Below are positions 1 to 64,000 of a stretch of 64,000 nt of DNA, piece by piece. This stretch comes from Fimbriimonadaceae bacterium (GTDB lineage: Bacteria; Armatimonadota; Fimbriimonadia; Fimbriimonadales; Fimbriimonadaceae). Under the pieces are notes generated by a model. It had not been told where the DNA came from. It saw only the letters and a list, made by a program, of their open reading frames with translations, and did not search any database. The stretch is from assembly GCA_019187105.1 (NCBI GenBank), contig JABAQM010000001.1:1488001-1552000 (forward strand). Direction: 5' to 3'. Both the position numbers and the translations under genes were made by a program. The number at the start of each line of letters is the position of its first letter. Positions within the stretch are counted from its first letter, which is position 1.

Positions 1-947
1 TTGGCAAAGAAGTTCATGCTCAGCGTGCTGGGCTCGATGTCGAATGCCGGCAATGCCTCGGTGATTTCTGGCGCGGCGATCGTGTCGAAGAGCAGGACAT
101 CGTCGAGGCCGGCCAGCATCACGATCTCTCCCGCCGACGCCGACTCGACTTCCTTCAGCTCGATGCCTTCGTAGGTCCACAGCTTCGTCACATTGAATCC
201 GACGACCTTGTCGGTGTGCGGCTTGCGGTGGTTCAGGCGGTCGCCGACGCGAACTGTGCCCTGAAGAACCTTTCCGCCAAACATCCGGCCCACGTAATCG
301 TTGTAATCGAGGTTGTTGATCTGGAGCTGAAACGGCCCGTCCACGGTGCCATCGTGGGGTGGCACCGCGTTGACGATCGTCTCAAAGAGCTCCCGCATCG
401 TCTGTTCGCTGCCATCGGGCGAAACCCGCGCAAAGCCCGCCGAGCCGCTCGTGTAGAGGTGCGGAAAGAAGAGGTCGTCCTCGTTGGCCCCGAGGTCGAT
501 AAAGAGGTCGATCGTGCGATCGTATGCCTCAAGCGGTCGGGCGCCCTCGCGGTCGATCTTGTTGATGCAGACGATCGGCTTCAATCCGTGCTGGAAGGCC
601 TTCTTGAGCACGAATCGCGTCTGCGGCATCGGCCCCTCGTGGGCATCGACGACAAGGAGGACACCGTCGACCATGCTGAGCACCCGCTCCACTTCACCCC
701 CGAAGTCGGCATGGCCGGGTGTATCGACGATGTTGATCTTGTAATCCTTATAGCGGACGGCCGCGACCTTCGAGAGGATGGTGATCCCCCGCTCGCGTTC
801 CAAATCGTTCGAGTCCATGACCCGTTCCTGCATGTGCTGGTTCTCGCGGAACGTGCCGGCTTGGCGGAAGATGGCGTCGACGAGCGTCGTCTTGCCATGA
901 TCGACATGGGCAATGATCCCGATGTTACGGATAGTTCCAGAGCCCAT
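1..947 (-). CDS. typA: GTP-binding protein TypA/BipA, N-terminal part (gene runs off the window)
   Basis: TypA/BipA is a translational GTPase of the EF-G class that binds the ribosome and supports ribosome assembly and stress growth. Only the first 315 codons lie here. Visible motifs are the P-loop (AHVDHGKTT, about residues 14-22), the switch I segment ending RERGITI, the G3 motif DTPGHADF, and G4 NKID. The switch segments and the start of domain II are intact. The ATG at 947 is chosen because it puts the G1 loop at the usual distance from the N-terminus. No Shine-Dalgarno is seen; TATAGC lies 6 bases and TATCCT 12 bases before the ATG, so the mRNA may be leaderless or nearly so. LepA or EF-G are less likely, because the G-domain reads as TypA. 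Confidence 0.93.
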
Positions 948-1102
948 GGGTTGGCTATAAGGATACCGTTTGGCCCGGGTTCGGCCTCCGCGGGAAGACA
1001 CCTGCATTCGGGCCACGGAGCGCGGGCGTCTTGCTCGCACGTCTTTGACCCACGAACAACTCGTCCGCTTCCTATCCTCAAACTCCGGAATGGAGTATCC
1101 GT

Positions 1103-4100
1103 CTAGTCCGGAATAGCCTGCAAAACCGAAACCTCAACGGCGTCAGGCAGCGCTAGCTCCTCCTGACCCACCTTAACGATAGCCGAATACTTTCCAAGCG
1201 GCGCTTTCGCGACGTCAAAGCTCGCATCGGCTACAAAGGCACTTAGGCGGGTCACACTCGATGCCTGGACAACCATCGCCCCTCTTTCTAGCCGGAAGGT
1301 GACGCCCGGCTCAAAGCCTGAACCGACGAAACGGACTTTGACACGCGAGCGCCGCGGAACGGTTCCTGGCGTCGCAGTTCTGAGCCCCAGACCCTGCTCT
1401 GCCGGGAGAGGATTGGCGATTACGCCAGACAAGTAATATCCGCCGGCAAGGGCAAGCGACATACCATCTGGGGAGTAAGAGATCTGGATTAGACTTGGAA
1501 CCTGCTGGTCGAAAAAGTGCAGTAAAGACCCTGACGCCGCATCCCAGAATCGGAGAGTGCTATCTCTTGAACCAGTGACAATCGACCTTCCATCCGGACA
1601 GAAAGCAGCCCGGACCGGTCCAGCATGTCCGGTTAGGGTACGCACTAAGGCACCGGATTGTACGTCCCATACGCGAGCAGTATTGTCCTCTGCTCCCGAG
1701 ACGATCCATTCTCCATCGGGTGAAAACGCAACGGATCGCACTCGTCCTGTATGGCCGATAAAAGAACGCTGCAGGCTTCCGGTAAGGGGATTCCACAAGC
1801 GGATAATATTGTCGGCAACGGTCGCCAAAAACTGACTGTCTAGCGAAAATGCCACGGCGTTGACGCCGTCTGGGTGTGGACCCAGTTTCCGCAACAAGGT
1901 ACCGGACTGCAGATCCCATATCCCGACGTCACGATCGCCTGATCCTGTCGCTAGTAGCAATCCATTAGGCGAGAAGGCCAAACTTGATAATCCAGCAGTA
2001 TGACCCCCACCCCATGTCTTAATCGGTCCGAAATTTACGGTATTCCAAAACTTCGTCGTAATGTCATTCGATACTGAAGCTAAGGTTGTAGAGTCAGCCG
2101 AGAACGCTACGCCGTTGACCATGTCTCTATGTCCGGACAGAACCGTGAGTAGCGATCCAGTCTGACTGTCCCAGAGGCGCATGCTCCGATCAGATGAACC
2201 AGACACTAACCTCTGACCGTTAGGAGAAAATACTATACTTCGGACAGAGCCAGTATGGCCCGTCATGGTGCGCAATAAGCTTCCACCCTGAACATCCCAT
2301 ACCCTAACAGTGTTGTCATCGGAACCACTTGCAATGAGTACTCCGTCTGGTGAAAACGTAACCGCATTAACCCCGCTGGCATGGCCCGTTAAAGTTTTGA
2401 CTAGCTGGCCAGTTACATAATTCCAGACTTTAACCGTCGTATCCGTCGATCCTGAACATAAGAGATTACCGGCAGCTGCGATAGCAATGGACTTAACGTC
2501 ACTAGTGTGACCAATCAATGTTTGGAGGAGTGTGCCGGTTGCCACGTCGGATACCCTTATGCTTTTGTCCCGTGAACACGAGGCAACTGTCAAGCCGTCT
2601 GGTGAAAAGCGGACCGCCAATACCCAGCTGGTATGTCCTGTTATAGTTCTTACCAAGGCTCCCGAACTGGCACTCCAAATTCGCACGGTGTTATCTCTCG
2701 CACCGGATGCTACCAATTGCCCGTCCGGCGAAAAGGCCACGGCATCGATCACACTTGTATGCCCTGTCAGTGTTCGAAGTACCGTGCCGGTGGCTAAATC
2801 CCAGATTCGGACCGTGCGCTCATTTGAGCCGCTAACCGCGTACAGCCCATCCAGCGAAACATCTACAGCATTAACCCTTTCAGTATGGCCAGAGAGTGTC
2901 CTCTGGGATTCGCCTGTTGTAGCGTTCCATGTACGCAGGCTCCAATCCAGGGATGCGGATACGATCGTATTGCCATCTGGAACGAATGCGACTCCTTGAA
3001 TCCCGTCCGTGTGGCCAGCATAAGTCGCCAGCGAATCGCCTGATGCCGCGTTCCAAAGTCGAGCACTGGCGTCCTCGGCGCCCGAACCAACCAGCAATCC
3101 GTTAGGCGAAAATGCTAACGAGTACACATATTTTGAATGCCCGCTCCAGTCGCGTACAAGCAAACCAGTTTGTGGACTCCAGAGTTTGAGAGCGGTGTCA
3201 TCTGCACCAGAAGCTATCAGATCACTGTTAGGTGAATAGTCAACGGAGTTGACCCACTTGGAATGGCCCGCATAGATACGCTCTAAAACGCCGGTTTGCA
3301 CGTTCCATTGGCGCACGGTGGCATCTTTGGAAGCAGAAACCACCTTAGAACCGTCAGACGAGAGAGAAACCGATGAAATCAAGTCGGTGTGGCCGGCAAG
3401 AGATTTCAGCAAGTTGCCGGTCTGTACATCCCACAGAAACACCAACCGATCGGCGCCACCGGTGGCGAGAATGGAGCCATCGCTAGAATATGTTAAGCCA
3501 TAGACACCAGAAGGATGTACGAGAGTTTGAAGAAGCGTGCCAGTTTGGGTGTTCCAGATTCTAACCGTCCCATCGCCTGATCCAGATGCGAGCTTGCTGC
3601 CATCAAGCGAAAATGCAACTGCATACACCGTAGCGGTATGCCCCGGAAGCGTAATAACATTTGCGCCACTCTGGGCGTCCCATAGCTTTACGGTTAGGTC
3701 TTTGGATGCACTAGCAACAAGGTTTCCATTTGGGGAAATGGCAACGCCATACACGCGATCCGTATGCCCAGTCATGGTTCGTAGCGACAGACCTGTTGCG
3801 GTATCCCAAAGTCTAACCGTGGTGTCGAATGATCCCGTCACAACGCTGTTTCCGTTTTCAGAAAATGCCACAGAATTGACCCAGTTTGTATGTCCAGCGA
3901 GTGTACTTTGGGTTCTGCACGTGTAAGGATCCCAAACCCGAACGGAATTATCGGTTGCTCCCGATGCCAGGAGCTGGCCATCGGGTGAGAAGGACACAGA
4001 CAGTACGGCCCCAGTGTGACCCGGCACCTGCCACAACCACTCCGGCGACCCTTGTCCGATGGCAGCAGACGTCAGGCTCGTCAATACTACCAGCACTAGC

Positions 4101-4147
4101 ACCGTACAACGGCTAAACGAGCGCGAAAAACTCCAATTCTTCAACAT
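1103..4147 (-). CDS. Secreted giant WD40-repeat protein (about 21 repeats)
   Basis: This protein of 1014 residues begins with a signal peptide (hydrophobic stretch about residues 15-31). It is followed by about 20 clear WD40 repeats of 41-42 residues plus one degenerate repeat (about residues 35-900). Each clear repeat has a GH dipeptide, an SxDG turn, a D in the tight turn and a terminal WD/WN. Twenty-one repeats would give three seven-bladed propellers. The C-terminal 95 residues, starting near PGTVPRRSRVKVRF, resemble an IPT/TIG-type immunoglobulin-like domain. No kinase, NACHT or other effector domain is present. AGGGGA lies about 6 bases before the ATG. The gene is visibly less GC-rich than its neighbours and its repeats are very alike, which may mean recent repeat expansion or acquisition. 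A binding scaffold is likely; the partner is unknown. Confidence 0.9.
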   Translation of the reverse strand: MLKNWSFSRSFSRCTVLVLVVLTSLTSAAIGQGSPEWLWQVPGHTGAVLSVSFSPDGQLLASGATDNSVRVWDPYTCRTQSTLAGHTNWVNSVAFSENGNSVVTGSFDTTVRLWDTATGLSLRTMTGHTDRVYGVAISPNGNLVASASKDLTVKLWDAQSGANVITLPGHTATVYAVAFSLDGSKLASGSGDGTVRIWNTQTGTLLQTLVHPSGVYGLTYSSDGSILATGGADRLVFLWDVQTGNLLKSLAGHTDLISSVSLSSDGSKVVSASKDATVRQWNVQTGVLERIYAGHSKWVNSVDYSPNSDLIASGADDTALKLWSPQTGLLVRDWSGHSKYVYSLAFSPNGLLVGSGAEDASARLWNAASGDSLATYAGHTDGIQGVAFVPDGNTIVSASLDWSLRTWNATTGESQRTLSGHTERVNAVDVSLDGLYAVSGSNERTVRIWDLATGTVLRTLTGHTSVIDAVAFSPDGQLVASGARDNTVRIWSASSGALVRTITGHTSWVLAVRFSPDGLTVASCSRDKSIRVSDVATGTLLQTLIGHTSDVKSIAIAAAGNLLCSGSTDTTVKVWNYVTGQLVKTLTGHASGVNAVTFSPDGVLIASGSDDNTVRVWDVQGGSLLRTMTGHTGSVRSIVFSPNGQRLVSGSSDRSMRLWDSQTGSLLTVLSGHRDMVNGVAFSADSTTLASVSNDITTKFWNTVNFGPIKTWGGGHTAGLSSLAFSPNGLLLATGSGDRDVGIWDLQSGTLLRKLGPHPDGVNAVAFSLDSQFLATVADNIIRLWNPLTGSLQRSFIGHTGRVRSVAFSPDGEWIVSGAEDNTARVWDVQSGALVRTLTGHAGPVRAAFCPDGRSIVTGSRDSTLRFWDAASGSLLHFFDQQVPSLIQISYSPDGMSLALAGGYYLSGVIANPLPAEQGLGLRTATPGTVPRRSRVKVRFVGSGFEPGVTFRLERGAMVVQASSVTRLSAFVADASFDVAKAPLGKYSAIVKVGQEELALPDAVEVSVLQAIPD

Positions 4148-4474
4148 AAGATTCCCCTGGTAGACAACCGGGCCGAAGTGCCCTCGCCGCTACCATTATA
4201 TGGGCGATGTCTGGAAAATTCCAAATTGAACGATCCAGAGCCTGCAGCTTAGAACGCAGGTACGACAATCGCCATTCGGGCGAGTGGTCCGCGACCTTTT
4301 CCTGGCTCTAGTGGCATGTATCGCATTCCGACGACAGCAACGTCCTGATCTTTCAGGGAATGCAAGATTCTACGTGCGCCGCAGGTTGACCAACAGGCGC
4401 CCCGCGAACAAGACTTACGTGATGCGATCGTTCCACTACCCTGTCAGAACCCGTGCCGGCTCCCAAGTCGCTTG

Positions 4475-4523
4475 GTCCCGCGAGCGTCCCGATGGGGCCA
4501 CATTTTTCGGGACGCTGCGGGAC
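4475..4523. repeat. Long near-perfect hairpin (17 bp, one bulge)
   Basis: GTCCCGC (4475-4481) pairs with GCGGGAC (4517-4523). After one bulged G (4482), AGCGTCCCGA (4483-4492) pairs with TCGGGACGCT (4507-4516), leaving a 14-base loop. No U-run follows on either strand, so it is not a standard terminator. A structured RNA, a REP-like element or a protein site are all possible. Confidence 0.6.
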
Positions 4524-4566
4524 GTTCGGACCAATCTTAGGGCGCAATTGAACCTAAGCTTGCCGC

Positions 4567-4594
4567 GTCAACCAGCCAAGTTTGGTTGACTTTT
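4567..4594 (+). terminator. Terminator-like hairpin with T-run
   Basis: GTCAACCA (4567-4574) pairs with TGGTTGAC (4583-4590) across an 8-base loop and is followed by TTTT. The geometry is that of a weak rho-independent terminator reading on the plus strand. No recognised plus-strand gene ends here, so it may end a small untranslated transcript. Confidence 0.35.
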
Positions 4595-4722
4595 GAAAGA
4601 AACAAAACGGTCAGGACAGTGGGGGATTACGGGCGTTGGGTGGCATCCGTCGCTATTCGCAGACGACCGATTTATGGCGGCATTCAGCGACGTTCCTGCG
4701 AACCACCACCAGGGCACCTTTT

Positions 4723-4738
4723 GCGGACTGAAGTCCGC
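4723..4738. repeat. Short palindrome, 6-bp stem
   Basis: GCGGAC and GTCCGC flank a TGAA loop immediately downstream of scoA on its strand. There is no U-run, so the role is uncertain. It may be a dispersed palindromic element; only one copy was noticed in this window. Confidence 0.35.
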
Positions 4739-4745
4739 GCTCCGC

Positions 4746-5447
4746 CTACTCCCGGGGCCTTGTCGTCAGGCGCTCGATCCGCTTCTCGAAGCTGCCGCCC
4801 GCGAGTACCCGGTCGACGAAGATGCCGGGCGTGTGGATTTCATCTCCGTCCAGTTCGCCGACCTCGACCAGCTCTTCCACCTCCGCCACGCACCGCTTGC
4901 CGGCGGTCGCCATCATCGGATTGAAGTTGCGCGCGGTCTTGCGGAACACCAGATTGCCTGAGCGATCGCCTTTCCAGGCCTTGACAATGCTGAGGTCGGC
5001 ACGCAGGCCTGACTCCATCACATACCATTCGCCATCGAACTGTCGCGTTTCCTTGCCTTCGGCAACGACGGTTCCGTAGCCGGTCTTGGTGAAGAAAGCG
5101 GGAATGCCGGCGCCCCCGGCCCGAATCCGTTCAGCAAGGGTGCCTTGCGGGTTGAACTCGACTTCCAACTCTCCGGCAAGAAACTGCCGCTCAAACTCCG
5201 AATTCTCGCCGACGTAGGAGGACACCATCTTCTTGATCTGGCGTGCATACAGGAGCGGTCCGAGGCCGAAATCGTCGACCCCACAGTTGTTGCTGATCGC
5301 GGTGATGCCTTTGATCCCGCTCTGCCGGATGGCCTCGATGAGGTTTTCGGGGATTCCACAGAGGCCAAACCCACCCGACATTAGCGTCATCCCGTCGAAC
5401 AGATAGCCTTCGAGGGCCTGCGCGGCGCTGCTATAAACCTTATCCAT
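4746..5447 (-). CDS. scoA: Succinyl-CoA:3-ketoacid CoA-transferase, subunit A
   Basis: Subunit A of the family I CoA-transferases (OXCT/AtoD type) moves CoA between succinyl-CoA or an acyl-CoA and a 3-oxoacid. The protein of 233 residues matches the family length. It has the GGFGLCGIPENLI nucleotide-loop motif near the N-terminus, SNNCGVDDFGLG, and the FNPQGTLAERIRAGGAGIPAF segment typical of this subunit. The start at 5447 (MDKVYSS) is preferred. A longer open frame up to 5570 would run into the prohibitin gene and adds a compositionally odd leader. The catalytic glutamate is on subunit B, and no scoB is adjacent: downstream lies the gene-free stretch and upstream a prohibitin gene. The enzyme therefore needs a partner encoded elsewhere, or this is a remnant of a split pair. 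Confidence 0.9.
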   Translation of the reverse strand: MDKVYSSAAQALEGYLFDGMTLMSGGFGLCGIPENLIEAIRQSGIKGITAISNNCGVDDFGLGPLLYARQIKKMVSSYVGENSEFERQFLAGELEVEFNPQGTLAERIRAGGAGIPAFFTKTGYGTVVAEGKETRQFDGEWYVMESGLRADLSIVKAWKGDRSGNLVFRKTARNFNPMMATAGKRCVAEVEELVEVGELDGDEIHTPGIFVDRVLAGGSFEKRIERLTTRPRE

Positions 5448-5461
5448 GGCTGGAAGGTAGT

Positions 5462-6370
5462 TTACTGGGCGCCTTTCATCAGCGTGCTGATGTCGATAAT
5501 GAACCCGCCGCCCGAACCGCCACCGGCCGCGTTCACGCTCGGCAGTTTGCCATCCCACTTTTCGATCCACTCGCGTGCGATAACGAGTCCGCCGCCTTGG
5601 ACTTTCAAGGATTCGGCGTTCAGCTTGGCAGCCTGGCTCTTGCCTTCGGCCCGCGCAACTTCGGTCTGCTTTTCCATTTCCGCCCGCTGCAGCAGGTACT
5701 TTTGCTTCTCCGCTTCCTGCTGGGCAACCTGCTTCTGCTCGATCGCCTTGTTGAATTCTTCCGAGAAGTTGAAGTTGGTTATGCTCACCCCGGCGGGCTC
5801 GACGATGATGCCGTACGGCTTGAGCCGATTCGTGATCTGGGTTTCGACCAGGTTCTTCACTTCGGTGCGCTTTCGGATGAGATCCTCGGCGGTGTACTGG
5901 GCGGTGACTGCCTTGATCGACTCTTGCACGGCCGGATCGATGATCCGGTCCTTATATCGAAGGCCGAGATTCTGATACACCTTTGCCGCCATCGTTGGAT
6001 CGACCCGAAAGTTCAACGCGACGGATGTCGTGACGATTTGAAGGTCGCGGCTAGCGGCAGTCGCTTGGCTCTCTTCCTTCTGGGTACGCACTTCCATCAG
6101 CTCAACCGAGTTGATCCCCGGAACGATGAAGTTGATGCCCTCGTTCAGGGTCCCGGAAACGGCGCCAAAGTTCATGAGGACAGCCCGGTATCCAGCGGGA
6201 ACGATGGTGACCATGGAAAACAGGACACCGCCTACCATGAAGAGCACGCCAAAAATGCGGAGGAGGACAACGGCCGGACCGACCTTGGCTGCCGAAGCCA
6301 TCTCCTTGGAAGCGGCCTTGATGGCGTACGAAACGACGACAAGCAGGATCCCAAACGCAAAGCCGGACAT
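5462..6370 (-). CDS. Prohibitin family / SPFH (Band 7) membrane protein
   Basis: The product of 302 residues has two hydrophobic N-terminal segments (about residues 4-19 and 30-58), then a Band 7 domain starting VPAGYRAVLMNFGAV, and a long Gln/Glu/Lys/Ala-rich coiled coil (about 215-265). It ends with a glycine-rich linker and a short hydrophobic tail. SPFH proteins form ring-shaped oligomers that organise membrane microdomains and often modulate proteases such as FtsH. The motif NEGINFIVPGI is characteristic of eukaryote-like prohibitins rather than HflC/HflK. It is divergent from nrnA and 14 bases from the start of scoA, with which it may be co-transcribed. The partner protease cannot be named from this window. 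Confidence 0.88.
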   Translation of the reverse strand: MSGFAFGILLVVVSYAIKAASKEMASAAKVGPAVVLLRIFGVLFMVGGVLFSMVTIVPAGYRAVLMNFGAVSGTLNEGINFIVPGINSVELMEVRTQKEESQATAASRDLQIVTTSVALNFRVDPTMAAKVYQNLGLRYKDRIIDPAVQESIKAVTAQYTAEDLIRKRTEVKNLVETQITNRLKPYGIIVEPAGVSITNFNFSEEFNKAIEQKQVAQQEAEKQKYLLQRAEMEKQTEVARAEGKSQAAKLNAESLKVQGGGLVIAREWIEKWDGKLPSVNAAGGGSGGGFIIDISTLMKGAQ

Positions 6371-6439
6371 CTTTTCAACTCAACAGACGGAAACCGGCAT
6401 CTTTCGGTTGCGAGATTGAATGGGACATAATCCTGGCGT

Positions 6440-7462
6440 ATGGCCGTCCAACCCGGCCGCCAGGACGAATCCTGGCCGCTACCCATCGACCCCGCGCTCG
6501 TCAGTGCCTTTCGAAACGAGATTCTTTCGGCGAGATCCGTACTGGTCGGCACGCACCTCAATCCAGATGGCGATGCGCTTGGATCGGCGCTCGCTCTCTC
6601 CGAATACCTTCGGGCCGAGCAGGTCGATCATGAAGTGCTTTGCAATAACGCGGCCCCGGCCAATCTTCGCTTTTTGCCGGGAGTCGATCGAATTCGCCAA
6701 GCCCCAGTTCAAGAAAGGGAATGGGACTTGGGCATCGTCCTCGACCTTGATACCCTTGACCGGCTGGGGAAGGTCAAGCCTTTTTTCGAGTCCTGTGCGC
6801 GACTTGTCGTGATCGATCACCACGTTCCGCATGAGGCCCCCGGCAACCTTCGGATCGTCGATACGTCCAAGCCGGCCACCGCGGTGATCCTCGCCAATCT
6901 TCTCGTCGCCCTCGGAGCGACGATCACACCGCCAATGGCGACCTGTCTTCTCGCCGGTATCGTGACGGACACGGGCAGCTTCCGCTTCAGGAACACGACA
7001 CCGGAATCGCTGGAGATCGCAGCCCGCCTACTCTCGGTCGGCGGAAGCCTGGAGGAGATCACCGAGAACGTCTATCATACGCGGCCGTTGGCCGCGGTCA
7101 GACTGCTTGGCGTTACGTTGGAGCGAATACGGCTGCGATCTGGGAATCGGTTAGGCTGGTCCGTCATTTCTGCCGACGACTATCAGACTTGCGAAGCGAT
7201 GGACGAGCACACCGAGGGCTTCGTCAATGAGATCCTCTCAATCGATACCGTCCAGATCGCCGCCCTTATACGCCAGCCTGGACCGGGGCGCCTGGTCCGT
7301 TGCAGCCTGCGGTCTCGTGGCCACTACGATGTCGCAGAGGTAGCTCGCCAGTTCGGAGGCGGCGGCCACCGCAACGCCGCCGGCTGCACCTTCGAAACAA
7401 CTCTCGAAGAAGCGGAACTGACCCTTGTGGCCGCATTGGAACAATGCTTGGCATCGTCCTGA
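6440..7462 (+). CDS. nrnA: DHH/DHHA1 phosphoesterase, NrnA-like oligoribonuclease/pAp phosphatase
   Basis: NrnA degrades short RNA oligonucleotides and dephosphorylates pAp to AMP, replacing Orn and CysQ in many bacteria. The 340-residue product carries the four DHH motifs: HLNPDGDALGSA (about 40-51), LDLDTLDRLG, VIDHHVPH and GIVTDTGSF. It ends with the DHHA1 signature GGGGHRNAAG. CATAAT at 6426-6431 is 8 bases before the ATG and there is no Shine-Dalgarno, which suggests a leaderless mRNA. It overlaps truB by 19 bases. The nrnA-truB order is common in bacteria next to rbfA, but rbfA is not seen here. Confidence 0.9.
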   Translation: MAVQPGRQDESWPLPIDPALVSAFRNEILSARSVLVGTHLNPDGDALGSALALSEYLRAEQVDHEVLCNNAAPANLRFLPGVDRIRQAPVQEREWDLGIVLDLDTLDRLGKVKPFFESCARLVVIDHHVPHEAPGNLRIVDTSKPATAVILANLLVALGATITPPMATCLLAGIVTDTGSFRFRNTTPESLEIAARLLSVGGSLEEITENVYHTRPLAAVRLLGVTLERIRLRSGNRLGWSVISADDYQTCEAMDEHTEGFVNEILSIDTVQIAALIRQPGPGRLVRCSLRSRGHYDVAEVARQFGGGGHRNAAGCTFETTLEEAELTLVAALEQCLASS

Positions 7463-8316
7463 TCGATAAGCCTGCCGGCATCACATCCCATGATGTCGTC
7501 AACCGCGTACGCCGCCAGTACGGCACGCGAAGGGTAGGGCACAGTGGCACCTTGGACCCGAGCGCAACCGGCCTGCTCGTCGTCGCGATCGGTCCGGCCA
7601 CGCGGTTCCTTCAATACCTGCCAATGGAGCCAAAGGAGTACACCGGTCGGATTCGATTTGGGATTGAAACGACGACACAGGACGCCGAAGGTGACACCGT
7701 GCAGGAGCGGCCGTTGCCGGGCGACCTGACCGACCGCATTACTGAAACTCTTCCGAGTTTCATCGGGGAGATTCAGCAGACTCCGCCGATGTACAGCGCC
7801 ATAAAACGGGATGGAAAGCCGCTCTATGCCTATGCGCGTGCGGGCCAGGAGGTCGAGCGGCAAGACCGCACGGTCTACATCAAGGAATTCAAGAGTGGTG
7901 GAATCGAAGCCGACCAGATGGAGTTCCTGGTCGTTTGTTCAGGTGGTACTTACGTTCGGACGTTGGCCCATGACCTCGGCCAAGCGGTTGGCTGTGGCGC
8001 CCACCTGGCTTCGCTACGCCGCACGAGAGTGGGTCGGTTTTCGGTCGATCAGGCGGTTGCTCTCGATGCGCTCGATCATGGGACGATCCTGCCGCTTTCC
8101 CAGGCGCTGCCGCCGATGCCGATCCTGAGTCTTGGCTTTCAGCAGGTGGCCGCCATACGGGAAGGTCGGGCCATTCCATTTGCCGAACCTCCATCCGCTC
8201 GCCTCGCCGCGCTCGCCGATGAAAATGGCGAGGTTTTCAGCGTTGCCGAAGTGCAAGGGGCGGTCTTGCAACCCCAATGCGTGATTCCGGTAGGAGCGAT
8301 GGGTGCTCAAGTTTGA
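7444..8316 (+). CDS. truB: tRNA pseudouridine(55) synthase TruB
   Basis: TruB converts U55 in the T-loop of tRNAs to pseudouridine. The ATG at 7444 gives 290 residues beginning MLGIVLIDKPAGITSHDVV, the classical TruB N-terminus. The catalytic aspartate is D38 in GHSGTLDPSATGLL. YSAIKRDGKPLYAYAR and CSGGTYVRTLAHDLG, which build the active site, are intact. A longer open frame back to 7300 lies inside nrnA and is rejected. The start overlaps the nrnA end and the stop overlaps the next gene by 14 bases, so the three genes are probably translationally coupled. Confidence 0.95.
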   Translation: MLGIVLIDKPAGITSHDVVNRVRRQYGTRRVGHSGTLDPSATGLLVVAIGPATRFLQYLPMEPKEYTGRIRFGIETTTQDAEGDTVQERPLPGDLTDRITETLPSFIGEIQQTPPMYSAIKRDGKPLYAYARAGQEVERQDRTVYIKEFKSGGIEADQMEFLVVCSGGTYVRTLAHDLGQAVGCGAHLASLRRTRVGRFSVDQAVALDALDHGTILPLSQALPPMPILSLGFQQVAAIREGRAIPFAEPPSARLAALADENGEVFSVAEVQGAVLQPQCVIPVGAMGAQV

Positions 8317-8779
8317 CGGGGTTCCGACTCGTTCGAAGCTTCTCGGACATCTGCTGTGGTTCCTTTTTTGGGTCACGGTCACGGCGATTGCGTTCGTACT
8401 GACCCCCAACCCGAGCGGGCATGGGACTCACCATCAGCTGGGCCTCCCGCCTTGTGCGGTACCCACACTCTATGGCCGCCTTTGCCCGGGATGTGGGCTG
8501 ACCACCAGTTTCACCGCCCTCATGCACGGCGATGTCGGTGGCGCGGTCAAGGCGAACGTCTTCGGGCCCATATTGTATGCGACCTTCACGCTAACCGCAC
8601 TGATCTGTGCGTATGGCTACCTATCCAGGAAGCGGTGGAACACCGACGGCAAGTGGTTTACGTGGTCGGTTGTTGGACTCGTAGGCACCTATGTGATCTT
8701 TGGAATCTGGCGCATGGCTACCGTCTCCATGGATCCGCAACATCGTTCACCTGTCCCGGTCGCTCGCGACCTCAACTGA
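8303..8779 (+). CDS. DUF2752 family membrane protein
   Basis: This small integral membrane protein (158 residues, GTG start) has the DUF2752 signature CPGCGLTTS followed by FTALMHGDVGGAVKAN. Three or four hydrophobic segments are visible (about 15-34, 84-105, 118-140). The function of the family is unknown; the CxxC pair could bind a metal or be redox active, which is inference. It overlaps truB by 14 bases and runs 8 bases into the convergent ppx-like gene. Co-transcription with nrnA-truB is likely. Confidence 0.82.
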   Translation: MLKFDGVPTRSKLLGHLLWFLFWVTVTAIAFVLTPNPSGHGTHHQLGLPPCAVPTLYGRLCPGCGLTTSFTALMHGDVGGAVKANVFGPILYATFTLTALICAYGYLSRKRWNTDGKWFTWSVVGLVGTYVIFGIWRMATVSMDPQHRSPVPVARDLN

Positions 8780-9677
8780 ACCATGCGTCGTCTTCCAAAA
8801 CCGCGTGACGCCACCCCCTGACGCTAACCCGGCAGCTTTCAACGCCAAGGGCCTGCATGGCGCGTTCCAGGATAAGCGCACCCAGGTGGATGGTGCGCTC
8901 ACGTCCGGGCTCAAGCCCGACCAGTGACGCCCGCTCCCGGTCGCTCATGGCACATAGCCACCCAACCGCGCGGCCGACCTCTTCAAACGTTAGCTTTGCC
9001 CCATGCACGCGATCCGGTCGCCACGTCGCGAATTTTTCGCGGATCGAAATCAGGTTCGTTCCGGTAGCGCCCAGCACGACGCAGCATCCACCCGCGGGAA
9101 TGTCGTAACCCGCCATAGCGGCATCGATCGAAGACGATGCTCGGAAGACCTCTTCGCGGGTAGGTGGATCCGACGGCATGTATCGCGAGCGGAGCCCCAA
9201 CGATCCAACCGGAAAGCTCTGGCGGAAGAGTTCGACTTCCTCCGACACGACAATCTCCGTGCTGTGGCCCCCGGGGTCCACGATCGAGAGTCGCGCTTCA
9301 TTACGGAAAACCGGGTCGCCAGACACCGCCGCAAACCCGTACCTTGCCTCGTCGTCACCTGAGAGGACCGCTACCGGGGTGCCCTGTTCCGCCGCTCTTC
9401 GTAGGAAAACGTCGGTGTTCGCAGCGATCCGGGCAGCCATCGTCGCCAGTGCCACGACCCTCTCGGCGCCAAGGGACCTCGCTTTCTCGAAACCCGTTCG
9501 CAGGGCGTCAAGGGTCCGGTCCATGCCTTCCTCGCTGAGCAGGCTGGTTTCCTTCACGCCTTCTCCCAGAGCGGTAACGGTCGAGGAGTCGCAGAGGCCC
9601 TTCCACTCGCCATTTTCAAAGACGGCGACGTGCACCAGAACGGAATTCGAGCCGACGTCCAGCACCGCCCGTGTCAC
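8772..9677 (-). CDS. Ppx/GppA family exopolyphosphatase/pppGpp phosphatase (copy 1)
   Basis: Ppx/GppA enzymes hydrolyse inorganic polyphosphate or convert pppGpp to ppGpp using an ASKHA (actin-like ATPase) fold. The 301-residue product shows the phosphate-1 motif VLDVGSNSVLVHV (about 5-17), ALATMAARIAAN, the phosphate-2 motif IVDPGGHSTEIVV, and VLGATGTNLISI. The second glycine of the usual VDIGGGSTE motif is present but is followed by H rather than G (DPGGHS). It lacks the C-terminal HD-like extension of long Ppx proteins. The second copy at 60279-61187 sits beside ppk, while this one is isolated. Polyphosphate and pppGpp activity cannot be told apart from sequence alone. Confidence 0.85.
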   Translation of the reverse strand: MTRAVLDVGSNSVLVHVAVFENGEWKGLCDSSTVTALGEGVKETSLLSEEGMDRTLDALRTGFEKARSLGAERVVALATMAARIAANTDVFLRRAAEQGTPVAVLSGDDEARYGFAAVSGDPVFRNEARLSIVDPGGHSTEIVVSEEVELFRQSFPVGSLGLRSRYMPSDPPTREEVFRASSSIDAAMAGYDIPAGGCCVVLGATGTNLISIREKFATWRPDRVHGAKLTFEEVGRAVGWLCAMSDRERASLVGLEPGRERTIHLGALILERAMQALGVESCRVSVRGWRHAVLEDDAWFS

Positions 9678-9707
9678 CGGGCCAGTCTATCCGGCAGAAT
9701 CGGCATC

Positions 9708-11120
9708 GTGGCTCGTCTCCTTGGAATCGATATCGGTACGTCCGGATGCAAAGGCATCGTCATCGACGAAGCCGGCAACCTTCTGGCGAAGGCTCACCGA
9801 GACTATCCCCTCCAGAGCCCGAGGCCCGGCTGGATGGAGCAGGACCCCGAAGACTGGTTGCAAGCGGCGTCAGCCGTGGTCGACGAGATTGGCGACCGGG
9901 TGGATGCCATCGGGCTGACAGGCCAAATGCACGGCTCCGTGTTCCTTGACTCTAACGGAAAGGTCATTCGGCCCGCCTTGCTTTGGAACGATCAGCGGAC
10001 GCAAGCCGAGTGCGATGAAATCCACGCGAAAGTCGGACGAGAACGCCTGGTCGACATCACCGGAAATCCTGCACTGACCGGATTCCAGCTGCCGAAATTG
10101 CTCTGGCTAAGAAACCACGAACCGGAAAACTTCTCCCGCCTTTCCAAGCTCTTGCTTCCCAAGGACTACATTCGATATAGGATGACGGGCGACCACGCCA
10201 CCGAAGTGAGCGACGCGAGCGGGGTTGGCATGCTCGACCTCTGGCAGCGCGATTGGTCCCAAGAGATAGCCGACCGGCTGGCAACCGATTTGGGCCTGTT
10301 GCCGAGAGTCTACGAATCTTCTGCGGTGACTGGAAGAGCCAAGGGCGTGCCTGTGGTTGCCGGCGCCGGCGACCAGGCGGCGGGAGCGGTCGGGGTCGGG
10401 GCAATCGATCCATCGGTGACCAGTGTCAGTTTGGGGACGAGCGGCGTCGCATTTGCATCGCTGCCTCAAGTCAAGATCGAACCGTCCGGTAGCCTCCACA
10501 CCTTTTGCCACGCCACTGGGGGCTGGCATGCCATGGGGGTCATGCTCAGTTGTGGCGGATCGGTCGAGTGGGCACGGAGCCTGCTCTACCCGGGCGAACC
10601 ATACTCGGCGTTCGACGGTGAGGTTTCCAGCCGCCAATCATGTACGGAGGGCCTATACTTCCTTCCCTATCTCGCCGGCGAACGTTGCCCGTTTGTCGAC
10701 CCGACCGCAGCAGCCAGGTTCGTTGGATTACGGCTGGGGCACAGTAGAGCGGACCTCGCTCGCGCCGTGTTGGAAGGCGCATGTTTCGGCCTTGCCGGCT
10801 GCGTCGAGCTGCTGACGACTCTGACCGGCACTCCGGACGAAATCAGGGTAACGGGCGGCGGCGCAAAAAGCGACGTCTGGGTTCAGCTGCTCGCCGATAT
10901 TCTTCGAATGCCCTGTGTCCGTATGCGGCTCGACGAGGGGCCGGCGTTCGGGGCCAGTATCCTTGCCGGGGTCGGAATAGGGGTGTGGCCCGACGTGACC
11001 AGCGCCTCAGCGGCCGCTATTCAGACGACTGAGCGCTTCATTCCCGGGGAGCGGGATTTTTCAAGCGCCTTAAAGGAATTCAGACGTTTTACCAACGAAG
11101 TTCGCCGCGACGATTACTAG
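9708..11120 (+). CDS. xylB: Xylulokinase-like FGGY carbohydrate kinase
   Basis: FGGY kinases phosphorylate sugars; the closest pattern here is xylulokinase (D-xylulose to xylulose 5-phosphate). The GTG at 9708 gives 470 residues starting MARLLGIDIGTSGCKG, with the N-terminal phosphate-binding loop at about residues 6-14. GLTGQMHGSVFLD, PALLWNDQRTQAE, VVAGAGDQAAGAVG and the C-terminal ADP-binding RVTGGGAKSDVWVQLLADIL are present. No xylose isomerase, xylose transporter or regulator is nearby. The open frame extending to 9630 would overlap the divergent ppx-like gene and lacks homologous residues. Confidence 0.87.
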   Translation: MARLLGIDIGTSGCKGIVIDEAGNLLAKAHRDYPLQSPRPGWMEQDPEDWLQAASAVVDEIGDRVDAIGLTGQMHGSVFLDSNGKVIRPALLWNDQRTQAECDEIHAKVGRERLVDITGNPALTGFQLPKLLWLRNHEPENFSRLSKLLLPKDYIRYRMTGDHATEVSDASGVGMLDLWQRDWSQEIADRLATDLGLLPRVYESSAVTGRAKGVPVVAGAGDQAAGAVGVGAIDPSVTSVSLGTSGVAFASLPQVKIEPSGSLHTFCHATGGWHAMGVMLSCGGSVEWARSLLYPGEPYSAFDGEVSSRQSCTEGLYFLPYLAGERCPFVDPTAAARFVGLRLGHSRADLARAVLEGACFGLAGCVELLTTLTGTPDEIRVTGGGAKSDVWVQLLADILRMPCVRMRLDEGPAFGASILAGVGIGVWPDVTSASAAAIQTTERFIPGERDFSSALKEFRRFTNEVRRDDY

Positions 11121-11178
11121 CCAAGGGTACACTCGGTCGAGCTTTAACCTGGGGGCACTCCGTCCCCGCCCACTACTC

Positions 11179-13050
11179 ATGATGACCGACGACACCCTGA
11201 CGCCGACGAGCGAGCAATCTGCCGCTCCGGAGCCACCCAAGCCGGAGGCAGTTGCGACGACCGAAAACGCCGCCGACGTCCCGACCCAGTTGACTGACGA
11301 AACGCAAGCCGCAGGTGCGGCAGAGGCCGTAGCGGAGCCAGATGCCGCTCCCGAGCCCACGCCTGCGATGACGGCGGAAGCTCCCACCGAGCCAAGCCCG
11401 GAGATCGCGCCGACCGTTGCCGCCTCCCACCCCGAGCCGGAGCCAGCCGCAGAAATTGCGCCGACCGCAGCTGTCGCTCAGGCGGAAGTGGAGCCGACAC
11501 CCGAAATTGCTCCAGCCGCCGAGGCGACGCCCGAACCCGCTCCAGTGGTTGCGAGCCAACCCGAGCCGAAGCCGGTTCAGGCAGCCCCGACGCCCGAAGC
11601 AAAACCTGCTGCGGCAAACGACGATTACCTGTTCGAGCAGGCCATGGCGGATCTCGGCAACATCGATACCGATTCCGATCCCGCATTCAAACGGCTTTCT
11701 CGAGGTGACCGCGTCGAAGCGACCGTCATTCAGGTCGAAAAGGATCGCGTTTTTGTCGACCTCGGTACGAAGTCCGAGGGTGTCGTTCCTCTCGCCGAGC
11801 TCACCGATCAAAACATCGACTCGGCTCACGGCCTGGTAAAGGTGGGCGACAAGATCAATGTCGTCGTCATTCGGCCAGAAGGATCGGAAGGCAACCCGAT
11901 CGTTTCGAAAAAGCGGGCCGACTTCGAGGAGAACTGGGATCGTATCGAGCGGGCCTTCCGTGAGGGCGTCATGCTGACCGCTCCCGTCGTGGATCGCGTC
12001 AAGGGTGGCCTCGTGGTCGACATCGGCTTGAGAGGTTTCGTTCCTGCTACCCACGTCGGTTCCGGCAAACTTCGGAACATCGAGCGATATCTTGGCGAGA
12101 CACTCGACCTGAAGATTCTCGAGATCGACCGGGAGCGCAAAAAGGTCGTGCTTTCCAACCGGCAAGCCGAGGAAGCGCGCCGCGCCGCGATCAAGGACGA
12201 GATCTTCACCAAGGTGCAGCCGAGCGACATCCTGGATGGCACCGTCCGACGCCTTACCGACTACGGCGCCTTCATTGACCTTGGCGGCATCGACGGACTC
12301 CTTCACATCAGCGAGATGAGCTGGATGCGGATCAACCATCCCAAGGAAGTTCTCAAGGAAGGCCAGAAGATCAAGGTGATGGTGCTCCGGCTGGACCCGT
12401 CCATCGGCAAGATCAGTCTTGGCCTGAGACAGGTACTGCCCGATCCCTGGAACCTCATCAAGCAGAACTACAAGATCGGCCAGAAGCTGCCGGTCACCAT
12501 TGGGAGAATCGTCCAGAGTGGCGCGTTTATCAAGCTCCCAGAAGGTGCGGAGGCATTTCTGCCGATCAGCGAGATGTCCAACCGGCGGATCAACAAACCG
12601 CAGGACGTCATCGAAGAGGGTCAAGAATTCGAAGTAACCATCATCGATCTCCGGCCCGATGAGCGCCGAATGGTGCTGAGCCTGCGCGGCACGCCAACCT
12701 ACAGCGAAGCACGGTCCTTCGATTCCTCACCCGGTGGTTACAGCGGGGGCGGAGGCGGCGGATATGACGACGATGATCGTCGACGCGGCGGCCCTGGCGG
12801 CAAAAAGGGCAAGAAGAAGGGTCGAGGCGGCGGTAGAGACCGCGGCGACGAGGACTACGATGTTGGCATCGTCGGGCGGATCCCATCTGGCGGCGCCACG
12901 ATCGGCGAACGGCTCGGCATGCTGAAAGGCTTCACCTTCCGCTCTGCCGAGCTAGGTGACGATGATGAGCCGCTTGACGAGGAAACCGAAGCGAAGGCTG
13001 AAGAAACCGAAGCCACCGAGCCTGAAAAGGCAGCTGATTCGGAAGAGTAA
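11179..13050 (+). CDS. rpsA: 30S ribosomal protein S1 (S1-domain RNA-binding protein)
   Basis: The 623-residue product contains four S1 RNA-binding domains (about residues 175-245, 260-330, 345-420 and 430-505). The third has the typical DYGAFIDLGGIDGLLHISEMSW. S1 helps the 30S subunit capture and unfold mRNA. Two unusual extensions flank the core. An N-terminal tail of about 145 residues is almost entirely Ala, Pro, Glu and Thr. The C-terminal tail of about 110 residues has a Gly/Asp/Lys/Arg-rich stretch and an acidic end. E. coli S1 has six domains; four-domain forms occur in other phyla. ATGs at 11179 and 11182 are both possible. Long antisense frames here are a composition effect. Confidence 0.88.
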   Translation: MMTDDTLTPTSEQSAAPEPPKPEAVATTENAADVPTQLTDETQAAGAAEAVAEPDAAPEPTPAMTAEAPTEPSPEIAPTVAASHPEPEPAAEIAPTAAVAQAEVEPTPEIAPAAEATPEPAPVVASQPEPKPVQAAPTPEAKPAAANDDYLFEQAMADLGNIDTDSDPAFKRLSRGDRVEATVIQVEKDRVFVDLGTKSEGVVPLAELTDQNIDSAHGLVKVGDKINVVVIRPEGSEGNPIVSKKRADFEENWDRIERAFREGVMLTAPVVDRVKGGLVVDIGLRGFVPATHVGSGKLRNIERYLGETLDLKILEIDRERKKVVLSNRQAEEARRAAIKDEIFTKVQPSDILDGTVRRLTDYGAFIDLGGIDGLLHISEMSWMRINHPKEVLKEGQKIKVMVLRLDPSIGKISLGLRQVLPDPWNLIKQNYKIGQKLPVTIGRIVQSGAFIKLPEGAEAFLPISEMSNRRINKPQDVIEEGQEFEVTIIDLRPDERRMVLSLRGTPTYSEARSFDSSPGGYSGGGGGGYDDDDRRRGGPGGKKGKKKGRGGGRDRGDEDYDVGIVGRIPSGGATIGERLGMLKGFTFRSAELGDDDEPLDEETEAKAEETEATEPEKAADSEE

Positions 13051-13152
13051 GTATCAGGAACTCCCTTGTCCACAGCTTGGATGAGGGAGTGACTGATCCT
13101 CAAACCGGTCTCCAGAAGGAACGAATCGTCGGTTTTCGACGATAATATGGGT

Positions 13153-13599
13153 ATGCGATCGATCCTGAAGATCTCTCTCGGCGCGGCCATACTCGGCGCG
13201 TCACTCATGGCAAACGCCGGCGGAGAAGGCTGGCTCACCGACTGGAACGAGGCCGTAAAGCAGTCGAAGAAGACCGGCAAGCCCATCCTCGCCGATTTCA
13301 CCGGCTCGGACTGGTGCGGCTGGTGCATCAAGCTCAATAAGGAAGTTTTCTCGACCAAGGAATTCAAGACCTGGGCCGCGAAGAATGTGATTCTGCTCGA
13401 AGTCGATTTTCCGAACAGCAAGCCGCAGTCCGACAAGCTGAAGAAGCAGAACGATATGCTGCAGAAGAAGTTCAACATCGAGGGCTTCCCCACGATCGTC
13501 TTCATGAATGCTTCAGGCAAGGAAATCGGTCGCTCCGGCTACAAGGAAGGCGGGCCCAAGGCATGGACCTCTGACGCCGCCAAAATCATCAAGAAGTAA
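13153..13599 (+). CDS. Secreted thioredoxin-like protein with CGWC motif
   Basis: The product of 148 residues starts with a signal peptide (about 1-22, ending LMANA). It has a thioredoxin fold with DWCGWC as the redox motif (C at about 50 and 53) and the cis-proline segment GFPTIVF. It matches the thioredoxin_7 / DUF255-like group that reduces periplasmic or secreted substrates. The ATG at 13153 is preferred over 13147 because TAATAT (13143-13148) would be a -10 box 4 bases upstream and overlaps the earlier ATG. The neighbours do not name a substrate. Confidence 0.83.
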   Translation: MRSILKISLGAAILGASLMANAGGEGWLTDWNEAVKQSKKTGKPILADFTGSDWCGWCIKLNKEVFSTKEFKTWAAKNVILLEVDFPNSKPQSDKLKKQNDMLQKKFNIEGFPTIVFMNASGKEIGRSGYKEGGPKAWTSDAAKIIKK

Positions 13600-13610
13600 G
13601 CTCCTTTCAT

Positions 13611-13639
13611 CCTCCCTCGGGCACTCTAGCCGAGGGAGG
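13611..13639 (+). terminator. Strong hairpin after the thioredoxin-like gene
   Basis: CCTCCCTCGG (13611-13620) and CCGAGGGAGG (13630-13639) form a perfect 10-bp stem with a 9-base loop, 11 bases after the stop codon. The U-run is missing (TACTTCAG follows), so termination is likely but not certain. Confidence 0.55.
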
Positions 13640-13670
13640 TACTTCAGTCGAGCCAAACTCACGGCGACGT

Positions 13671-13955
13671 ATGCAGATCTACGCCCTCATCCTTGAGTGC
13701 CGCCTCGTCGCTTCAAGCTTAAAGGAAAAGCGCCGCCTGGTTAAGCGAAGCCTTGACCATGCCCGCAGCAACCATCGCCTCAGCGCGCGGGAAACCGACG
13801 ACTTCGACCTTTGGGGCAACACCACGTTGGGATTTGCCACTATCGAGTCGACCGCATTCGCCATCGACGCCTTGTGGGACGAGCTTTGCACCTGGATCGA
13901 GTCGGAAGGTGAGATGACGATTTCAGGCGAGCAACGGCTCGCTGTTGACGTTTAG
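13671..13955 (+). CDS. DUF503 / YlxP-like protein
   Basis: The 94-residue product contains the SLKEKRRLVK motif and the DDFDLWGNTTLGFATIES segment that define the DUF503 (YlxP) family. These are small ferredoxin-fold proteins often found near rbfA, nusA and infB and suspected to act in ribosome maturation or translation. No such neighbours are next to it here, although truB and nrnA lie 6 kb away. It is in convergent orientation with the selenoprotein candidate. Confidence 0.8.
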   Translation: MQIYALILECRLVASSLKEKRRLVKRSLDHARSNHRLSARETDDFDLWGNTTLGFATIESTAFAIDALWDELCTWIESEGEMTISGEQRLAVDV

Positions 13956-13965
13956 CCTTGAAGAA

Positions 13966-13992
13966 ATGGAACCCCGGCCGGCGGGGTCCCAT
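13966..13992. terminator. Bidirectional terminator-like hairpin
   Basis: Bases 13966-13976 (ATGGAACCCCG) pair with 13982-13992 (CGGGGTCCCAT) except for one A/C mismatch, leaving a 5-base loop. It lies between two convergent genes. U-runs are absent on both strands. Confidence 0.5.
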
Positions 13993-14010
13993 TGCTCGCC
14001 GAGGCGGTGT

Positions 14011-15249
14011 CTACTTGCGCAGATAAACCCAGACGAAGCCCGTTGCCTCGGGCTGCGCTTCTAGCTTTCCGATTTCGGTGTAGAGCTTGCTCTGGCGGTT
14101 AGCGTCGATCTTCATAGCCTTGATCTGCTTGTCGTATTCCGTCATCAAGGCCTTCTGGTAGCTCTTTGCTTTCTCGGGAGTTAGATTGCGGGAGCTCTTT
14201 TCACCGATCGACTTGAGAGCCGCTTGGTCTGCCTTCTGGTAAGCCGCGTTGTATTTCTTCTGAGCTTCCTCCATCTCCTTCTTCAGCTTGGCCAGGCGCG
14301 ATTTCTCGGCGGCGGTTAGCTTCTTGGGGATGGCGGCGATTTGCGTGAAGTCGCCGAGAAGGAGGTCCAGCTTGCCGTCTCCGTTCCAGTCGGCTGCGAA
14401 GGGCTTGACGCGAACGCCTGGTCGCAAGGTCTTCATGCCGCCCGGACCTTTCGGGTCGCGCTCAACCGGCTTCCACGCTTCTTCCTCTTTCTTAATCGGG
14501 AGCAGAGCCTGCGCGGCGCCGAGATCGAGCTTCCCTTTCTCCTTCCCAGGGTACAAGTGGACGTTGCCGGCAGCGTCGCCGATCAGAAGGTCGAGGATGC
14601 CGTCGCCATTCCAATCGACAATGCACGGCCCGCCGTCGTTGGCTGCCAGCGGCTTGCCCTCGGCCGTGAAATCACCTGCCTTGGTGAAGTGGCCCTTGCC
14701 ATCGTTGATCATAAGCCGGATCGGTCCAGAGATTTGGCCGACTGCCATATCCGCATCGCCATCGCCGTCCCAGTCGCCGCCACAAGGCGAAAGGGCGAGC
14801 TCATGACTCTCATAAGCGACGTTCTTGGCAATGAGCTTGGATTCCTTATCGAACTTCCCTTTACCGAGGCCCTTGAAGAAGGAAACTCCGCCGCTATACG
14901 AGCCGGAAATCAAGTCTGCGATGTTGTCGCCGTCGAGGTCCACGAACCGTGGAACCGCGCCGATGCATCACCCAGACTCGACGGTGACTTCTTTGCCGTC
15001 GGCCTTGACGGTTTCGAAGCCCGAGAATTTCGGCTGGCCGGCTACGCCGACATTACGATAAAGCCGAATCACGCCTGGACTGAACGTCCCGACAACAAGA
15101 TCCTTCAGACCATCTTCGTCAAAGTCGTAAAGGATGGGGGCCAAGTGTCCGACCGGCGCCTGAATAGGCTTGCCATCGGCTTCTGCTAGAAAGGGCTCGT
15201 GCAGGTCGCCTGAAGCGACGGTGAGCGCGAGAGCAGCGAAGAATATCAT
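14011..15249 (-). CDS. Secreted FG-GAP/VCBS-repeat protein with in-frame UGA (candidate selenoprotein)
   Basis: Read through one TGA (14970-14968), this frame encodes 412 residues. It has a signal peptide (about 1-14), then FG-GAP/VCBS-type repeats with DxDxDG calcium-loop motifs: DFDEDGLKDLVVG, DLDGDNIADLISG, DWDGDGDADMAVG, DWNGDGILDLLIG and DWNGDGKLDLLLG. A Lys/Glu-rich coiled coil follows (about 300-390). The second repeat begins right after the TGA. The codon after it is TGC, so readthrough as selenocysteine would give a Sec-Cys pair (ESG-U-C-IGAVPRF). Both halves keep the same frame and show no other lesion. A good Shine-Dalgarno (GGAGGT, 6 bases before the ATG) is present. A SECIS-like hairpin lies at 14937-14956. 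Alternatives are a nonsense mutation of a Cys codon (pseudogene) or two separate peptides; the only start for the second (GTG 14943) has no ribosome site. No sel genes are in this window. Confidence 0.72.
14937..14956 (-). promoter_or_regulatory. Candidate bacterial SECIS hairpin
   Basis: On the minus strand, counting the U of UGA as 1, bases 15-17 (GGU) pair with 32-34 (ACC), U18 bulges, bases 19-22 (CCAC) pair with 28-31 (GUGG), and the apical loop is GGUUC (23-27). From established knowledge, the E. coli fdhF SECIS has GGU at 15-17, a bulged U at 17/18 and a GGUC loop at 22-25 that contacts SelB. The match in position and shape is close. The element is only 20 bases, so chance cannot be excluded without relatives. 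Confidence 0.6.
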
Positions 15250-15254
15250 GAGTT

Positions 15255-15260
15255 ACCTCC
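15255..15260 (-). promoter_or_regulatory. Shine-Dalgarno site of the candidate selenoprotein gene
   Basis: GGAGGT on the minus strand ends 5-6 bases before the ATG at 15249. It is one of the best ribosome sites in the window, which argues that this interrupted gene is still translated. Confidence 0.7.
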
Positions 15261-15356
15261 GCGACCATTGTACGACGGTCTGAGTCAGGAAAAGCTCCTA
15301 GCACCAGTAATTCCCACACTCCGGTTGAACGCTGCAACCGGGTACCTTGATAGCCG

Positions 15357-16886
15357 ATGTCCGTTCGCGTTCGGGCGGCGCCAAGCCCCACTGGTAGTCC
15401 CCACCTGGGCATTTTGCGCACGGCCCTTTTTGACTACCTCTTCGCTAAGCACCATGGCGGGACGATGATCCTCCGCATCGAGGACACCGACCGCACGCGC
15501 CTCGTGCCCGGCTGCGAAGAGGAAATCATGGCTTCCCTTCGATGGATGGGCATCGAATGGGATGAAGGACCGGACGTCGGCGGCCCCTATGGGCCTTACC
15601 GCCAGAGCGACCGAAAGGAAGCCGGCATCTACGCCGAACAGATTGAGAAGCTGCTCGCGAATGGGTCGGCATACAAGGCATTCGACACCCCCGAAGAGTT
15701 GGAGCAGATGCGGGAGTTCCAGCAGATCAACAAGCAGAACACCGGCTACTTTGGCGGTATTTGGCGAGACGCCACTCCGGACCAGGTGGCGCAAGCGGAG
15801 GCTGAAGGCAAGCCGGGCGTCATCCGCCTTAAGATTCCCCGAAAACAAACGATCGTCTGCCAGGACACCATTCGTGGACGAGTCGAATTTGATTCAAACA
15901 CCGTCGACGATCCCGTCTTGATCAAGGCCGACGGCATGCCCACCTATCACTTCGCCGCGATGGTCGACGACCATCTGATGGGCATCACCCATATCATCCG
16001 AGGCGTTGAGTGGATCAGCTCGGCGCCAAAGCACGTGGTGCTGTTCCAGGCATTCGGCTGGGAGCCCCCTGTGTTTGTCCACGTGCAGGTCATCAATGGC
16101 AAGGATGGCAAGAAGCTCAGCAAGCGCCATGGCGACACGAGGGTATTCGACTTCCGTTCTGCCGGATACCTGCCGGAAGCCCTCGGTAACTTCATTGCGC
16201 TGATTGGCTGGGCGCCCGGCGGCGATCGAGAGCTTCTTTCACGGAAAGAGTTGATCGAAGCCTTCGATCTCGACGGCCTTCAGCCCGCTCCGGGCGTGTT
16301 CGACCCTGAAAAACTTCAGTGGATGAACGGGCATTACATTCGGCAAATGTCGCCCGAGGAACTCTTGAGCGCCTTCCGCCAGCTTTTTCAGTACGAGGAG
16401 ACCCGAAGCTACTGGCAGTCTCGCTGGGACACCGAACTTGATCGAACGCTCGAGTTTGCCGACCTCCTCATCGCATCCGCCGAGCGAGACCTCGGGCTGG
16501 TCATCGAAGCGATCAGACTCGAGCAGGAGCGGGTTACGACTTTGGCCGAGTTTGGCCCAGCCTGTGCATTCTTCTTTGTCGAGGAAGTCGAAATGGATCC
16601 AAAGGCAACGGAAAAGTGGTTCGGGGAGCCCCATGTTGCCGCGCTTCTTAGCGCTCTGGAAGCGTTTGTCGATGGAAAGTCGGAAGTCACCGTCGAGGAA
16701 TGTGAAACGTTTCTGAGGGGCTATGGCGAGTCCATTGGCATGGAGAAACTCGGTCCGATCGTCCATCCCACTCGCGTGGCTCTCACGGGTAAGACCGTCG
16801 GCCCTGGCTTGTTCGAACTGATGAGCGTATTGGGGCCAGATCGGATGCGCCCGCGCCTTGCACGTGCGAAAGGAATGCTCGGATGA
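15357..16886 (+). CDS. gltX: Glutamyl-tRNA synthetase
   Basis: GltX charges tRNA-Glu with glutamate. The 509-residue class I synthetase has the HIGH-type motif in RAAPSPTGSPHLGI (about 6-19), RIEDTDRTR, and the KMSKS-equivalent KLSKRHG (about 257). An anticodon-binding alpha-helical C-terminus follows. The start agrees with the usual position of the first motif. TACCTT (15343-15348) lies 8 bases upstream and no Shine-Dalgarno is seen. The stop overlaps the hisD start in an ATGA. No GatCAB genes are present, so discriminating and non-discriminating activity cannot be separated. Confidence 0.96.
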   Translation: MSVRVRAAPSPTGSPHLGILRTALFDYLFAKHHGGTMILRIEDTDRTRLVPGCEEEIMASLRWMGIEWDEGPDVGGPYGPYRQSDRKEAGIYAEQIEKLLANGSAYKAFDTPEELEQMREFQQINKQNTGYFGGIWRDATPDQVAQAEAEGKPGVIRLKIPRKQTIVCQDTIRGRVEFDSNTVDDPVLIKADGMPTYHFAAMVDDHLMGITHIIRGVEWISSAPKHVVLFQAFGWEPPVFVHVQVINGKDGKKLSKRHGDTRVFDFRSAGYLPEALGNFIALIGWAPGGDRELLSRKELIEAFDLDGLQPAPGVFDPEKLQWMNGHYIRQMSPEELLSAFRQLFQYEETRSYWQSRWDTELDRTLEFADLLIASAERDLGLVIEAIRLEQERVTTLAEFGPACAFFFVEEVEMDPKATEKWFGEPHVAALLSALEAFVDGKSEVTVEECETFLRGYGESIGMEKLGPIVHPTRVALTGKTVGPGLFELMSVLGPDRMRPRLARAKGMLG

Positions 16887-18202
16887 GTCTGATGCCGGTG
16901 GTCCGCCTGGCAGCAGGAGATTCGCTCGCCGGTCGATTCCACCGCACCGTCGACGATGTCGTTCGAGTCAGCGTCGAGGAGACGATTCGTGATGTTCGTG
17001 AGCGAGGCGATGAGGCTGTCCTCGACCATGCCCGACGCTTTGACTGCCCGTCGCTCTCGCAGATCGCCGTATCGGAAGGTGAGCTCGAGTCCGCCTCGAT
17101 CGCCGCACACCTGGTCAATGCCATCAGGTTTTCATCGGCTCGCGTAAGGAAGTTCCACCAGCACCAGATTCGGTGGCTCCTTCCCGACCATGACCCCCTG
17201 TGGGGCTGGAGCTGGCGGGTAGCTGCGAGCTTGGATGCCGAGGCTGGCGACAGCTTCGAGGGTCAACGGTATCTGCCATTGAAAGTCGTTGGGGCGTATG
17301 TCCCTGGCGGCAAAGCCGCATATCCCAGTTCCGTTTTGATGAACGCGATTCCGGCCCAGGTTGCCGGCGTCGACAGGATCGTTCTCACCACGCCGTGCCG
17401 ATCGGACGGGCTGCTGCACCCGGGCGTCCTGGTCGCCGCACGCGAGCTTGGGATATCTGAACTGTTCAAGATTGGTGGCGCTGCCGCCATCGCCGCCATG
17501 ACGTTTGGAACGGAGAGCATTCCGAGAGTTGACAAGATCGTTGGGCCTGGAAACCTCTTTGTGAACGAGGCAAAGCGCCAGCTCTGGGGAAGCGTCGGCC
17601 TTGACAGCTTCGCCGGTCCAAGCGAGGTCGCCGTCCTGGTCGATGGGACGGCCAACCCGAGGTGGGCGGCTGCAGACCTGCTCACCCAGATAGAACACAG
17701 CGACGACAACCGAGCATTCCTGGTGGCTTGGTCAGAGGACGTGCTTCAGGCGGTGCTGTCTGCCGTAGAGACTGAGTTGGTCCATGCGCCGCGGGCGGAG
17801 TCGATGCGGCGTGCCCTCGCCAACCATTCTCAAGCCATTTTGGCCGTCGACAAAGAGCAGGCAATCGACGTCCTCAACGCGATCGCCCCGGAGCACGCGT
17901 CGGTCATGACCGCCGATGCCGAGGCCGACGCCGTCCGCATCGACCATTGCGGGTGCGTCCTCATCGGCGACTGGACGCCTCAGTCCGCGGGCGACTTCGT
18001 CAGCGGCCCTTCCCATACGTTGCCGACATCTGGTGGAGCGCGGTTCGGAAGCCCCGTCAACATCCTCGACTTCATCAAGGTTCAGAGCATCAGCCGCTTG
18101 ACCCAAGCCGACCTGGCCGAGCTGGTACCTGCCATTGAAGCGTTTGGCGAGATGGAAGGCTTTCCAAGCCACGCGCGCGGGGCAACCATTCGTCTCGAAT
18201 AG
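16883..18202 (+). CDS. hisD: Histidinol dehydrogenase
   Basis: HisD catalyses the last two steps of histidine synthesis, L-histidinol to L-histidine, with two NAD+. The 439-residue protein has the nucleotide-binding VPGGKAAYPSSVLMNAIPA, the zinc ligands in LLTQIEHSDD (Gln and His), the catalytic Glu-His pair in APEHASVM, the Asp ligand region in SAGDFVSGPSHTLPT, and a terminal His in SHARGATIR. All key residues seem intact. No other his gene is adjacent, so histidine biosynthesis is dispersed. It is translationally coupled to gltX through the ATGA overlap. Confidence 0.95.
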   Translation: MSLMPVVRLAAGDSLAGRFHRTVDDVVRVSVEETIRDVRERGDEAVLDHARRFDCPSLSQIAVSEGELESASIAAHLVNAIRFSSARVRKFHQHQIRWLLPDHDPLWGWSWRVAASLDAEAGDSFEGQRYLPLKVVGAYVPGGKAAYPSSVLMNAIPAQVAGVDRIVLTTPCRSDGLLHPGVLVAARELGISELFKIGGAAAIAAMTFGTESIPRVDKIVGPGNLFVNEAKRQLWGSVGLDSFAGPSEVAVLVDGTANPRWAAADLLTQIEHSDDNRAFLVAWSEDVLQAVLSAVETELVHAPRAESMRRALANHSQAILAVDKEQAIDVLNAIAPEHASVMTADAEADAVRIDHCGCVLIGDWTPQSAGDFVSGPSHTLPTSGGARFGSPVNILDFIKVQSISRLTQADLAELVPAIEAFGEMEGFPSHARGATIRLE

Positions 18203-18225
18203 CCGGATGAGTTAGAATCCTTCCG

Positions 18226-19092
18226 ATGCCTCGAATCGGGTGGGTAGGACTGGGGACAATGGGTGCGCCCATGGCTGGCCATCTACTCACAAAGGGCCAT
18301 GATCTCGTCGTCTGGAATCGCACCGCGACAAAGGCAGACGCTCTTGTCGCAGACGGAGCGTCGAGGGCAGAATCCCTAGCTGACCTGGCACCCTCCGCCG
18401 ATCTTGTCATCCTGTGCGTCGGAACCACCGAGGACGTCGGAGAATGCCTCGCCGAGATGGCGCCTCACGCGAGGCCAGAAACTACCTTTGTCGATCACAG
18501 TACGATCTCGCCCGAAGGCGCCATCCGCTTCCACCGTGATCTAGGAGAGCGCGGCATGCGGTTCATCGACGCGCCGATCACCGGCGGATCGATGGGCGCG
18601 ATCAATGGCACCCTCACCGTCTTTTGTGGCGGAGACGAGCGGGTCATCGAAACGGTCAAACCCGTTCTTGCCGCTTACAGCAAACGGGTCGAGCGAGTCG
18701 GTGGACCGGGATCCGGCCAGACCATGAAAGCAGCGAACCAGATCGCGGTAGCCGGTGCGCTGCTTGGCCTCTGTGAGTCCCTTGCTTTTGCCGCCAATGC
18801 TGGTCTCGACCTCAGCCAGACACGCGACCTTCTTTCGGGCGGCGCTGCAGGAAGCTGGGCCTTCGAGAATTACGGACCAAAAATCTTGAACTCCGACTGG
18901 TCTCCCGGCTTTTCCGTTAAGAACCAGCGTAAGGATCTTCGCTACTGCCTGGAAGCGGCTACCGACCAGAGGATGGAGTTGCCCGGTACGGCTCTCGTCG
19001 ACGAGCTTCTCGCGACGCTCAGCGCAGAGGGCCGTGGTGAGGAAGCGACGGCCGCTCTCTTCGAGGTTCTTCGGCGGAGAAAACGGCGGTGA
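18226..19092 (+). CDS. NAD(P)-dependent beta-hydroxyacid dehydrogenase (3-hydroxyisobutyrate dehydrogenase family)
   Basis: The 288-residue protein starts with the Rossmann motif IGWVGLGTMGAPMA (about 4-17). It has the substrate loop DAPITGGSMGAINGTL and the catalytic lysine in GQTMKAANQ, followed by an all-helical C-terminus. The family includes 3-hydroxyisobutyrate dehydrogenase, tartronate semialdehyde reductase and glyoxylate/succinic semialdehyde reductases; sequence alone does not choose between them. TAGAAT (18213-18218) is 7 bases before the ATG and there is no Shine-Dalgarno. The end overlaps the ABC gene by 4 bases. Whether the dehydrogenase and the importer share a substrate is unknown. 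Confidence 0.88.
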   Translation: MPRIGWVGLGTMGAPMAGHLLTKGHDLVVWNRTATKADALVADGASRAESLADLAPSADLVILCVGTTEDVGECLAEMAPHARPETTFVDHSTISPEGAIRFHRDLGERGMRFIDAPITGGSMGAINGTLTVFCGGDERVIETVKPVLAAYSKRVERVGGPGSGQTMKAANQIAVAGALLGLCESLAFAANAGLDLSQTRDLLSGGAAGSWAFENYGPKILNSDWSPGFSVKNQRKDLRYCLEAATDQRMELPGTALVDELLATLSAEGRGEEATAALFEVLRRRKRR

Positions 19093-20585
19093 GCCTCGCA
19101 GTCGAAATGCGGGGAGTAAGGAAGGGCTTTGGCTCCACCTGCGCGCTCGATGGTGTCGACCTTCTCGTCCAGCCGGCTACCGCCCACGCGATTGTCGGCG
19201 AAAACGGAGCGGGAAAAACGACGCTCATGAAGATCCTTTATGGCTCGTACCGGCCGGACGGGGGAACGATTTCCGTGCTCGGGGAGTCGGCGTCCTTCCT
19301 TAAGCCGCAAGACGCGATCGACCGCGGCATCGGGATGGTGTCCCAGCACTACAGCATCATTGGTGAGCTCACGTGCCTTGAGAACCTCATCCTCGGGGCG
19401 GAAGGCGGCGCCGTGCTGCGGACCAGGGAGCTGCAGGATCGGGCAGAGGGCCTGGCCCGTAAGATGGGCTTCTCCTTTGACTGGAACCAGCCTGCATCGC
19501 AACTTGGACCGGCCGGAAGTCAAAAGCTCGAGATACTCAAGCTGCTCTGGCGCGACTCCAAGATCATGATCCTGGATGAGCCGACGGCCATGCTCTCCCC
19601 ATCCGACGCCGAGGCCCTATTTGCCAGTCTTCGCGACTTGCTTGCCGAAGGTCGGACGATTCTCCTTGTCACCCACCGCCTGCCCGAAGTGATGGACTTC
19701 TGCCACGACGTTACCGTCCTTAGACGCGGGAAGCTCGTCGCCAGTACCGCTACGAAGGAAACGGACGCAAGGCAATTGGCAGAGATGATTGTCGGGCATA
19801 CGATCGCTGCGCCCCTCCCGTCACCACGCCAACCCTCGCCCGTCCTCTTGGATGTTCGGTCTCTAACGGTAAGGGACCACCGGGAGCACGAGGCCGTTCA
19901 GCAGGCGACGTTCCAGGTCGAAGCGGGTGAGGTCGTGGGCATTGCCGGCGTCGATGGCAACGGCCAACGGGAGCTGGTTCACGGCATTCTCGGCCTTGTT
20001 CCCGCCATGGGCGAGATTTCCCTTGCCGGAGAAAGGATCGAAACCTGGACAACCAAGCAGCGGCTCTTGGCAGGCATCCGCGTCATCCCGGAGGATCGCC
20101 ATGACGAAGCGATCGTGGAAGATTGGAGCCTGACCGAAAACGCAGGGCTTGGCCTGCAGATGATCGAGCCGATCCGACAAGGATCCAATCTCGCCACTGG
20201 CCGGCTCCACGAGATCGCCAAGCGCGCAAGTGAGCTGTTCGAGACTCGTTTCGCCAGCCTTAGTCAACCCATTCGCGGGCTCTCTGGGGGTAATCAGCAG
20301 CGATACGTGGCTGGTCGCGCGTTGCAGCTTGAACCGCTGCTGTTGCTCGCCTTTCAGCCGGCGCGCGGGCTGGACATCGACGCGACCCAAAGGCTGTATG
20401 AGACCATTCGCGAAACATGCCGCCGCACGGGAATGGGAGCAATCCTCATCTGTTTCGACATCGACGAGCTGCTGACCTTTGCCGACCGTATCCTCGTCCT
20501 TAACTGCGGCCGGCTCTCTGCGCTGCCACAGGGCCGAGAGTTCGACCGGCAAGAGATCGGCCGCATGATGGTGGGAGCGGCTTGA
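19089..20585 (+). CDS. Nucleoside-type ABC importer, ATP-binding protein with two ABC domains
   Basis: This tandem ATPase of 498 residues belongs to the family that powers BMP-type nucleoside/purine importers (YufO/NupO-like). Domain 1 has Walker A GENGAGKTT and Walker B MILDEPTAML. Its signature is unusual (LGPAGSQKLEI instead of a canonical LSGGQ). Domain 2 has the family-typical degenerate Walker A GVDGNGQREL and a clear signature LSGGNQQR. Its Walker B region ends AFQPARGLDIDA. One composite site is thus likely inactive, as in relatives. It is followed by two permeases with 4- and 8-base overlaps. The substrate-binding lipoprotein is missing from the cluster. Confidence 0.88.
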   Translation: MSLAVEMRGVRKGFGSTCALDGVDLLVQPATAHAIVGENGAGKTTLMKILYGSYRPDGGTISVLGESASFLKPQDAIDRGIGMVSQHYSIIGELTCLENLILGAEGGAVLRTRELQDRAEGLARKMGFSFDWNQPASQLGPAGSQKLEILKLLWRDSKIMILDEPTAMLSPSDAEALFASLRDLLAEGRTILLVTHRLPEVMDFCHDVTVLRRGKLVASTATKETDARQLAEMIVGHTIAAPLPSPRQPSPVLLDVRSLTVRDHREHEAVQQATFQVEAGEVVGIAGVDGNGQRELVHGILGLVPAMGEISLAGERIETWTTKQRLLAGIRVIPEDRHDEAIVEDWSLTENAGLGLQMIEPIRQGSNLATGRLHEIAKRASELFETRFASLSQPIRGLSGGNQQRYVAGRALQLEPLLLLAFQPARGLDIDATQRLYETIRETCRRTGMGAILICFDIDELLTFADRILVLNCGRLSALPQGREFDRQEIGRMMVGAA

Positions 20586-21580
20586 ATTTCCGGCTCATTG
20601 CCCTGATCCTGTCCCTCTTTGCCCTCGTGATTCTGGTCCTCAGCTGGTCCGGGTTTGCACCAGCTGACGTGTTTGGCGAGCTGTTTCGCGGGGCGTTTGG
20701 CTCGGCACGAGCGTGGACCGGAACCCTTCGCGAAACCACCCCGTTACTGATCGCCGGCATCGCGGTCTTTCTCGCCCTCCAGGCCGGCTTGTTCAACATC
20801 GGCATCGAGGGTCAATTCGTTGTGGGCGCGCTTACCGCAAGCGTCATCGGGCTGAGTCTGCCTGGACCGCTCGGGGCTGTCACCGGCATGGTGGGAGGGA
20901 TTATGGCTGGCGCACTTTGGGCGTTTCCCGCTGGCTGGATCAAGGCCTATCGTGGTGGCCACGAGGTGATTTCCACGATCATGCTCAACAACATCGCCGG
21001 CTTCTTGACAATCGGCCTGGTCGCGGGTCCGCTGAAGGCTCCGGGCCAGTCCAGCCCGTCCACCGGAACCCTGTCTCCAGAGACAATGGCGCCTTACCTC
21101 ATCGACCAGCCGCCTCTGCGTATTCACTCCGCCCTGGTCCTCGGGTTGGTGGGGGTTGGCGTACTGGCTTGGTTTCTCAGGCGACGAGTCGCCGGGTTCG
21201 AACTGCGCGCGGTTGGATCCAACCCAATTGCCGCCCGATTTGCGGGAGTGGATGCCAGAAAAGTGACGCTGATGGCGATGGTCTGCTCCGGTGCCATCGG
21301 GGGTCTGGCAGGAAGCCTTCAGGTCATCGCGTTCGAAGGCAGGTTCTATCAAGGCTTTTCGCCTGGCTATGGATTCGATGCCCTCGGCGTCGCCCTCCTC
21401 GCCGGGAGCTCCGCCTGGGCCCTCGTACCGAGCGCGCTCCTCTTTGGCGCGCTTAGCAAGGGCATCACTTTTGTTTCTGCCACGCTCAGCATCCCGCGCG
21501 GATTAGGCGGCATCCTCCTCGGTTTGCTTATCATCGGCTTTGCCGCCTACCGATACCGGAGGACCGATTCGGTTGGATAG
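20582..21580 (+). CDS. Nucleoside-type ABC importer permease 1
   Basis: The 332-residue permease of the BPD_transp_2 family (YufP/NupP-like) has about eight to ten membrane segments. Characteristic stretches are LFNIGIEGQFVVGAL and HEVISTIMLNNIAGFL, with a cytoplasmic coupling segment near GSNPIAARFAGV. The TTG start overlaps the ATPase stop (TTGA). It forms a heterodimer with the next gene product. Confidence 0.88.
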   Translation: MNFRLIALILSLFALVILVLSWSGFAPADVFGELFRGAFGSARAWTGTLRETTPLLIAGIAVFLALQAGLFNIGIEGQFVVGALTASVIGLSLPGPLGAVTGMVGGIMAGALWAFPAGWIKAYRGGHEVISTIMLNNIAGFLTIGLVAGPLKAPGQSSPSTGTLSPETMAPYLIDQPPLRIHSALVLGLVGVGVLAWFLRRRVAGFELRAVGSNPIAARFAGVDARKVTLMAMVCSGAIGGLAGSLQVIAFEGRFYQGFSPGYGFDALGVALLAGSSAWALVPSALLFGALSKGITFVSATLSIPRGLGGILLGLLIIGFAAYRYRRTDSVG

Positions 21581-22424
21581 CCTGCTCGCTTTCCTTGGCG
21601 CGGTAATCGCCTTGACCGCGCCGCTTGCGCTGGCCGCTCTTGGTGGGCTCGCCAGCGAACGATCGGGCATTGTCAACATCGCTCTCGAGGGACTTATGCT
21701 CGCGGCAGCTTGTGCGACCGCGATCGCCGGCATCGTGCTGCAAAGCGCTTGGGTCGGGCTCGGCGTCGGCGTCACCGCAGCGATTCTGCTTGCATGGGTG
21801 CACGTCGTCCTGACGCAGCAGTTTCGCATCGACCATATTGTCAGCGGCATGGGTATCAACGCCATCGCGATCGGTGGCACCAACTTCGCCTGGAGCCGCG
21901 TCACTAGCGCTGGGTCGGAAACCAAGGCGGTGATGTTCGGTACCACGCCCTACTACATCCTTGCCGCCACGCTTCCGGCGATCGCTGCATGGGCACTACT
22001 TCGAACACGATTCGGACTTCGGCTCAACGCCGTGGGCAACGCACCGGATAAGGCCGAGCAAATGGGGGTCAGCATCAGTAAGGTTCGCTTTGGAGCGCTG
22101 ACGGCGTGCGGTCTCCTTTGCGGCCTGTCGGGAGCCCTCATCGCATCAAATGCCGGCACTTTCACCGACAACATGACGGCCGGTCGAGGCTTTATCGCAC
22201 TGGCCGCCCTTATTCTCGGCGGTTGGCGTCCGCTTCCCGCTCTCGCGGCATGTGCGCTGTTTGGCACGTTCGACGCCCTTCAGCTGCAATTCCAGGGTAC
22301 ACAAATGATCGGCGCCAAAATTCCGTCTCAAGTATGGAACGCGGTGCCCTATGCGGTGACCCTGATCGCGCTTGCCGGATTTCTCGGCCGCGCCAAGCCA
22401 CCCGCCGCTCTAGGAAAAACATGA
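21573..22424 (+). CDS. Nucleoside-type ABC importer permease 2
   Basis: The second permease (283 residues, YufQ/NupQ-like) has the family motif SGIVNIALEGLML near its N-terminus and VGNAPDKAEQMGVSISKVRF as the coupling loop. The TTG at 21573 is preferred over 21540 because GGAGGA (21558-21563) lies 9 bases upstream. It overlaps the first permease by 8 bases and the following LolA-like gene by ATGA. The family pattern points to nucleosides or purines; sugars or autoinducer-like substrates remain possible. Confidence 0.88.
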   Translation: MDSLLAFLGAVIALTAPLALAALGGLASERSGIVNIALEGLMLAAACATAIAGIVLQSAWVGLGVGVTAAILLAWVHVVLTQQFRIDHIVSGMGINAIAIGGTNFAWSRVTSAGSETKAVMFGTTPYYILAATLPAIAAWALLRTRFGLRLNAVGNAPDKAEQMGVSISKVRFGALTACGLLCGLSGALIASNAGTFTDNMTAGRGFIALAALILGGWRPLPALAACALFGTFDALQLQFQGTQMIGAKIPSQVWNAVPYAVTLIALAGFLGRAKPPAALGKT

Positions 22425-23665
22425 TTGCAGCTTTTGCCGGACTCCTATTGACGGTTGCGCCTGCCGATGTGGCGGACCGAGCCGCCCAAGCCCACGATCG
22501 GCTCTTGCGCTTCAATGCGACGGTAATAGGCCGCCATGCTACGAAGGACAAGCAGCATCGCCAAGTTGTGTGGGATCTCCAAGTAGCCAGACCCGACCGG
22601 GTCCGTATCGCCCAACAAATCATCACGGGCAGACAACCTTACAACCGGTCGATCATCGTCAATGGCAGCCGCCTGATGATCATCGACGACAAGCTCCGAC
22701 AGTACACCGAGCAGCCCGTCAAAGGAAAGACGCTGGCAGAAAAGCTCAAGCGGGTAGGAACGCCGCTCGACGATCTCGTCGTAGCCGTGCTCGACGAGGG
22801 CGGCATCAAGAAGTTTATCGAGGGCGCCCGTAAGAAATACAAACTGCGGACCGAGCGGAATGCGATGCGGAGCGACAAGTACACGATAGCCTTCGATTCC
22901 CGCACCGGCTACCTCCAGTCGATACTCCAGTATTCCGGTACGGATATCTACTCGTGGAACTTGGGTGTCTCGGGCAGTCCGCCCGAATCAGCCTTCCTGC
23001 CTCCGGCCAACTATGCCAAGGTCAAGAGGTTTAAGGAGTCCCCGGCACCGTCTGCGACCGACTCCAAGACCAAGAGCGAGCTGGCCAAGGTACTCAATTT
23101 CTACGATCGGGACCGAAACCTGACCTATTCCACCAGCGGAACCCTCGGCACCACCAAGGCATGGGTGACCAGCAAGGGCCAAGCGCGCGAATCGGCTGGT
23201 GGCTGGGAGTGGTCGTTCAGCAAGGGAAACCTGACGGTCCGCTCATCTCGAAAAAAGCAGTTTTTTACGGGCAAGGCCACCCCTGGCCAGTTGGAATCCA
23301 AGCTCGCAAGGATCGGCGGGGTTCGGACTCCGATGCTGACCGATTTGGTCAAAGGCAAGAACCCGATTCGCCGCTGGATCGGCGCGGATTTCAGAGTCAG
23401 TCATGCGGGCACGCTCAAAATCGGCAAAGATCAAGTTGGCATCCTCCGGTCCGAATCCAAGGACCTGCGAATTTCGCTGCAGTACCGAACGAAGGATGGC
23501 GCCGTAACCCAGGTTACGGTCGAGTCGATCGAGAGGTCGGGCCGCTCTCGACTCACCAGTCAAACGAATTTCACCTACTCCGGCATCGGAGCTCCCATTG
23601 CGGCGAGCCAATTCAGCATGCCTAAGCCAGTTGGCTATGCCTCGCTGCCACTGAGCCGACTTTAG
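22421..23665 (+). CDS. Secreted protein with two LolA-like domains
   Basis: The 414-residue product has a short signal peptide (about 1-17). Two halves resemble the LolA/DUF2092 fold: residues about 20-195 and about 225-400. Parallel landmarks are a long strand-rich segment, TLAEKLKRVGTPLDDLV in the first half and QLESKLARIGGVRTPMLTDLV in the second. LolA-like proteins carry or sense lipids in the periplasm. The ATG overlaps the permease stop (ATGA), so it is co-expressed with the ABC importer. It could serve envelope lipid handling or a role tied to the transporter; neither is proven. Confidence 0.7.
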   Translation: MIAAFAGLLLTVAPADVADRAAQAHDRLLRFNATVIGRHATKDKQHRQVVWDLQVARPDRVRIAQQIITGRQPYNRSIIVNGSRLMIIDDKLRQYTEQPVKGKTLAEKLKRVGTPLDDLVVAVLDEGGIKKFIEGARKKYKLRTERNAMRSDKYTIAFDSRTGYLQSILQYSGTDIYSWNLGVSGSPPESAFLPPANYAKVKRFKESPAPSATDSKTKSELAKVLNFYDRDRNLTYSTSGTLGTTKAWVTSKGQARESAGGWEWSFSKGNLTVRSSRKKQFFTGKATPGQLESKLARIGGVRTPMLTDLVKGKNPIRRWIGADFRVSHAGTLKIGKDQVGILRSESKDLRISLQYRTKDGAVTQVTVESIERSGRSRLTSQTNFTYSGIGAPIAASQFSMPKPVGYASLPLSRL

Positions 23666-23744
23666 GGGACGCTGCTATCGCTTCGCCGGTTTAGGCGTCG
23701 TAATACTCGCGCAAGCGGCAATAATGAGAACAGGAGCTCGAACC

Positions 23745-25040
23745 ATGAAAGCGCTAACGTGGATCGTCGTGGGTGCCTCTTTGGCCATCGTTGGATGCGG
23801 AGGTAACTCTGACAACACCGGACCCAACAACTTCGGCAATCGTTACAATCGGGAAGATCGCGCAAACGGAGCCGGCGGCACGAAGAATGGCTCGGGCGAC
23901 CCGGCAATGCAGGCCATGATAACCAAGATCTCGACTGGCAACCGCGAATTCGCGATTCGATTGGCGAAGCAGCTGGGCAGTTCGACCACGGCCAACCTTG
24001 GGTTCGCGCCTTACAGCATTTCGCAGGCGCTCCAAATGGCCGCCGCCGGCGCAAACAGTTCGACCGAGCAGGAGATGGCGAAGGCGATTAATGTCAATAA
24101 CTTGCAGGCCAGCGACCGCGCCATTGCTGCCAACGAGCTCGCCGGCAAGCTCAAGGACGCCGATCCGGCCGTCCAGTTCGATACTGCCAATTCGGTATGG
24201 ATCGCGACCGGCTTTCCTATCCGCTCCGACTACCTGAAGGAAGTCTCCGAAAAGTTTCAGGCGAAGGTGTCCGAGGTGGACTTCTCCCAACCGGAAACCC
24301 CCGCCACCATCAACAACTGGGTCAAAGAGGCAACCAAGGACAAGATCGATTCCATCGTGCCCGAGAAGATCGAACCGAACGTCCGCATGTACTTGATTAA
24401 CGCGGTGTACTTCAAGGGTAAATGGTCCACCCCATTCGAGAAGGAAGCGACGACCGAACAGGATTTCATCAAGGCTGACGGGTCCGCCGTCAAAGCGCCA
24501 TTAATGCGGCGCAACGGAATGATGAAAACCTACGAGTCGGATGACCTTCGCGGCGTCTGGCTGCCGTATGGCAGCGACCGTTTCGGCATGGCCGTATTGG
24601 TACCGAAGGACGGCAAGTCCGTATCTTCCGTCCTCGACGGGCTCAATCTCAAGACTTGGCGAACCCTTGAACAAGGAGCCAAGACGCAGCAGGCCATGAT
24701 CGTATTGCCTCGGTTCGAGGTCGGATCCAGCATCGATTTGAAGCAGCCGCTCGAAGCCCTCGGCATGAAGCAGGCCTTCGTCGCCGATCAAGCCGACTTC
24801 AGCCGCATGCGCTCGGAGAAAGACCTCTTCATCACAGCCGTCCGGCACAAGGCCGTTATCAAGGTTGATGAGGAGGGAACCGAGGCTGCCGGCGCTACGG
24901 GAGTAGAAGTCGGCGTGACTTCGATCCCACAGTACTTTGAGGTCGTAGCCAACAAGCCCTTCGTCTTTCTGATCTTCGACGGCCAAACGGAGACCATCCT
25001 GTTCGGCGGGATCGTCAACGATCCGACTAAAAAGGACTAG
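23745..25040 (+). CDS. Serpin-family protease inhibitor, lipoprotein
   Basis: Serpins trap serine or cysteine proteases by a loop-insertion suicide mechanism. The 431-residue product has a lipoprotein signal (C18 in AIVGCGG), a polar Asn/Gly-rich linker (about 20-45) and a full serpin domain. Landmarks are NLGFAPYSISQALQMAAAGA, NAVYFKGKW, and the inhibitory hinge DEEGTEAAGAT. The last is small-residue rich, as required for loop insertion. The signature FVFLIFDGQTETILFGGIVNDP ends the protein. The start at 23745 follows AGGAG (23732-23736). The P1 residue is probably Thr or Ser near GVTSIP, so the target protease is unclear. It lies convergent with a small lipoprotein gene. Confidence 0.93.
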   Translation: MKALTWIVVGASLAIVGCGGNSDNTGPNNFGNRYNREDRANGAGGTKNGSGDPAMQAMITKISTGNREFAIRLAKQLGSSTTANLGFAPYSISQALQMAAAGANSSTEQEMAKAINVNNLQASDRAIAANELAGKLKDADPAVQFDTANSVWIATGFPIRSDYLKEVSEKFQAKVSEVDFSQPETPATINNWVKEATKDKIDSIVPEKIEPNVRMYLINAVYFKGKWSTPFEKEATTEQDFIKADGSAVKAPLMRRNGMMKTYESDDLRGVWLPYGSDRFGMAVLVPKDGKSVSSVLDGLNLKTWRTLEQGAKTQQAMIVLPRFEVGSSIDLKQPLEALGMKQAFVADQADFSRMRSEKDLFITAVRHKAVIKVDEEGTEAAGATGVEVGVTSIPQYFEVVANKPFVFLIFDGQTETILFGGIVNDPTKKD

Positions 25041-25585
25041 GGTCCACTTAGGTATTCGAGATAGCGTTGTTGAGACTCGTTCTCGTGTTGTTCCTGCCGC
25101 ACGAGACCGAGTCCCTCGGCAAATGTCGACTTGAGAACCAGCTTCTTGGTCGGCAAGTCGATCGTGAGAACAACGGCGATGCCGCGCAACTGTCTTCCTC
25201 CCAGTGCGACCTTCGACGGCGATTGATCCAGAACGGCCGTGGCTTCCACCGAACGGTTGGCGGCAGTAATGATTCCTGACCAGCTCAATCTACGATCCTC
25301 CGGTTGAAGCACCAGGATCGGAATCGGCGGGGAATACGTGGTTCCGGCGAGGTTCTCGGCCAGGACCTTGCCATCCTTGACGGCCAGGCGTGAGTATCCC
25401 ATCGCTCCACCGAGTTCATAGCCGGACACTCCGGCAACCGAGAGCTCACGGGTGACCGCAACGTCTTCCACGCGGCTCAACAAACCCGAGCGGATGGCGT
25501 AGGTCCACCGCGCCTCGCGTGATATCGGGAAGTAAGAAGTCTGAGGGCGGTCGCAGGCCACCCCGAAGAAAAGGACTCCGGCCAA
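25037..25585 (-). CDS. Putative lipoprotein of unknown function
   Basis: The 182-residue product begins MAGVLFFGVACDRPQ, with a possible lipobox cysteine at residue 11. The signal is unusually short and lacks N-terminal basic residues. The TTG at 25585 is the only usable start after an in-frame stop, because the upstream sequence (VKRTGW) has no ATG, GTG or TTG. The rest is beta-rich with a conserved-looking GLGLVRQEQHE near the end, resembling periplasmic DUF-type proteins. No family was recognised. It lies 14 bases behind pcrA and overlaps the serpin end by 4 bases. Confidence 0.6.
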   Translation of the reverse strand: MAGVLFFGVACDRPQTSYFPISREARWTYAIRSGLLSRVEDVAVTRELSVAGVSGYELGGAMGYSRLAVKDGKVLAENLAGTTYSPPIPILVLQPEDRRLSWSGIITAANRSVEATAVLDQSPSKVALGGRQLRGIAVVLTIDLPTKKLVLKSTFAEGLGLVRQEQHENESQQRYLEYLSGP

Positions 25586-25599
25586 CCACCCGGTTCGCT

Positions 25600-27810
25600 T
25601 TACGTCACCGCCTCCAGCTTGGCAAAACTTTGCAAGAGCTTCTTAACGCCCGTAACGCCCGGAAAGGCAACCGTAACTTCGGCGTCATTCTTCACCGGGT
25701 TACACGAGATGACGACACCTAGCCCGAACTTGGTATGCCTAACCCGGTCACCAACGTTGAACGGTGGTTTCCAGGCCGACCTCGACGGCGCCTCTCGCCG
25801 AGGCTCGACGATCGCGTATTCGCCGCTGCGGCTCGGTCGAACTTGAGTGAGACCCCTGGGAGCGATCGTAGTCTCCGGCAGAAGGGTGGATGTGAGCTCA
25901 GGCGGAATATCATCCAAAAACCTTGAACGCCGATTAAAGGAAGGCTGGCCGAATATGGCGCGGCGGGAGGCGTGCAGCATGTGAAGCTCTTGGCGAGCTC
26001 GCGTCATGCCGACATAGCAGAGCCGGCGTTCTTCCTCAAGCTCGCTTTCCGAAGTGAGCGATCGAGAGTGGGGGAATACCCCCTCTTCCAGTCCCACCAT
26101 GTAGACCACCGGAAACTCCAAACCCTTGGCCGTGTGCAACGTCATCAGGGTCACGGCATCGCCACCGTTTTGCAGCGTATCGGCATCGCTGAGCAGCGCA
26201 ACCTGCTCCAGAAACTCACCCAGGCTGGGCTCCTCTTCGGCAGTCTGGTCATATTGCCCGGTTACGTTGAGCAGCTCTTGGAGGTTTTCAAGCCGGCTTA
26301 TCGACTCCTCCGAGTTCTCGGCCCGCAGCTCGTCCAAGTAGCCGCTCCGGTTCATGATGTGGCGCAGCACGGGCGTAACCTGCCCCCTCTGAGACATTTC
26401 CCCTGCCTCCTGCACGATGGCGACAAAGGTCCGGACGCCTTCCAGGGTCCGCCTTGTCAACCGATTTTGGAAGTCCTGGGTCGCCATCGCCTCGAACTGG
26501 CTGATCCCCATCGAAGCCGCCACCTCGGCAAGGGTCGCGATCGCAGTGTTTCCGATGCCGCGTGAAGGAACGTTGATCACACGTTTGAGCGAAATCTCGT
26601 CGCGCGGATTCAGCGCAAGTCGAAGATAGGCGATCATGTCGCGAATCTCCTTACGCTCGTAGAACCGGACGCCCCCAACCAGCACGTGAGGAATCCTCAG
26701 GGTCAGAAACACCTCTTCCATCACCCGCGACTGGGCGTTGGTTCGGTAGAGGACGGCGAAATCCTTCCACGTGCGACGCCTGCTTCTCACCTCCCGCGTA
26801 ACCGTGTCCGCGACGAGCATCGCTTCGTCTTGCTCGGTGCCCGCTTCAGACACCGATATCGGGACCCCCTCGTCGTTGGCCGTCCAGAGCTTCTTGTCCG
26901 CGCGAGACCGGTTGTGGCGGATGACTTCGTAGGCAGCCTCCAGGATCCTCTGCGTCGATCGGTAGTTCTGAGCCAAGGTAATGACTTTGGCGTCCGGATA
27001 ATCCGAACTAAACCGAAGGATGAGGGACACGTCGGCGCCGCGCCAGGCATAGATGCTCTGATCGTCGTCACCCACGATGGTGATGTTGCGGTGTTTGGCG
27101 CCGAGAAGCTGAATGAGCTTGTATTGGGCCGGATTCACGTCTTGGAACTCGTCGACCAGACAATGCAGAAAGCGCTCCTGATACTGCTCGCGCACGAGCT
27201 GCGAACTCTCCAGGAGCTCCACCGACTTCTGAATCATGTCATCGAAGTCGAGACCGTTGTTCTGCGCCAGTGCCAGTTGGTACTGCGGGAAGATCTCGGC
27301 AAGGATCCGTTCGAAGAATCCGGTGGCCTCCTTTCGATATTGCTCTGGAGTATAAAGCCGTTCTTTCGCCCAGCTGATCTGGGAAAGGACCGCCCTCGGC
27401 TGAATCGATTTGTCGTCGAGGTTCTTCTTCTTGAGGAGATCCTTCACCACCGCGATCTGGTCATCGTCGTCGAAAATGACAAAGTTACGGTCGATCCCGA
27501 TGGCCTCGCCGCTGATACGCAGCAGTCGACCGCAAATCGAGTGAAACGTTCCAACCCAGAGCGACCTGACCTGGTCCCCGACCAGCCCTTCCAGGCGCTC
27601 CTTGAGCTCGCGCGCGGCTTTGTTGGTAAAGGTAACCGCCAGGATGCGGTAAGCCGATACTCCGTTAGAGATCAAATGCGCGATGCGGTAGGTAATCACC
27701 CGGGTCTTCCCGGACCCTGCGCCGGCGAAAATCACCAAAGGTCCTCCCGCGTATCCGACCGCGGACGCTTGTTCGGGATTGAGCGAGGTGGTCTCCACCG
27801 AGGGGGGCAT
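25600..27810 (-). CDS. pcrA: ATP-dependent DNA helicase PcrA/UvrD
   Basis: PcrA/UvrD is a superfamily 1A 3'-5' helicase acting in nucleotide excision repair and replication. The 736-residue product shows motif I (GAGSGKTRV, about 30), Ia (AVTFTNKAARELKER), II (DEFQDVNP), III (GDDDQSIYAWRGAD), IV (NYRST), V (LMTLHTAKGLEFPVVYMVG) and VI (CYVGMTRAR). The C-terminal Tudor-like RNA polymerase-binding segment VGDRVRHTKFGLGVVI is present. The ATG at 27810 gives the family length; a longer frame to 27894 adds a leader that is not homologous. TAATAC (27821-27816) sits 5 bases upstream and no Shine-Dalgarno is seen. Confidence 0.94.
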   Translation of the reverse strand: MPPSVETTSLNPEQASAVGYAGGPLVIFAGAGSGKTRVITYRIAHLISNGVSAYRILAVTFTNKAARELKERLEGLVGDQVRSLWVGTFHSICGRLLRISGEAIGIDRNFVIFDDDDQIAVVKDLLKKKNLDDKSIQPRAVLSQISWAKERLYTPEQYRKEATGFFERILAEIFPQYQLALAQNNGLDFDDMIQKSVELLESSQLVREQYQERFLHCLVDEFQDVNPAQYKLIQLLGAKHRNITIVGDDDQSIYAWRGADVSLILRFSSDYPDAKVITLAQNYRSTQRILEAAYEVIRHNRSRADKKLWTANDEGVPISVSEAGTEQDEAMLVADTVTREVRSRRRTWKDFAVLYRTNAQSRVMEEVFLTLRIPHVLVGGVRFYERKEIRDMIAYLRLALNPRDEISLKRVINVPSRGIGNTAIATLAEVAASMGISQFEAMATQDFQNRLTRRTLEGVRTFVAIVQEAGEMSQRGQVTPVLRHIMNRSGYLDELRAENSEESISRLENLQELLNVTGQYDQTAEEEPSLGEFLEQVALLSDADTLQNGGDAVTLMTLHTAKGLEFPVVYMVGLEEGVFPHSRSLTSESELEEERRLCYVGMTRARQELHMLHASRRAIFGQPSFNRRSRFLDDIPPELTSTLLPETTIAPRGLTQVRPSRSGEYAIVEPRREAPSRSAWKPPFNVGDRVRHTKFGLGVVISCNPVKNDAEVTVAFPGVTGVKKLLQSFAKLEAVT

Positions 27811-27917
27811 TGGGTGTATTATGACGATGGATTGCGAGCCACGCAGGGTGTAACATGCCGTCTCGCGATTGCGTCTAGACAGGTACGAGCGCACCAGTGC
27901 GCGGAGACAAATTGACG

Positions 27918-29396
27918 ATGAAACGGTTGTTCGTTATTGCCATGACGGTCGCGTTGAGCGCGATCACCTTTGCCCAAGCGCCATTTACGATCGTAAGACC
28001 CGCCGATGGCGCCAAGGTTCGCGAGACGGTTGCCATCCGCTTCCCCAAGAACAGCATTCCCGATCGCGGTTATGTGGGAATTTACGTGAACGGCAAGTTT
28101 CTGGAAGCGACCGTTCCTCAAGTGAGCGGCGACTTCGCGATTTACTACCTCGATACGAAGGCGAAGAAGATTCCCGACGGCCCGACCACCATCGAAGCCG
28201 TCCTATATCAGGATATGGACTCCAAGACCGTGGTCCAGCAAAAGTCCTCGATCAAGGTTGATCTCGGCAACTCCTCGACGATCAAGGTGCCGAACGATGG
28301 CCTCTTGCTCCGGTACAAGTTCAAGCCGGGCAGCGAGTTCTTCTATAAGGTCGAAACCCGCGCTTCCTACGCCACGATCACCGAGGCCCAGCTGAAGCTG
28401 GGCGGTCGCGCAGCCGAGCTACCGATCGAATCCGACAATATGCGACTTCTGTACGCGATCGACGACGCTTTCAAGTCCCAGAGCGGACGACAGGGCCTCG
28501 TTCGCGTGCAAGCCTTCCCACCGCGCAATTCCAAGGGTCAGCAGTCCGAATACGCATGGCTGACGACCGAAGAGGGCCGGACGCGATTCCACGAGGACGA
28601 CATGGTCTCGCTCTACATGCGCCTGACCGATACCGGTCGCGAGATCTTCGGCTCCCTAGCGCCATATTGGCCGATGGAAGGCACGGCCGGGAAGGGTTAT
28701 GACGTCAACCTGATCCTGACCGCCCCGCTCCCCGTTCTCCCGTCCAAGCGGGTTAAGCCGGGTGACAGTTGGAACGCGCCGTTCCAGGGTGGCAAGGTCA
28801 ATATCGACAACCCCTATTCGCAGTCGAAGTTCACGACTTCCCTGCCGGCTCGTGGCGAACTCTTGGGCGTGGAATGGATGATGGGCATCCCGTGTGCGAA
28901 GATTCGCACCGCAACCGGCGTGAACACCGGCCAGCCAGGCGCAGCCGCCATGAAAGGACCTGACGGCTCGATGTCGCAAGGCAAAGTCGAGCTTGAAGAG
29001 ATCACGTGGTTTGCTCTCGATCGTGGCATGGTCGTTCGCCTCGAGCGCACCTTCACGCAGGACCTTGAAGTTCAGCGAGAAGCCGCGCCCGCAGGCGGCG
29101 GTGGCGGCGGCGGACCTGCTGGTGGCAACAATGCCGGACCGCGGTCCCAGGGCATGGGCGGCGGATCGGGTGGCAGTGGAAGCGGCCTCGGCAGCCCAGA
29201 CATGTTCAACTCCGGCAACGATCTCATGCAGTTCGAGGGCCGACCCAAGGGCGGCGGCAATCGCGGCCAGAATAGCGGACCACCCCCTAATATGGGCGGT
29301 GGCGGCTTCCAAGGCGGCCGGACCGGTGGATCGACCGCAGGACCGAAGATGTTCATGCGCATCAAGGCCCAGCAGGTCTTCATTCTGGAGAAGTAA
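27918..29396 (+). CDS. Secreted protein of unknown function with Gly-rich C-terminus
   Basis: The 492-residue product has a clear signal peptide (about 1-20, MKRLFVIAMTVALSAITFAQ). The first domain resembles an immunoglobulin-like beta-sandwich (PFTIVRPADGAKVRETVAIRF), and a longer beta-rich domain follows. The C-terminal 100 residues are Gly/Pro/Asn/Ser-rich and end in a short hydrophobic strand. The start at 27918 is preferred over 27897 because GGAG lies 11 bases upstream and the signal peptide begins there. No family was recognised. It may be co-transcribed with tatC, which starts directly after its stop. Confidence 0.72.
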   Translation: MKRLFVIAMTVALSAITFAQAPFTIVRPADGAKVRETVAIRFPKNSIPDRGYVGIYVNGKFLEATVPQVSGDFAIYYLDTKAKKIPDGPTTIEAVLYQDMDSKTVVQQKSSIKVDLGNSSTIKVPNDGLLLRYKFKPGSEFFYKVETRASYATITEAQLKLGGRAAELPIESDNMRLLYAIDDAFKSQSGRQGLVRVQAFPPRNSKGQQSEYAWLTTEEGRTRFHEDDMVSLYMRLTDTGREIFGSLAPYWPMEGTAGKGYDVNLILTAPLPVLPSKRVKPGDSWNAPFQGGKVNIDNPYSQSKFTTSLPARGELLGVEWMMGIPCAKIRTATGVNTGQPGAAAMKGPDGSMSQGKVELEEITWFALDRGMVVRLERTFTQDLEVQREAAPAGGGGGGGPAGGNNAGPRSQGMGGGSGGSGSGLGSPDMFNSGNDLMQFEGRPKGGGNRGQNSGPPPNMGGGGFQGGRTGGSTAGPKMFMRIKAQQVFILEK

Positions 29397-30209
29397 TTGG
29401 CCGGGCTAAAATTGCCCGATTCGAAAACTAACCACGTGCGAAACTCTTCCGATGACCCGGAAGAGTTTCGCGCTACTTTGGGCGAACACCTCGACGAGCT
29501 TCGAGCGCGACTAATCCGAAGTGTTGTTCTCATCGCTGCCGGCTTGGTGGCGGGTTGGTTTCTGCAGCCTTACGTTTACGAGCGGCTCAGCCATCTGGCC
29601 CGCGACAGCTTCACCCTGCCCCAAGGCGTGGAGTACAAGGAGGCGTTCAAATCCATTACCGAGCCCTTCATGCTGAAGCTGAAGGTAGCGTTCTATATCG
29701 GCCTGGTGATCGTGTTTCCCTTCGTGGTAACCCAGGTTTGGGGCTTTATCGAACCGGGCCTCAAACCCCATGAACGCAAACCCTTGAGGCGCTTGGCCCC
29801 GATCAGCGTGCTCCTCTTCCTATTGGGAGCGTTCTTCTGCTGGCTCATTCTCCCCAGCGCGTTGAACTGGTTCATCGGCTACGTGGTCGAGTTCCAAGGG
29901 GTCGAGATTATCCAGGAGCCAGGAAACCTCGTCTTCTTCATTCTCAAAATGCTGCTTGCTTTCGGTATCGGCTTCCAACTGCCGGTTGTCGTGTTCTTCC
30001 TGGCCAAGGTTGGCATCCTTGGAACCGGCACCTTAACCCGATATTGGCGGCAGGCAACCGTGATTCTCTTCTTTGGATCGGCGATGCTGACGCCCAGCAA
30101 CGACCTTTTCAGTATGCTGATGATGGCAGTACCCCTCACGATCCTCTTCTTCCTGAGCATCTGGGCGGTGAAGCTGACCAGCCGGGGATCGATCGAATCT
30201 GCGGACTGA
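29397..30209 (+). CDS. tatC: Twin-arginine translocase subunit TatC
   Basis: TatC recognises twin-arginine signal peptides and forms the core of the Tat export channel for folded proteins. The 270-residue product has the conserved LGEHLDELRARLIRS before the first membrane helix and the ITEPFMLKLKVAF segment. It has six hydrophobic segments (about 41-58, 95-115, 137-157, 177-200, 218-236, 240-258). The TTG at 29397 has GGAG 6 bases upstream; GTG 29436 is an alternative. TatA/B genes are not in this window. Confidence 0.92.
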   Translation: MAGLKLPDSKTNHVRNSSDDPEEFRATLGEHLDELRARLIRSVVLIAAGLVAGWFLQPYVYERLSHLARDSFTLPQGVEYKEAFKSITEPFMLKLKVAFYIGLVIVFPFVVTQVWGFIEPGLKPHERKPLRRLAPISVLLFLLGAFFCWLILPSALNWFIGYVVEFQGVEIIQEPGNLVFFILKMLLAFGIGFQLPVVVFFLAKVGILGTGTLTRYWRQATVILFFGSAMLTPSNDLFSMLMMAVPLTILFFLSIWAVKLTSRGSIESAD

Positions 30210-30297
30210 CGCTCTTGAACCGAACCTAATCCTGCCCGAACGCGAGCCAGTCCTTGCGCCGATCCCAACGTTTCTCAACAAGCGCATACGTGATCGT

Positions 30298-32337
30298 ATG
30301 CTCGCAGCCGGATTTGGATCGCTTTACGCGCATCAGGCCGAAGCCCTGAACCACATTGGAGCAAACCGGAATGTGGTTCTTGCCACCGGAACTGGGAGCG
30401 GCAAGTCACTCGTGTTCTGGTCGGCCGCCTCCCACCACATCGTCCAGGAGCCGATGGCCCGCGTCTTGGCCATCTTTCCGACTAAAGCGCTCGCTCAGGA
30501 CCAAGTCCAACAATTCGAGTCCTGGATTCCTCCCGAATTCGCGCGCATCGGCATCCTCGATGCCGACACGAAGCGCAGCCACCGGGCCGTGATCCGCCAG
30601 TCATCCCACGTGATCGCCACCAATCCCGACATGCTGCACGTTGGCATCCTGCCGAACCATGCCACTTGGGCCAGGTTCCTCAAATCGCTGCGGCTGATCG
30701 TCATCGACGAGCTTCACGCTTACTCCGGCGTATTCGGCGCCCACGTTGCCGGAATCCTGCGCAGGCTCTTCCGCTTGGCGAATTGGCACGGGGCAAACCC
30801 ACTGGTCGTCTCCGCCAGCGCCACTATCCTCGATCCAGCCGGGCACGCTGGTCGCCTCACAGGCCGAAGTTTCGAGGCTGTAACCCATGACGGCTCCCGC
30901 AAGTTCGAGCGCCGGATCTTCGTCCTGGATTCAACCACGTTTGACCTCCAGGCGACGGCCCGCTGGCTCGGACGTTCGGTCATCGACGGCCACAAGACTC
31001 TCGCGTTCAGCCAGAGTCGGCAAGCCGCCGAGTGGCTCACTCTGAAAACTCGCGAATTCCTGCACCGGGAGGGTTACCCCACCACCTGGGTCGAAACTTA
31101 TCGTTCAGGATTGACGGCCAAGGACCGCCGGAAGACAGAGGCAGGATTTCGTGAAGGCAGGATACTCGGCATTTCCGCAACCTCTGCGCTTGAGCTCGGC
31201 ATTGATATCGGTAGCCTTGAACGAGTCCTCTTGAACGGATATCCCGGCAGCCGCGCGTCGTTCTGGCAGCAGATTGGCCGTGTGGGACGCGGACAGGCTG
31301 GCGAGGCCTACTATCTTCCTAAACTGGATGCCCTCGACGAATATGTCGGCCGCACGCTTGGGGAGATAAGGGACCAGCCGGTCGAATCCACCCCGCTCGC
31401 GATGGACAATCCCTACGTGGCCCGCTCCCAGCTCAGGTGCGCCGCCTTCGAACGCGCTCTCGCTCCGGAAGAGGTTGATGCATGGTCACCCGCCGCTGCA
31501 GCCGCTGCCGAAACGATGGAGGAAGATGGAGAGCTCGTGCGGCAGGCTGGGCGCCTCTATTACCCCTCCCATTCCAATCCCGCGCCGCAGATTTCAATTC
31601 GTGGCAGCGGGAGAGACCAGATCAAGCTGGTCGCAGGCTTACAGGAGTTGGGCACGCTGGATAGAAGCCGCGCTCTCCGAGAAGCCCATCCCGGCGCAAT
31701 CTACCTTCATCGGGGTGAGAAGTACCGCGTTGTGGATCTGGACCTGTCGGCCGGTGTGGCGAGGATCGAGGCTGATGACGCGGCGGGAACGACCGAGCCG
31801 ATCGTCCAGCATGTCGTTTCGCGTGGGCCCGCGGCCGGACGCCGCGGAACGTTCACCTTGGAAGGAGTCACCGCGACAACTTTGGTGACCGGCCACCGAA
31901 CAACCGACCCAGTCCCGGAAACCGTATCCCTGGACCTGCCTACCGACTCTTTCGATTCGATCGGCGCCGTGACCGAAGTAGCTTGGGACGTTTCAGCGGA
32001 GGCGATCCATGGCGCCGAGCACGTTCTTGTTGCTGCCGCAACGCTCCTCACCGGTTGCCACCCCAACGACCTGCTCTCTACCTGGTCGAGCCCGTCCGAG
32101 GACGGCCCCGGTCTCCTCGCCATTTTCGACGCCTCTCCGGGTGGGAACGGAGTTACCGAGTCCGCCTTCGCCGAACTCCCCCGCTGGCTGGACACGGCTG
32201 CTTCGATTCTCGATACCTGTTCTTGCAAGGCAGGGTGCCCCTCTTGTCTCTTCAGTCCACGATGTCCCTATTCCAACGAGTGGTTGGACAAGGCTGCCAC
32301 CTTGCTCTTGCTGCGCGGCTGGGCTCGTGAAATTTAA
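30298..32337 (+). CDS. DEAD/DEAH-box helicase, MrfA/YprA-like, with DUF1998-type Cys cluster
   Basis: This superfamily 2 DNA helicase of 679 residues has the Q-motif LYAHQAEAL, Walker A ATGTGSGKS, DEAH-like VIDELHAY and SASAT. Motif V/VI segments SALELGIDIG and QQIGRVGRGQ are present. The C-terminal DUF1998/MZB region ends with a cysteine cluster (CSCKAGCPSC and a further C five residues on). MrfA helicases act in mitomycin-C and crosslink repair. The coding frame continues upstream of the ATG with a plausible family-like sequence back to about 30214, but there is no ATG, GTG or TTG before an in-frame stop. A non-canonical start is therefore possible. A pairing with MrfB nuclease is not seen. 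Confidence 0.88.
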   Translation: MLAAGFGSLYAHQAEALNHIGANRNVVLATGTGSGKSLVFWSAASHHIVQEPMARVLAIFPTKALAQDQVQQFESWIPPEFARIGILDADTKRSHRAVIRQSSHVIATNPDMLHVGILPNHATWARFLKSLRLIVIDELHAYSGVFGAHVAGILRRLFRLANWHGANPLVVSASATILDPAGHAGRLTGRSFEAVTHDGSRKFERRIFVLDSTTFDLQATARWLGRSVIDGHKTLAFSQSRQAAEWLTLKTREFLHREGYPTTWVETYRSGLTAKDRRKTEAGFREGRILGISATSALELGIDIGSLERVLLNGYPGSRASFWQQIGRVGRGQAGEAYYLPKLDALDEYVGRTLGEIRDQPVESTPLAMDNPYVARSQLRCAAFERALAPEEVDAWSPAAAAAAETMEEDGELVRQAGRLYYPSHSNPAPQISIRGSGRDQIKLVAGLQELGTLDRSRALREAHPGAIYLHRGEKYRVVDLDLSAGVARIEADDAAGTTEPIVQHVVSRGPAAGRRGTFTLEGVTATTLVTGHRTTDPVPETVSLDLPTDSFDSIGAVTEVAWDVSAEAIHGAEHVLVAAATLLTGCHPNDLLSTWSSPSEDGPGLLAIFDASPGGNGVTESAFAELPRWLDTAASILDTCSCKAGCPSCLFSPRCPYSNEWLDKAATLLLLRGWAREI

Positions 32338-32363
32338 GCCGCCAACCGATTATTTCGGAAGCG

Positions 32364-34154
32364 ATGACGCCGTTACGAGGAAAACGACTGGGTGATTTAC
32401 TGCTCGATTCGGGCCTGATCACGAGCGACCAGCTCGAAAAGGCAATCCGCTATCAGGCTGAAAAACGAATCTTGCTCGGGCAAGCCATCCATGACCTCGG
32501 TTATGCCCCAGAAATCGAGGTACTCAAGGTCGTAGCTCGGCAATTCGATGTCGATCCGTGGGACATGACCGCTCATCCTCCGGATCCAAGCGTCCGGGAT
32601 TCAATCGATGGCGAAATCTGCCGCCGCTTTGGCGTTATTCCCCTGCAGCGCAAGGAGGATCGGCTTTGGCTCGGGATGCGGAATCCGAATGATCTCGAGG
32701 TTCTCGATCTCGTACAGGGGAAGGTCAAGGAACGCGTCATCCCCGTCCTCGTGTCCGAACGACTCCTCAAGATCCAGCTTGTGGAAGCTTATGGGGACAC
32801 CATGGAAGAGAGGGTTGGCATGCTGGTTCAACAGGCCCTCGACGAATCCGTCGGGCACCGAGCCGTATATGAATCCCAAGAGACCGCCGCTTTAACCGAG
32901 GAAGACACCGCGCCGGTCGTCGAGCTTGTCAATCAGGTTTTGGGCGACGCTATCCGCTCCCATGCAAGCGATATCCACTTCGAACCGCGGCAAAATCAAG
33001 TCGATATTCGCTTTCGCATCGACGGACGACTCGTCGAAGTCCGCCAGTTTCCGAAAAGCCTCCATGGAATGGTTTGCGCGCGCATCAAGATCATGGCTGA
33101 GCTCGATATCGTCGAGCACCGCCTGCCCCAGGATGGCCGGTTCAGCGCGAAAATCGACAATCGGACGGTCGACCTGCGGATCTCCGTTCTGCCCCACTAT
33201 CACGGACCCCGGATCGTGCTTCGGATCCTCGATCGAGCGGTAGCACTGAAAAAGGTATCGGAGCTAGGCCTGAGTGACCATAACGTTCATGCGTTTACTT
33301 CCCTGATCCGCAAGCCCTACGGCATGATTCTTCTGACCGGACCTACCGGCAGCGGCAAGACGACGACGCTGTACGCCGCCCTTAACAGCCTGAAGGACGT
33401 GGCGACGAATATCATGACCTGCGAGGATCCTGTCGAGTACGACATCGAGGGAATCAACCAGTCCCAAGTTAATGAAAAGGTGGGCTTGAATTTTGCCAGT
33501 CAGCTTCGGGCCATTCTGCGACAGGACCCAGACATCGTCCTCGTCGGCGAGATTCGGGACAAGGAAACTGCAGATACGGCGATCCGGGCCGCGCTTACAG
33601 GCCACCTGGTCTTAAGCACACTTCACGCAAACGACGCCCCTAGCGCGGTTCCACGCCTTCTTGATATGGGGATTGACCCGTTCCTGCTCAGTAGCTCGCT
33701 GATCGGCGTCATTTCCCAAAGGCTCCTGCGAAGGAACTGCCCCCACTGTGCGACATCCAGGGCAATCCTTCCGCATGAACTAGCACTGCTTCAGTGCTAC
33801 TTGGGATCGACACGTGTCGAGACGCTCAAAGAGGGCACGGGATGCCCCCGCTGCAAAGAGGGCTTCCGAGGGAGAACCGGGATCCATGAAGTCATGGTCG
33901 TCACGCCCGAAGTCGGACATGCGATCGCCGATCAAAGGCCGGTCGATGCCTTGCGGAGCATCGCCAGGGAGTATGGGTACCGCACGATGCAGCACGATTC
34001 CCTGGAGCGCGTTGTGGGGGGTGAGACGACGCTCGCCGAAGCCCAGCGCCTGGTTTTCTTCGATGAGTTCCAGCGCACTAGCCAAGAGCACTTTGTCGCT
34101 AGACCATCCGACCAGGAACCCCCAGCAGAGGCCGTTAACCGGCCCGCCGCTTAG
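32364..34154 (+). CDS. pilB: Type IV pilus assembly ATPase PilB / GspE
   Basis: PilB is the hexameric ATPase that powers pilus extension or type II secretion. The 596-residue protein has the MshEN-type N-terminal domain (LGDLLLDSGLITSDQLEKA, 9-27). The ATPase core has Walker A GPTGSGKTTTLY, Asp box EDPVEYDIEG, Walker B DIVLVGEIRDKETADTA and His box GHLVLSTLHAND. The zinc-binding cysteines are CPHC and CPRC, about 40 residues apart. The remaining pil genes are not adjacent. ComEA at 36950 could act in the same uptake pathway. It overlaps the convergent response regulator by 4 bases. Confidence 0.94.
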   Translation: MTPLRGKRLGDLLLDSGLITSDQLEKAIRYQAEKRILLGQAIHDLGYAPEIEVLKVVARQFDVDPWDMTAHPPDPSVRDSIDGEICRRFGVIPLQRKEDRLWLGMRNPNDLEVLDLVQGKVKERVIPVLVSERLLKIQLVEAYGDTMEERVGMLVQQALDESVGHRAVYESQETAALTEEDTAPVVELVNQVLGDAIRSHASDIHFEPRQNQVDIRFRIDGRLVEVRQFPKSLHGMVCARIKIMAELDIVEHRLPQDGRFSAKIDNRTVDLRISVLPHYHGPRIVLRILDRAVALKKVSELGLSDHNVHAFTSLIRKPYGMILLTGPTGSGKTTTLYAALNSLKDVATNIMTCEDPVEYDIEGINQSQVNEKVGLNFASQLRAILRQDPDIVLVGEIRDKETADTAIRAALTGHLVLSTLHANDAPSAVPRLLDMGIDPFLLSSSLIGVISQRLLRRNCPHCATSRAILPHELALLQCYLGSTRVETLKEGTGCPRCKEGFRGRTGIHEVMVVTPEVGHAIADQRPVDALRSIAREYGYRTMQHDSLERVVGGETTLAEAQRLVFFDEFQRTSQEHFVARPSDQEPPAEAVNRPAA

Positions 34155-34822
34155 GCAACGAACTTGTACCCCACGCCGCGAACGGTCATAAGGCGCCGGG
34201 GGTTGCTTGGATCCTGCTCGATGCGCTCTCGGAGCCACCGTACGTGGACGTCGACGGTTCTGGAATGCACGAACGAATCCTGACCCCACACTCGATCGAG
34301 GAGGGTGTCGCGCGAAAACACCTGTCCTGCGTTTTGGGCAAGGAAGTAGAGCAAGGCGAACTCCTTCGGGGCCAGGCTGATCGGCGAATCATCCAGAAAG
34401 GTTTCGTGGGTTCTCGGGTCGATCCGCAGATTCCCTAGCTCGATTGCATCCTGGAGGACGTCGCCGGCCGTGCGGCGCAGGACGGCCTTTACCCTCGCCG
34501 CGAGCTCGGTCAAGTTGAAGGGCTTGGTGACGTAGTCGTCGCCACCAAGCTCAAGGCCGGCCACGCGATCATCTTCGCTGGCCCGCGCGGTCAGAAAAAT
34601 GATTGGCGTTCGGCTGTCACGGCGGATCGCTCTGCAGAGGTCGAAACCCGACCGATTGGGGAGCATGACATCGAGGATGATGAGGTCCGGCTTGATCTGG
34701 CGAAACGTGCGAATGCCGTCCTCAGCCGTACCGGCCTTAAAGACCGAAAAGCCTTCGCGGCGCAGCTTGTGTTCGATGGTTTCAACAATGGTGGGTTCGT
34801 CGTCGATAACGAGGACTTTCAT
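34151..34822 (-). CDS. OmpR/PhoB-family response regulator
   Basis: The 223-residue two-component regulator has a receiver domain with the acidic pair DDE at 7-9, phospho-acceptor D51, T78 and K100. The winged-helix DNA-binding domain ends LMTVRGVGYKF, typical of the OmpR family. No histidine kinase is adjacent, so it is an orphan regulator within this window. It shares the ATGA overlap with the preceding KOW-like gene, so both are likely expressed together. Its target genes are not clear. Confidence 0.94.
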   Translation of the reverse strand: MKVLVIDDEPTIVETIEHKLRREGFSVFKAGTAEDGIRTFRQIKPDLIILDVMLPNRSGFDLCRAIRRDSRTPIIFLTARASEDDRVAGLELGGDDYVTKPFNLTELAARVKAVLRRTAGDVLQDAIELGNLRIDPRTHETFLDDSPISLAPKEFALLYFLAQNAGQVFSRDTLLDRVWGQDSFVHSRTVDVHVRWLRERIEQDPSNPRRLMTVRGVGYKFVA

Positions 34823-35940
34823 GTGGCGATGATCTCTACATTCGCTCGTGGAACGCAGACTTCCTCACCGGTATCCAGGCGCGCCATCAGGACCCGGACC
34901 TCCGTGCCGGATTCGACGACTTGAAGCTGAGCGGGAAGGTCGGTGACCGAGCCGAGTCGGCCAAAGTAGGGCTCTCGGATAATGCGGATCGGCGTTCCTG
35001 GCTTCAGTTCCATTGCTGGCTGTTGATTGCTGTCTGCGGTTCCGGTAACGTCCGTCGGCACGATGATCTCGGGACGAATGACGCCCGCGCGGATCTGGGT
35101 CGCGCCGTTCAGACTTGCCGACTTGCCTTCCAGAGACTTCAGCAGATTGAAAGTCCGCTCCGCCATGTTGAGAGTTCCGAACCCTTCCGTCACCATGATG
35201 GTAAGCGGAATCGATTCCTGTCCCGTAATGGCCACGCCGATGTCGTAGCCCAGGAATTTGATGAGGTCGTTGTCGCGAATGCCTCCGGCGATCAGGCCGA
35301 TGACACCGTTTTCTGATGCCTTCATGATCGCCTCGTAGGTGATTCCGGAGCCCCCGATCAGGATCTTGCCCGCATCATCGGCTTGGATGTGGTTGGTGTC
35401 GAGGACTTCGGCATTGGAGGCAACCGCCATTCGAATCGTGCCCGTGCGCTCACCACCGACGCCAAAAATGCCCTGAACCAGCGCACACCGCGTTTCGATG
35501 ATCGCGCCTTCTTCAGGCATCACTTCGGCAACATGGCCCTCGATGTAGGCCGCGATACCGACCGGAATCGAGGCTTCTCTAACCAGGACCGAGCCGCTTA
35601 CCTCGGAGACGGCCTCAACAGTACCGGCGTAATCGCTGAAGATAGGCTTCTTGCCGATGCCGAAAAAGCCCTTGGTTTCCGCAATCTGCTGGCCCCGGTC
35701 GATGGCATCGCCCTCCTTCAGACGGAAGAGAGCCTTGATTTCGTTGGCCTCAACGCCAAGCACGTCGGCTAGCTTGATCGTTTGAAGCATGCCCGGCAAC
35801 AACGCTCGTGCGACCGTATCGTGAGGATTCACCCGGTCTCCGGGATTCACGAGAACCTCGCCCTTGATCGGCAATCGACGGATACGCCGCACGACGGTGT
35901 CGGCGGTCACGGACAAACCAGGAGTGTATGCGCTGCCCAA
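34819..35940 (-). CDS. Barrel-sandwich hybrid / KOW-like protein of unknown function
   Basis: The 373-residue product begins with a region of lipoyl/barrel-sandwich type: GEVLVNPGDRVNPHD and GDAIDRGQQIAE, followed by FSDYAGTVEAVSEVSGSVLVRE. The central domain holds alternating beta and glycine-rich segments. The C-terminal 60 residues (IRIIREPYFGRLGSVTDLP...) resemble a KOW motif, a fold that binds RNA or ribosomal proteins. No family name can be given with certainty. The TTG at 35940 is supported by GGAG 8 bases upstream and no other start in frame. It is translationally coupled to the response regulator. Confidence 0.7.
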   Translation of the reverse strand: MGSAYTPGLSVTADTVVRRIRRLPIKGEVLVNPGDRVNPHDTVARALLPGMLQTIKLADVLGVEANEIKALFRLKEGDAIDRGQQIAETKGFFGIGKKPIFSDYAGTVEAVSEVSGSVLVREASIPVGIAAYIEGHVAEVMPEEGAIIETRCALVQGIFGVGGERTGTIRMAVASNAEVLDTNHIQADDAGKILIGGSGITYEAIMKASENGVIGLIAGGIRDNDLIKFLGYDIGVAITGQESIPLTIMVTEGFGTLNMAERTFNLLKSLEGKSASLNGATQIRAGVIRPEIIVPTDVTGTADSNQQPAMELKPGTPIRIIREPYFGRLGSVTDLPAQLQVVESGTEVRVLMARLDTGEEVCVPRANVEIIAT

Positions 35941-36160
35941 CTTCAGATCTCCAACAAATGGGCGACGAATCGCATCGTCGCCCGCACCCCTATCAGTATG
36001 GCAGGGAAGCGGATTTTCAAGCTGCGGAAGCCCCTTCCGGCATTCCCATCGAAGCTACCGGCGAATTGTTAAGACCGCTTTAAAGACAATCAGCGGAGAG
36101 TCCTGAAGCCTCAGGCCGGATATCCTGAAGCACGATGCCTAGGATCGGGGGAACGACAAG

Positions 36161-36943
36161 CTGAAAGCGAGGATCTTGACCGCGATCATCGCAATTCCCG
36201 TTGTCCTTGCCGCAGCGATGTGGCAACCCCACTGGCCCTTTGCCCTGATCGCAATTGCTGCCTGCGCCGTCTGCCAGTCGGAGTTGTTTCGGATGCTTGC
36301 AACGCCGGGCGTGCCGCTGCCTCTTCTTTCACTGGCGGCCGCTGCGGCTCTTCAGGTTCCAGTACCCCAGAAGCCACTCCCATTGGCGATAACCGCCGGC
36401 GTCATGGTTTTGGCAGGCGTCGGCGCCCTCATCGGATGGCTGCGGCAACGACTGAAGGCAGGTATCGCCGCCACCTTCGGCGGGCTGTGGATCGACGCAC
36501 CCCTGGCGTTGTTGATCATTCTCCACGGTTTTGGCGAGGACTGGGGCGCCTTCGCCCCCAATCTCGTCATCCTCTGCCTCGTTCCGCTCTGGATCGGCGA
36601 TACCGCCGGGCTGTTCGTCGGTAAGGCTCTGGGACGACATCCGATGGCGCCTGCCATTTCTCCAAAGAAAACTTGGGAGGGCGCGATTGGCAACCTCCTT
36701 GGCTGCATGGTCGGCGCGTGGCTGCTCGGAGAGTGGCTCGCGGTGGAGCCCTGGCGGTGGATTGGGGTTGGAATCGCAACCGGGATCCTTGGCCAGGCGG
36801 GGGACCTGTTCGAAAGCGCTCTCAAGCGGAAGTCCGAGGTCAAGGATAGCGGCAAGCTGCTGCCCGGGCACGGGGGCCTCCTCGACCGCCTCGATTCAAC
36901 GCTGATGTCGGCCATTCCGGCCGCTTTGGTTTTACTGCTATAG
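36161..36943 (+). CDS. cdsA: Phosphatidate cytidylyltransferase (CdsA)
   Basis: CdsA makes CDP-diacylglycerol from phosphatidate and CTP, the entry point to most phospholipids. The protein has about seven or eight membrane segments and the family signature SALKRKSEVKDSGKLLPGHG followed by GLLDRLD. The first canonical start is TTG 36176 (255 residues). I place the start at CTG 36161 because it restores the family-like N-terminus LKARILTAIIAIP, and GGGGGAA ends 7 bases upstream. Both starts are listed so the reader can judge. No uppS or dxr is adjacent. It lies 6 bases from the convergent comEA end. Confidence 0.9.
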   Translation: MKARILTAIIAIPVVLAAAMWQPHWPFALIAIAACAVCQSELFRMLATPGVPLPLLSLAAAAALQVPVPQKPLPLAITAGVMVLAGVGALIGWLRQRLKAGIAATFGGLWIDAPLALLIILHGFGEDWGAFAPNLVILCLVPLWIGDTAGLFVGKALGRHPMAPAISPKKTWEGAIGNLLGCMVGAWLLGEWLAVEPWRWIGVGIATGILGQAGDLFESALKRKSEVKDSGKLLPGHGGLLDRLDSTLMSAIPAALVLLL

Positions 36944-36949
36944 CGGTCG

Positions 36950-37546
36950 CTAAAGCCTAACGTACGGCCGGATCTGTTCCAGCTTCTTGGGACCGATACC
37001 CTTGACGGCATCCAGCTCATCCACCGTCTTGAACCCCCCGGCTTGGCTGCGGTACTCGATGATTTTCGCGGCGGTGGCCGGACCGATACCGGGCAACCGC
37101 TCTAATTCGGCAGCACCGGCGGAGTTTATGGAAATCGAGTTCGGCGCGGGCAGATTGGTCTTCTTGCCACTTGACCGGGGGCTTCCCTTGGGCGAAGAGA
37201 GGAAGCCCGCGACCGGAGTCGAGACCCCCGGTCCCGGAACCGTGATCTTCATGCCGTCGACGACCAGTTCGGCCAAGTTTAGCGAGTCGAGTTCGGCGCC
37301 TTCGGTGGCGCCGCCGGCGGCTCGAATGGCATCCATGACGCGGGCATCCCGCTTCAGCTCCACCATCCCTGGCCGTTTCACCGCTCCGGCCACGTGAACG
37401 ACCACGTTACCGCTGGAGGCGGCAAATGCCGACATACCATTTGCGCCCTGGGTGGTCCGCTTTAGCACGCTCGTGCCCAACCATGACATGCCGATGACGG
37501 CAACCGCCGCCATACCGTACCGACCGAGTTTCTGTGATGAATTCAC
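36950..37546 (-). CDS. comEA: ComEA-like competence DNA-binding protein
   Basis: ComEA binds incoming double-stranded DNA in the periplasm. The 198-residue product has an N-terminal membrane anchor (about 12-28). An SLBB domain follows (VVVHVAGAVKRPGMVELKRDARVMDAI). A C-terminal helix-hairpin-helix pair (ELERLPGIGPATAAKIIEYR and AVKGIGPKKLEQIRPYV) binds DNA backbone. A Ser/Pro/Lys-rich linker (about 110-135) connects them. No comEC is adjacent. Together with pilB it suggests natural transformation capacity, which is inference. Confidence 0.9.
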   Translation of the reverse strand: MNSSQKLGRYGMAAVAVIGMSWLGTSVLKRTTQGANGMSAFAASSGNVVVHVAGAVKRPGMVELKRDARVMDAIRAAGGATEGAELDSLNLAELVVDGMKITVPGPGVSTPVAGFLSSPKGSPRSSGKKTNLPAPNSISINSAGAAELERLPGIGPATAAKIIEYRSQAGGFKTVDELDAVKGIGPKKLEQIRPYVRL

Positions 37547-37627
37547 GATTGCCCTGGCCGCAATTTTAGCGAGGGCCAGTGTCAGGATGTCAACACAGTC
37601 CTCTGGAAAACTTGTGGATAACCCTGC

Positions 37628-38527
37628 CTACGGCTGCGATTCGGATAAGTCGACTCGACCGGGGGCGACATCTGCGGGCTTGCGGAAGACGCCCTGGACC
37701 GTAGCGCGCATTTCGTCGCTCGGCGTGACCAAGTGTTTCGGCTTATCGGCGCCGAATGGTAGGAGAACGGTCACCCGCCGGTTGCTGAAGTGAAAGGGAT
37801 CCTCCGCCTTGCGGGGCTGGGTATCGGCATAGGCGCGGACTCCAAGCAGCTGATTGGCCCTTACGCCGCCGGCGATCAAAGCGCGCCGGACGGCTGCCGC
37901 GCGTGCCCCGGAAAGATCCCAGTTATCGTAGGCGCCGGAAAGGGGTCTCGCATCCGTATGGCCGTCGATGAACATGCTGCGACCGCTCCTTGCCAGCACT
38001 GGGGCGACTTGTGAGATCAGGTGGCGGGCGGCGGGCTGGACTTCCGAGGAGCCGAGCTTGAAAAAGACCTCGCCGTTGTTCTCAATGAACTCGATCAACA
38101 GCCCCTCCTGGGTGAGCGTGATGGAGACATTCTTCAGCAATTCTTGAACATCAGTGGCACCCCCGCTTCCGCTTCCCTCCAGGGCAGCCTGAACCTGGCT
38201 TTGAAGCTGGCGTGCGTCTTCTTGCTCCTGCCGGAAGTGGGTATCGCCGGGACCGGCCTTTTCCACCTTCTTCGAGTAGGGCATTCCGGGAACGTGGATC
38301 ACGCTGTTTGACCGTGGCTCATTCTTCACAAAGCCAAGCGGATCGTTGAAATAGCCTTGAATCTGGGCCCGGGTTTCATCGGACAGACCCATGATCCACA
38401 TGACCATAAAGAAGGCCATCATCGCCGTCACGAAGTCGGCGTAGGCGACCTTCCAGGATCCGCCGTGATGCCCGTGCTCGCCATGGCCGCGCTTCTTCTT
38501 GATGATTACCGCGCCGACATCGCTCAC
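37628..38527 (-). CDS. motB: Flagellar motor protein MotB
   Basis: MotB anchors the stator to peptidoglycan and forms the proton channel with MotA. The 299-residue product has a His/Gly/Lys-rich cytoplasmic N-terminus, one membrane helix with the critical aspartate D31 (AYADFVTAMMAFFMVMWIM), a plug/linker region, and an OmpA-like peptidoglycan-binding domain (FIDGHTDARPL...NWDLSGARAAAV). It overlaps motA by 4 bases (ATGA). It is plain proton type by its D31 context. No other flagellar gene is visible in this window. Confidence 0.93.
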   Translation of the reverse strand: MSDVGAVIIKKKRGHGEHGHHGGSWKVAYADFVTAMMAFFMVMWIMGLSDETRAQIQGYFNDPLGFVKNEPRSNSVIHVPGMPYSKKVEKAGPGDTHFRQEQEDARQLQSQVQAALEGSGSGGATDVQELLKNVSITLTQEGLLIEFIENNGEVFFKLGSSEVQPAARHLISQVAPVLARSGRSMFIDGHTDARPLSGAYDNWDLSGARAAAVRRALIAGGVRANQLLGVRAYADTQPRKAEDPFHFSNRRVTVLLPFGADKPKHLVTPSDEMRATVQGVFRKPADVAPGRVDLSESQP

Positions 38528-39384
38528 GCGGCATCCTTCTCCTTAACCGCCTTCTCCATTTCCTGGAACCCGGGCCGGACGGCTGGCTCGATGTTGCGCC
38601 GTGCGAACTCGATACAGGTGATTGGCGACTCACCGCGAGCGAAGCTAAACAGCGCGAAGCGGATGCAGTTCATGTACTGTTCTTCACTGCGCAGCCGCAT
38701 CATCATCGCCTTGCTCAAAGGTGCGAACACGCCGTAAGCCAGCAGGATGCCGAGGAACGTTCCGACGAGGGCGGCGGCGACCGAATGGCCGATAGCAGCT
38801 GCCTCGCCCCCGATCTTGCCCATCGTGATGATAACGCCGAGAACGGCGGCAACGATCCCGAATCCGGGCATCGCGTCACCGACAGTCTGCATCGCTTCGG
38901 CTGGCACTTTGGCCTCGCTGTGGCCGGTTTCCAGGTCGATTTCCATCATTTCGCTGAGGTCATGGGGACTGACCGCACCGGTGAGGATCACCTTGAGCGT
39001 GTCGCAGAAGAAATCGACCGCATGATGGTTGCCAAGGAAGCTCGGAAACTTCTTGATGATGTCCGACTCGGTCGGATTTTCGACATGCTTCTCCAGCCCA
39101 AGCAATCCCTCCTTTCGAGCTATGTTAAAGAGTTGAAACATCATCTTTAACACATCGACGTAGGCTTGCTTGTTAAAGGGATCGGGCTTCAGAAGGCCCA
39201 TAACCGACTTGATCGCGCCGGTCAGGTTCGACATGCCATGAGCAGCAATGAACGAGCCGAAGCCGCATCCGCCAAGAATAACGAATTCGTTGATCTGGAT
39301 CAGGACGGCGATGTTGCCACCGTGCATCAGGTAGCCGACCATAACGGCTCCCATACAAACGACTAGCCCGATAATGACAAACAT
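38524..39384 (-). CDS. motA: Flagellar motor protein MotA
   Basis: MotA forms the proton-conducting pentamer around MotB and turns the rotor. The ATG at 39384 (MFVIIGLVVCMGAVMVGYLMHGG) gives the classical MotA N-terminus and 286 residues. A longer frame from 39432 adds a leader that MotA proteins lack, and AGGG lies 6 bases before 39384. Four membrane helices, the cytoplasmic IARKEGLLGLE loop, the conserved proline in GDAMPGFGIVAAVLG and the second in GVFAPLSKAMM are present. Confidence 0.93.
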   Translation of the reverse strand: MFVIIGLVVCMGAVMVGYLMHGGNIAVLIQINEFVILGGCGFGSFIAAHGMSNLTGAIKSVMGLLKPDPFNKQAYVDVLKMMFQLFNIARKEGLLGLEKHVENPTESDIIKKFPSFLGNHHAVDFFCDTLKVILTGAVSPHDLSEMMEIDLETGHSEAKVPAEAMQTVGDAMPGFGIVAAVLGVIITMGKIGGEAAAIGHSVAAALVGTFLGILLAYGVFAPLSKAMMMRLRSEEQYMNCIRFALFSFARGESPITCIEFARRNIEPAVRPGFQEMEKAVKEKDAA

Positions 39385-39519
39385 GGCGCGCCCTACAGCC
39401 TCGAATAACCTATTCCACAGATCCGCCCCCATCTTGAGACAATTGCGAGCGGCAAAATTTGGGGATAAGTCGGCCGGTTCGCGGCGGGGGCTGAGTCAAA
39501 ATCGTCCTTAATCTGGCTT

Positions 39520-41415
39520 ATGAGTGCGGCAGCGGCGAGTTTTGGAGGTTTGGAGCCGAATTCGGGCCGAATTCGACTGCTGGACCCGCTCACCATCGAC
39601 CAGATTGCCGCCGGTGAGGTAATCGAGCGGCCAGCCTCCGCCGTAAAGGAACTCGTTGAGAACGCGATCGACGCCGGTGCCACTCAGATCGCCGTGACTC
39701 TGGAGGAGGCAGGGCGGCGACTAATCTTGGTTCGTGACAACGGCGCGGGCATGACCCAGGATGAAGCTCTGTTGGCGCTGCAGCGGCACGCTACCAGCAA
39801 GATTGCGGGAATTACCGATCTCCACCGCATCGATTCGCTTGGATTTCGGGGAGAAGCGCTGCCATCGATCGCCTCCGTCTCACGAATGTCCATCTCGACC
39901 GGTACCGAGGATGGGCTGAGGTCGGTCGTCAATATCGAGGCGGGAACCGTCGTCAGCCTCGTCGGGACAAGTGGACCAAAGGGAACCGATGTTCGAGTCG
40001 AGGATTTGTTTTTCAACACGCCGGCCAGGCTGAAATTCCTCAAGTCCGACGGAAACGAACTGAGCGTGATCGTTGACATGATGAGCCGCTATGCGGTCGC
40101 CTACCCTGACGTGGCTTTCCTGATCGAGCACGACGGTTCGGTGGTCCTGCGCACGACAGGACGCGGGGGCGCGTTTGACGCGGTAAGCGAGGTCTGGGGA
40201 TTGGAACCTGCCCGAGGATTGGTCGAAATCGACGAGATGGTTGGAGGGATTCGCGTACGGGGGTTCGCCAGCCCACCGCACTTCACGAAGCCGACTCGGG
40301 CGATGCAGTGGATGTTCGTGAACCGACGCCCGATCCGGTCCAGGTCGCTCAACGTCGCCATCGACCAAGCCTATCGCGACATTTTGCCGGAGAAGCGATA
40401 TCCGCTTGTGGTGCTGCTCTTGGATGTGAGTCCGGCGGCGGTCGATGTGAATGTGTCGCCGACGAAGAGCGAGGTGCGATTCCAGCATGAAGGCGCGGCG
40501 TTCGACGCCGTTCGTCACGCGATTCGGTCTTCGCTCAACGCGCATGGCATGGTTCCCAGCCTTGAGGCGATTGCCCGAGTCAATTCCGCCACCGGCAACG
40601 GCTTCATCCCGTGGATGGGACACGATGGCCACCTCGGGTTGAACCGCGAGCCCCACCTTCACCTGGACTCGGGGCCGATTTCCGGAAGTGCTCCCGCTGG
40701 CTCGGGTTTCCTTGGGCTCTCACTCGATGCACAGGCGGCGCTCGGATCGTTCGATACCAATACGCCTGCCGGACTGCCCGCAGTCTTGGATGAGAACTTC
40801 CGCGCGATCGAATTCGCCGCCGATCTCCGGGTGATTGGACAGGCGATGAACACGTTCATCGTGGCCGAGACCCGGCTCGGGATTGTCCTCGTGGACCAGC
40901 ACGTTGCTCACGAGCGGATTCTCTTTGAAAGGCTGCGGGCTTCACGAGGCGGTGGCGAACCAGTTGCCTCGATCCCGCGCCAGGCTCTGTTGACGCCAGA
41001 ATCGTTTGAGCTTGACCATCGCCTGGCGCCGCTCTTGAGCGAGCGAATCGATGAGGTTCGCGACGCCGGATTCGACCTTGAGGAATTCGGGGGCGGATCA
41101 TTCGTGCTCCGATCCGTTCCGGCCGCCCTCAAGGGCCGGAATCCCGTGAAGTTCCTGCGTGAAGTCGTCGAGGAGCTCGCGGAATCGTCTGGCGGTTGCC
41201 TGGGCTCGCTGCAGTCCATCCAAGAGGCGGTGTGGGCGCTGTGCGCCTGCAAGATGGCCGTGAAGGCGGGCGATCCGCTATCACCGCCAGAAATGGAGAA
41301 ACTCTTGCGCGACCTGGCTGAAATAGAGAACCCCTATCACTGTCCTCACGGGCGGCCCATCACCCTTCTGCTTGGCCGCAACGACCTCCTCCGCAAATTC
41401 AAGCGAATCAAGTAG
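39520..41415 (+). CDS. mutL: DNA mismatch repair protein MutL
   Basis: MutL couples MutS mismatch recognition to strand excision. The 631-residue product has the GHKL ATPase domain (QIAAGEVIERPASAVKELVENAIDAGAT, DNGAGM, LGFRGEALPSIASV), a linker, and a C-terminal endonuclease-type domain. Its motif DQHVAHERILFE differs from the usual DQHAxxE in one position (V for A). ACKMAVKAGD and CPHGRP, the other metal-site motifs, are present. TAATCT (39509-39514) is 5 bases before the ATG and no Shine-Dalgarno is seen. It is 3 bases from ruvC and very likely in one operon. Confidence 0.95.
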   Translation: MSAAAASFGGLEPNSGRIRLLDPLTIDQIAAGEVIERPASAVKELVENAIDAGATQIAVTLEEAGRRLILVRDNGAGMTQDEALLALQRHATSKIAGITDLHRIDSLGFRGEALPSIASVSRMSISTGTEDGLRSVVNIEAGTVVSLVGTSGPKGTDVRVEDLFFNTPARLKFLKSDGNELSVIVDMMSRYAVAYPDVAFLIEHDGSVVLRTTGRGGAFDAVSEVWGLEPARGLVEIDEMVGGIRVRGFASPPHFTKPTRAMQWMFVNRRPIRSRSLNVAIDQAYRDILPEKRYPLVVLLLDVSPAAVDVNVSPTKSEVRFQHEGAAFDAVRHAIRSSLNAHGMVPSLEAIARVNSATGNGFIPWMGHDGHLGLNREPHLHLDSGPISGSAPAGSGFLGLSLDAQAALGSFDTNTPAGLPAVLDENFRAIEFAADLRVIGQAMNTFIVAETRLGIVLVDQHVAHERILFERLRASRGGGEPVASIPRQALLTPESFELDHRLAPLLSERIDEVRDAGFDLEEFGGGSFVLRSVPAALKGRNPVKFLREVVEELAESSGGCLGSLQSIQEAVWALCACKMAVKAGDPLSPPEMEKLLRDLAEIENPYHCPHGRPITLLLGRNDLLRKFKRIK

Positions 41416-41418
41416 CGA

Positions 41419-41913
41419 GTGAAGGTTCTCGCTATTGACCCTGGCCTTGAGCGAATCGGATATGCCGTTCTATCACGCGAAGGTTCTCGCTTGCAGGCCC
41501 TCGACTATGGACTCATCGAGACGCCTCGGATCGTGCTTGCCGACCGGCTCCGCCTGATTCACGATCGCTGTCGCGAACTCATCACATCCCACGAGCCGGA
41601 CACTCTGGCGATCGAGCGGCTGTTGTTCACCGTGAACAAGACGACCGCCATGGATGTGGCCAAGGCAATCGGCGTGGTCCTGCTGGCGGCGTCGGAAACC
41701 GGGCTGAAGTGCACAGAGATTTCGCCTCCAGAAGTCAAGCTGGCCGTCGTCGGAAACGGAGCCGCCGATAAGAAGCAAGTCCAGTACATGGTCGCGAAGC
41801 TCCTGGGCCTCGCTTCCCCGCCGAAGCCGGACGACGTCGCCGACGCACTGGCGATCGGAATCGCCTACTGCATGATGAGTAGGATCGCACTGGGTGGGAC
41901 CAAGGGTCAATAG
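41419..41913 (+). CDS. ruvC: Holliday junction resolvase RuvC
   Basis: RuvC cuts Holliday junctions during recombinational repair. The 164-residue product has catalytic acidic residues in AIDPGLERIGYA (D7), IERLLF (E in the second motif) and DDVADALAIGIAY (two Asp). The GTG start lies 3 bases after mutL. RuvA and RuvB are not adjacent; a ruvB C-terminus lies about 22 kb away at the window end. Confidence 0.94.
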   Translation: MKVLAIDPGLERIGYAVLSREGSRLQALDYGLIETPRIVLADRLRLIHDRCRELITSHEPDTLAIERLLFTVNKTTAMDVAKAIGVVLLAASETGLKCTEISPPEVKLAVVGNGAADKKQVQYMVAKLLGLASPPKPDDVADALAIGIAYCMMSRIALGGTKGQ

Positions 41914-41951
41914 CCTCGAGCAACGAATCCACGCCGCCCGAAGCGATCAGG

Positions 41952-43232
41952 CTAGTGCCTAATTCCGTGCACGGTTAACGTGACTGCAGGCTTAGCCGAC
42001 TTATAGTTCCTTGCCGATGTGACCGCGAGTTTTCCCGTGGGAACCACTGCTACCGATTGCTGTCCAGCGTAGAACGCGATCTCCTTGAGGGTGGCGGCTT
42101 CCAGAATTGCCACGCCGGAACGAGTAACGGTTGAAACCGTCGTACCGGGCTTCGCCAGTTTGTTGGACTTTTCATCCGGGACCGAATCGTGGACGTTGAC
42201 CTGCAGCAGCTTCCCATCTGAACTGAAGCGAGGCGCAGACCAGCCTAAGACGCTATAGCCGGCCCCGACTCTGCTGGCCAGGAGCTTTCCGTCCCTGTCG
42301 ACGACTGAGAGCGTCCAGGGCCCCCGTTCAGCCGAGCTGTGAAAGAACGCGGTGGTGCCAGTGGCTTCGGCATGCTGCCAGTGGTGAATGAAGTTTATGG
42401 ATTTCAAGAACGGGTCGATCTGCAGTTTTCCGGTAGCGGCATCGTATGTCAGCAGTTCCCCCTTCGTGCGGTAAATGGTCCGGTTTGCCTTCTCGGTTCG
42501 AGTACCCAGGAGCATAAAGAGTCCGTCACCTAGCGATCGCAACGTGGTCACATTCTCCCGTGCTGGCTCAATCGAGAGGTTGCCAGTCTCGTCAACGAAC
42601 GGGTTCATCGTGCCGGTGAACCGCACTTCGCCCGTGCCGAGGTCCCTTATTTCCAGCCCGGCATGGGAGTACCAAGTCGAGTAGCCCTTGCCCTGTTTGT
42701 AAAACAAGGGGTTGCAGTAGATCGCCACCCGATCCCCCTCAGTAAAGTCGAACGTCTTGTACGCCACGAGCGGCTCGCCGTATTTTGGATACTCACCGCC
42801 CTTACCATCCCACTTAGGCAAAAGGGTACGGAGTGAAGTCGAGGCCACTGTCCATACGGAAAGGCCGGAGCGTTCACCAGGCAAGTTGCCAAACTGGCCA
42901 ACCAGGAACTTGCCGGACGGGGAGAATCGAAGCCTCCCGTGCGCCAGCCCGGGTGTGTCACCGGCCAGTTCCTTGATTTCTGGCTTCTCCCCCTTGAACG
43001 ATACTAGAACCACCCGACCTCTAATCGTCTTTGCCGTTTCGAGGGTGTTGTCGGCAATCGACATCGCCAGCAAGGTTCCGTCCGGCGAGATGTCCATGTC
43101 CGCGACAAAGGCACCGGGAACATCGAAGGCAAGACCGGCTGCGAGACAGCCGCTTGGTTCATCTTGGCAATGACCGGACGACAGGAACGCCGTAAGGCAG
43201 ACTAGAGCCGATTGCAGGGAAAGTGTAGGCAT
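41952..43232 (-). CDS. Secreted beta-propeller-like protein of unknown function
   Basis: The 426-residue product has a signal peptide (about 1-22, ending SSGHC) and several blade-like repeats of WD40/PD40 type (FVADMDISPDGTLLAMS, RLRFSPSGKFLVGQFG, APRFSSDGKLLQVN). Between blades are Gly/Lys-rich loops. It does not match a named family and shows no catalytic motif. It differs from the 21-repeat protein at 1103 because blades are few and irregular. It is convergent with ruvC and oriented with the ftsEX cluster, 77 bases beyond it. Confidence 0.7.
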   Translation of the reverse strand: MPTLSLQSALVCLTAFLSSGHCQDEPSGCLAAGLAFDVPGAFVADMDISPDGTLLAMSIADNTLETAKTIRGRVVLVSFKGEKPEIKELAGDTPGLAHGRLRFSPSGKFLVGQFGNLPGERSGLSVWTVASTSLRTLLPKWDGKGGEYPKYGEPLVAYKTFDFTEGDRVAIYCNPLFYKQGKGYSTWYSHAGLEIRDLGTGEVRFTGTMNPFVDETGNLSIEPARENVTTLRSLGDGLFMLLGTRTEKANRTIYRTKGELLTYDAATGKLQIDPFLKSINFIHHWQHAEATGTTAFFHSSAERGPWTLSVVDRDGKLLASRVGAGYSVLGWSAPRFSSDGKLLQVNVHDSVPDEKSNKLAKPGTTVSTVTRSGVAILEAATLKEIAFYAGQQSVAVVPTGKLAVTSARNYKSAKPAVTLTVHGIRH

Positions 43233-43309
43233 TTGGCACCAACCACTTACCCATTATCCTTCGGCGATGACCCGTCGATGCATCATTTGCAAAAAAGCAT
43301 TTGCTGCGG

Positions 43310-44422
43310 TCAAAACCGGCCCATGGGGTTAACGGGTCTGCCATCGATACGAGTTTCGAAGTGCAAATGAGGGCCGGTCGAGAGACCCGTCGAACCTACC
43401 GCGGCAATCTTGTCGCCGCGGCCAACCCGTTGACCGTTCGACACGAACAGGCGTGAACAATGGCCATACAAGGTGCTGAGCCCGCCACCATGGTCGATCA
43501 TCACGCAGTTGCCGTAGCCACCACGCCGTCCGGCGTAAATCACGACACCAGGTGCGGCTGCTTTGATTGGTGTACCCGTTGGCGCGGCAATATCGACGCC
43601 GTTGTGCATGCGACGCTGTTTGAGGATCGGATGGAAACGGCTGCCGAATCCGCTCGTAATCCGTCCTTGTGTCGGCATGAGGAGGGAGCCTTTCCAAGGT
43701 GAAACTTTGCCCCGGTTGCGGACCTGGTAAGCGCGAATCTGGGCTTCGATGCGGCGGCTCTCGCGTTCGAGCTCGTCATACTCGCGTCTGAGCTTGCGCA
43801 ACTGGTCCTGGAGCTCGCCGAGATAGACCTGCTTCTCAGCACGAAAGTCTTCGAGCTCGCCCTTCTGGGAGACCTGACGCTGTTGGAGCCCGAAAACCTC
43901 TTGTACGAGCCGATCTTGCCTGCTCTTCTTCGACTTAATTGTCGCTTGAAGGCGGGCGACCTCCTCGAAGAGCTCGCGATCGTATTGGGCGATCCGTTCC
44001 ATTACCGCCTTTCGCGACGCTAGGTTGGCCAGGCTCTCGGAACGAACCAGGGCTCCAACCACACCCATTTTGGGCTGCATGTGGATCGCACGGAGCCGTC
44101 GCCGCAGCTCCTCCCGCTTTTCCGCTAACCGCATATTGGCGACATCGAGATCACCGGCAAGCTCGCGCTGCTCCTCCCGGCACTCTCCGAGCCGAGTCGT
44201 TGTCTGCTTAAGCTTTGCCCTCACGTCAGTGAGCTTGCCGTCCACCCGTTGGATATCGCCAACGACAACCTTGGTCGCCCGGCGGGTCTTCGAGAGTCTG
44301 GATGCCAGCTCCTTCTGCCGTCGCTCGACCGAATTCAGGCTTTGCTTGAGCTTGTCAACCGTCGGCTTTTTCTGCTGAACCGGCATGCCGATGGCGAGTA
44401 CCGCGAGCGCTAGCCACTTCAT
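43310..44422 (-). CDS. EnvC-like M23 family protein with coiled coil
   Basis: The 370-residue product has a signal peptide (about 1-15). A long coiled coil follows (about 20-235, rich in Lys, Glu, Gln, Arg). A LytM/M23 domain comes last, with [15 protein letters not shown] and [12 protein letters not shown], the HxxxD and HxH zinc ligands. All M23 metal ligands appear present, so it may be a true endopeptidase, unlike E. coli EnvC. The ATG at 44422 is preceded by AGGGG at 8 bases and overlaps the ftsX stop (ATGA). In E. coli, FtsEX controls EnvC; the gene order ftsE-ftsX-envC-like here supports the same role at the division site. Confidence 0.9.
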
Positions 44423-45294
44423 ACGTAGATCCCCTTCCTGCCGCGAACCGCAAGCACGGAACACACCACGCCGTATCCGGCGCCGATGACCGTCAGAATC
44501 AGGACGGCCAAGCCAAGCGGAAATTCGCCGATGTCGGCGGTGGAGCTAATTCCTTCCAGACTACGCTGGGCTCCAATGTGCCCACCCAGGAGCAAAAAGG
44601 CGGCGATCACGCCGCCGATCGCGCCCTGAATAATGCCCTCGATGAGCAGCGGCGTCGCGATCGTCGACCAGCTTGCCCCAATCAGCTGCATGATCCGCAT
44701 TTCCCTCCACCTCGCCACGATCGTCAATCGGATCGAGTTGTATATCAATACCCCGCTCGTGAGAAGAAGCAATCCACCCGCTCCGATCCCAATCCACTTG
44801 AGAAGGGAAAGAGCCTGGGTCAGCAGCTGCTGCTCGTCCCCGAGATACGTGACTCCGTTGGGTTCGACCGGGGCCAAAAGGGCAATCCGCGCTGCCACGT
44901 CCGGCGCCTTGGCAAGGTCCTTAAGCCGGATACGGAATTCCTCCGGCAAGGGGTTGTCGAGTCCCTCGGTAACTTCGGGCATATCGCGCCGGCGCTGCTT
45001 CCATGCCTCCTCCTTCGGTATCCAAATCGCTTTCTCAACCTCGGGCATCGCCCGAATCTTAGCCGCGACGTCCGAAACATCCGCCTTGGTCGCGGTTTCT
45101 TTGAGGAACACGTGCATCTCGAACTGGGCGGGCAAGGTGGATGCGTAGGATTGCACCTTCCAATACGTGTAACCGAAGCATCCGATAAGGAACAGCGCCA
45201 CCGCTGCGGTTGAGATCGCCGAGAAGGTCATCCACGTGTTGCGGCGCAAGGAGACGAGCGCCTCCGAGAGCAGAAACTCGACCCTATCCAGCAC
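44419..45294 (-). CDS. ftsX: Cell division protein FtsX
   Basis: FtsX is the membrane subunit of the FtsEX complex that transmits ATP hydrolysis to periplasmic hydrolase activators. The 291-residue product has four membrane helices (about 20-42, 170-195, 218-243, 262-284). The large periplasmic loop (ECD) lies between the first and second. The N-terminus reads [18 protein letters not shown]. Of two GTG codons, 45294 is chosen because GGAGG lies 5 bases upstream; 45297 would be only 2 bases away. An apparent longer frame to 45399 lies inside ftsE. Confidence 0.9.
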
Positions 45295-45988
45295 CACTGC
45301 CTCCGTCGCTGACGATCTGACCCGCCTGAAGCCGCACCACACGCTTTCGCATGCGCTCGACGACCGGCAGGTCGTGGGAAGCGACGAGAACGGTCGCACC
45401 CCGCGCGTTCAGCTGTGCGAGAAGCTCCATAATCTCCACGGATTGCTCGGGATCGAGGTTGCCGGTCGGCTCATCGGCCAACAGCAGCGTAGGGTTGTTG
45501 ATCAACGCGCGGGCAATCGCCACCCGCTGCTGCTCTCCGCCACTTAGCTGGTGTGGAAAGGCATCGGCGCGATGGGCGATACTCACGCGCTCCAAAATTT
45601 CAGGCACCCTTCGCCGGACGTCCCGACGGGTTGCGCCGACCGCGCGAAGGGCATAGCCCACGTTTTCCCACACCCGCTTGCCGGGAAGCAGAGCAAAATC
45701 CTGCGGAACGATGCCCATCTTGCGGCGGTGGGCGGGAATGTCCCACGAACGGATGCGTCCCAGGTCCACACCCTCCAGACACACTTTTCCGGCGGTCTCG
45801 CGGCACTCCCGCGTTACCAGCTTCAGCACCGTGGACTTGCCGGCGCCGGTGTGACCGACGAAGAACACGAACTCGCCACGCCCGATCCGCAAGGAGACGT
45901 CGCGGAGCCCGGCCACGAATTCGCTAAAGCGAACTTCGACGCGGTCAAAGTCGAGATATGCGGGGGTCGCCTCCGGACGATCGTGCAT
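45284..45988 (-). CDS. ftsE: Cell division ATP-binding protein FtsE
   Basis: FtsE is the ATPase partner of FtsX. The 234-residue product has Walker [17 protein letters not shown]-loop [17 protein letters not shown] (FtsE-specific), signature [15 protein letters not shown], Walker [14 protein letters not shown] and the H-loop SHDLPVVE. It overlaps ftsX by 11 bases and heads a three-gene set with ftsX and the M23 gene. Confidence 0.94.
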
Positions 45989-46017
45989 GTTTCAACGGTG
46001 TGGGGGCTACCGGGATG

Positions 46018-46644
46018 CTACCCGAGCACGGTTTGCGTGGTCTTGAAGTGGAGCTTGGCGACCTGGCTCAGCTTGTCTCCGCCGTTGACGGCAACGAATT
46101 GTTTGGCGGCGGAAACGACCTGGGCGGACGCGCCTTTGGGAAGCACACAGCCAAAATCCTGGCCTAGCCGCTCCAGCCGCCGAAGAAACTCCGCCCGAGC
46201 CAGGATGGAAGCCGCCGCGACCGCGATATCGGCCTCAGCCCGAACCCGGGACTCCAGGGTGATCGTGCGACCCTTCTCGAATAGCTGCCGCTTGAGCCCG
46301 GCCGGATCGGCGAACTGGTCGCTGATGACAAGGTTGGCGGGATGCTGTTCGAGCACGTTCTCGATTGCCCGGGCATGTCCCCAAGCGAGCAGACGGTTGA
46401 GATTCATGAACTTGGCATAGAGCTCGTTGTACTTGGCCGGTCCGATCGCCACCACCGCATGCGGGCAGGCCTTTTTGATGACGATGGAAAGGCCGAGCGA
46501 TTGGCGGTCGGTGAGCTTCTTGGAATCGCGGACGCCTTCCAGCTCCGCGAGGTGCTCGGGTCCGACGTAGCATGCCGCGATGACAAGCGGACCGAAGTAG
46601 TCGCCCTTCCCGCTCTCGTCGACGCCGATGTGGCCTTCGTCCAC
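46018..46644 (-). CDS. rnhC: Ribonuclease HIII, catalytic core only
   Basis: RNase HIII cleaves the RNA of RNA-DNA hybrids. The 208-residue product starts almost directly with GVDESGKGDYFGPLV, the HIII signature (D and E of the D-E-D-E site). It also has RDSKKL, a VISDQFAD segment and AAASILARAEF. RNase HII has a different first motif, so HIII is favoured. Bacterial RNase HIII normally has an added N-terminal TBP-like substrate-binding domain of about 80-90 residues; it is absent here. This short form may bind substrate differently. It is followed without gap by an SDR gene upstream on the same strand. Confidence 0.87.
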   Translation of the reverse strand: MDEGHIGVDESGKGDYFGPLVIAACYVGPEHLAELEGVRDSKKLTDRQSLGLSIVIKKACPHAVVAIGPAKYNELYAKFMNLNRLLAWGHARAIENVLEQHPANLVISDQFADPAGLKRQLFEKGRTITLESRVRAEADIAVAAASILARAEFLRRLERLGQDFGCVLPKGASAQVVSAAKQFVAVNGGDKLSQVAKLHFKTTQTVLG

Positions 46645-47424
46645 CTAGCCGGGACCTCGCGTCAAGCCACCATCGACGAGCAGGTTGACGCCCGTGATGT
46701 AGGAGGCGGCCTCGGAAGCGAGGAAGACGGCGGGGGCGGCAATCTCTTCCGGTCTGGCCAATCGCCGCATCGGTATCAGCTGCGCTTGCCGCTTGAGCGC
46801 CTCCGCTCGGTCGATGCCTTCGCGCTCAGCCCGTAGATCGGCGAGATGTAATTGTCGATCCGTCAGCGTGTGGCCGGGAAGGATCGCATTGACGGTGACG
46901 CCATACGGCGCGAGGTCGTCGGCTTGAAGGCGGGTGAGGGCCATGAGTCCGGAGCGCAGGGTCGTCGAGATCGCGAGCAGCTTGGACGGCTCCTTGGCCG
47001 CCACGCTCGTGACGTGGATGATGCGCCCCCAGTTCCTGGTGCGCATCCCCGGCTCGACCAGCCGCACCAGCCGCACGAGGCTCATCAGGGTGGAATCGAC
47101 CCCGATTCTCCACTGCTCGTCGGTGAGGTCGCGCCATTCCCCGGCGGGAGGGCCGCCCGTGTTCGTCACGAGGATGTCGGGATGGCCGAATTCAGCGGTG
47201 ACGGCCTGGAACCAGGCTTGGACATCTGCAGGGGACGCTACGTCTGCGACCGTGGCACGGGCGGTTCCGCCGATTTCGGCGAGCGCGGTCTCGAGAGCCG
47301 GGCGGTTTCGGCCGCAGATCGAGACTTTGCAGCCTTCGGCAGCGAGGCCCTTGGCGATGGCGAGACCGAGGCCCTTGCTGGCGGCGGCGACCATCGCCAC
47401 GCGGCCGGTGAGTCCGAGATTCAC
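46645..47424 (-). CDS. Short-chain dehydrogenase/reductase lacking the YxxxK motif
   Basis: The 259-residue Rossmann protein has the cofactor motif AAASKGLGLAIA (about 13-24), NTGG in place of NNAG, and the FabG-like terminal LASEAASYITGVNLLVDGG. The catalytic serine region HVTSVAAKEPS is present, but the expected YxxxK is replaced by ISTTLRSG, so both Tyr and Lys are missing. Some SDR subgroups have this change and may be non-classical reductases. The biochemical role is therefore unclear. The start of translation is at 47424, with AAGGAGGA 2 bases upstream (unusually close). Confidence 0.85.
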   Translation of the reverse strand: MNLGLTGRVAMVAAASKGLGLAIAKGLAAEGCKVSICGRNRPALETALAEIGGTARATVADVASPADVQAWFQAVTAEFGHPDILVTNTGGPPAGEWRDLTDEQWRIGVDSTLMSLVRLVRLVEPGMRTRNWGRIIHVTSVAAKEPSKLLAISTTLRSGLMALTRLQADDLAPYGVTVNAILPGHTLTDRQLHLADLRAEREGIDRAEALKRQAQLIPMRRLARPEEIAAPAVFLASEAASYITGVNLLVDGGLTRGPG

Positions 47425-47490
47425 AAGGAGGATTCTGAACCGTCGGCGGGTTGGCCCGCTGGTATCCTCTTGGGGCGTTCAGACCTTATC

Positions 47491-47578
47491 GGAAGGGTGG
47501 CTGAGTGGTTGAAAGCACCTGTCTTGAAAACAGGCGACGGGCAACCGTCCAGGGGTTCGAATCCCCTCCCTTCCTCCA
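47491..47578 (+). tRNA. tRNA-Ser (anticodon TGA, reads UCA)
   Basis: The cloverleaf is complete. The acceptor GGAAGGG pairs with CCCTTCC. The D-stem is GCT/AGC, and the anticodon stem is CCTGT/ACAGG with loop CTTGAAA (anticodon TGA). A long class II variable arm (GACGG/CCGTC) marks it as tRNA-Ser. The T-arm is AGGGG TTCGAAT CCCCT and CCA is encoded. The discriminator base 73 is T (U) rather than the more usual G for serine tRNAs. It is not tRNA-Sec: the anticodon is TGA rather than TCA and the acceptor stem is 7 bp. Confidence 0.97.
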
Positions 47579-47586
47579 GAACGAGG

Positions 47587-48225
47587 CTACGGCGCAAGCC
47601 GCTCGATCATCCAGGTTTGACCTTCCAGCCGGTACCGAAACCGATCGTGCAGCCGGGCGGGGCGGCCCTGCCAGAACTCGAAACGATCGGGGGTCAGGCG
47701 GTAGCCGCCCCAATGGGGCGGGCGCGGGAGCCCTTCCGGGTGCGCCGCGATCAGCCGCGCCATCTCCGACTCCATCTCCCCTCGACCGTCGATCACCTGG
47801 CTCTGGGGGCTGACCGTGCTCGCCGCCTGGCTCGGGAGCGGGCGGCCGGCGAAGTACCGGTCCGATTCCTCGGCGGCGATCGGTGCCACGCGGCCCTCGA
47901 TGCGGACCTGCCGTTCCTGGCTCGCCCACCAGAAGGTGGCGGCCGCCCATGGATTGGTGGCGAGCTCGATTCCCTTCCGACTGTTGGTGTTCGAAAAGAA
48001 GACGAGGCCGTGGTCGAGCCCGCGCAGCAGCAGAACCCGGCCGCTCGGGCGGCCGTCGGGGCCGACGGTCGCGAGGTGGAAGCCGTTCGGCTCGATCGCA
48101 GCCGGATCCACCGACGCGTCCACCAGCCAACTGCGCAGCTGCACGAGCGGGTTGTCGGCGAGGTCTTCGCGGTCGAGGTGGGTGTGGGCGTAGTCGTCGC
48201 GCTGGCCCAGAAAGGCGTCACTCAT
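47587..48225 (-). CDS. pdxH: Pyridoxamine 5'-phosphate oxidase
   Basis: PdxH oxidises pyridoxine 5'-phosphate or pyridoxamine 5'-phosphate to pyridoxal 5'-phosphate with FMN. The 212-residue protein has the FMN-binding segment GRVLLLRGLDHGLVFFSNTNSRKG, WWASQERQVRIEGRV, SPQSQVI, and the C-terminal GGYRLTPDRFEFWQGRPARLHDR, the substrate-binding signature. Length and motifs match. It ends 8 bases from the tRNA-Ser in tail-to-tail arrangement. Confidence 0.94.
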   Translation of the reverse strand: MSDAFLGQRDDYAHTHLDREDLADNPLVQLRSWLVDASVDPAAIEPNGFHLATVGPDGRPSGRVLLLRGLDHGLVFFSNTNSRKGIELATNPWAAATFWWASQERQVRIEGRVAPIAAEESDRYFAGRPLPSQAASTVSPQSQVIDGRGEMESEMARLIAAHPEGLPRPPHWGGYRLTPDRFEFWQGRPARLHDRFRYRLEGQTWMIERLAP

Positions 48226-48282
48226 GGCGTTGGGATCAGTCTACGCGGGCACCTTGCCGGGCTTCAGGCGGGTAAACGTTCG

Positions 48283-48633
48283 ATGATGAGTGCAAAGGAA
48301 GTTGGCGAGGGCCTGGTCGCCATGTGCAAGCAGGGCCAGTGGAACGAGGCGGCGGAGCGATACTACCATCCCGAGATCGTCAGTGTGGAAGCCGAAGGCG
48401 ACGACCGCGAGGTCCAGGGCATGGACGCGATCCGCGGCAAGATCGAGTGGTTCGTCAACACGTTCGAAGTCCAAAACGCGACCGTCGGCGGCCCGTGGGT
48501 GAACGAGCCGTGCTTCATTACGAAGTACGACATCGAGGTCAAGAACAAGCAGACCGGCGAGGTGTCGCAGATGTCGGAGTACGCGGTCTACACGGTCGAA
48601 AACGGCAAGATCGTCCACGAGCGGTTTTTCTAG
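48283..48633 (+). CDS. NTF2-like / SnoaL-like domain protein
   Basis: The 116-residue product has the SnoaL/NTF2-like pattern: an N-terminal helix (EGLVAMCKQGQWNEAAERYYHPEIVSVEAEG), MDAIRGKIEWF, and strands ending YAVYTVENGKIVHERFF. Such proteins serve as small-molecule isomerases, hydrolases or binding domains; the active-site residues do not name a reaction. ATGs at 48283 and 48286 are both possible. A longer frame reaching back to 46852 is only a composition effect. Confidence 0.82.
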   Translation: MMSAKEVGEGLVAMCKQGQWNEAAERYYHPEIVSVEAEGDDREVQGMDAIRGKIEWFVNTFEVQNATVGGPWVNEPCFITKYDIEVKNKQTGEVSQMSEYAVYTVENGKIVHERFF

Positions 48634-48655
48634 AAAGCAGGCGGGAAGCGGCTTT

Positions 48656-48685
48656 ATAGGACGAATAGGTCTTATTCCGTCCTAT
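48656..48685 (+). terminator. Hairpin after the SnoaL-like gene
   Basis: ATAGGACG (48656-48663) pairs with CGTCCTAT (48678-48685) and AATA with TATT, with one bulged C (48677) and a 5-base loop. No U-run follows. It lies between the SnoaL stop and the promoter at 48707. Confidence 0.45.
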
Positions 48686-48706
48686 CGAACGCCACGTCGC
48701 GGAAGA

Positions 48707-48736
48707 TTGACTGGCCACAAGCAAGACGGCTATAGT
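48707..48736 (+). promoter_or_regulatory. Sigma-70-type promoter of the lipoprotein/four-paralogue cluster
   Basis: TTGACT (48707-48712), an 18-base spacer and TATAGT (48731-48736) form the best housekeeping promoter seen in the window. The start codon is only 10 bases after the -10 box, so the transcript would have a leader of a few bases even though GAGGAGAGG directly precedes the ATG. Confidence 0.65.
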
Positions 48737-48746
48737 TGAGGAGAGG

Positions 48747-49349
48747 ATGAAAGGGATCCAACTAATCCTCGTCGTTATCGCCGCGCTGGCAGTTGCCGGC
48801 TGTGGCAAGAAGGAGCCGGAGATGGTGCGGCTGGGCGACAAGGCGCCGGAAATGAGCGGCGCCATCGAGGCGTTCATCGTCGGCCAGTGGGCGGAGACCG
48901 ACAACTCAGCCGCCCTTGGCGAGGCGATCGGCATGAAGTCGCCGCCGAGTGAGGAGCCCGAGAAGATCGGCTCCATCTACGTGTTCAGGGCCGACAAGAC
49001 GTTCGACCTGATTCGATCGGGCAAGAAGGAAAAGATCGCGGGCAAGTGGCAGACGGGCACGAGCGGCGTATTTCTCGAATACCTGACCATCGACGGGCTG
49101 TCAATCGAGAAGTTTTCCGAGAACGCCAGGAAGGAAGCCGAACGCGGCACCCAGTCGGGCATCGCCGCCGACATTCTTCTCGACTGGCTGAAAGAGAGGC
49201 TGGCAAAGCAAAGCTATCTGGAAGTCGATGGGGACAAGCGGCGGCTGGTCTTCAAGCAGTCAAGCGGCGGCGATCCGAACGATCCGGCGAGCGCATTGGC
49301 GAGCATCGGCATCGTCGCGCTGGAGCGGATTGGCGAAGAGAAGAAATAG
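48747..49349 (+). CDS. Putative lipoprotein of unknown function
   Basis: The 200-residue product has a lipoprotein signal (C19 in LAVAGCGKKEPE). The mature part contains IGSIYVFRADKTFDLIRSGKKEKIAGKWQ, similar in feel to small periplasmic stress or copper-resistance beta-barrels, but no family was recognised. The C-terminal half is charged (Lys/Glu). GAGGAGAGG precedes the ATG. It heads a run of five plus-strand genes; the next gene starts 18 bases later. Confidence 0.72.
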   Translation: MKGIQLILVVIAALAVAGCGKKEPEMVRLGDKAPEMSGAIEAFIVGQWAETDNSAALGEAIGMKSPPSEEPEKIGSIYVFRADKTFDLIRSGKKEKIAGKWQTGTSGVFLEYLTIDGLSIEKFSENARKEAERGTQSGIAADILLDWLKERLAKQSYLEVDGDKRRLVFKQSSGGDPNDPASALASIGIVALERIGEEKK

Positions 49350-49367
49350 GTTCGCGGCGGCGACGCC

Positions 49368-50087
49368 ATGACGTCTGGCGATGCTCCAAGCCCCATCAAA
49401 CCGGAAGCACTCCAGTTGCTAGCCGAGAAGCTGCGCGAGCGGGAGTTTGCAGCATACGGACTGCCGCTGAATCTGCAGGTGCTGGGCTATCTGGGAAGCG
49501 CCATTCCACTTCCCGCTCTCTACGCACTCGTTCTATTCTTTATCCTCCACGTCTTCGGAATCGTCCTGCGGCATCCTTACGTTGGCTTTTTCGGACTTAC
49601 CGGCGAGATCTTCTGTCTCTACTGGATCATCACTCGGCGAAAGAGGTTGCTTTGGATCGGAGTCGATGGCAGCAACCGCCACCCGTTCGCCGTTCATGCC
49701 GAACCCGTCGCCTGGTGGAGGCACCTCGCCGTAGTTCACCTAACCAACGAGGTTGTTTGGACCGAGTTCCTGGTACAGCCCATCATGGACCCGAACCTGG
49801 GCGAACTGCAGTGCAATTTCATCAAAGATGAACCCGCCGCGTGGAGCGGTCAGGAACTTGTCTTTCGGATCCAAAACAAGCCGACCCAGCTCCCCGCAAA
49901 GGTAGAACCAGCCTCCTTGAAAGCATGGAAGGGCGAACGCCGCGTCCTGGCGGATCCCCGGCTGCATCCCGATACGGTGGAAGCACTCGTGGAGCGGTAC
50001 GTCCTCACTCGGGATGAGGGCGCAAAGCGGAATTACATGATCAACCGGCATTTTGAAAGGGCGGAACCTAAACACCGTGGTAGCTAG
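49368..50087 (+). CDS. Tandem membrane paralogue 1 of an unrecognised family
   Basis: The 239-residue product shares five ordered motifs with the next three genes. They are LGYL near the N-terminus, two membrane helices (about 46-65 and 73-90), WIGVDGSNRHPF (pattern WxxxxxxNxHxF), DPNLGELQCNF, and a C-terminal LADPRLHPDTVEALVERY. No known domain was recognised. The cytoplasmic or periplasmic part after the helices is about 150 residues. It is the most divergent of the four. The promoter at 48707 probably serves it together with the lipoprotein gene. Confidence 0.75.
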   Translation: MTSGDAPSPIKPEALQLLAEKLREREFAAYGLPLNLQVLGYLGSAIPLPALYALVLFFILHVFGIVLRHPYVGFFGLTGEIFCLYWIITRRKRLLWIGVDGSNRHPFAVHAEPVAWWRHLAVVHLTNEVVWTEFLVQPIMDPNLGELQCNFIKDEPAAWSGQELVFRIQNKPTQLPAKVEPASLKAWKGERRVLADPRLHPDTVEALVERYVLTRDEGAKRNYMINRHFERAEPKHRGS

Positions 50088-50156
50088 AACTCCCTGCCTC
50101 CATACCCACGCCGGTGGCTTCAGCAAAGCAAGGCCTTTCTGATACGATGATGGGGA

Positions 50157-50783
50157 ATGAGCGCGCAGCCTGATGTGGTAGAGCAGGCCAAGCTGGTGAC
50201 GATCGGCTACATTGCGCCGGTCCGGCGCCCGCTCGCGTGGCTGCCGGCGGCGATAATCGCCGTAGCCGTGGTGACGACTTGGAGCTTATCGATGCAAATG
50301 GGCGCGTTCAGCTTCATGGTTGCGACGCTCTGTGGCGTATTGGGCGGACTGCTTTGCCTGCCACGGTTTCTGCCGCTTCGCCGCTTCCGATGGGTCGATG
50401 CGAAAGGCGATAACCCCCACGACTTCGTCTCACGGGCTCCCGTCAAGACGGTTTGGGCGGTGATCGACCAGCGGCGGCTTGACGAGGGCTACCGCAACGA
50501 GGTGTTGACCGACCCGTACCTTGGCCCGCTCCAGTCCCTGTACACGAACAAGACCTGGTCGGCGAGGGCCGGCGATCGCAAAGTGTTCGAAGTGCGCCGC
50601 CTGCGGGGACGGCGCAAGCTGGCGGCGCTGGCGGATCGTCCCGCGTTCGACGGCGTCCGGTTCGAGGTCGTCGCCGACCCCAGGCTGCATCCGGATACGG
50701 TGGAAAGGCTCGTGGAGAAGTTCGCCACCGGCCACGACCAGCGGCAGGTTTATGGATACGTCCTGTCGAAGGGTCCGAGCTGA
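50157..50783 (+). CDS. Tandem membrane paralogue 2 of an unrecognised family
   Basis: The 208-residue product has IGYI, two helices (about 27-44 and 49-68), WVDAKGDNPHDF, DPYLGPLQSLY, VFEVRR, and VADPRLHPDTVERLVEKFA. The Cys of the DPxxGxxQC motif is replaced (QSL). TACGAT (50143-50148) lies 8 bases before the ATG. The stop overlaps the next ATG by one base, so translation is probably coupled. Confidence 0.75.
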   Translation: MSAQPDVVEQAKLVTIGYIAPVRRPLAWLPAAIIAVAVVTTWSLSMQMGAFSFMVATLCGVLGGLLCLPRFLPLRRFRWVDAKGDNPHDFVSRAPVKTVWAVIDQRRLDEGYRNEVLTDPYLGPLQSLYTNKTWSARAGDRKVFEVRRLRGRRKLAALADRPAFDGVRFEVVADPRLHPDTVERLVEKFATGHDQRQVYGYVLSKGPS

Positions 50784-51490
50784 TGCCCGAGCCGCTCGCG
50801 TTTCAGGAGCCTTCCGAAGTCGGTCACTCGCCAAAGCCGGAACCGGAGAATCTCACCCACCTTGGTTACATCAGAGAGGAGTTCGGAGGGGTGCATGCCG
50901 CCAAGCTCTGGTTTTCCATCGCCGGGCTCGTGTTTCTGCTGAACCTGGTCCTCTATCGACTTTCTTTTATCGAAGACGCTCGCGCGTACATAGCCCAGGG
51001 TATCACCGCGACGGTTGGCTTGATCGGGATCATCATCCAGTGGAGTTCCCGGGATCGCTGCGTTTGGGTCGATGCGAATGGCAAGAACCGGCATAGCTTT
51101 CGCCCCCGGCAGTATCGTAGCTCCGTGGTCCTTGACCTGACGACGAGCCAGAAGGCAAAGGCCGACTTCCGCCAAGAGCGCTTTACCGATCCCCACGTGG
51201 GCGAAATCCAATGCGACTATGGCGAGGAACGGTGGCAGGCGCTCGCCGGTGGCCAAGTGGTCTTTATGATCCGTAAGATCTGGAAGGATTCGGAACTGGC
51301 CGCCGTCGAAGGGTGCCTCTCGACGGTCGGAATGCGGCACGCCGTCCTCGCCGACCCGCGGCTCCATCCGAATACGGTAGAGCGGCTGGTCGAAAAGTTC
51401 GCGGTCGCCCACCACCACAGCCAGATCAACGGCTACATCCATGAGTACATCGGGCCTGGTAACCCACCGCAGGCGGATGAGTCTAGGTGA
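50783..51490 (+). CDS. Tandem membrane paralogue 3 of an unrecognised family
   Basis: The 235-residue product has LGYI, two helices (about 43-60 and 70-87), WVDANGKNRHSF, DPHVGEIQCDY, VVFMIRK and LADPRLHPNTVERLVEKFA. A charged N-terminal tail of about 25 residues precedes the first motif. Gene overlaps on both sides (1 and 4 bases) indicate one transcript with paralogues 2 and 4. Confidence 0.75.
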   Translation: MPEPLAFQEPSEVGHSPKPEPENLTHLGYIREEFGGVHAAKLWFSIAGLVFLLNLVLYRLSFIEDARAYIAQGITATVGLIGIIIQWSSRDRCVWVDANGKNRHSFRPRQYRSSVVLDLTTSQKAKADFRQERFTDPHVGEIQCDYGEERWQALAGGQVVFMIRKIWKDSELAAVEGCLSTVGMRHAVLADPRLHPNTVERLVEKFAVAHHHSQINGYIHEYIGPGNPPQADESR

Positions 51491-52194
51491 GGCTGCGACA
51501 CGGACCGAGCGAGGCGGGAGTTTTCAAGTTGCCGGGACAGGAGCTCTCGCCGGCCCAAGCCCCCTTGACCGACCTGAAGTCGATCGGCTACCTGTCGGTG
51601 CGAGAACATCGGTGGCAGCAACCGGTGCGATGGGGTCTCATGCTGTGCGGATTGGGCGCGGGGATTGCCCTGCTGGCCGCCGACAAGAGCTTTATGATGG
51701 CGTTTCTGGCAGCTTGGATCGGAGTGAACTTGCAGTCGGTCATCGATTGGCCGCGCACGTTCACGTGGGCGAATCCCGATGCCACGAATCGCCACGATTT
51801 TCGGCCGGCGAGCCCTCGCAAGGCCGCGCCGACCGGGCTCGGCCGCGCGAAGTTTGATGACTTGAAGCGACGATTTGAAACCACGATCGTCGAGGATCCC
51901 AACGTCGGTCCGATTCGCTGCAGTTTCGCCGACTCGCTGCTGCGAGGAGAGGTGGGGGGCAAAGCGGTCTTCGAGGTCCGCCGCATCACCGATGACTCCC
52001 AAATCGCCTTACTTGACGCCAACCCGAATACGGCCGGCATGCGGCTGCAGATCCTTGCCGATCCTGCCCTCCATCCCGATACCGTGGAACGGCTGGTCGA
52101 GACGTTCGCCATCAGCTTCGACTCGTGGCAGGTTTACGGCCACATGCTCGCGCTTGAGAAGGCTCGTCTGGCTGCGAAGCAGGACGATCCATAA
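51487..52194 (+). CDS. Tandem membrane paralogue 4 of an unrecognised family
   Basis: The 235-residue product has IGYL, two helices (about 48-66 and 68-84), WANPDATNRHDF, DPNVGPIRCSF, VFEVRR and LADPALHPDTVERLVETFA. The first D of the WVD motif is changed. The GTG start overlaps the previous stop (GTGA). The C-terminus is Lys/Ala-rich. Sequence identity outside the motifs is low, so the duplications are old and selection on the motifs is likely. Confidence 0.75.
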   Translation: MRLRHGPSEAGVFKLPGQELSPAQAPLTDLKSIGYLSVREHRWQQPVRWGLMLCGLGAGIALLAADKSFMMAFLAAWIGVNLQSVIDWPRTFTWANPDATNRHDFRPASPRKAAPTGLGRAKFDDLKRRFETTIVEDPNVGPIRCSFADSLLRGEVGGKAVFEVRRITDDSQIALLDANPNTAGMRLQILADPALHPDTVERLVETFAISFDSWQVYGHMLALEKARLAAKQDDP

Positions 52195-52274
52195 GGCTTA
52201 TCCCTAAGCCAGCGCTCACTACAACACATCCTGCCTCTGTCCCGTCTATTCTTACGAGGGGACTAGGAGGAATG

Positions 52275-53435
52275 ATGAAGCGAGCAGCAATGATGGCGAT
52301 CATCGCCTGCGCCGGCCTGGCTACGAACGCGCAGGATGCTTGGACGGCAACGATCCTGCGAGACAGCGCATCGTCGGAGGCCCGGGCGATTTCGGGCGAC
52401 GAGCAATTTGGAGTCTTCACGATGGGCGCCTGCGGCTGGGCGAGTAGCGCTGCGAGTTTCACCAGTTACGTGCCGGGGTCGTTGACGTCATCGGCGATCA
52501 ACGGCGCCTATGCAGGTGTGAAGGGCGGGTTTATCGCCACAACTGGCGCGTTGAGGAACGCAGCCGTTTGGACGGGTGGTCAGGCTGACTTTCAGATCTT
52601 GGAGCCGTACGTGTTCATCGCTTCCGAGGTCAACGCCGTAGGCGTCGACGGCCCGGTGGGGTCCATGGGCTTTGATTCACCCCTCGGTGACACGACGCAT
52701 GCCCGCTTCTGGCGGAACTTGACGAACGCAATCGACCTCCATCCTGCGAACGCCACGATGTCCATTGCGCGAGGTGCGGCGGACGGCGTCCAGGTTGGCG
52801 AGTTTCGACCGACAAGCGCGAACACAACGGTGCGCGCGTGCCTGTGGCGGGGTTCGCCGGATGCGTTTATCGACCTTTCGCCAAACGCCTCGAATGCCAG
52901 TGCGATGGCCGCCGACGGTGAGATGCAGGCCGGTTTTGTCGACGGCCATGCGGCCCGATGGCATGGCACTGCCGAGAGCTTTGTGGACCTTCACCCTTCC
53001 GGTGCATCGGAGTCGGCCTGCTTGGGAGCCCGGGGTGTGTATCAGGTTGGCAAGGCCGTCTTCAAGGGCTTCAGCCACGCCGCAATCTGGAGTGGTACCC
53101 AGCCGTCGTTTATCGATTTGCATTCGGCTTTGCCTGCGGGCTACCAGGAGTCGCAGGCGAATGCGGTGTCGACCAAGCTGACCCGGACTTCACCAAGCCG
53201 TTACACCTACCGAATCGACGTCGTTGGATGGGCACGTCCGACCAAGTCGGCGAGTCGTCATGCGATTCTGTGGAGATTGGAGGGCGCTCTAACCCCGGCA
53301 AAGGGGGACAAGCTTCCCGTTCGAGCGGCTCGACGAATTCGTGCTGGAAGGCTCGCCAATCGAAGGTTCGTGATTGATTTCTCCCAGCCGATTCGCGAAC
53401 CGATTCCGCGGTGGATCACGAAAAGGGGACGCTAG
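52275..53435 (+). CDS. Secreted repeat protein, tandem copy 1 (HAF-like)
   Basis: The 386-residue product has a signal peptide (about 1-19). It has about six or seven repeats built around W..G....[FI]DL[HS]P (for example AAVWTGG, CLWRGSPDAFIDLSP, ARWHGTAESFVDLHP, AIWSGTQPSFIDLHS). They resemble extracellular HAF-type repeats. The C-terminal domain (SRYTYRIDVVGWA...) is shared with the next gene. AGGAGG (52265-52270) is 4 bases before ATG 52275 and 1 base before ATG 52272, so 52275 is preferred. Function is unknown. Confidence 0.72.
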   Translation: MKRAAMMAIIACAGLATNAQDAWTATILRDSASSEARAISGDEQFGVFTMGACGWASSAASFTSYVPGSLTSSAINGAYAGVKGGFIATTGALRNAAVWTGGQADFQILEPYVFIASEVNAVGVDGPVGSMGFDSPLGDTTHARFWRNLTNAIDLHPANATMSIARGAADGVQVGEFRPTSANTTVRACLWRGSPDAFIDLSPNASNASAMAADGEMQAGFVDGHAARWHGTAESFVDLHPSGASESACLGARGVYQVGKAVFKGFSHAAIWSGTQPSFIDLHSALPAGYQESQANAVSTKLTRTSPSRYTYRIDVVGWARPTKSASRHAILWRLEGALTPAKGDKLPVRAARRIRAGRLANRRFVIDFSQPIREPIPRWITKRGR

Positions 53436-53436
53436 G

Positions 53437-54591
53437 ATGAGAATGGCCATCGGGATACTGGTTTGTGCGGCCGCCTCGTCTGCTCCTGGCCAGGACGGCT
53501 GGACCGTGACCATTCTCCGTTCGGTAGGATTTTCGCAAGGGTTTGCGACGCAGGGCGAAGAGCAGTTTGGCTGGGCAGACGCCAAGGCATGCAGCTGGCA
53601 AGGTACGTCGGAGACCTTTCTCAACTGGCAACAGTTTCCGGGCGAGATTTCGAACATCGGATGCGCTTTTGGTCAGGTGCGGGGTGGATCCTTCCGCAAC
53701 GACAGCCCAACCAACGCCGCGATCTGGATCGGAGGTCCAACCGGACTCCGGATTCTGGAGCCCTCGGCGAGCGAAACCTCCGCGGTACATGACATCGATG
53801 CCGAGGGTCCCGTCGGCTCGCTGTCGGTTGGCGCCGCTCCCGACCGTCACTTGCATGCCGTGCTTTGGCGCAATGCGTCCGAGCGAGTCGATCTGCATCC
53901 GCCGGGAGCGGTCTTTTCGAGTGCCAGCGCGGCAGCGCCAGGGCTTCAGGCCGGCCTATTCGGCCCCGCCTCGAGCCAGCCCGATATCCATGCCTGCATC
54001 TGGCGTGGCTCCGCTGAGTCGATGGTCGACCTTTCGCCGACGGCCCGCTCATCCCGCGTGGCGGGCGCAACGGGCGATATCCAGGTCGGAGAGTTCGACG
54101 CCCGCGCCTGTTTGTGGCGTGGGACAGCGGAGAGCAGGGTCGATCTTCACCCGGATGAGGCGCACCGTTCATTCTGCTATGACGCCGCCAGCGTTTACCA
54201 AGTTGGATTCGCAAACCTAAAGTTTCGGGACCATGCCGCGATTTGGGCGGGCACGAAGGCTTCCTTTCTCGATCTTCATTCCGTCCTGCCCGCTGGATAC
54301 GTGATGTCGCAGGCAAGGTCGATTTCTACCTCCTTGCTGCCCGGCAGTCGGCCCGGAAGCTATCGTTACCGCATCGATGTGGTAGGCCACGCGACACCTG
54401 AGAAGGGCCGGTTCGATGGACGGGTGGATGCCATCTTGTGGCGGCTCGAGGGCCAACTGAAGGCGGGCGGTCCCGGCAAGCTGCCGCCACGCGTGTCCCG
54501 TCGCATCGGCGTCGGCAAGTTGGGCAGGCTGAAGTTCGTCATCGACTTCTCGAAGCCTATCAAAGAGCCGGTCCCTCGTTGGGCGCGATAG
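53437..54591 (+). CDS. Secreted repeat protein, tandem copy 2 (HAF-like)
   Basis: The 384-residue product (start 53437, signal peptide about 1-17) is a clear paralogue of the gene before it. It has the same N-terminal WTVTILRS, the W..G...DLHP repeats and the same ending (RRIGVGKLGRLKFVIDFSKPIKEPVPRW). It begins one base after the previous stop. An upstream ATG-less extension to 53374 lies within copy 1 and is rejected. The pair is a tandem duplication of the whole gene. Confidence 0.72.
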   Translation: MRMAIGILVCAAASSAPGQDGWTVTILRSVGFSQGFATQGEEQFGWADAKACSWQGTSETFLNWQQFPGEISNIGCAFGQVRGGSFRNDSPTNAAIWIGGPTGLRILEPSASETSAVHDIDAEGPVGSLSVGAAPDRHLHAVLWRNASERVDLHPPGAVFSSASAAAPGLQAGLFGPASSQPDIHACIWRGSAESMVDLSPTARSSRVAGATGDIQVGEFDARACLWRGTAESRVDLHPDEAHRSFCYDAASVYQVGFANLKFRDHAAIWAGTKASFLDLHSVLPAGYVMSQARSISTSLLPGSRPGSYRYRIDVVGHATPEKGRFDGRVDAILWRLEGQLKAGGPGKLPPRVSRRIGVGKLGRLKFVIDFSKPIKEPVPRWAR

Positions 54592-54594
54592 TTT

Positions 54595-54625
54595 TTGCGC
54601 GACCTGTGCAAATCCGTGATAGGAT
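54595..54625 (+). promoter_or_regulatory. Possible promoter of the PEP-CTERM gene
   Basis: TTGCGC (54595-54600) and TAGGAT (54620-54625) are separated by 19 bases, which is long. The gene starts 38 bases later and has AGGAG (54651-54655) 7 bases before the ATG. Confidence 0.35.
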
Positions 54626-54662
54626 GTATCTGGGTAGGAAGTTCTAAAAAAGGAGACGACCC

Positions 54663-55478
54663 ATGAGAAATCTTGTCATCTTTGCGGCGCTCGGCCTTGC
54701 CGGCGCAGCATATTCCCAGGTTGGTCGCTACTATGCGACCCAAGGCACGGCGGGACCGGGCCAGACCATCATCTATCAAGGTGGCGGCGAAGTAGGCCGC
54801 TACCGCTGGGCAGCCGACGCGCAGATGCCGATCGTTGTCGGCGACTTCGGTTCCGGCGCACGAATCCGACAAGCTGCCGGACAGCCACTTTCCGGCCTTC
54901 CCCAGCAAGGCGACGAATACCTGCTAAACGGCACGGCAACCGGCTTCACCAACTTCTGGAACAGTGGCGATCCGGCCGGAACGACAGCCTATGACGCCGG
55001 CTTCGACGGCACCTACATCTATATGGTGCACTGGCTCGGGGCGACTGATGGCCAGGTGTGGCGCTACGACAACAACTACGGCAACGGCACCTTCCTGTTC
55101 CAGGCGAATGGGCAAGGCGCTGGTGGCGACCTCGGCATCACCTACGACTCGAAGACCAATACCCTTTGGACGGGTACGTTCTTCACCGGCCAGGTGACGC
55201 AATGGTCGATGACCGGCACCATGCTTTCGAGCTTCAACATTCTCGGTGGGTCGGCATCGGCGCTGGCATACGACAACCTCAGCGACACGTTCTGGCTCTC
55301 GAACGGAGTGTTCGGTGTAGGCACGCTGCTCAACTACGACCGCAACGGCAACCTGCTCGGAAACTATACGACGGGTGAGTATCTGCTGGGCGGCGAGTTC
55401 TATGCGGTACCGGAACCGGCAACCATGATCGCACTCGGTCTTGGCGCGGCTGCCCTGCTGCGGCGACGCCGACGATAG
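54663..55478 (+). CDS. PEP-CTERM sorting domain protein
   Basis: The 271-residue secreted protein has a signal peptide (about 1-19). A beta-propeller-like central part follows (repeated DxxxN/YDxxxNTLW elements). It ends in a canonical PEP-CTERM tail: VPEPATM, a hydrophobic helix, and an Arg-rich end (LLRRRRR). Such tails are cleaved by exosortase and the proteins are linked to the extracellular matrix. No exosortase gene is in the window. A strong terminator follows at 55501. Confidence 0.92.
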   Translation: MRNLVIFAALGLAGAAYSQVGRYYATQGTAGPGQTIIYQGGGEVGRYRWAADAQMPIVVGDFGSGARIRQAAGQPLSGLPQQGDEYLLNGTATGFTNFWNSGDPAGTTAYDAGFDGTYIYMVHWLGATDGQVWRYDNNYGNGTFLFQANGQGAGGDLGITYDSKTNTLWTGTFFTGQVTQWSMTGTMLSSFNILGGSASALAYDNLSDTFWLSNGVFGVGTLLNYDRNGNLLGNYTTGEYLLGGEFYAVPEPATMIALGLGAAALLRRRRR

Positions 55479-55500
55479 TCGCGAGCAATCTGACGAGGAC

Positions 55501-55528
55501 GGCCGAGCCCTATGGCTCGGCCTTTTTT
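55501..55528 (+). terminator. Rho-independent terminator of the PEP-CTERM gene
   Basis: GGCCGAGCC (55501-55509) and GGCTCGGCC (55514-55522) form a perfect 9-bp stem with a 4-base loop, followed by six T. It is the clearest terminator in the window. Confidence 0.92.
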
Positions 55529-55553
55529 GTGGGTGGTTCAACCCAACGGTCAC

Positions 55554-55766
55554 GTGAATCGTAAGTTCGATGTGGGCGACAACGGAAAAACGAAGAGCGG
55601 AGCAGGGGCACACGGAATTTCGCTGTTCACTTCGCTGGGAGTGGCGATTGCGGTGCAGATTTCGTGGACGATCAATCACTCCATCGGATGGGCGATCTGG
55701 CACGGGATCCTGGGGTGGATCTACGTGATTTACCGGTGGATTGTCGGCGTGCCGGGCGTTTCATAG
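55554..55766 (+). CDS. Small conserved-looking membrane protein
   Basis: The product has about 70 residues and one or two hydrophobic segments rich in Trp, Ile and Tyr: LFTSLGVAIAVQISWTINHS followed by IGWAIWHGILGWIYVIYRWIVG. The pattern ISWTINHSIGWAIWHGILGWIYVIYR looks like a conserved small-protein family, although I cannot name it. The GTG at 55554 is chosen because a start at 55512 would lie inside the terminator; GTG 55572 is also possible. No Shine-Dalgarno is seen. Confidence 0.6.
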   Translation: MNRKFDVGDNGKTKSGAGAHGISLFTSLGVAIAVQISWTINHSIGWAIWHGILGWIYVIYRWIVGVPGVS

Positions 55767-55847
55767 CGGTACCAACCGACCTGGTCCGGAAACAGAGCCT
55801 TGGCTTCCATCGTCTGAGGATGGAACCTTTGTATCAGGAGGCAACCG

Positions 55848-56606
55848 ATGATTAGAGTAAAGCTCGCCGCAATTCTTATCGCGATTTTCGGTACGTTCGC
55901 ACTTTCATCCGCAGCCCGTGCCGAAACCCTCTTGGAGAAAATCGCAACGGTGATCATCGCCGATCACTTTGGCATCGACACTCGGGAGGTCATCGTGATT
56001 CGGGATCGATCGCAATCCGATATCTACGAACTGGCGCCGATTTTTTCCTTGAGCCATCACGGGCGATGCGATGTCGATCGGGTGTGGCAGCTGAGACGCC
56101 AAGGCCTGGGCTGGGGCCAGGTTGCACATGAAATCGGCATGCATCCGGGCACGTTCAACAAACTACGGAAATCCGGAGCATTCGATCGTGATCGGATCTG
56201 GTACACGGCGATTCGTGAGCGGTACCCGATCTCAACCGACTCGATTACCATGTTGCGGAGACGTGGAGGCACGTTGGAAGACGTACTCGGAGCCGTCATT
56301 GTCGGCTCGCTGAGTGGGAAGCCTCCCGCACAGGTCTACGATCGGTTTGTCACCGAGCGCTCTTGGGACCGAACCGCGAGTTATTACCGAGTCAACCTCG
56401 ATAGCGTGGCCAAAGCCCCGGGTGGAAAGATTAAGTCAACCCTGCGTCCTGGGAACGCCAAGGTCAAAGGCAAAGACAAGAGCAAGGGTAAGCCGGAGTT
56501 CAACTTCAAGAACAAGTCTTCGGGCAACGGCAAGGGAAATGGCAAAGGCGTTGGCAAGGGAAACGGCAAGAGCCAGGGGAAAGGAAAAGGTAAAGGCAAG
56601 GGCTAA
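55848..56606 (+). CDS. Secreted protein with Lys/Gly-rich low-complexity tail
   Basis: The 252-residue product has a signal peptide (about 1-25, ending ARA). A folded domain of about 170 residues follows, containing HGRCDVDRVWQLRRQGLGWG, EIGMHPGTFNKLRKSGAFD and RRRGGTLEDVLGAVIVG. The 50-residue tail is built of Lys, Gly, Asn and Ser (KGKDKSKGK... GKGKGKGKG). The tail is strongly basic and could bind DNA, polyanions or the cell surface. AGGAGG precedes the ATG by about 7 bases. No family was recognised. Confidence 0.72.
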   Translation: MIRVKLAAILIAIFGTFALSSAARAETLLEKIATVIIADHFGIDTREVIVIRDRSQSDIYELAPIFSLSHHGRCDVDRVWQLRRQGLGWGQVAHEIGMHPGTFNKLRKSGAFDRDRIWYTAIRERYPISTDSITMLRRRGGTLEDVLGAVIVGSLSGKPPAQVYDRFVTERSWDRTASYYRVNLDSVAKAPGGKIKSTLRPGNAKVKGKDKSKGKPEFNFKNKSSGNGKGNGKGVGKGNGKSQGKGKGKGKG

Positions 56607-56639
56607 ATCCGTTACCGTCCTGCTGTGATTCAATGTTAG

Positions 56640-56666
56640 GACTGGCCAGGGTTTCCCTGGCCAGTC
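56640..56666. terminator. Long hairpin between convergent genes
   Basis: GACTGGCCAGGG (56640-56651) and CCCTGGCCAGTC (56655-56666) form a perfect 12-bp stem with a 3-base loop. It lies between two convergent genes and may terminate both. U-runs are weak on both strands. Confidence 0.6.
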
Positions 56667-56678
56667 GGTTATATTGGC

Positions 56679-57140
56679 CTAGTGCTTATCCATTTGGGCG
56701 AACGCATCGCGCATTTCGCGTTCCATTTCCTCTGGTGTCATGTCCCGCATCTGCTGGCCCATCGACCACTTGTGGCCAAAGGGGTCCACGAACGACCCGT
56801 AGCGGTCGCCCCAGAACATGTCGGCAAGGGGCATCGTGACCTCTGCGCCGGCGTCGATGGCACGCTGGAAGTCGTTGTCGATGTCCATGCTGTTAACGTG
56901 GATTGTCACGGCGCTGCCCCCGATCTTTTTGGGTCCGACGCTGCCCCAATCCGGAAACTCGTCATTGAGCATGAGCATGGAGTCGCCGAATCGTAGTTGC
57001 GCATTCATGACCCGGTCCGAATCGGGGACGTGGGCGATGCTTACTACTTCTGCTCCAAGGGCTTTCTCATAGAATGTTATCGCCGCCTTGGCGTCGTCCA
57101 CAACCAGATAAGGGGTGAGGGTGGGGAATTGTCTAGCCAT
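56679..57140 (-). CDS. VOC (glyoxalase/bleomycin-resistance) family protein
   Basis: The 153-residue product starts PTLTPYLVVDDAKAAITFYEKALGAEVV, typical of the PhnB/glyoxalase fold, and ends RYGSFVDPFGHKWSMGQQ, the conserved VOC motif. Family members range from lyases to binding proteins and the substrate is not evident. The C-terminal 20 residues are acidic/Met-rich. It is convergent with the Lys/Gly-rich protein. Confidence 0.87.
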   Translation of the reverse strand: MARQFPTLTPYLVVDDAKAAITFYEKALGAEVVSIAHVPDSDRVMNAQLRFGDSMLMLNDEFPDWGSVGPKKIGGSAVTIHVNSMDIDNDFQRAIDAGAEVTMPLADMFWGDRYGSFVDPFGHKWSMGQQMRDMTPEEMEREMRDAFAQMDKH

Positions 57141-57185
57141 CCGTCGAGGTTACCAAGGACGCTCCCAACTTCCACAGCAGCGAGG

Positions 57186-58553
57186 CTAATTCGGTCCCAG
57201 CAGGGTTGGCGATTGAATGACGGTTGGAATCCCGCTCGAGATTCCATCTGACGGAGTCACGACGCACCTAACAACGTCATTTGGCGCGAAGGATGAAGCT
57301 GGGATGCAATCTGCCATTCCCGCACTCTCGACGTTGCGAATCTCGACACCATCAACAAACCACTGGTACCGATATCTCACGACGTCGTAGTCCGGATCAT
57401 CCATAACGAGCGACGACTTAACCCGGCAGAAGAGGGGTTTCGAATGCTGCGGGCGGGGAGGGTCAAACTGGGCGCCTATCGAATATGGCGGCCGATTCGC
57501 CAAAAGATCCGGTGTCGCCACGACTTGAAAGTCGGTTTTCAACAGTTCCTGATCATTTACCTGCAATTCAACCTTCCAGGTTCCGACTTCGTCGAGGTCT
57601 ATCTTGTGAAAACTCCACCAGAAGCTGAAGTTGTATTGCCATGGGTTGAGATAATTGCCTTGGTTGTCAAGTGCAATTTCCCCACCAGGCTTATGCACGC
57701 GAAACCGCCAATTCGATCTGGCGGGCAAATTGCAGATGAAGTACCACCACCCGATCGCCTGCTGGGTACCCACGACAAACTGGCCGCGCCTCGGGATGTT
57801 CCACGGTGGCGGCGGATAATCTCCCGTTCGGATATCAGTCAAGTTGAAGTCGAGAAGATACAGGTCCCGACGAATGGGAATCTGGTGTTCCCAGCCGCTT
57901 TCTCCGGGATTGCCTATTCCCGTCGAGGGTTCATAGGTCTTGCCGTCCAGCATCGATTGGAAGTGCAGATGGGGCCCCGTGCTATTTCCGCTCGAGCCGA
58001 TCTGTCCAATCTGCTCACCAGCTTCGACCCGCTGCCCAACCGATACCGCAACACTGTTTTTCTTCAGATGCATGTAGGTCACGCTTTGGCCGTTGCCATG
58101 GTCGATAACCACGTAATTCGGTGGCGTCGGCTCGTGATTGGTATTGTGATCGGGATGGCCATCGACGGCAAAAAGGACGGTTCCGTCGAGCGCGGCGAAA
58201 ACAGGAACTCCTACCTCTTGTTCGGCGAAGCCCCGAATGACCATGTCGTGCCCCGTATGGAAGTCATAGGTGAAATTGGTTCCGTCCCAATCCATCGCTC
58301 CAACACCAGCCTTCACGTCCACAAAGCCGGTAACGGGAGAATCCTGCCACTGGGTCGCTCCGATCGGAATCATCGGATACTTTCGAGGAAGCCCCATCGG
58401 TCCCGGCGGGACCGGAAGGAACCTGATGCGGTCCAAGATCTGCCGGTGTTCGATGGCTCCAAGGCAATTCTGGTCTCGCCGGAACCATTCTCCACCCCCG
58501 TGCTCTCCAGTTACGGCACCGTGAACGACCGCGATGTACGGCAACAATAGCAT
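57186..58553 (-). CDS. Secreted M23 family metallopeptidase with Ig-like C-terminal region
   Basis: The 455-residue product has a short signal-like N-terminus (about 1-15). The M23 domain has the zinc ligands HTGHD (about 99-103) and GPHLHF (about 195-200). It contains PNYVVIDHGNGQSVTYMHLKK and VSVGQRVEAGEQIGQIGSSGNS, as in LytM-type endopeptidases. The C-terminal half is beta-rich with fibronectin or Ig-like domains (GTWKVELQVNDQEL, DVVRYRYQWFVDGVEI). Likely acts on peptidoglycan or other glycine-containing peptides outside the cell. It is divergent from the ABC gene. Confidence 0.86.
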   Translation of the reverse strand: MLLLPYIAVVHGAVTGEHGGGEWFRRDQNCLGAIEHRQILDRIRFLPVPPGPMGLPRKYPMIPIGATQWQDSPVTGFVDVKAGVGAMDWDGTNFTYDFHTGHDMVIRGFAEQEVGVPVFAALDGTVLFAVDGHPDHNTNHEPTPPNYVVIDHGNGQSVTYMHLKKNSVAVSVGQRVEAGEQIGQIGSSGNSTGPHLHFQSMLDGKTYEPSTGIGNPGESGWEHQIPIRRDLYLLDFNLTDIRTGDYPPPPWNIPRRGQFVVGTQQAIGWWYFICNLPARSNWRFRVHKPGGEIALDNQGNYLNPWQYNFSFWWSFHKIDLDEVGTWKVELQVNDQELLKTDFQVVATPDLLANRPPYSIGAQFDPPRPQHSKPLFCRVKSSLVMDDPDYDVVRYRYQWFVDGVEIRNVESAGMADCIPASSFAPNDVVRCVVTPSDGISSGIPTVIQSPTLLGPN

Positions 58554-58696
58554 GAAGCAACTCTCCCCAAGTGAAGGATATCAGGTCGGGCTTCCAAACC
58601 CAACCTAAACCGGTCCTTTTACTACGCCTCCATGGTCACCGGACGGAGAGTTGCTGGAGGCACGTCCTTTGGCTGAGCTTTGGTACCATCCTCGTC

Positions 58697-59680
58697 ATGC
58701 CCGTAATCGAGGCGGTCGACCTCTCCAAGACCTACGTCAGCAACAAGAAGCAGCCCGGTCTTGGAGGCGCCGTCAGGAGCCTCTTCAGCCGCGAAAAGAC
58801 CTACGTCGAAGCGGTGAAGAAAGTCAACCTCAGCATCGAATCGGGCGAGCTCGTGGGGTTTCTCGGCCCGAATGGCGCGGGAAAAACCACGACCATCAAG
58901 ATGCTGACGGGCATTTTGTATCCAACGTCCGGTAGCGCTAGCGTCCTCGGCTACACACCGTTCGACCGACGGCCGGAAATGCTGCGGAACATCGCGCTCG
59001 TCATGGGCAACAAGCAGCAGCTTTGGTGGGACCTCCCGGCATGGGACAGCTTCGTGGTGCTACGGGAACTCTACGAGGTAGACCACGACCACTTTAAGAA
59101 GCGTGTCGACTATCTGGTTGAAGCCCTGCAGCTCGGGGACAAGGTCCAGACCCAAGTCCGAAAGATGAGCCTTGGCGAGCGGATGAAATGCGAGCTCGTG
59201 GCCGCCCTGCTTCACTCACCCAGAGTGTTGTTCTTGGACGAACCCACTATCGGCTTGGACGTGGTCAGCCAGAAGCGCATACGAGACTTCCTTAAAGAAC
59301 TCAATCGTCAGGATGGCTGCACGATGATCCTGACCAGCCACTACATGCAGGACGTCGAGGAGCTCTGCAACCGGGTGGTGATTATCGACCACGGCACGGT
59401 CGTATTCGAGGGAACGCTGGACACCCTAACACGCCGGCATAGCGACGTGCGGCGCCTCCGCCTTTCATTTGAGAGGGCCATCGAGTCGCAGGACCTGGCT
59501 AAGTACGGCAAGGTCGTCGAATCGGACGAAGCAATGGCCGTGCTGGAAATCCCTCGTGACAAGACTGCTACCATCACCGGTGCCGTCCTTCAGGCCTTTC
59601 CCGTTAGCGATGTGGCTTTGGAGGAGATCTCCGTAGAGGAAGTGATTCGCACGCTCTTTTCGCAAGCGCCGGCATCCTAG
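58697..59680 (+). CDS. ABC transporter ATP-binding protein (ABC-2 type)
   Basis: The 327-residue ATPase has Walker A FLGPNGAGKTTTIKML, Q-loop ALVMGNKQQLWWDLP, signature MSLGERMKCEL, Walker B VLFLDEPTIGLD and H-loop SHYMQDVEELC. The C-terminal 80 residues form the DUF4162-like extension of ABC-2 ATPases. The signature LGER and the adjacent Q-loop resemble the daunorubicin/ABC-2 exporters. The ATG at 58697 follows TACCAT (58684-58689), 7 bases upstream; a longer frame to 58571 is not homologous. The permease partner is not in the window. Confidence 0.9.
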   Translation: MPVIEAVDLSKTYVSNKKQPGLGGAVRSLFSREKTYVEAVKKVNLSIESGELVGFLGPNGAGKTTTIKMLTGILYPTSGSASVLGYTPFDRRPEMLRNIALVMGNKQQLWWDLPAWDSFVVLRELYEVDHDHFKKRVDYLVEALQLGDKVQTQVRKMSLGERMKCELVAALLHSPRVLFLDEPTIGLDVVSQKRIRDFLKELNRQDGCTMILTSHYMQDVEELCNRVVIIDHGTVVFEGTLDTLTRRHSDVRRLRLSFERAIESQDLAKYGKVVESDEAMAVLEIPRDKTATITGAVLQAFPVSDVALEEISVEEVIRTLFSQAPAS

Positions 59681-60228
59681 GAGGGTGGCACCACCTCAGC
59701 AAGCCGCTTTTGGATCCTATTCCAAACGCCCGGCAAACGCTCGCACGGAATGGTCTCAAGGATGCGGCGCGTCTGCCAGACGTATCGCTCAAGTTTGACC
59801 CCCTTTTTTCCTGCAATAGCCAGCTCGAGGTTGCTTCGCCGGTCGGCGAGCTTCACGATCTGGGCGTCCGCCGACATCGCCGCGACTTCCGCAAGGAGCA
59901 TGTTCGCGCGAAGCTCCCAGACTTGATCCTTGTTCATTCCACGAACCGCCGCAGCAGCTGGTTCACTCCGAGTCAGTTCCTCGACCAGATCGGCCACGCG
60001 AGCACCGAAGCGCTTCCGAACTGCGGCCGGCTTGGCTCCCGCCTGCTCGACGACATCGTGAAGGACGGCAGTGGCCAAGAGTTCGGGATCGCACACTCCG
60101 CCCTCGTATCGCAGGATCATCAAAACGTCGATCGGATGAGCGATGTAAGGCAACGGGGCATCGCCGTCCAGCACTTGGCCAGCATGCTTAGCCACCGCAA
60201 AGGCAATCGCCTCCTCGACGATCTGCAT
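59677..60228 (-). CDS. HD-domain hydrolase, (p)ppGpp hydrolase-like
   Basis: The 183-residue product has the HD fold of RelA/SpoT-type and MESH1-type hydrolases: AIAFAVAKHAGQVLDGDAPLPYIAHPIDVLMIL, LLATAVLHDVVEQAGAKP (the HD pair) and DAQIVKLADRRSN (later Asp and ED-like motif). A synthetase domain is absent. It may hydrolyse ppGpp or a related nucleotide; this is inference from family. The start is 51 bases from the divergent ppx start. It overlaps the convergent ABC gene by 4 bases. Confidence 0.82.
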   Translation of the reverse strand: MQIVEEAIAFAVAKHAGQVLDGDAPLPYIAHPIDVLMILRYEGGVCDPELLATAVLHDVVEQAGAKPAAVRKRFGARVADLVEELTRSEPAAAAVRGMNKDQVWELRANMLLAEVAAMSADAQIVKLADRRSNLELAIAGKKGVKLERYVWQTRRILETIPCERLPGVWNRIQKRLAEVVPPS

Positions 60229-60244
60229 CGGGCCAAGGCTACCC

Positions 60245-60274
60245 TTGGACCCGTATTCGGCTGGGGCATACTGT
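60245..60274 (+). promoter_or_regulatory. Probable promoter of ppx-ppk
   Basis: TTGGAC (60245-60250), an 18-base spacer and TACTGT (60269-60274) precede the GTG start by only 4 bases, giving a leaderless or near-leaderless transcript. Confidence 0.5.
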
Positions 60275-60278
60275 AAGC

Positions 60279-61187
60279 GTGGGTCGGGTGCTCGCTGCCG
60301 CCGATATCGGAAGCAATTCGGTCCACCTACTCGTGGCGGAATCGACCGGCACGGGCCTGCGCCGGCTCTGCAACGAAAGCGAGTGGCTCCAGCTTGGGGA
60401 GGTGGTGAGCCGCGAGGGGCACATTCCCGAAGCCAGCCTGCGCGACCTGCTCCGGATCCTTAAGGAGTTCAAACTGGAGGCCGAACGCTGCCGATCCGGC
60501 TGCCTCTACGTGTTTGCCACTGAAGCAGTCCGAGTCGCCGCCAATCGTGACGAGGCATTGGCACGCATCGCCAAGGAAGCGGGCATTCAAGTCGACGTGA
60601 TATCCGGGCAGCGCGAGGCGGAATTCAGCCTTCGCGGCTCGATGCTCGATACCCGGGCACGGTCTCCAGTCCTGCTGGTGGAAGTCGGAGGCGGTAGCGC
60701 CCAGGTTGCCTCTTGCTGGGGATCGCAGATCGACGCGGAGCAGTCGCTCCCCCTTGGCTCCGGAAAACTCCTGGTCGCTTCGGGACTGCGGTACCCGGCC
60801 GCTGACGGCGACCTGAAGCGGCTCGAGGACACGATCGATCACCATCTGCAAGACCTGGCGGACTTTGGCGAGCCGCATTCGGTGGTCGGCAGTGGTGGCG
60901 TGGCTCGCGGATTGATTCGCGCTCTCCACCGGGACGGAGAACGCACGCTGCAGCTGGAGGAGATTGAATACCTGTGCTGGGCTGCCTCTCGTTTAAGCAT
61001 CGACCTGGTGATGGCTCGCTTTAACGTCAAACCGAATCGCGCAAAAACCCTCGTTCCCGGCGCAATGGTATTCGCCAAAATCCTCCGGAAGTTCAATCAG
61101 CGTGAAATGACGGTCAGCGAGTATGGAGTGCGCGAAGGCGCGATCCTGGAAATCCTAGATGGTTCAATTAAGCCATGCCGCGCCTAA
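60279..61187 (+). CDS. ppx: Ppx/GppA family exopolyphosphatase (copy 2)
   Basis: The 302-residue product has the phosphate-1 motif AADIGSNSVHLLV (about 7-19), FATEAVRVAANRDEAL, the phosphate-2 motif LLVEVGGGSAQVA and VVGSGGVARGLI. It also has VISGQREAEFSLRG, a Ppx hallmark. It overlaps ppk by 13 bases, which strongly suggests an opposed pair controlling polyphosphate. The C-terminal HD extension of E. coli Ppx is absent, as in short actinobacterial and cyanobacterial-type forms. Paralogue of the gene at 8772-9677 but clearly diverged. Confidence 0.88.
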   Translation: MGRVLAAADIGSNSVHLLVAESTGTGLRRLCNESEWLQLGEVVSREGHIPEASLRDLLRILKEFKLEAERCRSGCLYVFATEAVRVAANRDEALARIAKEAGIQVDVISGQREAEFSLRGSMLDTRARSPVLLVEVGGGSAQVASCWGSQIDAEQSLPLGSGKLLVASGLRYPAADGDLKRLEDTIDHHLQDLADFGEPHSVVGSGGVARGLIRALHRDGERTLQLEEIEYLCWAASRLSIDLVMARFNVKPNRAKTLVPGAMVFAKILRKFNQREMTVSEYGVREGAILEILDGSIKPCRA

Positions 61188-63259
61188 AGGACGAGGGAAC
61201 CACCGATCCCATTCAGTTTGGGCCCCAGCGCTTTCTCAACCGAGAGCTCAGCTGGCTCCGGTTCAATCGACGCGTTCTTGAAGAAGCTACGAACCCGAAA
61301 AACCCATTGCTTGAGCGCTGCCGCTTTCTCAGCATCTTCGAAAGCAACCTGGACGAGTTCTATATGGTCAGGGTTTCAGGCCTGATCGAGCAGCAACAGG
61401 GTGGTTTTCTTGAGGTGACCCCGGATGGGCTTACCCCTGCCGAACAGTTAATCCTGATCAGCGAGGAGGCCGGCAGCCTAAGGCAGCAGGCGGGAAGGAT
61501 CTGGCTGGACACGATTAAGCCGCAGCTGGATGAGGCGGGCGTTGACATCCTTAGGTACGAAGAACTCTCCGATGCCCAACGCCTACAGGTCGATGACTAC
61601 TTCATCGAGGAGGTCTTCAAGCTATGCACTCCGCTCGTGCTGCACCCAGCCCCATCGGTGCCCTTCATCTCGAACCGGAGCCTGAACATTGGTGCGCTGC
61701 TCGATGATGGGTCTGGAGTAAAACTGGCGCGAGTTAAGGTCCCGACCATCATCCCGCGGCTGGTGCGGCTCGGCAAGCGCAAATCGGAGTTCATTCTCCT
61801 CGAAGATTTGATTCGCCACCACCTCAAGTCGTTGTATCCCGGCGTCAGCATCGTTGATACCTTCCTCTTTCGCGTAATCCGCGATGCAGACATCGAGATC
61901 CGCGAACTGGAAGCCGCGGACTTGATTGAGTCGGTGGAACAGACCATCAAACTCCGACGATTCGGGGATCCCGTGCTGCTGCAAGTCGACTCGATGATGC
62001 CTGGCGATGTGCGGAACACGTTAATGCGGCTCCACGAACTCGATCCCGAGGATATGTTCGTCCTGGACGGCATCTTGGGAATGGAGGTTTTGCAGGACCT
62101 TGCCAATCTGGACAAGCCGGCGCTGCGGTATCCAAGCTTCCACCCCTACGTCAATGAGGCGCTCATCAATCCGACGACCTTGTTCGAACTGATCCGCAAG
62201 TCCGACGTCTTCGTCCACCAGCCGTTCGACAGTTTTCGGTCCGTTGAGGAGTTCGTGGCTTCGGCAGCAAGCGATCCCGACGTGATCGGGATCAAGCAGA
62301 CCCTGTACCGCGTTGGGACGGAATCGCCCGTGGTCGAGTCGCTGTTGCGCGCGGCGGAAGCGGGCAAGCAGGTTGCGGTGATGGTCGAGCTTAAGGCGCG
62401 CTTCGACGAAAGCAACAATCTCATTTGGGCAAGGGCGCTGGAACGCGCGGGCGTGCATGTGACTTACGGATTCGCAGAGCTCAAAACCCACTGCAAGCTC
62501 TGCCTCATCGTACGCCGTGAGCGAGGAGGCATCCGGTCTTACGCTCACATCGGAACCGGGAACTACAACCCATCAACTGCCCGCATCTATACCGACTTCG
62601 GATTGTTCACCGACGACCCAGAGATCACCCAGGATATCGCCGAGCTCTTCAACGTCCTCACGGGCTTCTCGCGGCAGACGCATTATCGAAAGATCCTCGT
62701 CGCGCCTTACAGCCTCAGGGACGGGATCTTGGAGCGGATCCGCCGCGAGACGGCCATTGCCAGAGAAACCGGCAAGGGGCTCATGCTGATGAAGATGAAC
62801 TCCTTGGTCGATCCTGACATGACGGATGCCCTTTACGAGGCAAGCCAAGCGGGAGTTGCCGTCGACCTGGTGGTGCGCGGAATCTGTACTTTGAGAGCCG
62901 GTGTCCCCGGCCTCAGTGACAACGTAAGGGTTCGATCCGTGGTCGGCCAGTTCCTCGAACACAGCCGTCTTTACTACTTCGACAACGGAGGCAACCCCGA
63001 AGCGTTCATCGGCAGTGCCGATTTGATGCGACGAAACCTGGACCGCCGAGTGGAAACGCTCGTACCCGTGCAGAGCCCGGCAATCAAACGGCACTTGCGG
63101 GACCTTATGGGGTTGTATTTCCGTGACAACTGCAACACCTGGATCCAGTTGCCATCCGGGGAATACGTGCGCGAAGCTCCCGATGGAGGCGACTCGGCGT
63201 TCCGGGTGCAGGAATACCTAATGGGCCATCCCAGCACCCGTTCGCTATCCTTTACTTAG
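61175..63259 (+). CDS. ppk: Polyphosphate kinase 1
   Basis: Ppk1 polymerises the gamma-phosphate of ATP into polyphosphate. The 694-residue product has the N-terminal FLNRELSWLRFNRRVLEEA, the FESNLDEFYMVRVSG motif, the catalytic histidine in SYAHIGTGNYNPSTARIYTDFGLFT and the second His region near FLEHSRLYYF. RRNLDRRVETLVPV is also intact. Length is near the E. coli enzyme (688). It overlaps ppx by 13 bases and the convergent hypothetical gene by 8 bases. Confidence 0.96.
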   Translation: MPRLKDEGTTDPIQFGPQRFLNRELSWLRFNRRVLEEATNPKNPLLERCRFLSIFESNLDEFYMVRVSGLIEQQQGGFLEVTPDGLTPAEQLILISEEAGSLRQQAGRIWLDTIKPQLDEAGVDILRYEELSDAQRLQVDDYFIEEVFKLCTPLVLHPAPSVPFISNRSLNIGALLDDGSGVKLARVKVPTIIPRLVRLGKRKSEFILLEDLIRHHLKSLYPGVSIVDTFLFRVIRDADIEIRELEAADLIESVEQTIKLRRFGDPVLLQVDSMMPGDVRNTLMRLHELDPEDMFVLDGILGMEVLQDLANLDKPALRYPSFHPYVNEALINPTTLFELIRKSDVFVHQPFDSFRSVEEFVASAASDPDVIGIKQTLYRVGTESPVVESLLRAAEAGKQVAVMVELKARFDESNNLIWARALERAGVHVTYGFAELKTHCKLCLIVRRERGGIRSYAHIGTGNYNPSTARIYTDFGLFTDDPEITQDIAELFNVLTGFSRQTHYRKILVAPYSLRDGILERIRRETAIARETGKGLMLMKMNSLVDPDMTDALYEASQAGVAVDLVVRGICTLRAGVPGLSDNVRVRSVVGQFLEHSRLYYFDNGGNPEAFIGSADLMRRNLDRRVETLVPVQSPAIKRHLRDLMGLYFRDNCNTWIQLPSGEYVREAPDGGDSAFRVQEYLMGHPSTRSLSFT

Positions 63260-63695
63260 ACGGCTTCGCTTCTTCCTTCGAGCGGATTCCGTCGCCACCG
63301 GGCGCTGCAGGCGTCGGCCTTCGGTCCTGGGCCGGTCGCGGGGGCTCAATCTGACCGCGCATCGGCGGCAGCATCGCTTCGCGATCGACCCTGAGGTCGT
63401 TCTTATTCACCTTCAGCAGGCGCTGGCCCTGAAGGATATAAAGGTAGCCGCCATCGACGATCATGGTCGATTGGCCCGGGCCCATGGGCGGCATCGGTGC
63501 CATGGGCACTCCCGGCCCACCAGCTTGAGGAAACTGTCCCTGGAAGGGGCGTGCCGGACCAGGGGTGATTCCCTGTCGTTCCTGAGCAGGTGGGACCGCG
63601 CGGGACTCCTGCGCGAAGCTCCACGTGATGGTTAGGGGAAGGGCGAGGGCGGTGAGGGCGAAGCCGGCGACAAGCCAGTTGGAGTTTTTAAGCAT
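63252..63695 (-). CDS. Secreted Pro-rich protein of unknown function
   Basis: The 147-residue product has a signal peptide or membrane anchor (about 5-25, WLVAGFALTALALPLTITWSFA). The mature part is Pro/Gly/Gln-rich (for example PGPARPFQGQFPQAGGPGVPMAP). A short folded-looking core follows (STMIVDGGYLYILQGQRLLKVNKNDLRV), similar to a single propeller strand pair. AGGAG lies 5 bases before the ATG at 63695; the longer frame to 63821 overlaps ruvB and is rejected. Unknown function. Confidence 0.72.
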   Translation of the reverse strand: MLKNSNWLVAGFALTALALPLTITWSFAQESRAVPPAQERQGITPGPARPFQGQFPQAGGPGVPMAPMPPMGPGQSTMIVDGGYLYILQGQRLLKVNKNDLRVDREAMLPPMRGQIEPPRPAQDRRPTPAAPGGDGIRSKEEAKPSK

Positions 63696-63768
63696 GGTTG
63701 CTCCTGGTTCGGAAGGTTCCGTTCCGACCTTACTATACAGGAATGATCGGCGGAATCCGGCGCAAATT

Positions 63769-64000
63769 TCAGTCGAACAGGTTTCGTGTTCCGGGCTTTT
63801 CGGCAGGGAGTGGGATGCCAAGGTGGCTGTAAGTCAGCTTCGTCGCACACCTTCCGCGCGGTGTCCGCTGGATGAGACCGGCCATCAGGAGATAGGGCTC
63901 ATACACGTCCTCGATCGTGCCGGCATCTTCGCCGGTCGAGGCGGCCAAGGTGTCGAGGCCCACCGGTCCACCTCCGTACTTCTCGATCATCGTCTCGAGA
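63769..64000 (-). CDS. ruvB: Holliday junction helicase RuvB, C-terminal end (gene enters from outside the window)
   Basis: The last 77 codons encode the RuvB winged-helix C-terminal domain: [44 protein letters not shown] and the terminal THLGIPLP-like YSHLGIPLP. RuvB is the ring ATPase that drives branch migration with RuvA. The Walker motifs lie outside the window. The stop at 63769 is 73 bases from the next gene start on the same strand. Confidence 0.94.

Follow-up and report, generated by a model that had tools for sequence, protein, structure and literature searches.

A probable exported selenoprotein of the VCBS/FG-GAP propeller type from Fimbriimonadaceae, with a vicinal Sec–Cys pair and belonging to an apparently undescribed family

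The 64-kb stretch of Fimbriimonadaceae DNA analysed here (hereafter the window) carries on its minus strand an open frame that starts with ATG at 15249 and ends with TAG at 14013–14011. The sole internal stop of this frame is a TGA at 14970–14968 (codon 94), directly followed by TGC. These coordinates, the lone in-frame TGA and the adjoining TGC had been given in the initial annotation and proved exact on re-reading. The features of the locus are as follows.

14011–15249, minus strand: putative selenoprotein gene, 412 residues with Sec94, stop TAG; supported by full-length homologues
15255–15260, minus strand: Shine–Dalgarno GGAGGT, 5 bases upstream of ATG; read from the sequence
15208–15249, minus strand: N-terminal export signal, weak in the window protein; lipoprotein-type in the relatives L027, L028 and L033
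14314–15153, minus strand: predicted VCBS/FG-GAP propeller, residues 33–312 (Pfam, AlphaFold2, Foldseek)
14062–14313, minus strand: predicted long helical hairpin, residues 313–396, within blade 5; absent from L033, L034 and L054
14968–14970, minus strand: UGA codon, very probably read as selenocysteine, residue 94; TGA throughout the 19 UGA members, with Cys instead in L025 and L035
14965–14967, minus strand: TGC, Cys95, partner in the putative vicinal Sec–Cys pair; Cys in all site-covering members
14939–14953, minus strand: candidate bSECIS hairpin UCCACG-GUU-CGUGGA, with the loop starting 20 nt after the UGA; constraints of the published model (PMC13188914)

The Shine–Dalgarno previously noted for the gene was borne out by GGAGGT at this position. 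The signal peptide claimed for the protein was upheld in part: the window protein's own signal is weak and devoid of basic residues, whereas export is backed by the relatives. Lipoprotein-type signals begin L027, L028 and L033 (e.g. MRERTTAVLLLGTTALVAGC), and an extracytoplasmic location of the protein is thereby supported.

A secreted thioredoxin-like protein (Thioredoxin_7, WCGWC motif) is encoded at 13147–13599 on the plus strand, convergent with the selenoprotein gene; its best NCBIfam model is DsbH, with a score under the cut-off of that model. A functional tie between the two genes was considered and dropped, as no such neighbour is conserved in relatives. More generally, no gene neighbours are broadly kept around the family gene, and with this variability the genomic context hints at no function. 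A scan of other TGA-joined frames in the window returned no convincing second selenoprotein.

Homologues were searched with the read-through of the UGA in 291 genomes of the phylum, and the search was repeated with a profile. The family is sharply bounded: in 18 genomes the best match reaches E 7e-53 or lower, and the next-scoring matches, at E 1.7e-34, are generic VCBS proteins. TGA occupies one shared alignment column in 19 sequences from 16 genomes, a count that includes a paralogue from the genome of the window (L049) and a second copy in each of the genomes G107 and G126. Two further relatives, L025 (genome G077) and L035 (G102), carry a Cys codon in this column. All UGA members read G-U-C-[IV], and the motif G-[U/C]-C-[I/V]-[G/A] is found in every site-covering member; the generic VCBS proteins that come next in score have neither a UC/CC pair nor a G-[UC]-C-[IV]-G motif. 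The proposal that relatives would show either TGA in place with kept flanks or Cys forming a CC pair was thus confirmed, and the residue at the UGA position is U or C in all site-covering relatives, never an unrelated one. Identities of the relatives to the window protein range from 32 to 65%, reaching down to about 32% among site-covering members. As TGA is kept at such identities, we regard a stop arisen by chance, or a sequencing error common to all, as out of the question.

In the best tree both Cys sequences nest apart among Sec branches, requiring 2 changes. L025 and L035 would accordingly represent two separate Sec/Cys exchanges, in each of which the RNA hairpin has decayed and Sec genes are still found in the genome. 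The paralogue (L049/L101; G000:C1:888778-890013) is 40% identical to the window protein and has a UGA–Cys pair and RNA hairpin of its own. A short subfamily (L033, L034 and L054; 313–351 aa) is devoid of the helical hairpin and retains the Sec site. Outside the phylum-wide set, a search of viral contigs gave generic VCBS matches alone (24–37%), and a single-sequence scan of genome contigs gave one generic VCBS match (24%), in Aquirufa.

A single stop in an otherwise open frame, together with the existence of Cys homologues, could also arise by a nonsense mutation in which a Cys codon turned into TGA, leaving an early pseudogene. This alternative, which the initial annotation had stated as TGC/TGT to TGA, is refuted by the recurrence of TGA across genomes: the codon is kept in 19 sequences, the paralogue among them, at identities down to about 32%. 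Moreover, comparison with L020, the nearest relative, gave an NG86 dN/dS of 0.11 for the part ahead of the TGA and 0.18 for the part behind it, rough values as dS is near saturation; the latter value indicates that purifying selection continues downstream. The pseudogene was therefore rejected and retains a vanishingly small probability. The open frame around the TGA would equally suit a reassigned code, in which TGA is an ordinary Trp or Cys codon throughout the lineage. Still, TGA terminates 12 of the 41 window ORFs of at least 250 aa as well as several family members, and the alternative residue in the UGA column is Cys, always beside Cys. With TGA serving as an ordinary stop in the same genome, code reassignment was rejected as well and is hardly credible.

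The UGA is followed by an RNA hairpin at a fixed distance in every family member that carries TGA. With the U of UGA numbered as 1, columns 18–23 pair with columns 27–32 around a GUU or GGU loop. The published bSECIS model specifies a loop of 3–9 nt with G in the first two loop positions, a stem of 4–16 bp, a spacing of 16–37 nt and an MFE of −7.5 or lower (PMC13188914). In agreement with this description, the family shows a GUU/GGU loop, at least four core pairs in 19/19 sequences and a spacing of 20 nt, and the 48-nt stretches of its UGA members fold at −10.5 to −20.8. The earlier expectation of a SECIS after the TGA was hence substantiated by a hairpin of the published type, including compensatory change. 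An Rfam scan of the region returned nothing above the gathering score.

The core pairs 19–22/28–31 are formed in all 19 UGA sequences. Pair 21/29 is A–U in 10, G–C in 8 and C–G in 1, and is broken in none (0/19). Column 21 falls on the third position of a Pro codon (CCA, CCG or CCC), where changes are synonymous, and column 29 on the second position of a codon for Val, Ala or Gly; a synonymous base thus tracks an amino-acid change 8 nt on, and selection therefore acts on the RNA. For the whole stem, covariation amounted to 0.273 versus 0.123 in shuffled controls (0/500 reached 0.273), and to at most 0.137 for slid versions of the stem. The real genes form 5.5/6 pairs versus a mean of 3.4/6 in synonymous-codon shuffles of each gene. 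The mean folding z-score against synonymous shuffles is just −1.4. On a protein tree built leaving out the hairpin columns, the central pair changes at least 5 times, but the independent contrasts with good branch support are too few to give significance in a sign test. In L029, L032 and L055 four pairs are left, and both ends of the six-pair stem are without standard pairs at the fixed register. The two Cys members deviate further: the stem of L025 contains one mismatch and two G–U pairs, and that of L035 has two pairs only, as expected where Sec insertion is no longer needed. The maintenance of the hairpin by compensatory change is an additional point against the nonsense mutation discussed above.

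The genome of the window (99.55% complete) contains selA (L007, 444.6 bits), selB (L001, 355 bits), selD (L008, 347.3 bits, with an in-frame UGA of its own) and a tRNA-Sec with anticodon UCA (L011, detected by Rfam and ARAGORN). The proposed check for selA, selB, selC and selD thus returned all four, and the presence of this tRNA also speaks against a reassigned code. The selD gene, at L008:1501-2409 (minus strand), is itself a selenoprotein gene, with its UGA within SCAG-U-ASK. Across the phylum, selB was found in 16/16 genomes with a UGA member versus 7 of the 26 tested relatives without the family gene. The corresponding figure for selA is 15/16, the exception being G004, an assembly of about 1060 contigs; among six selB-less relatives selA was found in none. 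Of the genomes with a Cys member, G077 has both selA and selB, and in G102 (68% complete) selA was found and selB was not. As Sec genes persist in both, loss of the machinery does not explain the Cys codon there. In these bacteria, the family provides a clear reason for retaining Sec machinery.

In summary, the assignment of UGA 94 to Sec, proposed earlier for this gene, is backed by the conserved TGA, the hairpin and the presence of selA/B/C/D. Judged from comparative sequence data, the gene very probably encodes an exported selenoprotein of a real and apparently undescribed family.

The read-through protein matches FG-GAP_3 (Pfam PF13517) with 94.5 bits against a cut-off of 26.9 (5.7e-27, three stretches), and all 22 aligned members match PF13517 at E ≤ 0.001. 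An AlphaFold2 model based on 22 sequences shows strands for five blades at a mean pLDDT of 89.8, with blades predicted on either side of the TGA. One FG-GAP/VCBS protein spanning the TGA, as originally described, is thus consistent with both analyses. The last strands of blade 5 come after the helical hairpin. Foldseek identified VCBS-type propellers such as PVL lectin (E 6.6e-8, with low TM-scores of about 0.35); PVL lectin (4up4) is the best solved match, and CRTAC1 (9etn) appears lower down. The predicted model places Sec94–Cys95 in the loop that leads into the inner strand of blade 2. Conserved residues occupy the loops at equivalent positions in other blades, namely His35 (20/20), Asp205 (18/21), Arg280 (20/21) and Lys282 (20/21). 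As read from blade topology, His35, Sec94, Asp205, Arg280 and Lys282 may face one channel mouth.

These data suggest the following sequence of events. By analogy to established bacterial biology, SelB would attach to the downstream hairpin (loop from 20 nt after the UGA) and bring Sec-tRNA(Sec) to the ribosome at UGA 94. Sec would be inserted at this codon and the protein exported thereafter, to fold as the predicted five-bladed VCBS-type propeller with calcium-loop (DxDxDG) repeats. In the loop ahead of the blade 2 inner strand, Sec94 and Cys95 may then form a vicinal selenol–thiol or selenylsulfide pair, with the equivalent loops of other blades bringing His35, in most members Asp205, and Arg280/Lys282 round the same channel mouth. 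Such a site could perform thiol–disulfide or peroxide chemistry outside the cytoplasm, or grip a soft metal or metalloid. We consider it reasonably probable that the Sec–Cys pair serves as a reactive site for redox chemistry or soft-metal binding. The wider proposal of an undescribed class of extracytoplasmic selenoenzymes, in which the pair together with His35, Asp205 and Arg280/Lys282 constitutes a reactive site at the channel mouth, is more tentative, albeit a genuine possibility. If true, a fold that is mostly known from binding proteins would here serve catalysis.

Two other readings accept the selenoprotein and differ in what the Sec residue is for. The Sec–Cys pair may be structural or serve metal storage, in a propeller whose main ligand would be a glycan or a protein partner. 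In favour of this, the closest solved structures belong to lectins and to propellers acting as scaffolds (PVL lectin 4up4, CRTAC1 9etn), and Sec is replaced by Cys in two lineages that keep selA. Conversely, bacterial proteins that contain Sec usually have it at a reactive site, and in the equivalent loops the His is invariant and the Arg and Lys are nearly so; on balance this second role appears rather unlikely. The UGA might instead act as a selenium-sensing switch, with the short product made without selenium as the regulated outcome. UGA recoding does depend on selenium supply. However, the part downstream of the UGA, which comprises four of the five blades, is conserved, and the 93-residue product would correspond to one blade and is unlikely to fold, leaving such a switch very improbable. 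We favour the reactive-site reading of the pair.

New bacterial selenoprotein families turn up only occasionally, and this one is found repeatedly in a lineage in which selenium use has apparently received little study. Automatic annotation likely breaks every copy in two at the UGA, leaving a 93-residue remnant and a shortened VCBS protein; the family is therefore probably misannotated in these genomes. NCBIfam (June 2026) gave no credible match to the protein, and nothing relevant emerged from the main texts of the open-access literature on selenoproteins with FG-GAP/VCBS, Armatimonadetes or Fimbriimonad-. A 2026 inventory lists 119 prokaryotic selenoprotein families or subfamilies, none of them a VCBS, FG-GAP or propeller entry, and reports a thioredoxin-like fold in most characterized selenoprotein families (PMC13188914). 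The suspected novelty of the family thus held within the inventory, NCBIfam and the open-access full-text literature.

Compared to known SelB/bSECIS selenoproteins such as formate dehydrogenase and SelD, the family is alike in its in-frame UGA, the accompanying selA/B/C/D and Cys homologues, and a hairpin with a GUU/GGU loop starting 20 nt downstream; it differs in that neither the protein family nor its fold appears in the list of 119 (PMC13188914). With VCBS/FG-GAP propellers (PF13517, PF01839; PVL lectin, CRTAC1, integrin alpha) it shares the repeat, calcium loops and fold, whereas generic ones are without the G-[UC]-C-[IV]-G motif, and no propeller of this kind is listed as a selenoprotein. 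A G-U motif is held in common with the hypothetical protein DG selenoprotein (NF049953, GUxG motif), which is described without a conserved domain; running NF049953 on the genome of the window gave no match, and its controls gave no signal either. A vicinal Cys/Sec pair likewise occurs in the CU-type selenoproteins (HgcA, SaoL, SaoC, KCU-star and MbdU; Table 1 of PMC13188914), but the order here is U–C, and the host proteins are unrelated, with no NCBIfam match. In the new family, Sec would belong to a vicinal U–C pair in a propeller located outside the cytoplasm.

Follow-up and report, generated by a model that had tools for sequence, protein, structure and literature searches.

A likely selenocysteine codon and SECIS hairpin in bacterial genes for a predicted FG-GAP beta-propeller

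An in-frame UGA and the hairpin that follows it

We asked whether a UGA triplet within a propeller gene of a Fimbriimonadaceae bacterium is a stop or a codon for selenocysteine (Sec), and whether the hairpin that follows it is a SECIS element. The gene occupies positions 14011..15249 of the window, by which we mean the whole 64,000-nucleotide stretch of DNA that was analysed, and comprises 412 codons plus the stop, encoding a predicted FG-GAP-type beta-propeller with a putative N-terminal signal peptide; the gene and all of its features described below lie on the minus strand. The UGA (14968..14970) is codon 94 and, when read as Sec, falls in the motif G-Sec-C-I-G-A-V-P. Standard gene calling splits the gene into two truncated ORFs. 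Read-through of the in-frame UGA at 14970 gives one 412-residue protein with homology and FG-GAP repeats on both sides. On the comparative evidence presented here, we regard it as virtually certain that this UGA is a Sec codon and that the hairpin is its SECIS, with the understanding that Sec incorporation is inferred and that there is no protein-level proof.

Read from 14970, the reverse strand is TGATGCATCGGCGCGGTTCCACGGTTCGTGGACC. Counting the U of UGA as position 1, this sequence agrees with the layout proposed in an earlier, sequence-only reading of the locus, in which a hairpin spans positions 15-34 (14937..14956) and consists of GGU at 15-17, U18, the 5′ arm CCAC of the conserved upper stem at 19-22 (14949..14952), the loop GGUUC at 23-27 (14944..14948), the 3′ arm GUGG at 28-31 (14940..14943), and ACC at 32-34. 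RNA folding of the 25-nt core returned the same hairpin at −10.4 kcal/mol. Published bSECIS criteria specify an apical loop of 3-9 nt, an upper stem of 4-16 bp and a G in the first two loop positions (PMC13188914 Fig 2A), as well as 16-37 nt from UGA to loop and an MFE of at most −7.5 (PMC13188914), and the window copy meets all of them. Its UGA-to-loop spacing is about 19-20 nt, a G is present within the first two loop positions, and the structure can be described either as a 5-pair stem with a 3-nt loop, as in the computed fold, or as a 4-pair stem with the loop GGUUC. Rfam at its gathering threshold detected no SECIS in the window. This null result was not counted against a SECIS, because such elements in bacteria are short and vary widely.

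The sequence-only reading had also allowed that a 7-bp hairpin could form by chance, and it could. Stems of at least 7 pairs follow 4.6% of the 1704 TGA trinucleotides in the window, and a fold of equal or greater stability is found at the same offset after 3.8% of them. Taken alone, the hairpin is weak and unremarkable evidence. That an equally stable hairpin follows about 4% of window UGAs also lends some support to a different explanation of the locus, namely that the UGA truly terminates translation or disables the gene, which would be a pseudogene or the product of a sequencing error, and that the hairpin arose by chance. Since single-sequence statistics leave chance open, we turned to relatives of the gene to decide the matter.

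Conservation of the UGA and covariation of the hairpin

We searched 101 genomes of the same phylum, Armatimonadota, with stops read through. Nearly all of the homologs recovered, which were ∼34-65% identical, contained exactly one TGA, and in 18 of 20 it lay at one same codon, in the motif G-U-C-[IV]-[GA]-x-x-P; the other two carried a Cys codon at this site. The genome from which the window derives has a second copy, ∼40% identical, with the same UGA in the motif AGUCVGMTP (L045 1779-3014; G000:C1:888778-890004, minus). Among 294 Planctomycetota genomes, 80 (27%) had a strong match, and 101 of the 105 matches contained exactly one TGA. Additional UGA members were identified in WOR-3, Fermentibacteria/Aegiribacteria, Fibrobacterota/Chitinivibrionales, and one Lentisphaerae MAG. 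Only 1 of 12 matches in Verrucomicrobiota had the UGA, and the remaining matches, which were not typed, may be ordinary FG-GAP proteins. In total, 93 distinct homologs carried the same UGA followed by the same hairpin; they come from Armatimonadota, Planctomycetota, WOR-3, Fermentibacteria, Fibrobacterota, and the Lentisphaerae MAG.

One contig (L073) carries five tandem UGA motifs, near positions 692, 2087, 3466, 4782, and 6181; four of its genes were read over their whole length, and all four encode a sorting-type tail at the C-terminus. In a Planctomycetota sequence (L168, near 480), Sec is followed by Arg (URVG) with the hairpin intact; this is the sole exception to Sec-Cys among the 93. 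L158, L161, L176, and their relatives form subfamilies with the motifs WUCTSSTPQ, TUCISFCPQ, and VUCTQFCPQ, the last two with an extra Cys nearby, and these subfamilies possibly have a different chemistry.

Selenoproteins are classically recognised by an exchange of Sec and Cys at one alignment column. All full-length exceptions examined (L021, L031, L143, L147, and L148), which were found by homology with no filter at the site, have Cys instead of UGA, encoded by TGT or TGC and lying in G-C-C-I-G and Y-C-C-V-G, and L052 and others also have a Cys codon at the UGA position. More C-C homologs were present in Bacteroidota and Gammaproteobacteria records. The pattern with which most Cys homologs were chosen requires Cys-Cys, so that the second Cys is conserved among them partly by design. 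Five U/C changes were needed on a protein tree of 108 members. The conserved UGA with Cys homologs already refutes the notion of a stop or pseudogene, which must further contend with the same UGA codon in 93 distinct sequences from many phyla, intact homology downstream of it, and a stem that covaries; we consider this explanation scarcely tenable.

To examine the RNA element itself, we compared the 93 distinct UGA sequences with 16 Cys sequences. The UGA relatives retain the hairpin, and its stem shows compensatory changes, both of which the sequence-only reading had proposed as tests of a SECIS. C20-G30 is present in 93/93, C19-G31 in 92/93 (with one U-G), and the pair 22-28 is Watson-Crick in every sequence (C-G 92, U-A 1). 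The family has a near-invariant core, UCC-N-C ... G-N-GGA with a 5-nt loop. Pair 21-29, formed in the window by bases 14950 and 14942, respectively, is variable (A-U 59, G-C 23, U-A 2, C-G 1, G-U 4, C-U 4). It is nevertheless Watson-Crick in 85/93 sequences, with all four Watson-Crick forms represented, C-G only by L017, compared to a mean of 49.3 and a maximum of 65 in 20000 shuffles. By mapping onto the protein tree, we obtained 12 independent A/G pairs on supported branches; on average, base 29 changed to match 9.7 times and never to the contrary (sign test, p 0.002). A change at base 21, the wobble base of a Pro codon, is silent, and base 29 occupies the middle position of a Val/Ala/Gly/Glu codon (with a one-codon shift in a few members). 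Because the amino acid thus changes in step with a silent base, RNA constraint is the best explanation. The four C-U mismatches at pair 21-29 are in Planctomycetota sequences and could be rescued by a register shift with a bulged U.

We considered whether the hairpin, instead of being selected as an RNA structure, might be only a by-product of the protein motif P-[QR]-x-[VAG]-D, given that the Pro, Gln/Arg, Val/Ala/Gly, and Asp codons fix C19, C20, mostly C22, G28, and G31. These codons do not account for the two free wobble bases: base 21 matches base 29 more often than in any shuffle, and base 30 is G in 93/93 UGA sequences. In the Cys homologs, which have a similar protein motif, pair 20-30 is kept in only 2/16 and pair 21-29 is Watson-Crick in only 1/16. 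We therefore give the by-product explanation almost no credence. A selected RNA structure that serves as a SECIS also fits the distribution of the hairpin, which tracks U and not C in 5 independent U/C contrasts. On the 25-nt core, all published bSECIS criteria were met by 63/93 UGA sequences versus 0/16 Cys sequences; the loop/upper-stem size criterion was met in 87/93 UGA sequences, and a G in the first two loop positions was likewise found in 87/93.

The window hairpin had additionally been likened to the Escherichia coli fdhF element. The loop G is kept in relatives, as noted above, but the bulged U at 17/18 is not, being present in 4/93. Like fdhF, the window copy has a GGU/ACC lower stem with a bulged U, and it shares this arrangement, which is confined to L015-L018, with three close relatives; the lower stem and bulge are absent from the other 89/93 and are not conserved in the family. 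In 84/93 sequences U18 instead pairs with A32, and 34 have a straight 7-bp stem. An fdhF-type bulge was accordingly rejected as a family trait.

Selenocysteine machinery of the carriers

The genome from which the window derives encodes a tRNA-Sec with anticodon UCA, SelB (355 bits), and SelA (444.6 bits). Its selD is itself a UGA gene, with the motif AGUASK (L198 1501-2409; G000:C1:1769561-1770469, minus), and belongs to a known selenoprotein type, so UGA-Sec decoding appears to be used in this genome by a known selenoprotein too. SelB scored over the cut-off in 58/101 Armatimonadota relatives, and all 15 UGA carriers were among the 58. For UGA carriers in other phyla, SelB was over the cut-off in 13/17, fragmentary in 2, and without a match over the cut-off in 2 (L053 and L087; genomes G103 and G115). 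The SelB shortfall in these four carriers, all of them MAGs, is likely due to incompleteness, although this is untested. For the two with no SelB over the cut-off, incomplete bins, contamination, and degraded Sec use are all options.

These data also bear on the possibility that a suppressor tRNA or a changed code causes the UGA to be read as Cys or Trp and not as Sec. Variant tRNAs that insert Cys at UGA exist, and homologs do have Cys at the site, both of which would be compatible with such decoding. On the other hand, canonical tRNA-Sec, SelA, SelB, and SelD are present, SelB accompanies the UGA in all 15 related carriers, the SECIS hairpin occurs with UGA and not with Cys codons, and the other window genes that were examined contain no in-frame UGA. 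We judge decoding as Cys or Trp to be very improbable.

Taken together, the SECIS reading is supported by retention of the hairpin in UGA relatives, a compensated stem, absence of the hairpin in Cys homologs, and a full set of Sec machinery. What makes it compelling is that the evidence is comparative, comprising both conservation and covariation, and goes beyond chance. We propose that the hairpin at positions 15-34, as a SECIS inside the coding sequence, would direct SelB with Sec-tRNA-Sec to the UGA; SelB binding is inferred. The explanation as a whole, in which Sec is inserted at the UGA via this SECIS into a predicted secreted calcium propeller, is one that we hold with high confidence; that the Sec-Cys pair of this propeller forms an active site is an inference.

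Predicted fold, Sec-Cys site, and place among known selenoproteins

We modeled the protein with AlphaFold2 using 23 homologs (pLDDT 89.7). The predicted model begins with a hydrophobic helix at the N-terminus and continues into propeller strands that carry five DxDxDG loops, followed by a helical hairpin and a closing strand. From its sequence, residues 1-14 are inferred to form a signal peptide (15208..15249), with the hydrophobic helix at residues 2-11. The calcium-type loops are DFDEDGLKD in repeat 1 (15100..15126), with the conserved Gly34-His35 just before it, DLDGDNIAD in repeat 2 (14914..14940), which adjoins the Sec-Cys loop on its 3′ side, DWDGDGDAD in repeat 3 (14749..14775), DWNGDGILD in repeat 4 (14590..14616), and DWNGDGKLD in repeat 5 (14365..14391). 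The helical hairpin, at residues 313-396 of the predicted structure (14062..14313), is inserted ahead of the last propeller strand.

Pfam FG-GAP_3 matched with 94.5 bits against a cut-off of 26.9, and for the product we predict a five-bladed beta-propeller of the calcium-binding FG-GAP type. Sequence-based PDB matches included a secreted esterase, CRTAC1, integrins, and PVL lectin. The protein shares DxDxDG calcium-type repeats and a beta-propeller with FG-GAP/VCBS-type proteins (PF13517 and PF01839; CRTAC1, the integrin alpha propeller, PVL lectin) and differs from them in its five repeats, Sec-Cys pair, and helical hairpin insert before the last strand; integrins and PVL have seven repeats. 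In structural comparisons, the model best matched the five-bladed propellers GH43/GH62 (Z 19, rmsd 3.1-3.5 over ∼240-265 residues). Since these glycosidases have only the architecture in common with the model, at just 8-13% identity, glycosidase activity was not adopted as a function. Family N-termini carry signal-like segments or a lipobox-like Cys (L023 and L024), and other members have a type IX secretion-type tail. These features suggest that the selenoprotein is probably exported, either secreted or held at the surface.

In the predicted structure, the vicinal pair Sec94-Cys95 is placed in the loop that connects blade 1 to the inner strand of blade 2. The equivalent loop of the integrin propeller is on the ligand-binding face, and by analogy with integrins the Sec94-Cys95 loop may also be on the ligand face. 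His35 and Arg280 are at equivalent places, the starts of blades 1 and 5, respectively, as judged by sequence and without distances. We infer that Sec94-Cys95 constitutes the active site and could form a reversible selenenylsulfide or bind a soft metal. Any assignment of function rests only on fold and residue conservation, and no reaction has been shown, so redox chemistry at Sec-Cys is put forward tentatively, as a possibility that we would not yet bet on. Sec-Cys might alternatively bind a soft metal or metalloid, or a ligand, with no redox catalysis. Such binding would suit the nearest solved propellers, which include lectins and integrins, both ligand binders, the further Cys at +3/+5 in some subfamilies, and the equivalent placement before blade 1 of His35, which is conserved in Armatimonadota. 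With other phyla added to the comparison, however, His35 is no longer among the conserved residues, and characterised selenoproteins are mostly redox proteins (PMC13188914); we see binding without catalysis as rather unlikely, though not to be dismissed.

Known prokaryotic selenoprotein families have one Sec per protein, Cys homologs, and hosts that encode SelA/B/C/D, as does the propeller family. An inventory of May 2026 lists 119 such families, including those of Haft and Tolstoy 2025, and none of the 119 is an FG-GAP, VCBS, or propeller family or has a [G/W/T/S]-Sec-Cys motif (PMC13188914). NCBIfam release 20 (June 2026) contains no family-specific model. We found no report of this family in the open-access full-text literature, including that on Armatimonadota and Planctomycetota, although a report that we have not seen is possible. 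The decoding mechanism is standard; as far as could be checked, Sec has no precedent in this protein family, fold, or motif.

The family is large, present in at least five bacterial phyla, and apparently undescribed. With its genes called as two truncated ORFs, it is likely to be invisible in ordinary annotation despite being common. We think it probable that this is an undescribed and very widespread extracellular selenoprotein family with Sec-Cys on a calcium propeller, often in several copies per genome, that may represent a major use of Sec in Planctomycetota and Armatimonadota and a new extracellular redox or metal chemistry. It would add a fold and a location, a secreted calcium propeller, that the inventory of prokaryotic selenoproteins does not yet include. 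The family further provides a large, clean data set on SECIS evolution, with ∼10 compensated changes in which the amino acid (Val/Ala/Gly/Glu) obeys RNA pairing and with the SECIS tracking Sec in five independent Sec/Cys contrasts.

Neighbours of the selenoprotein gene in the window are gltX, hisD, a thioredoxin-like protein, and DUF503. Neither in the window nor in relatives did the gene neighbourhood reveal an operon with a telling partner or a functional clue. The thioredoxin-like protein (Thioredoxin_7; window 13147-13596, plus strand) is encoded near the 3′ end of the selenoprotein gene on the opposite strand and, with synteny not established, could be its redox partner.
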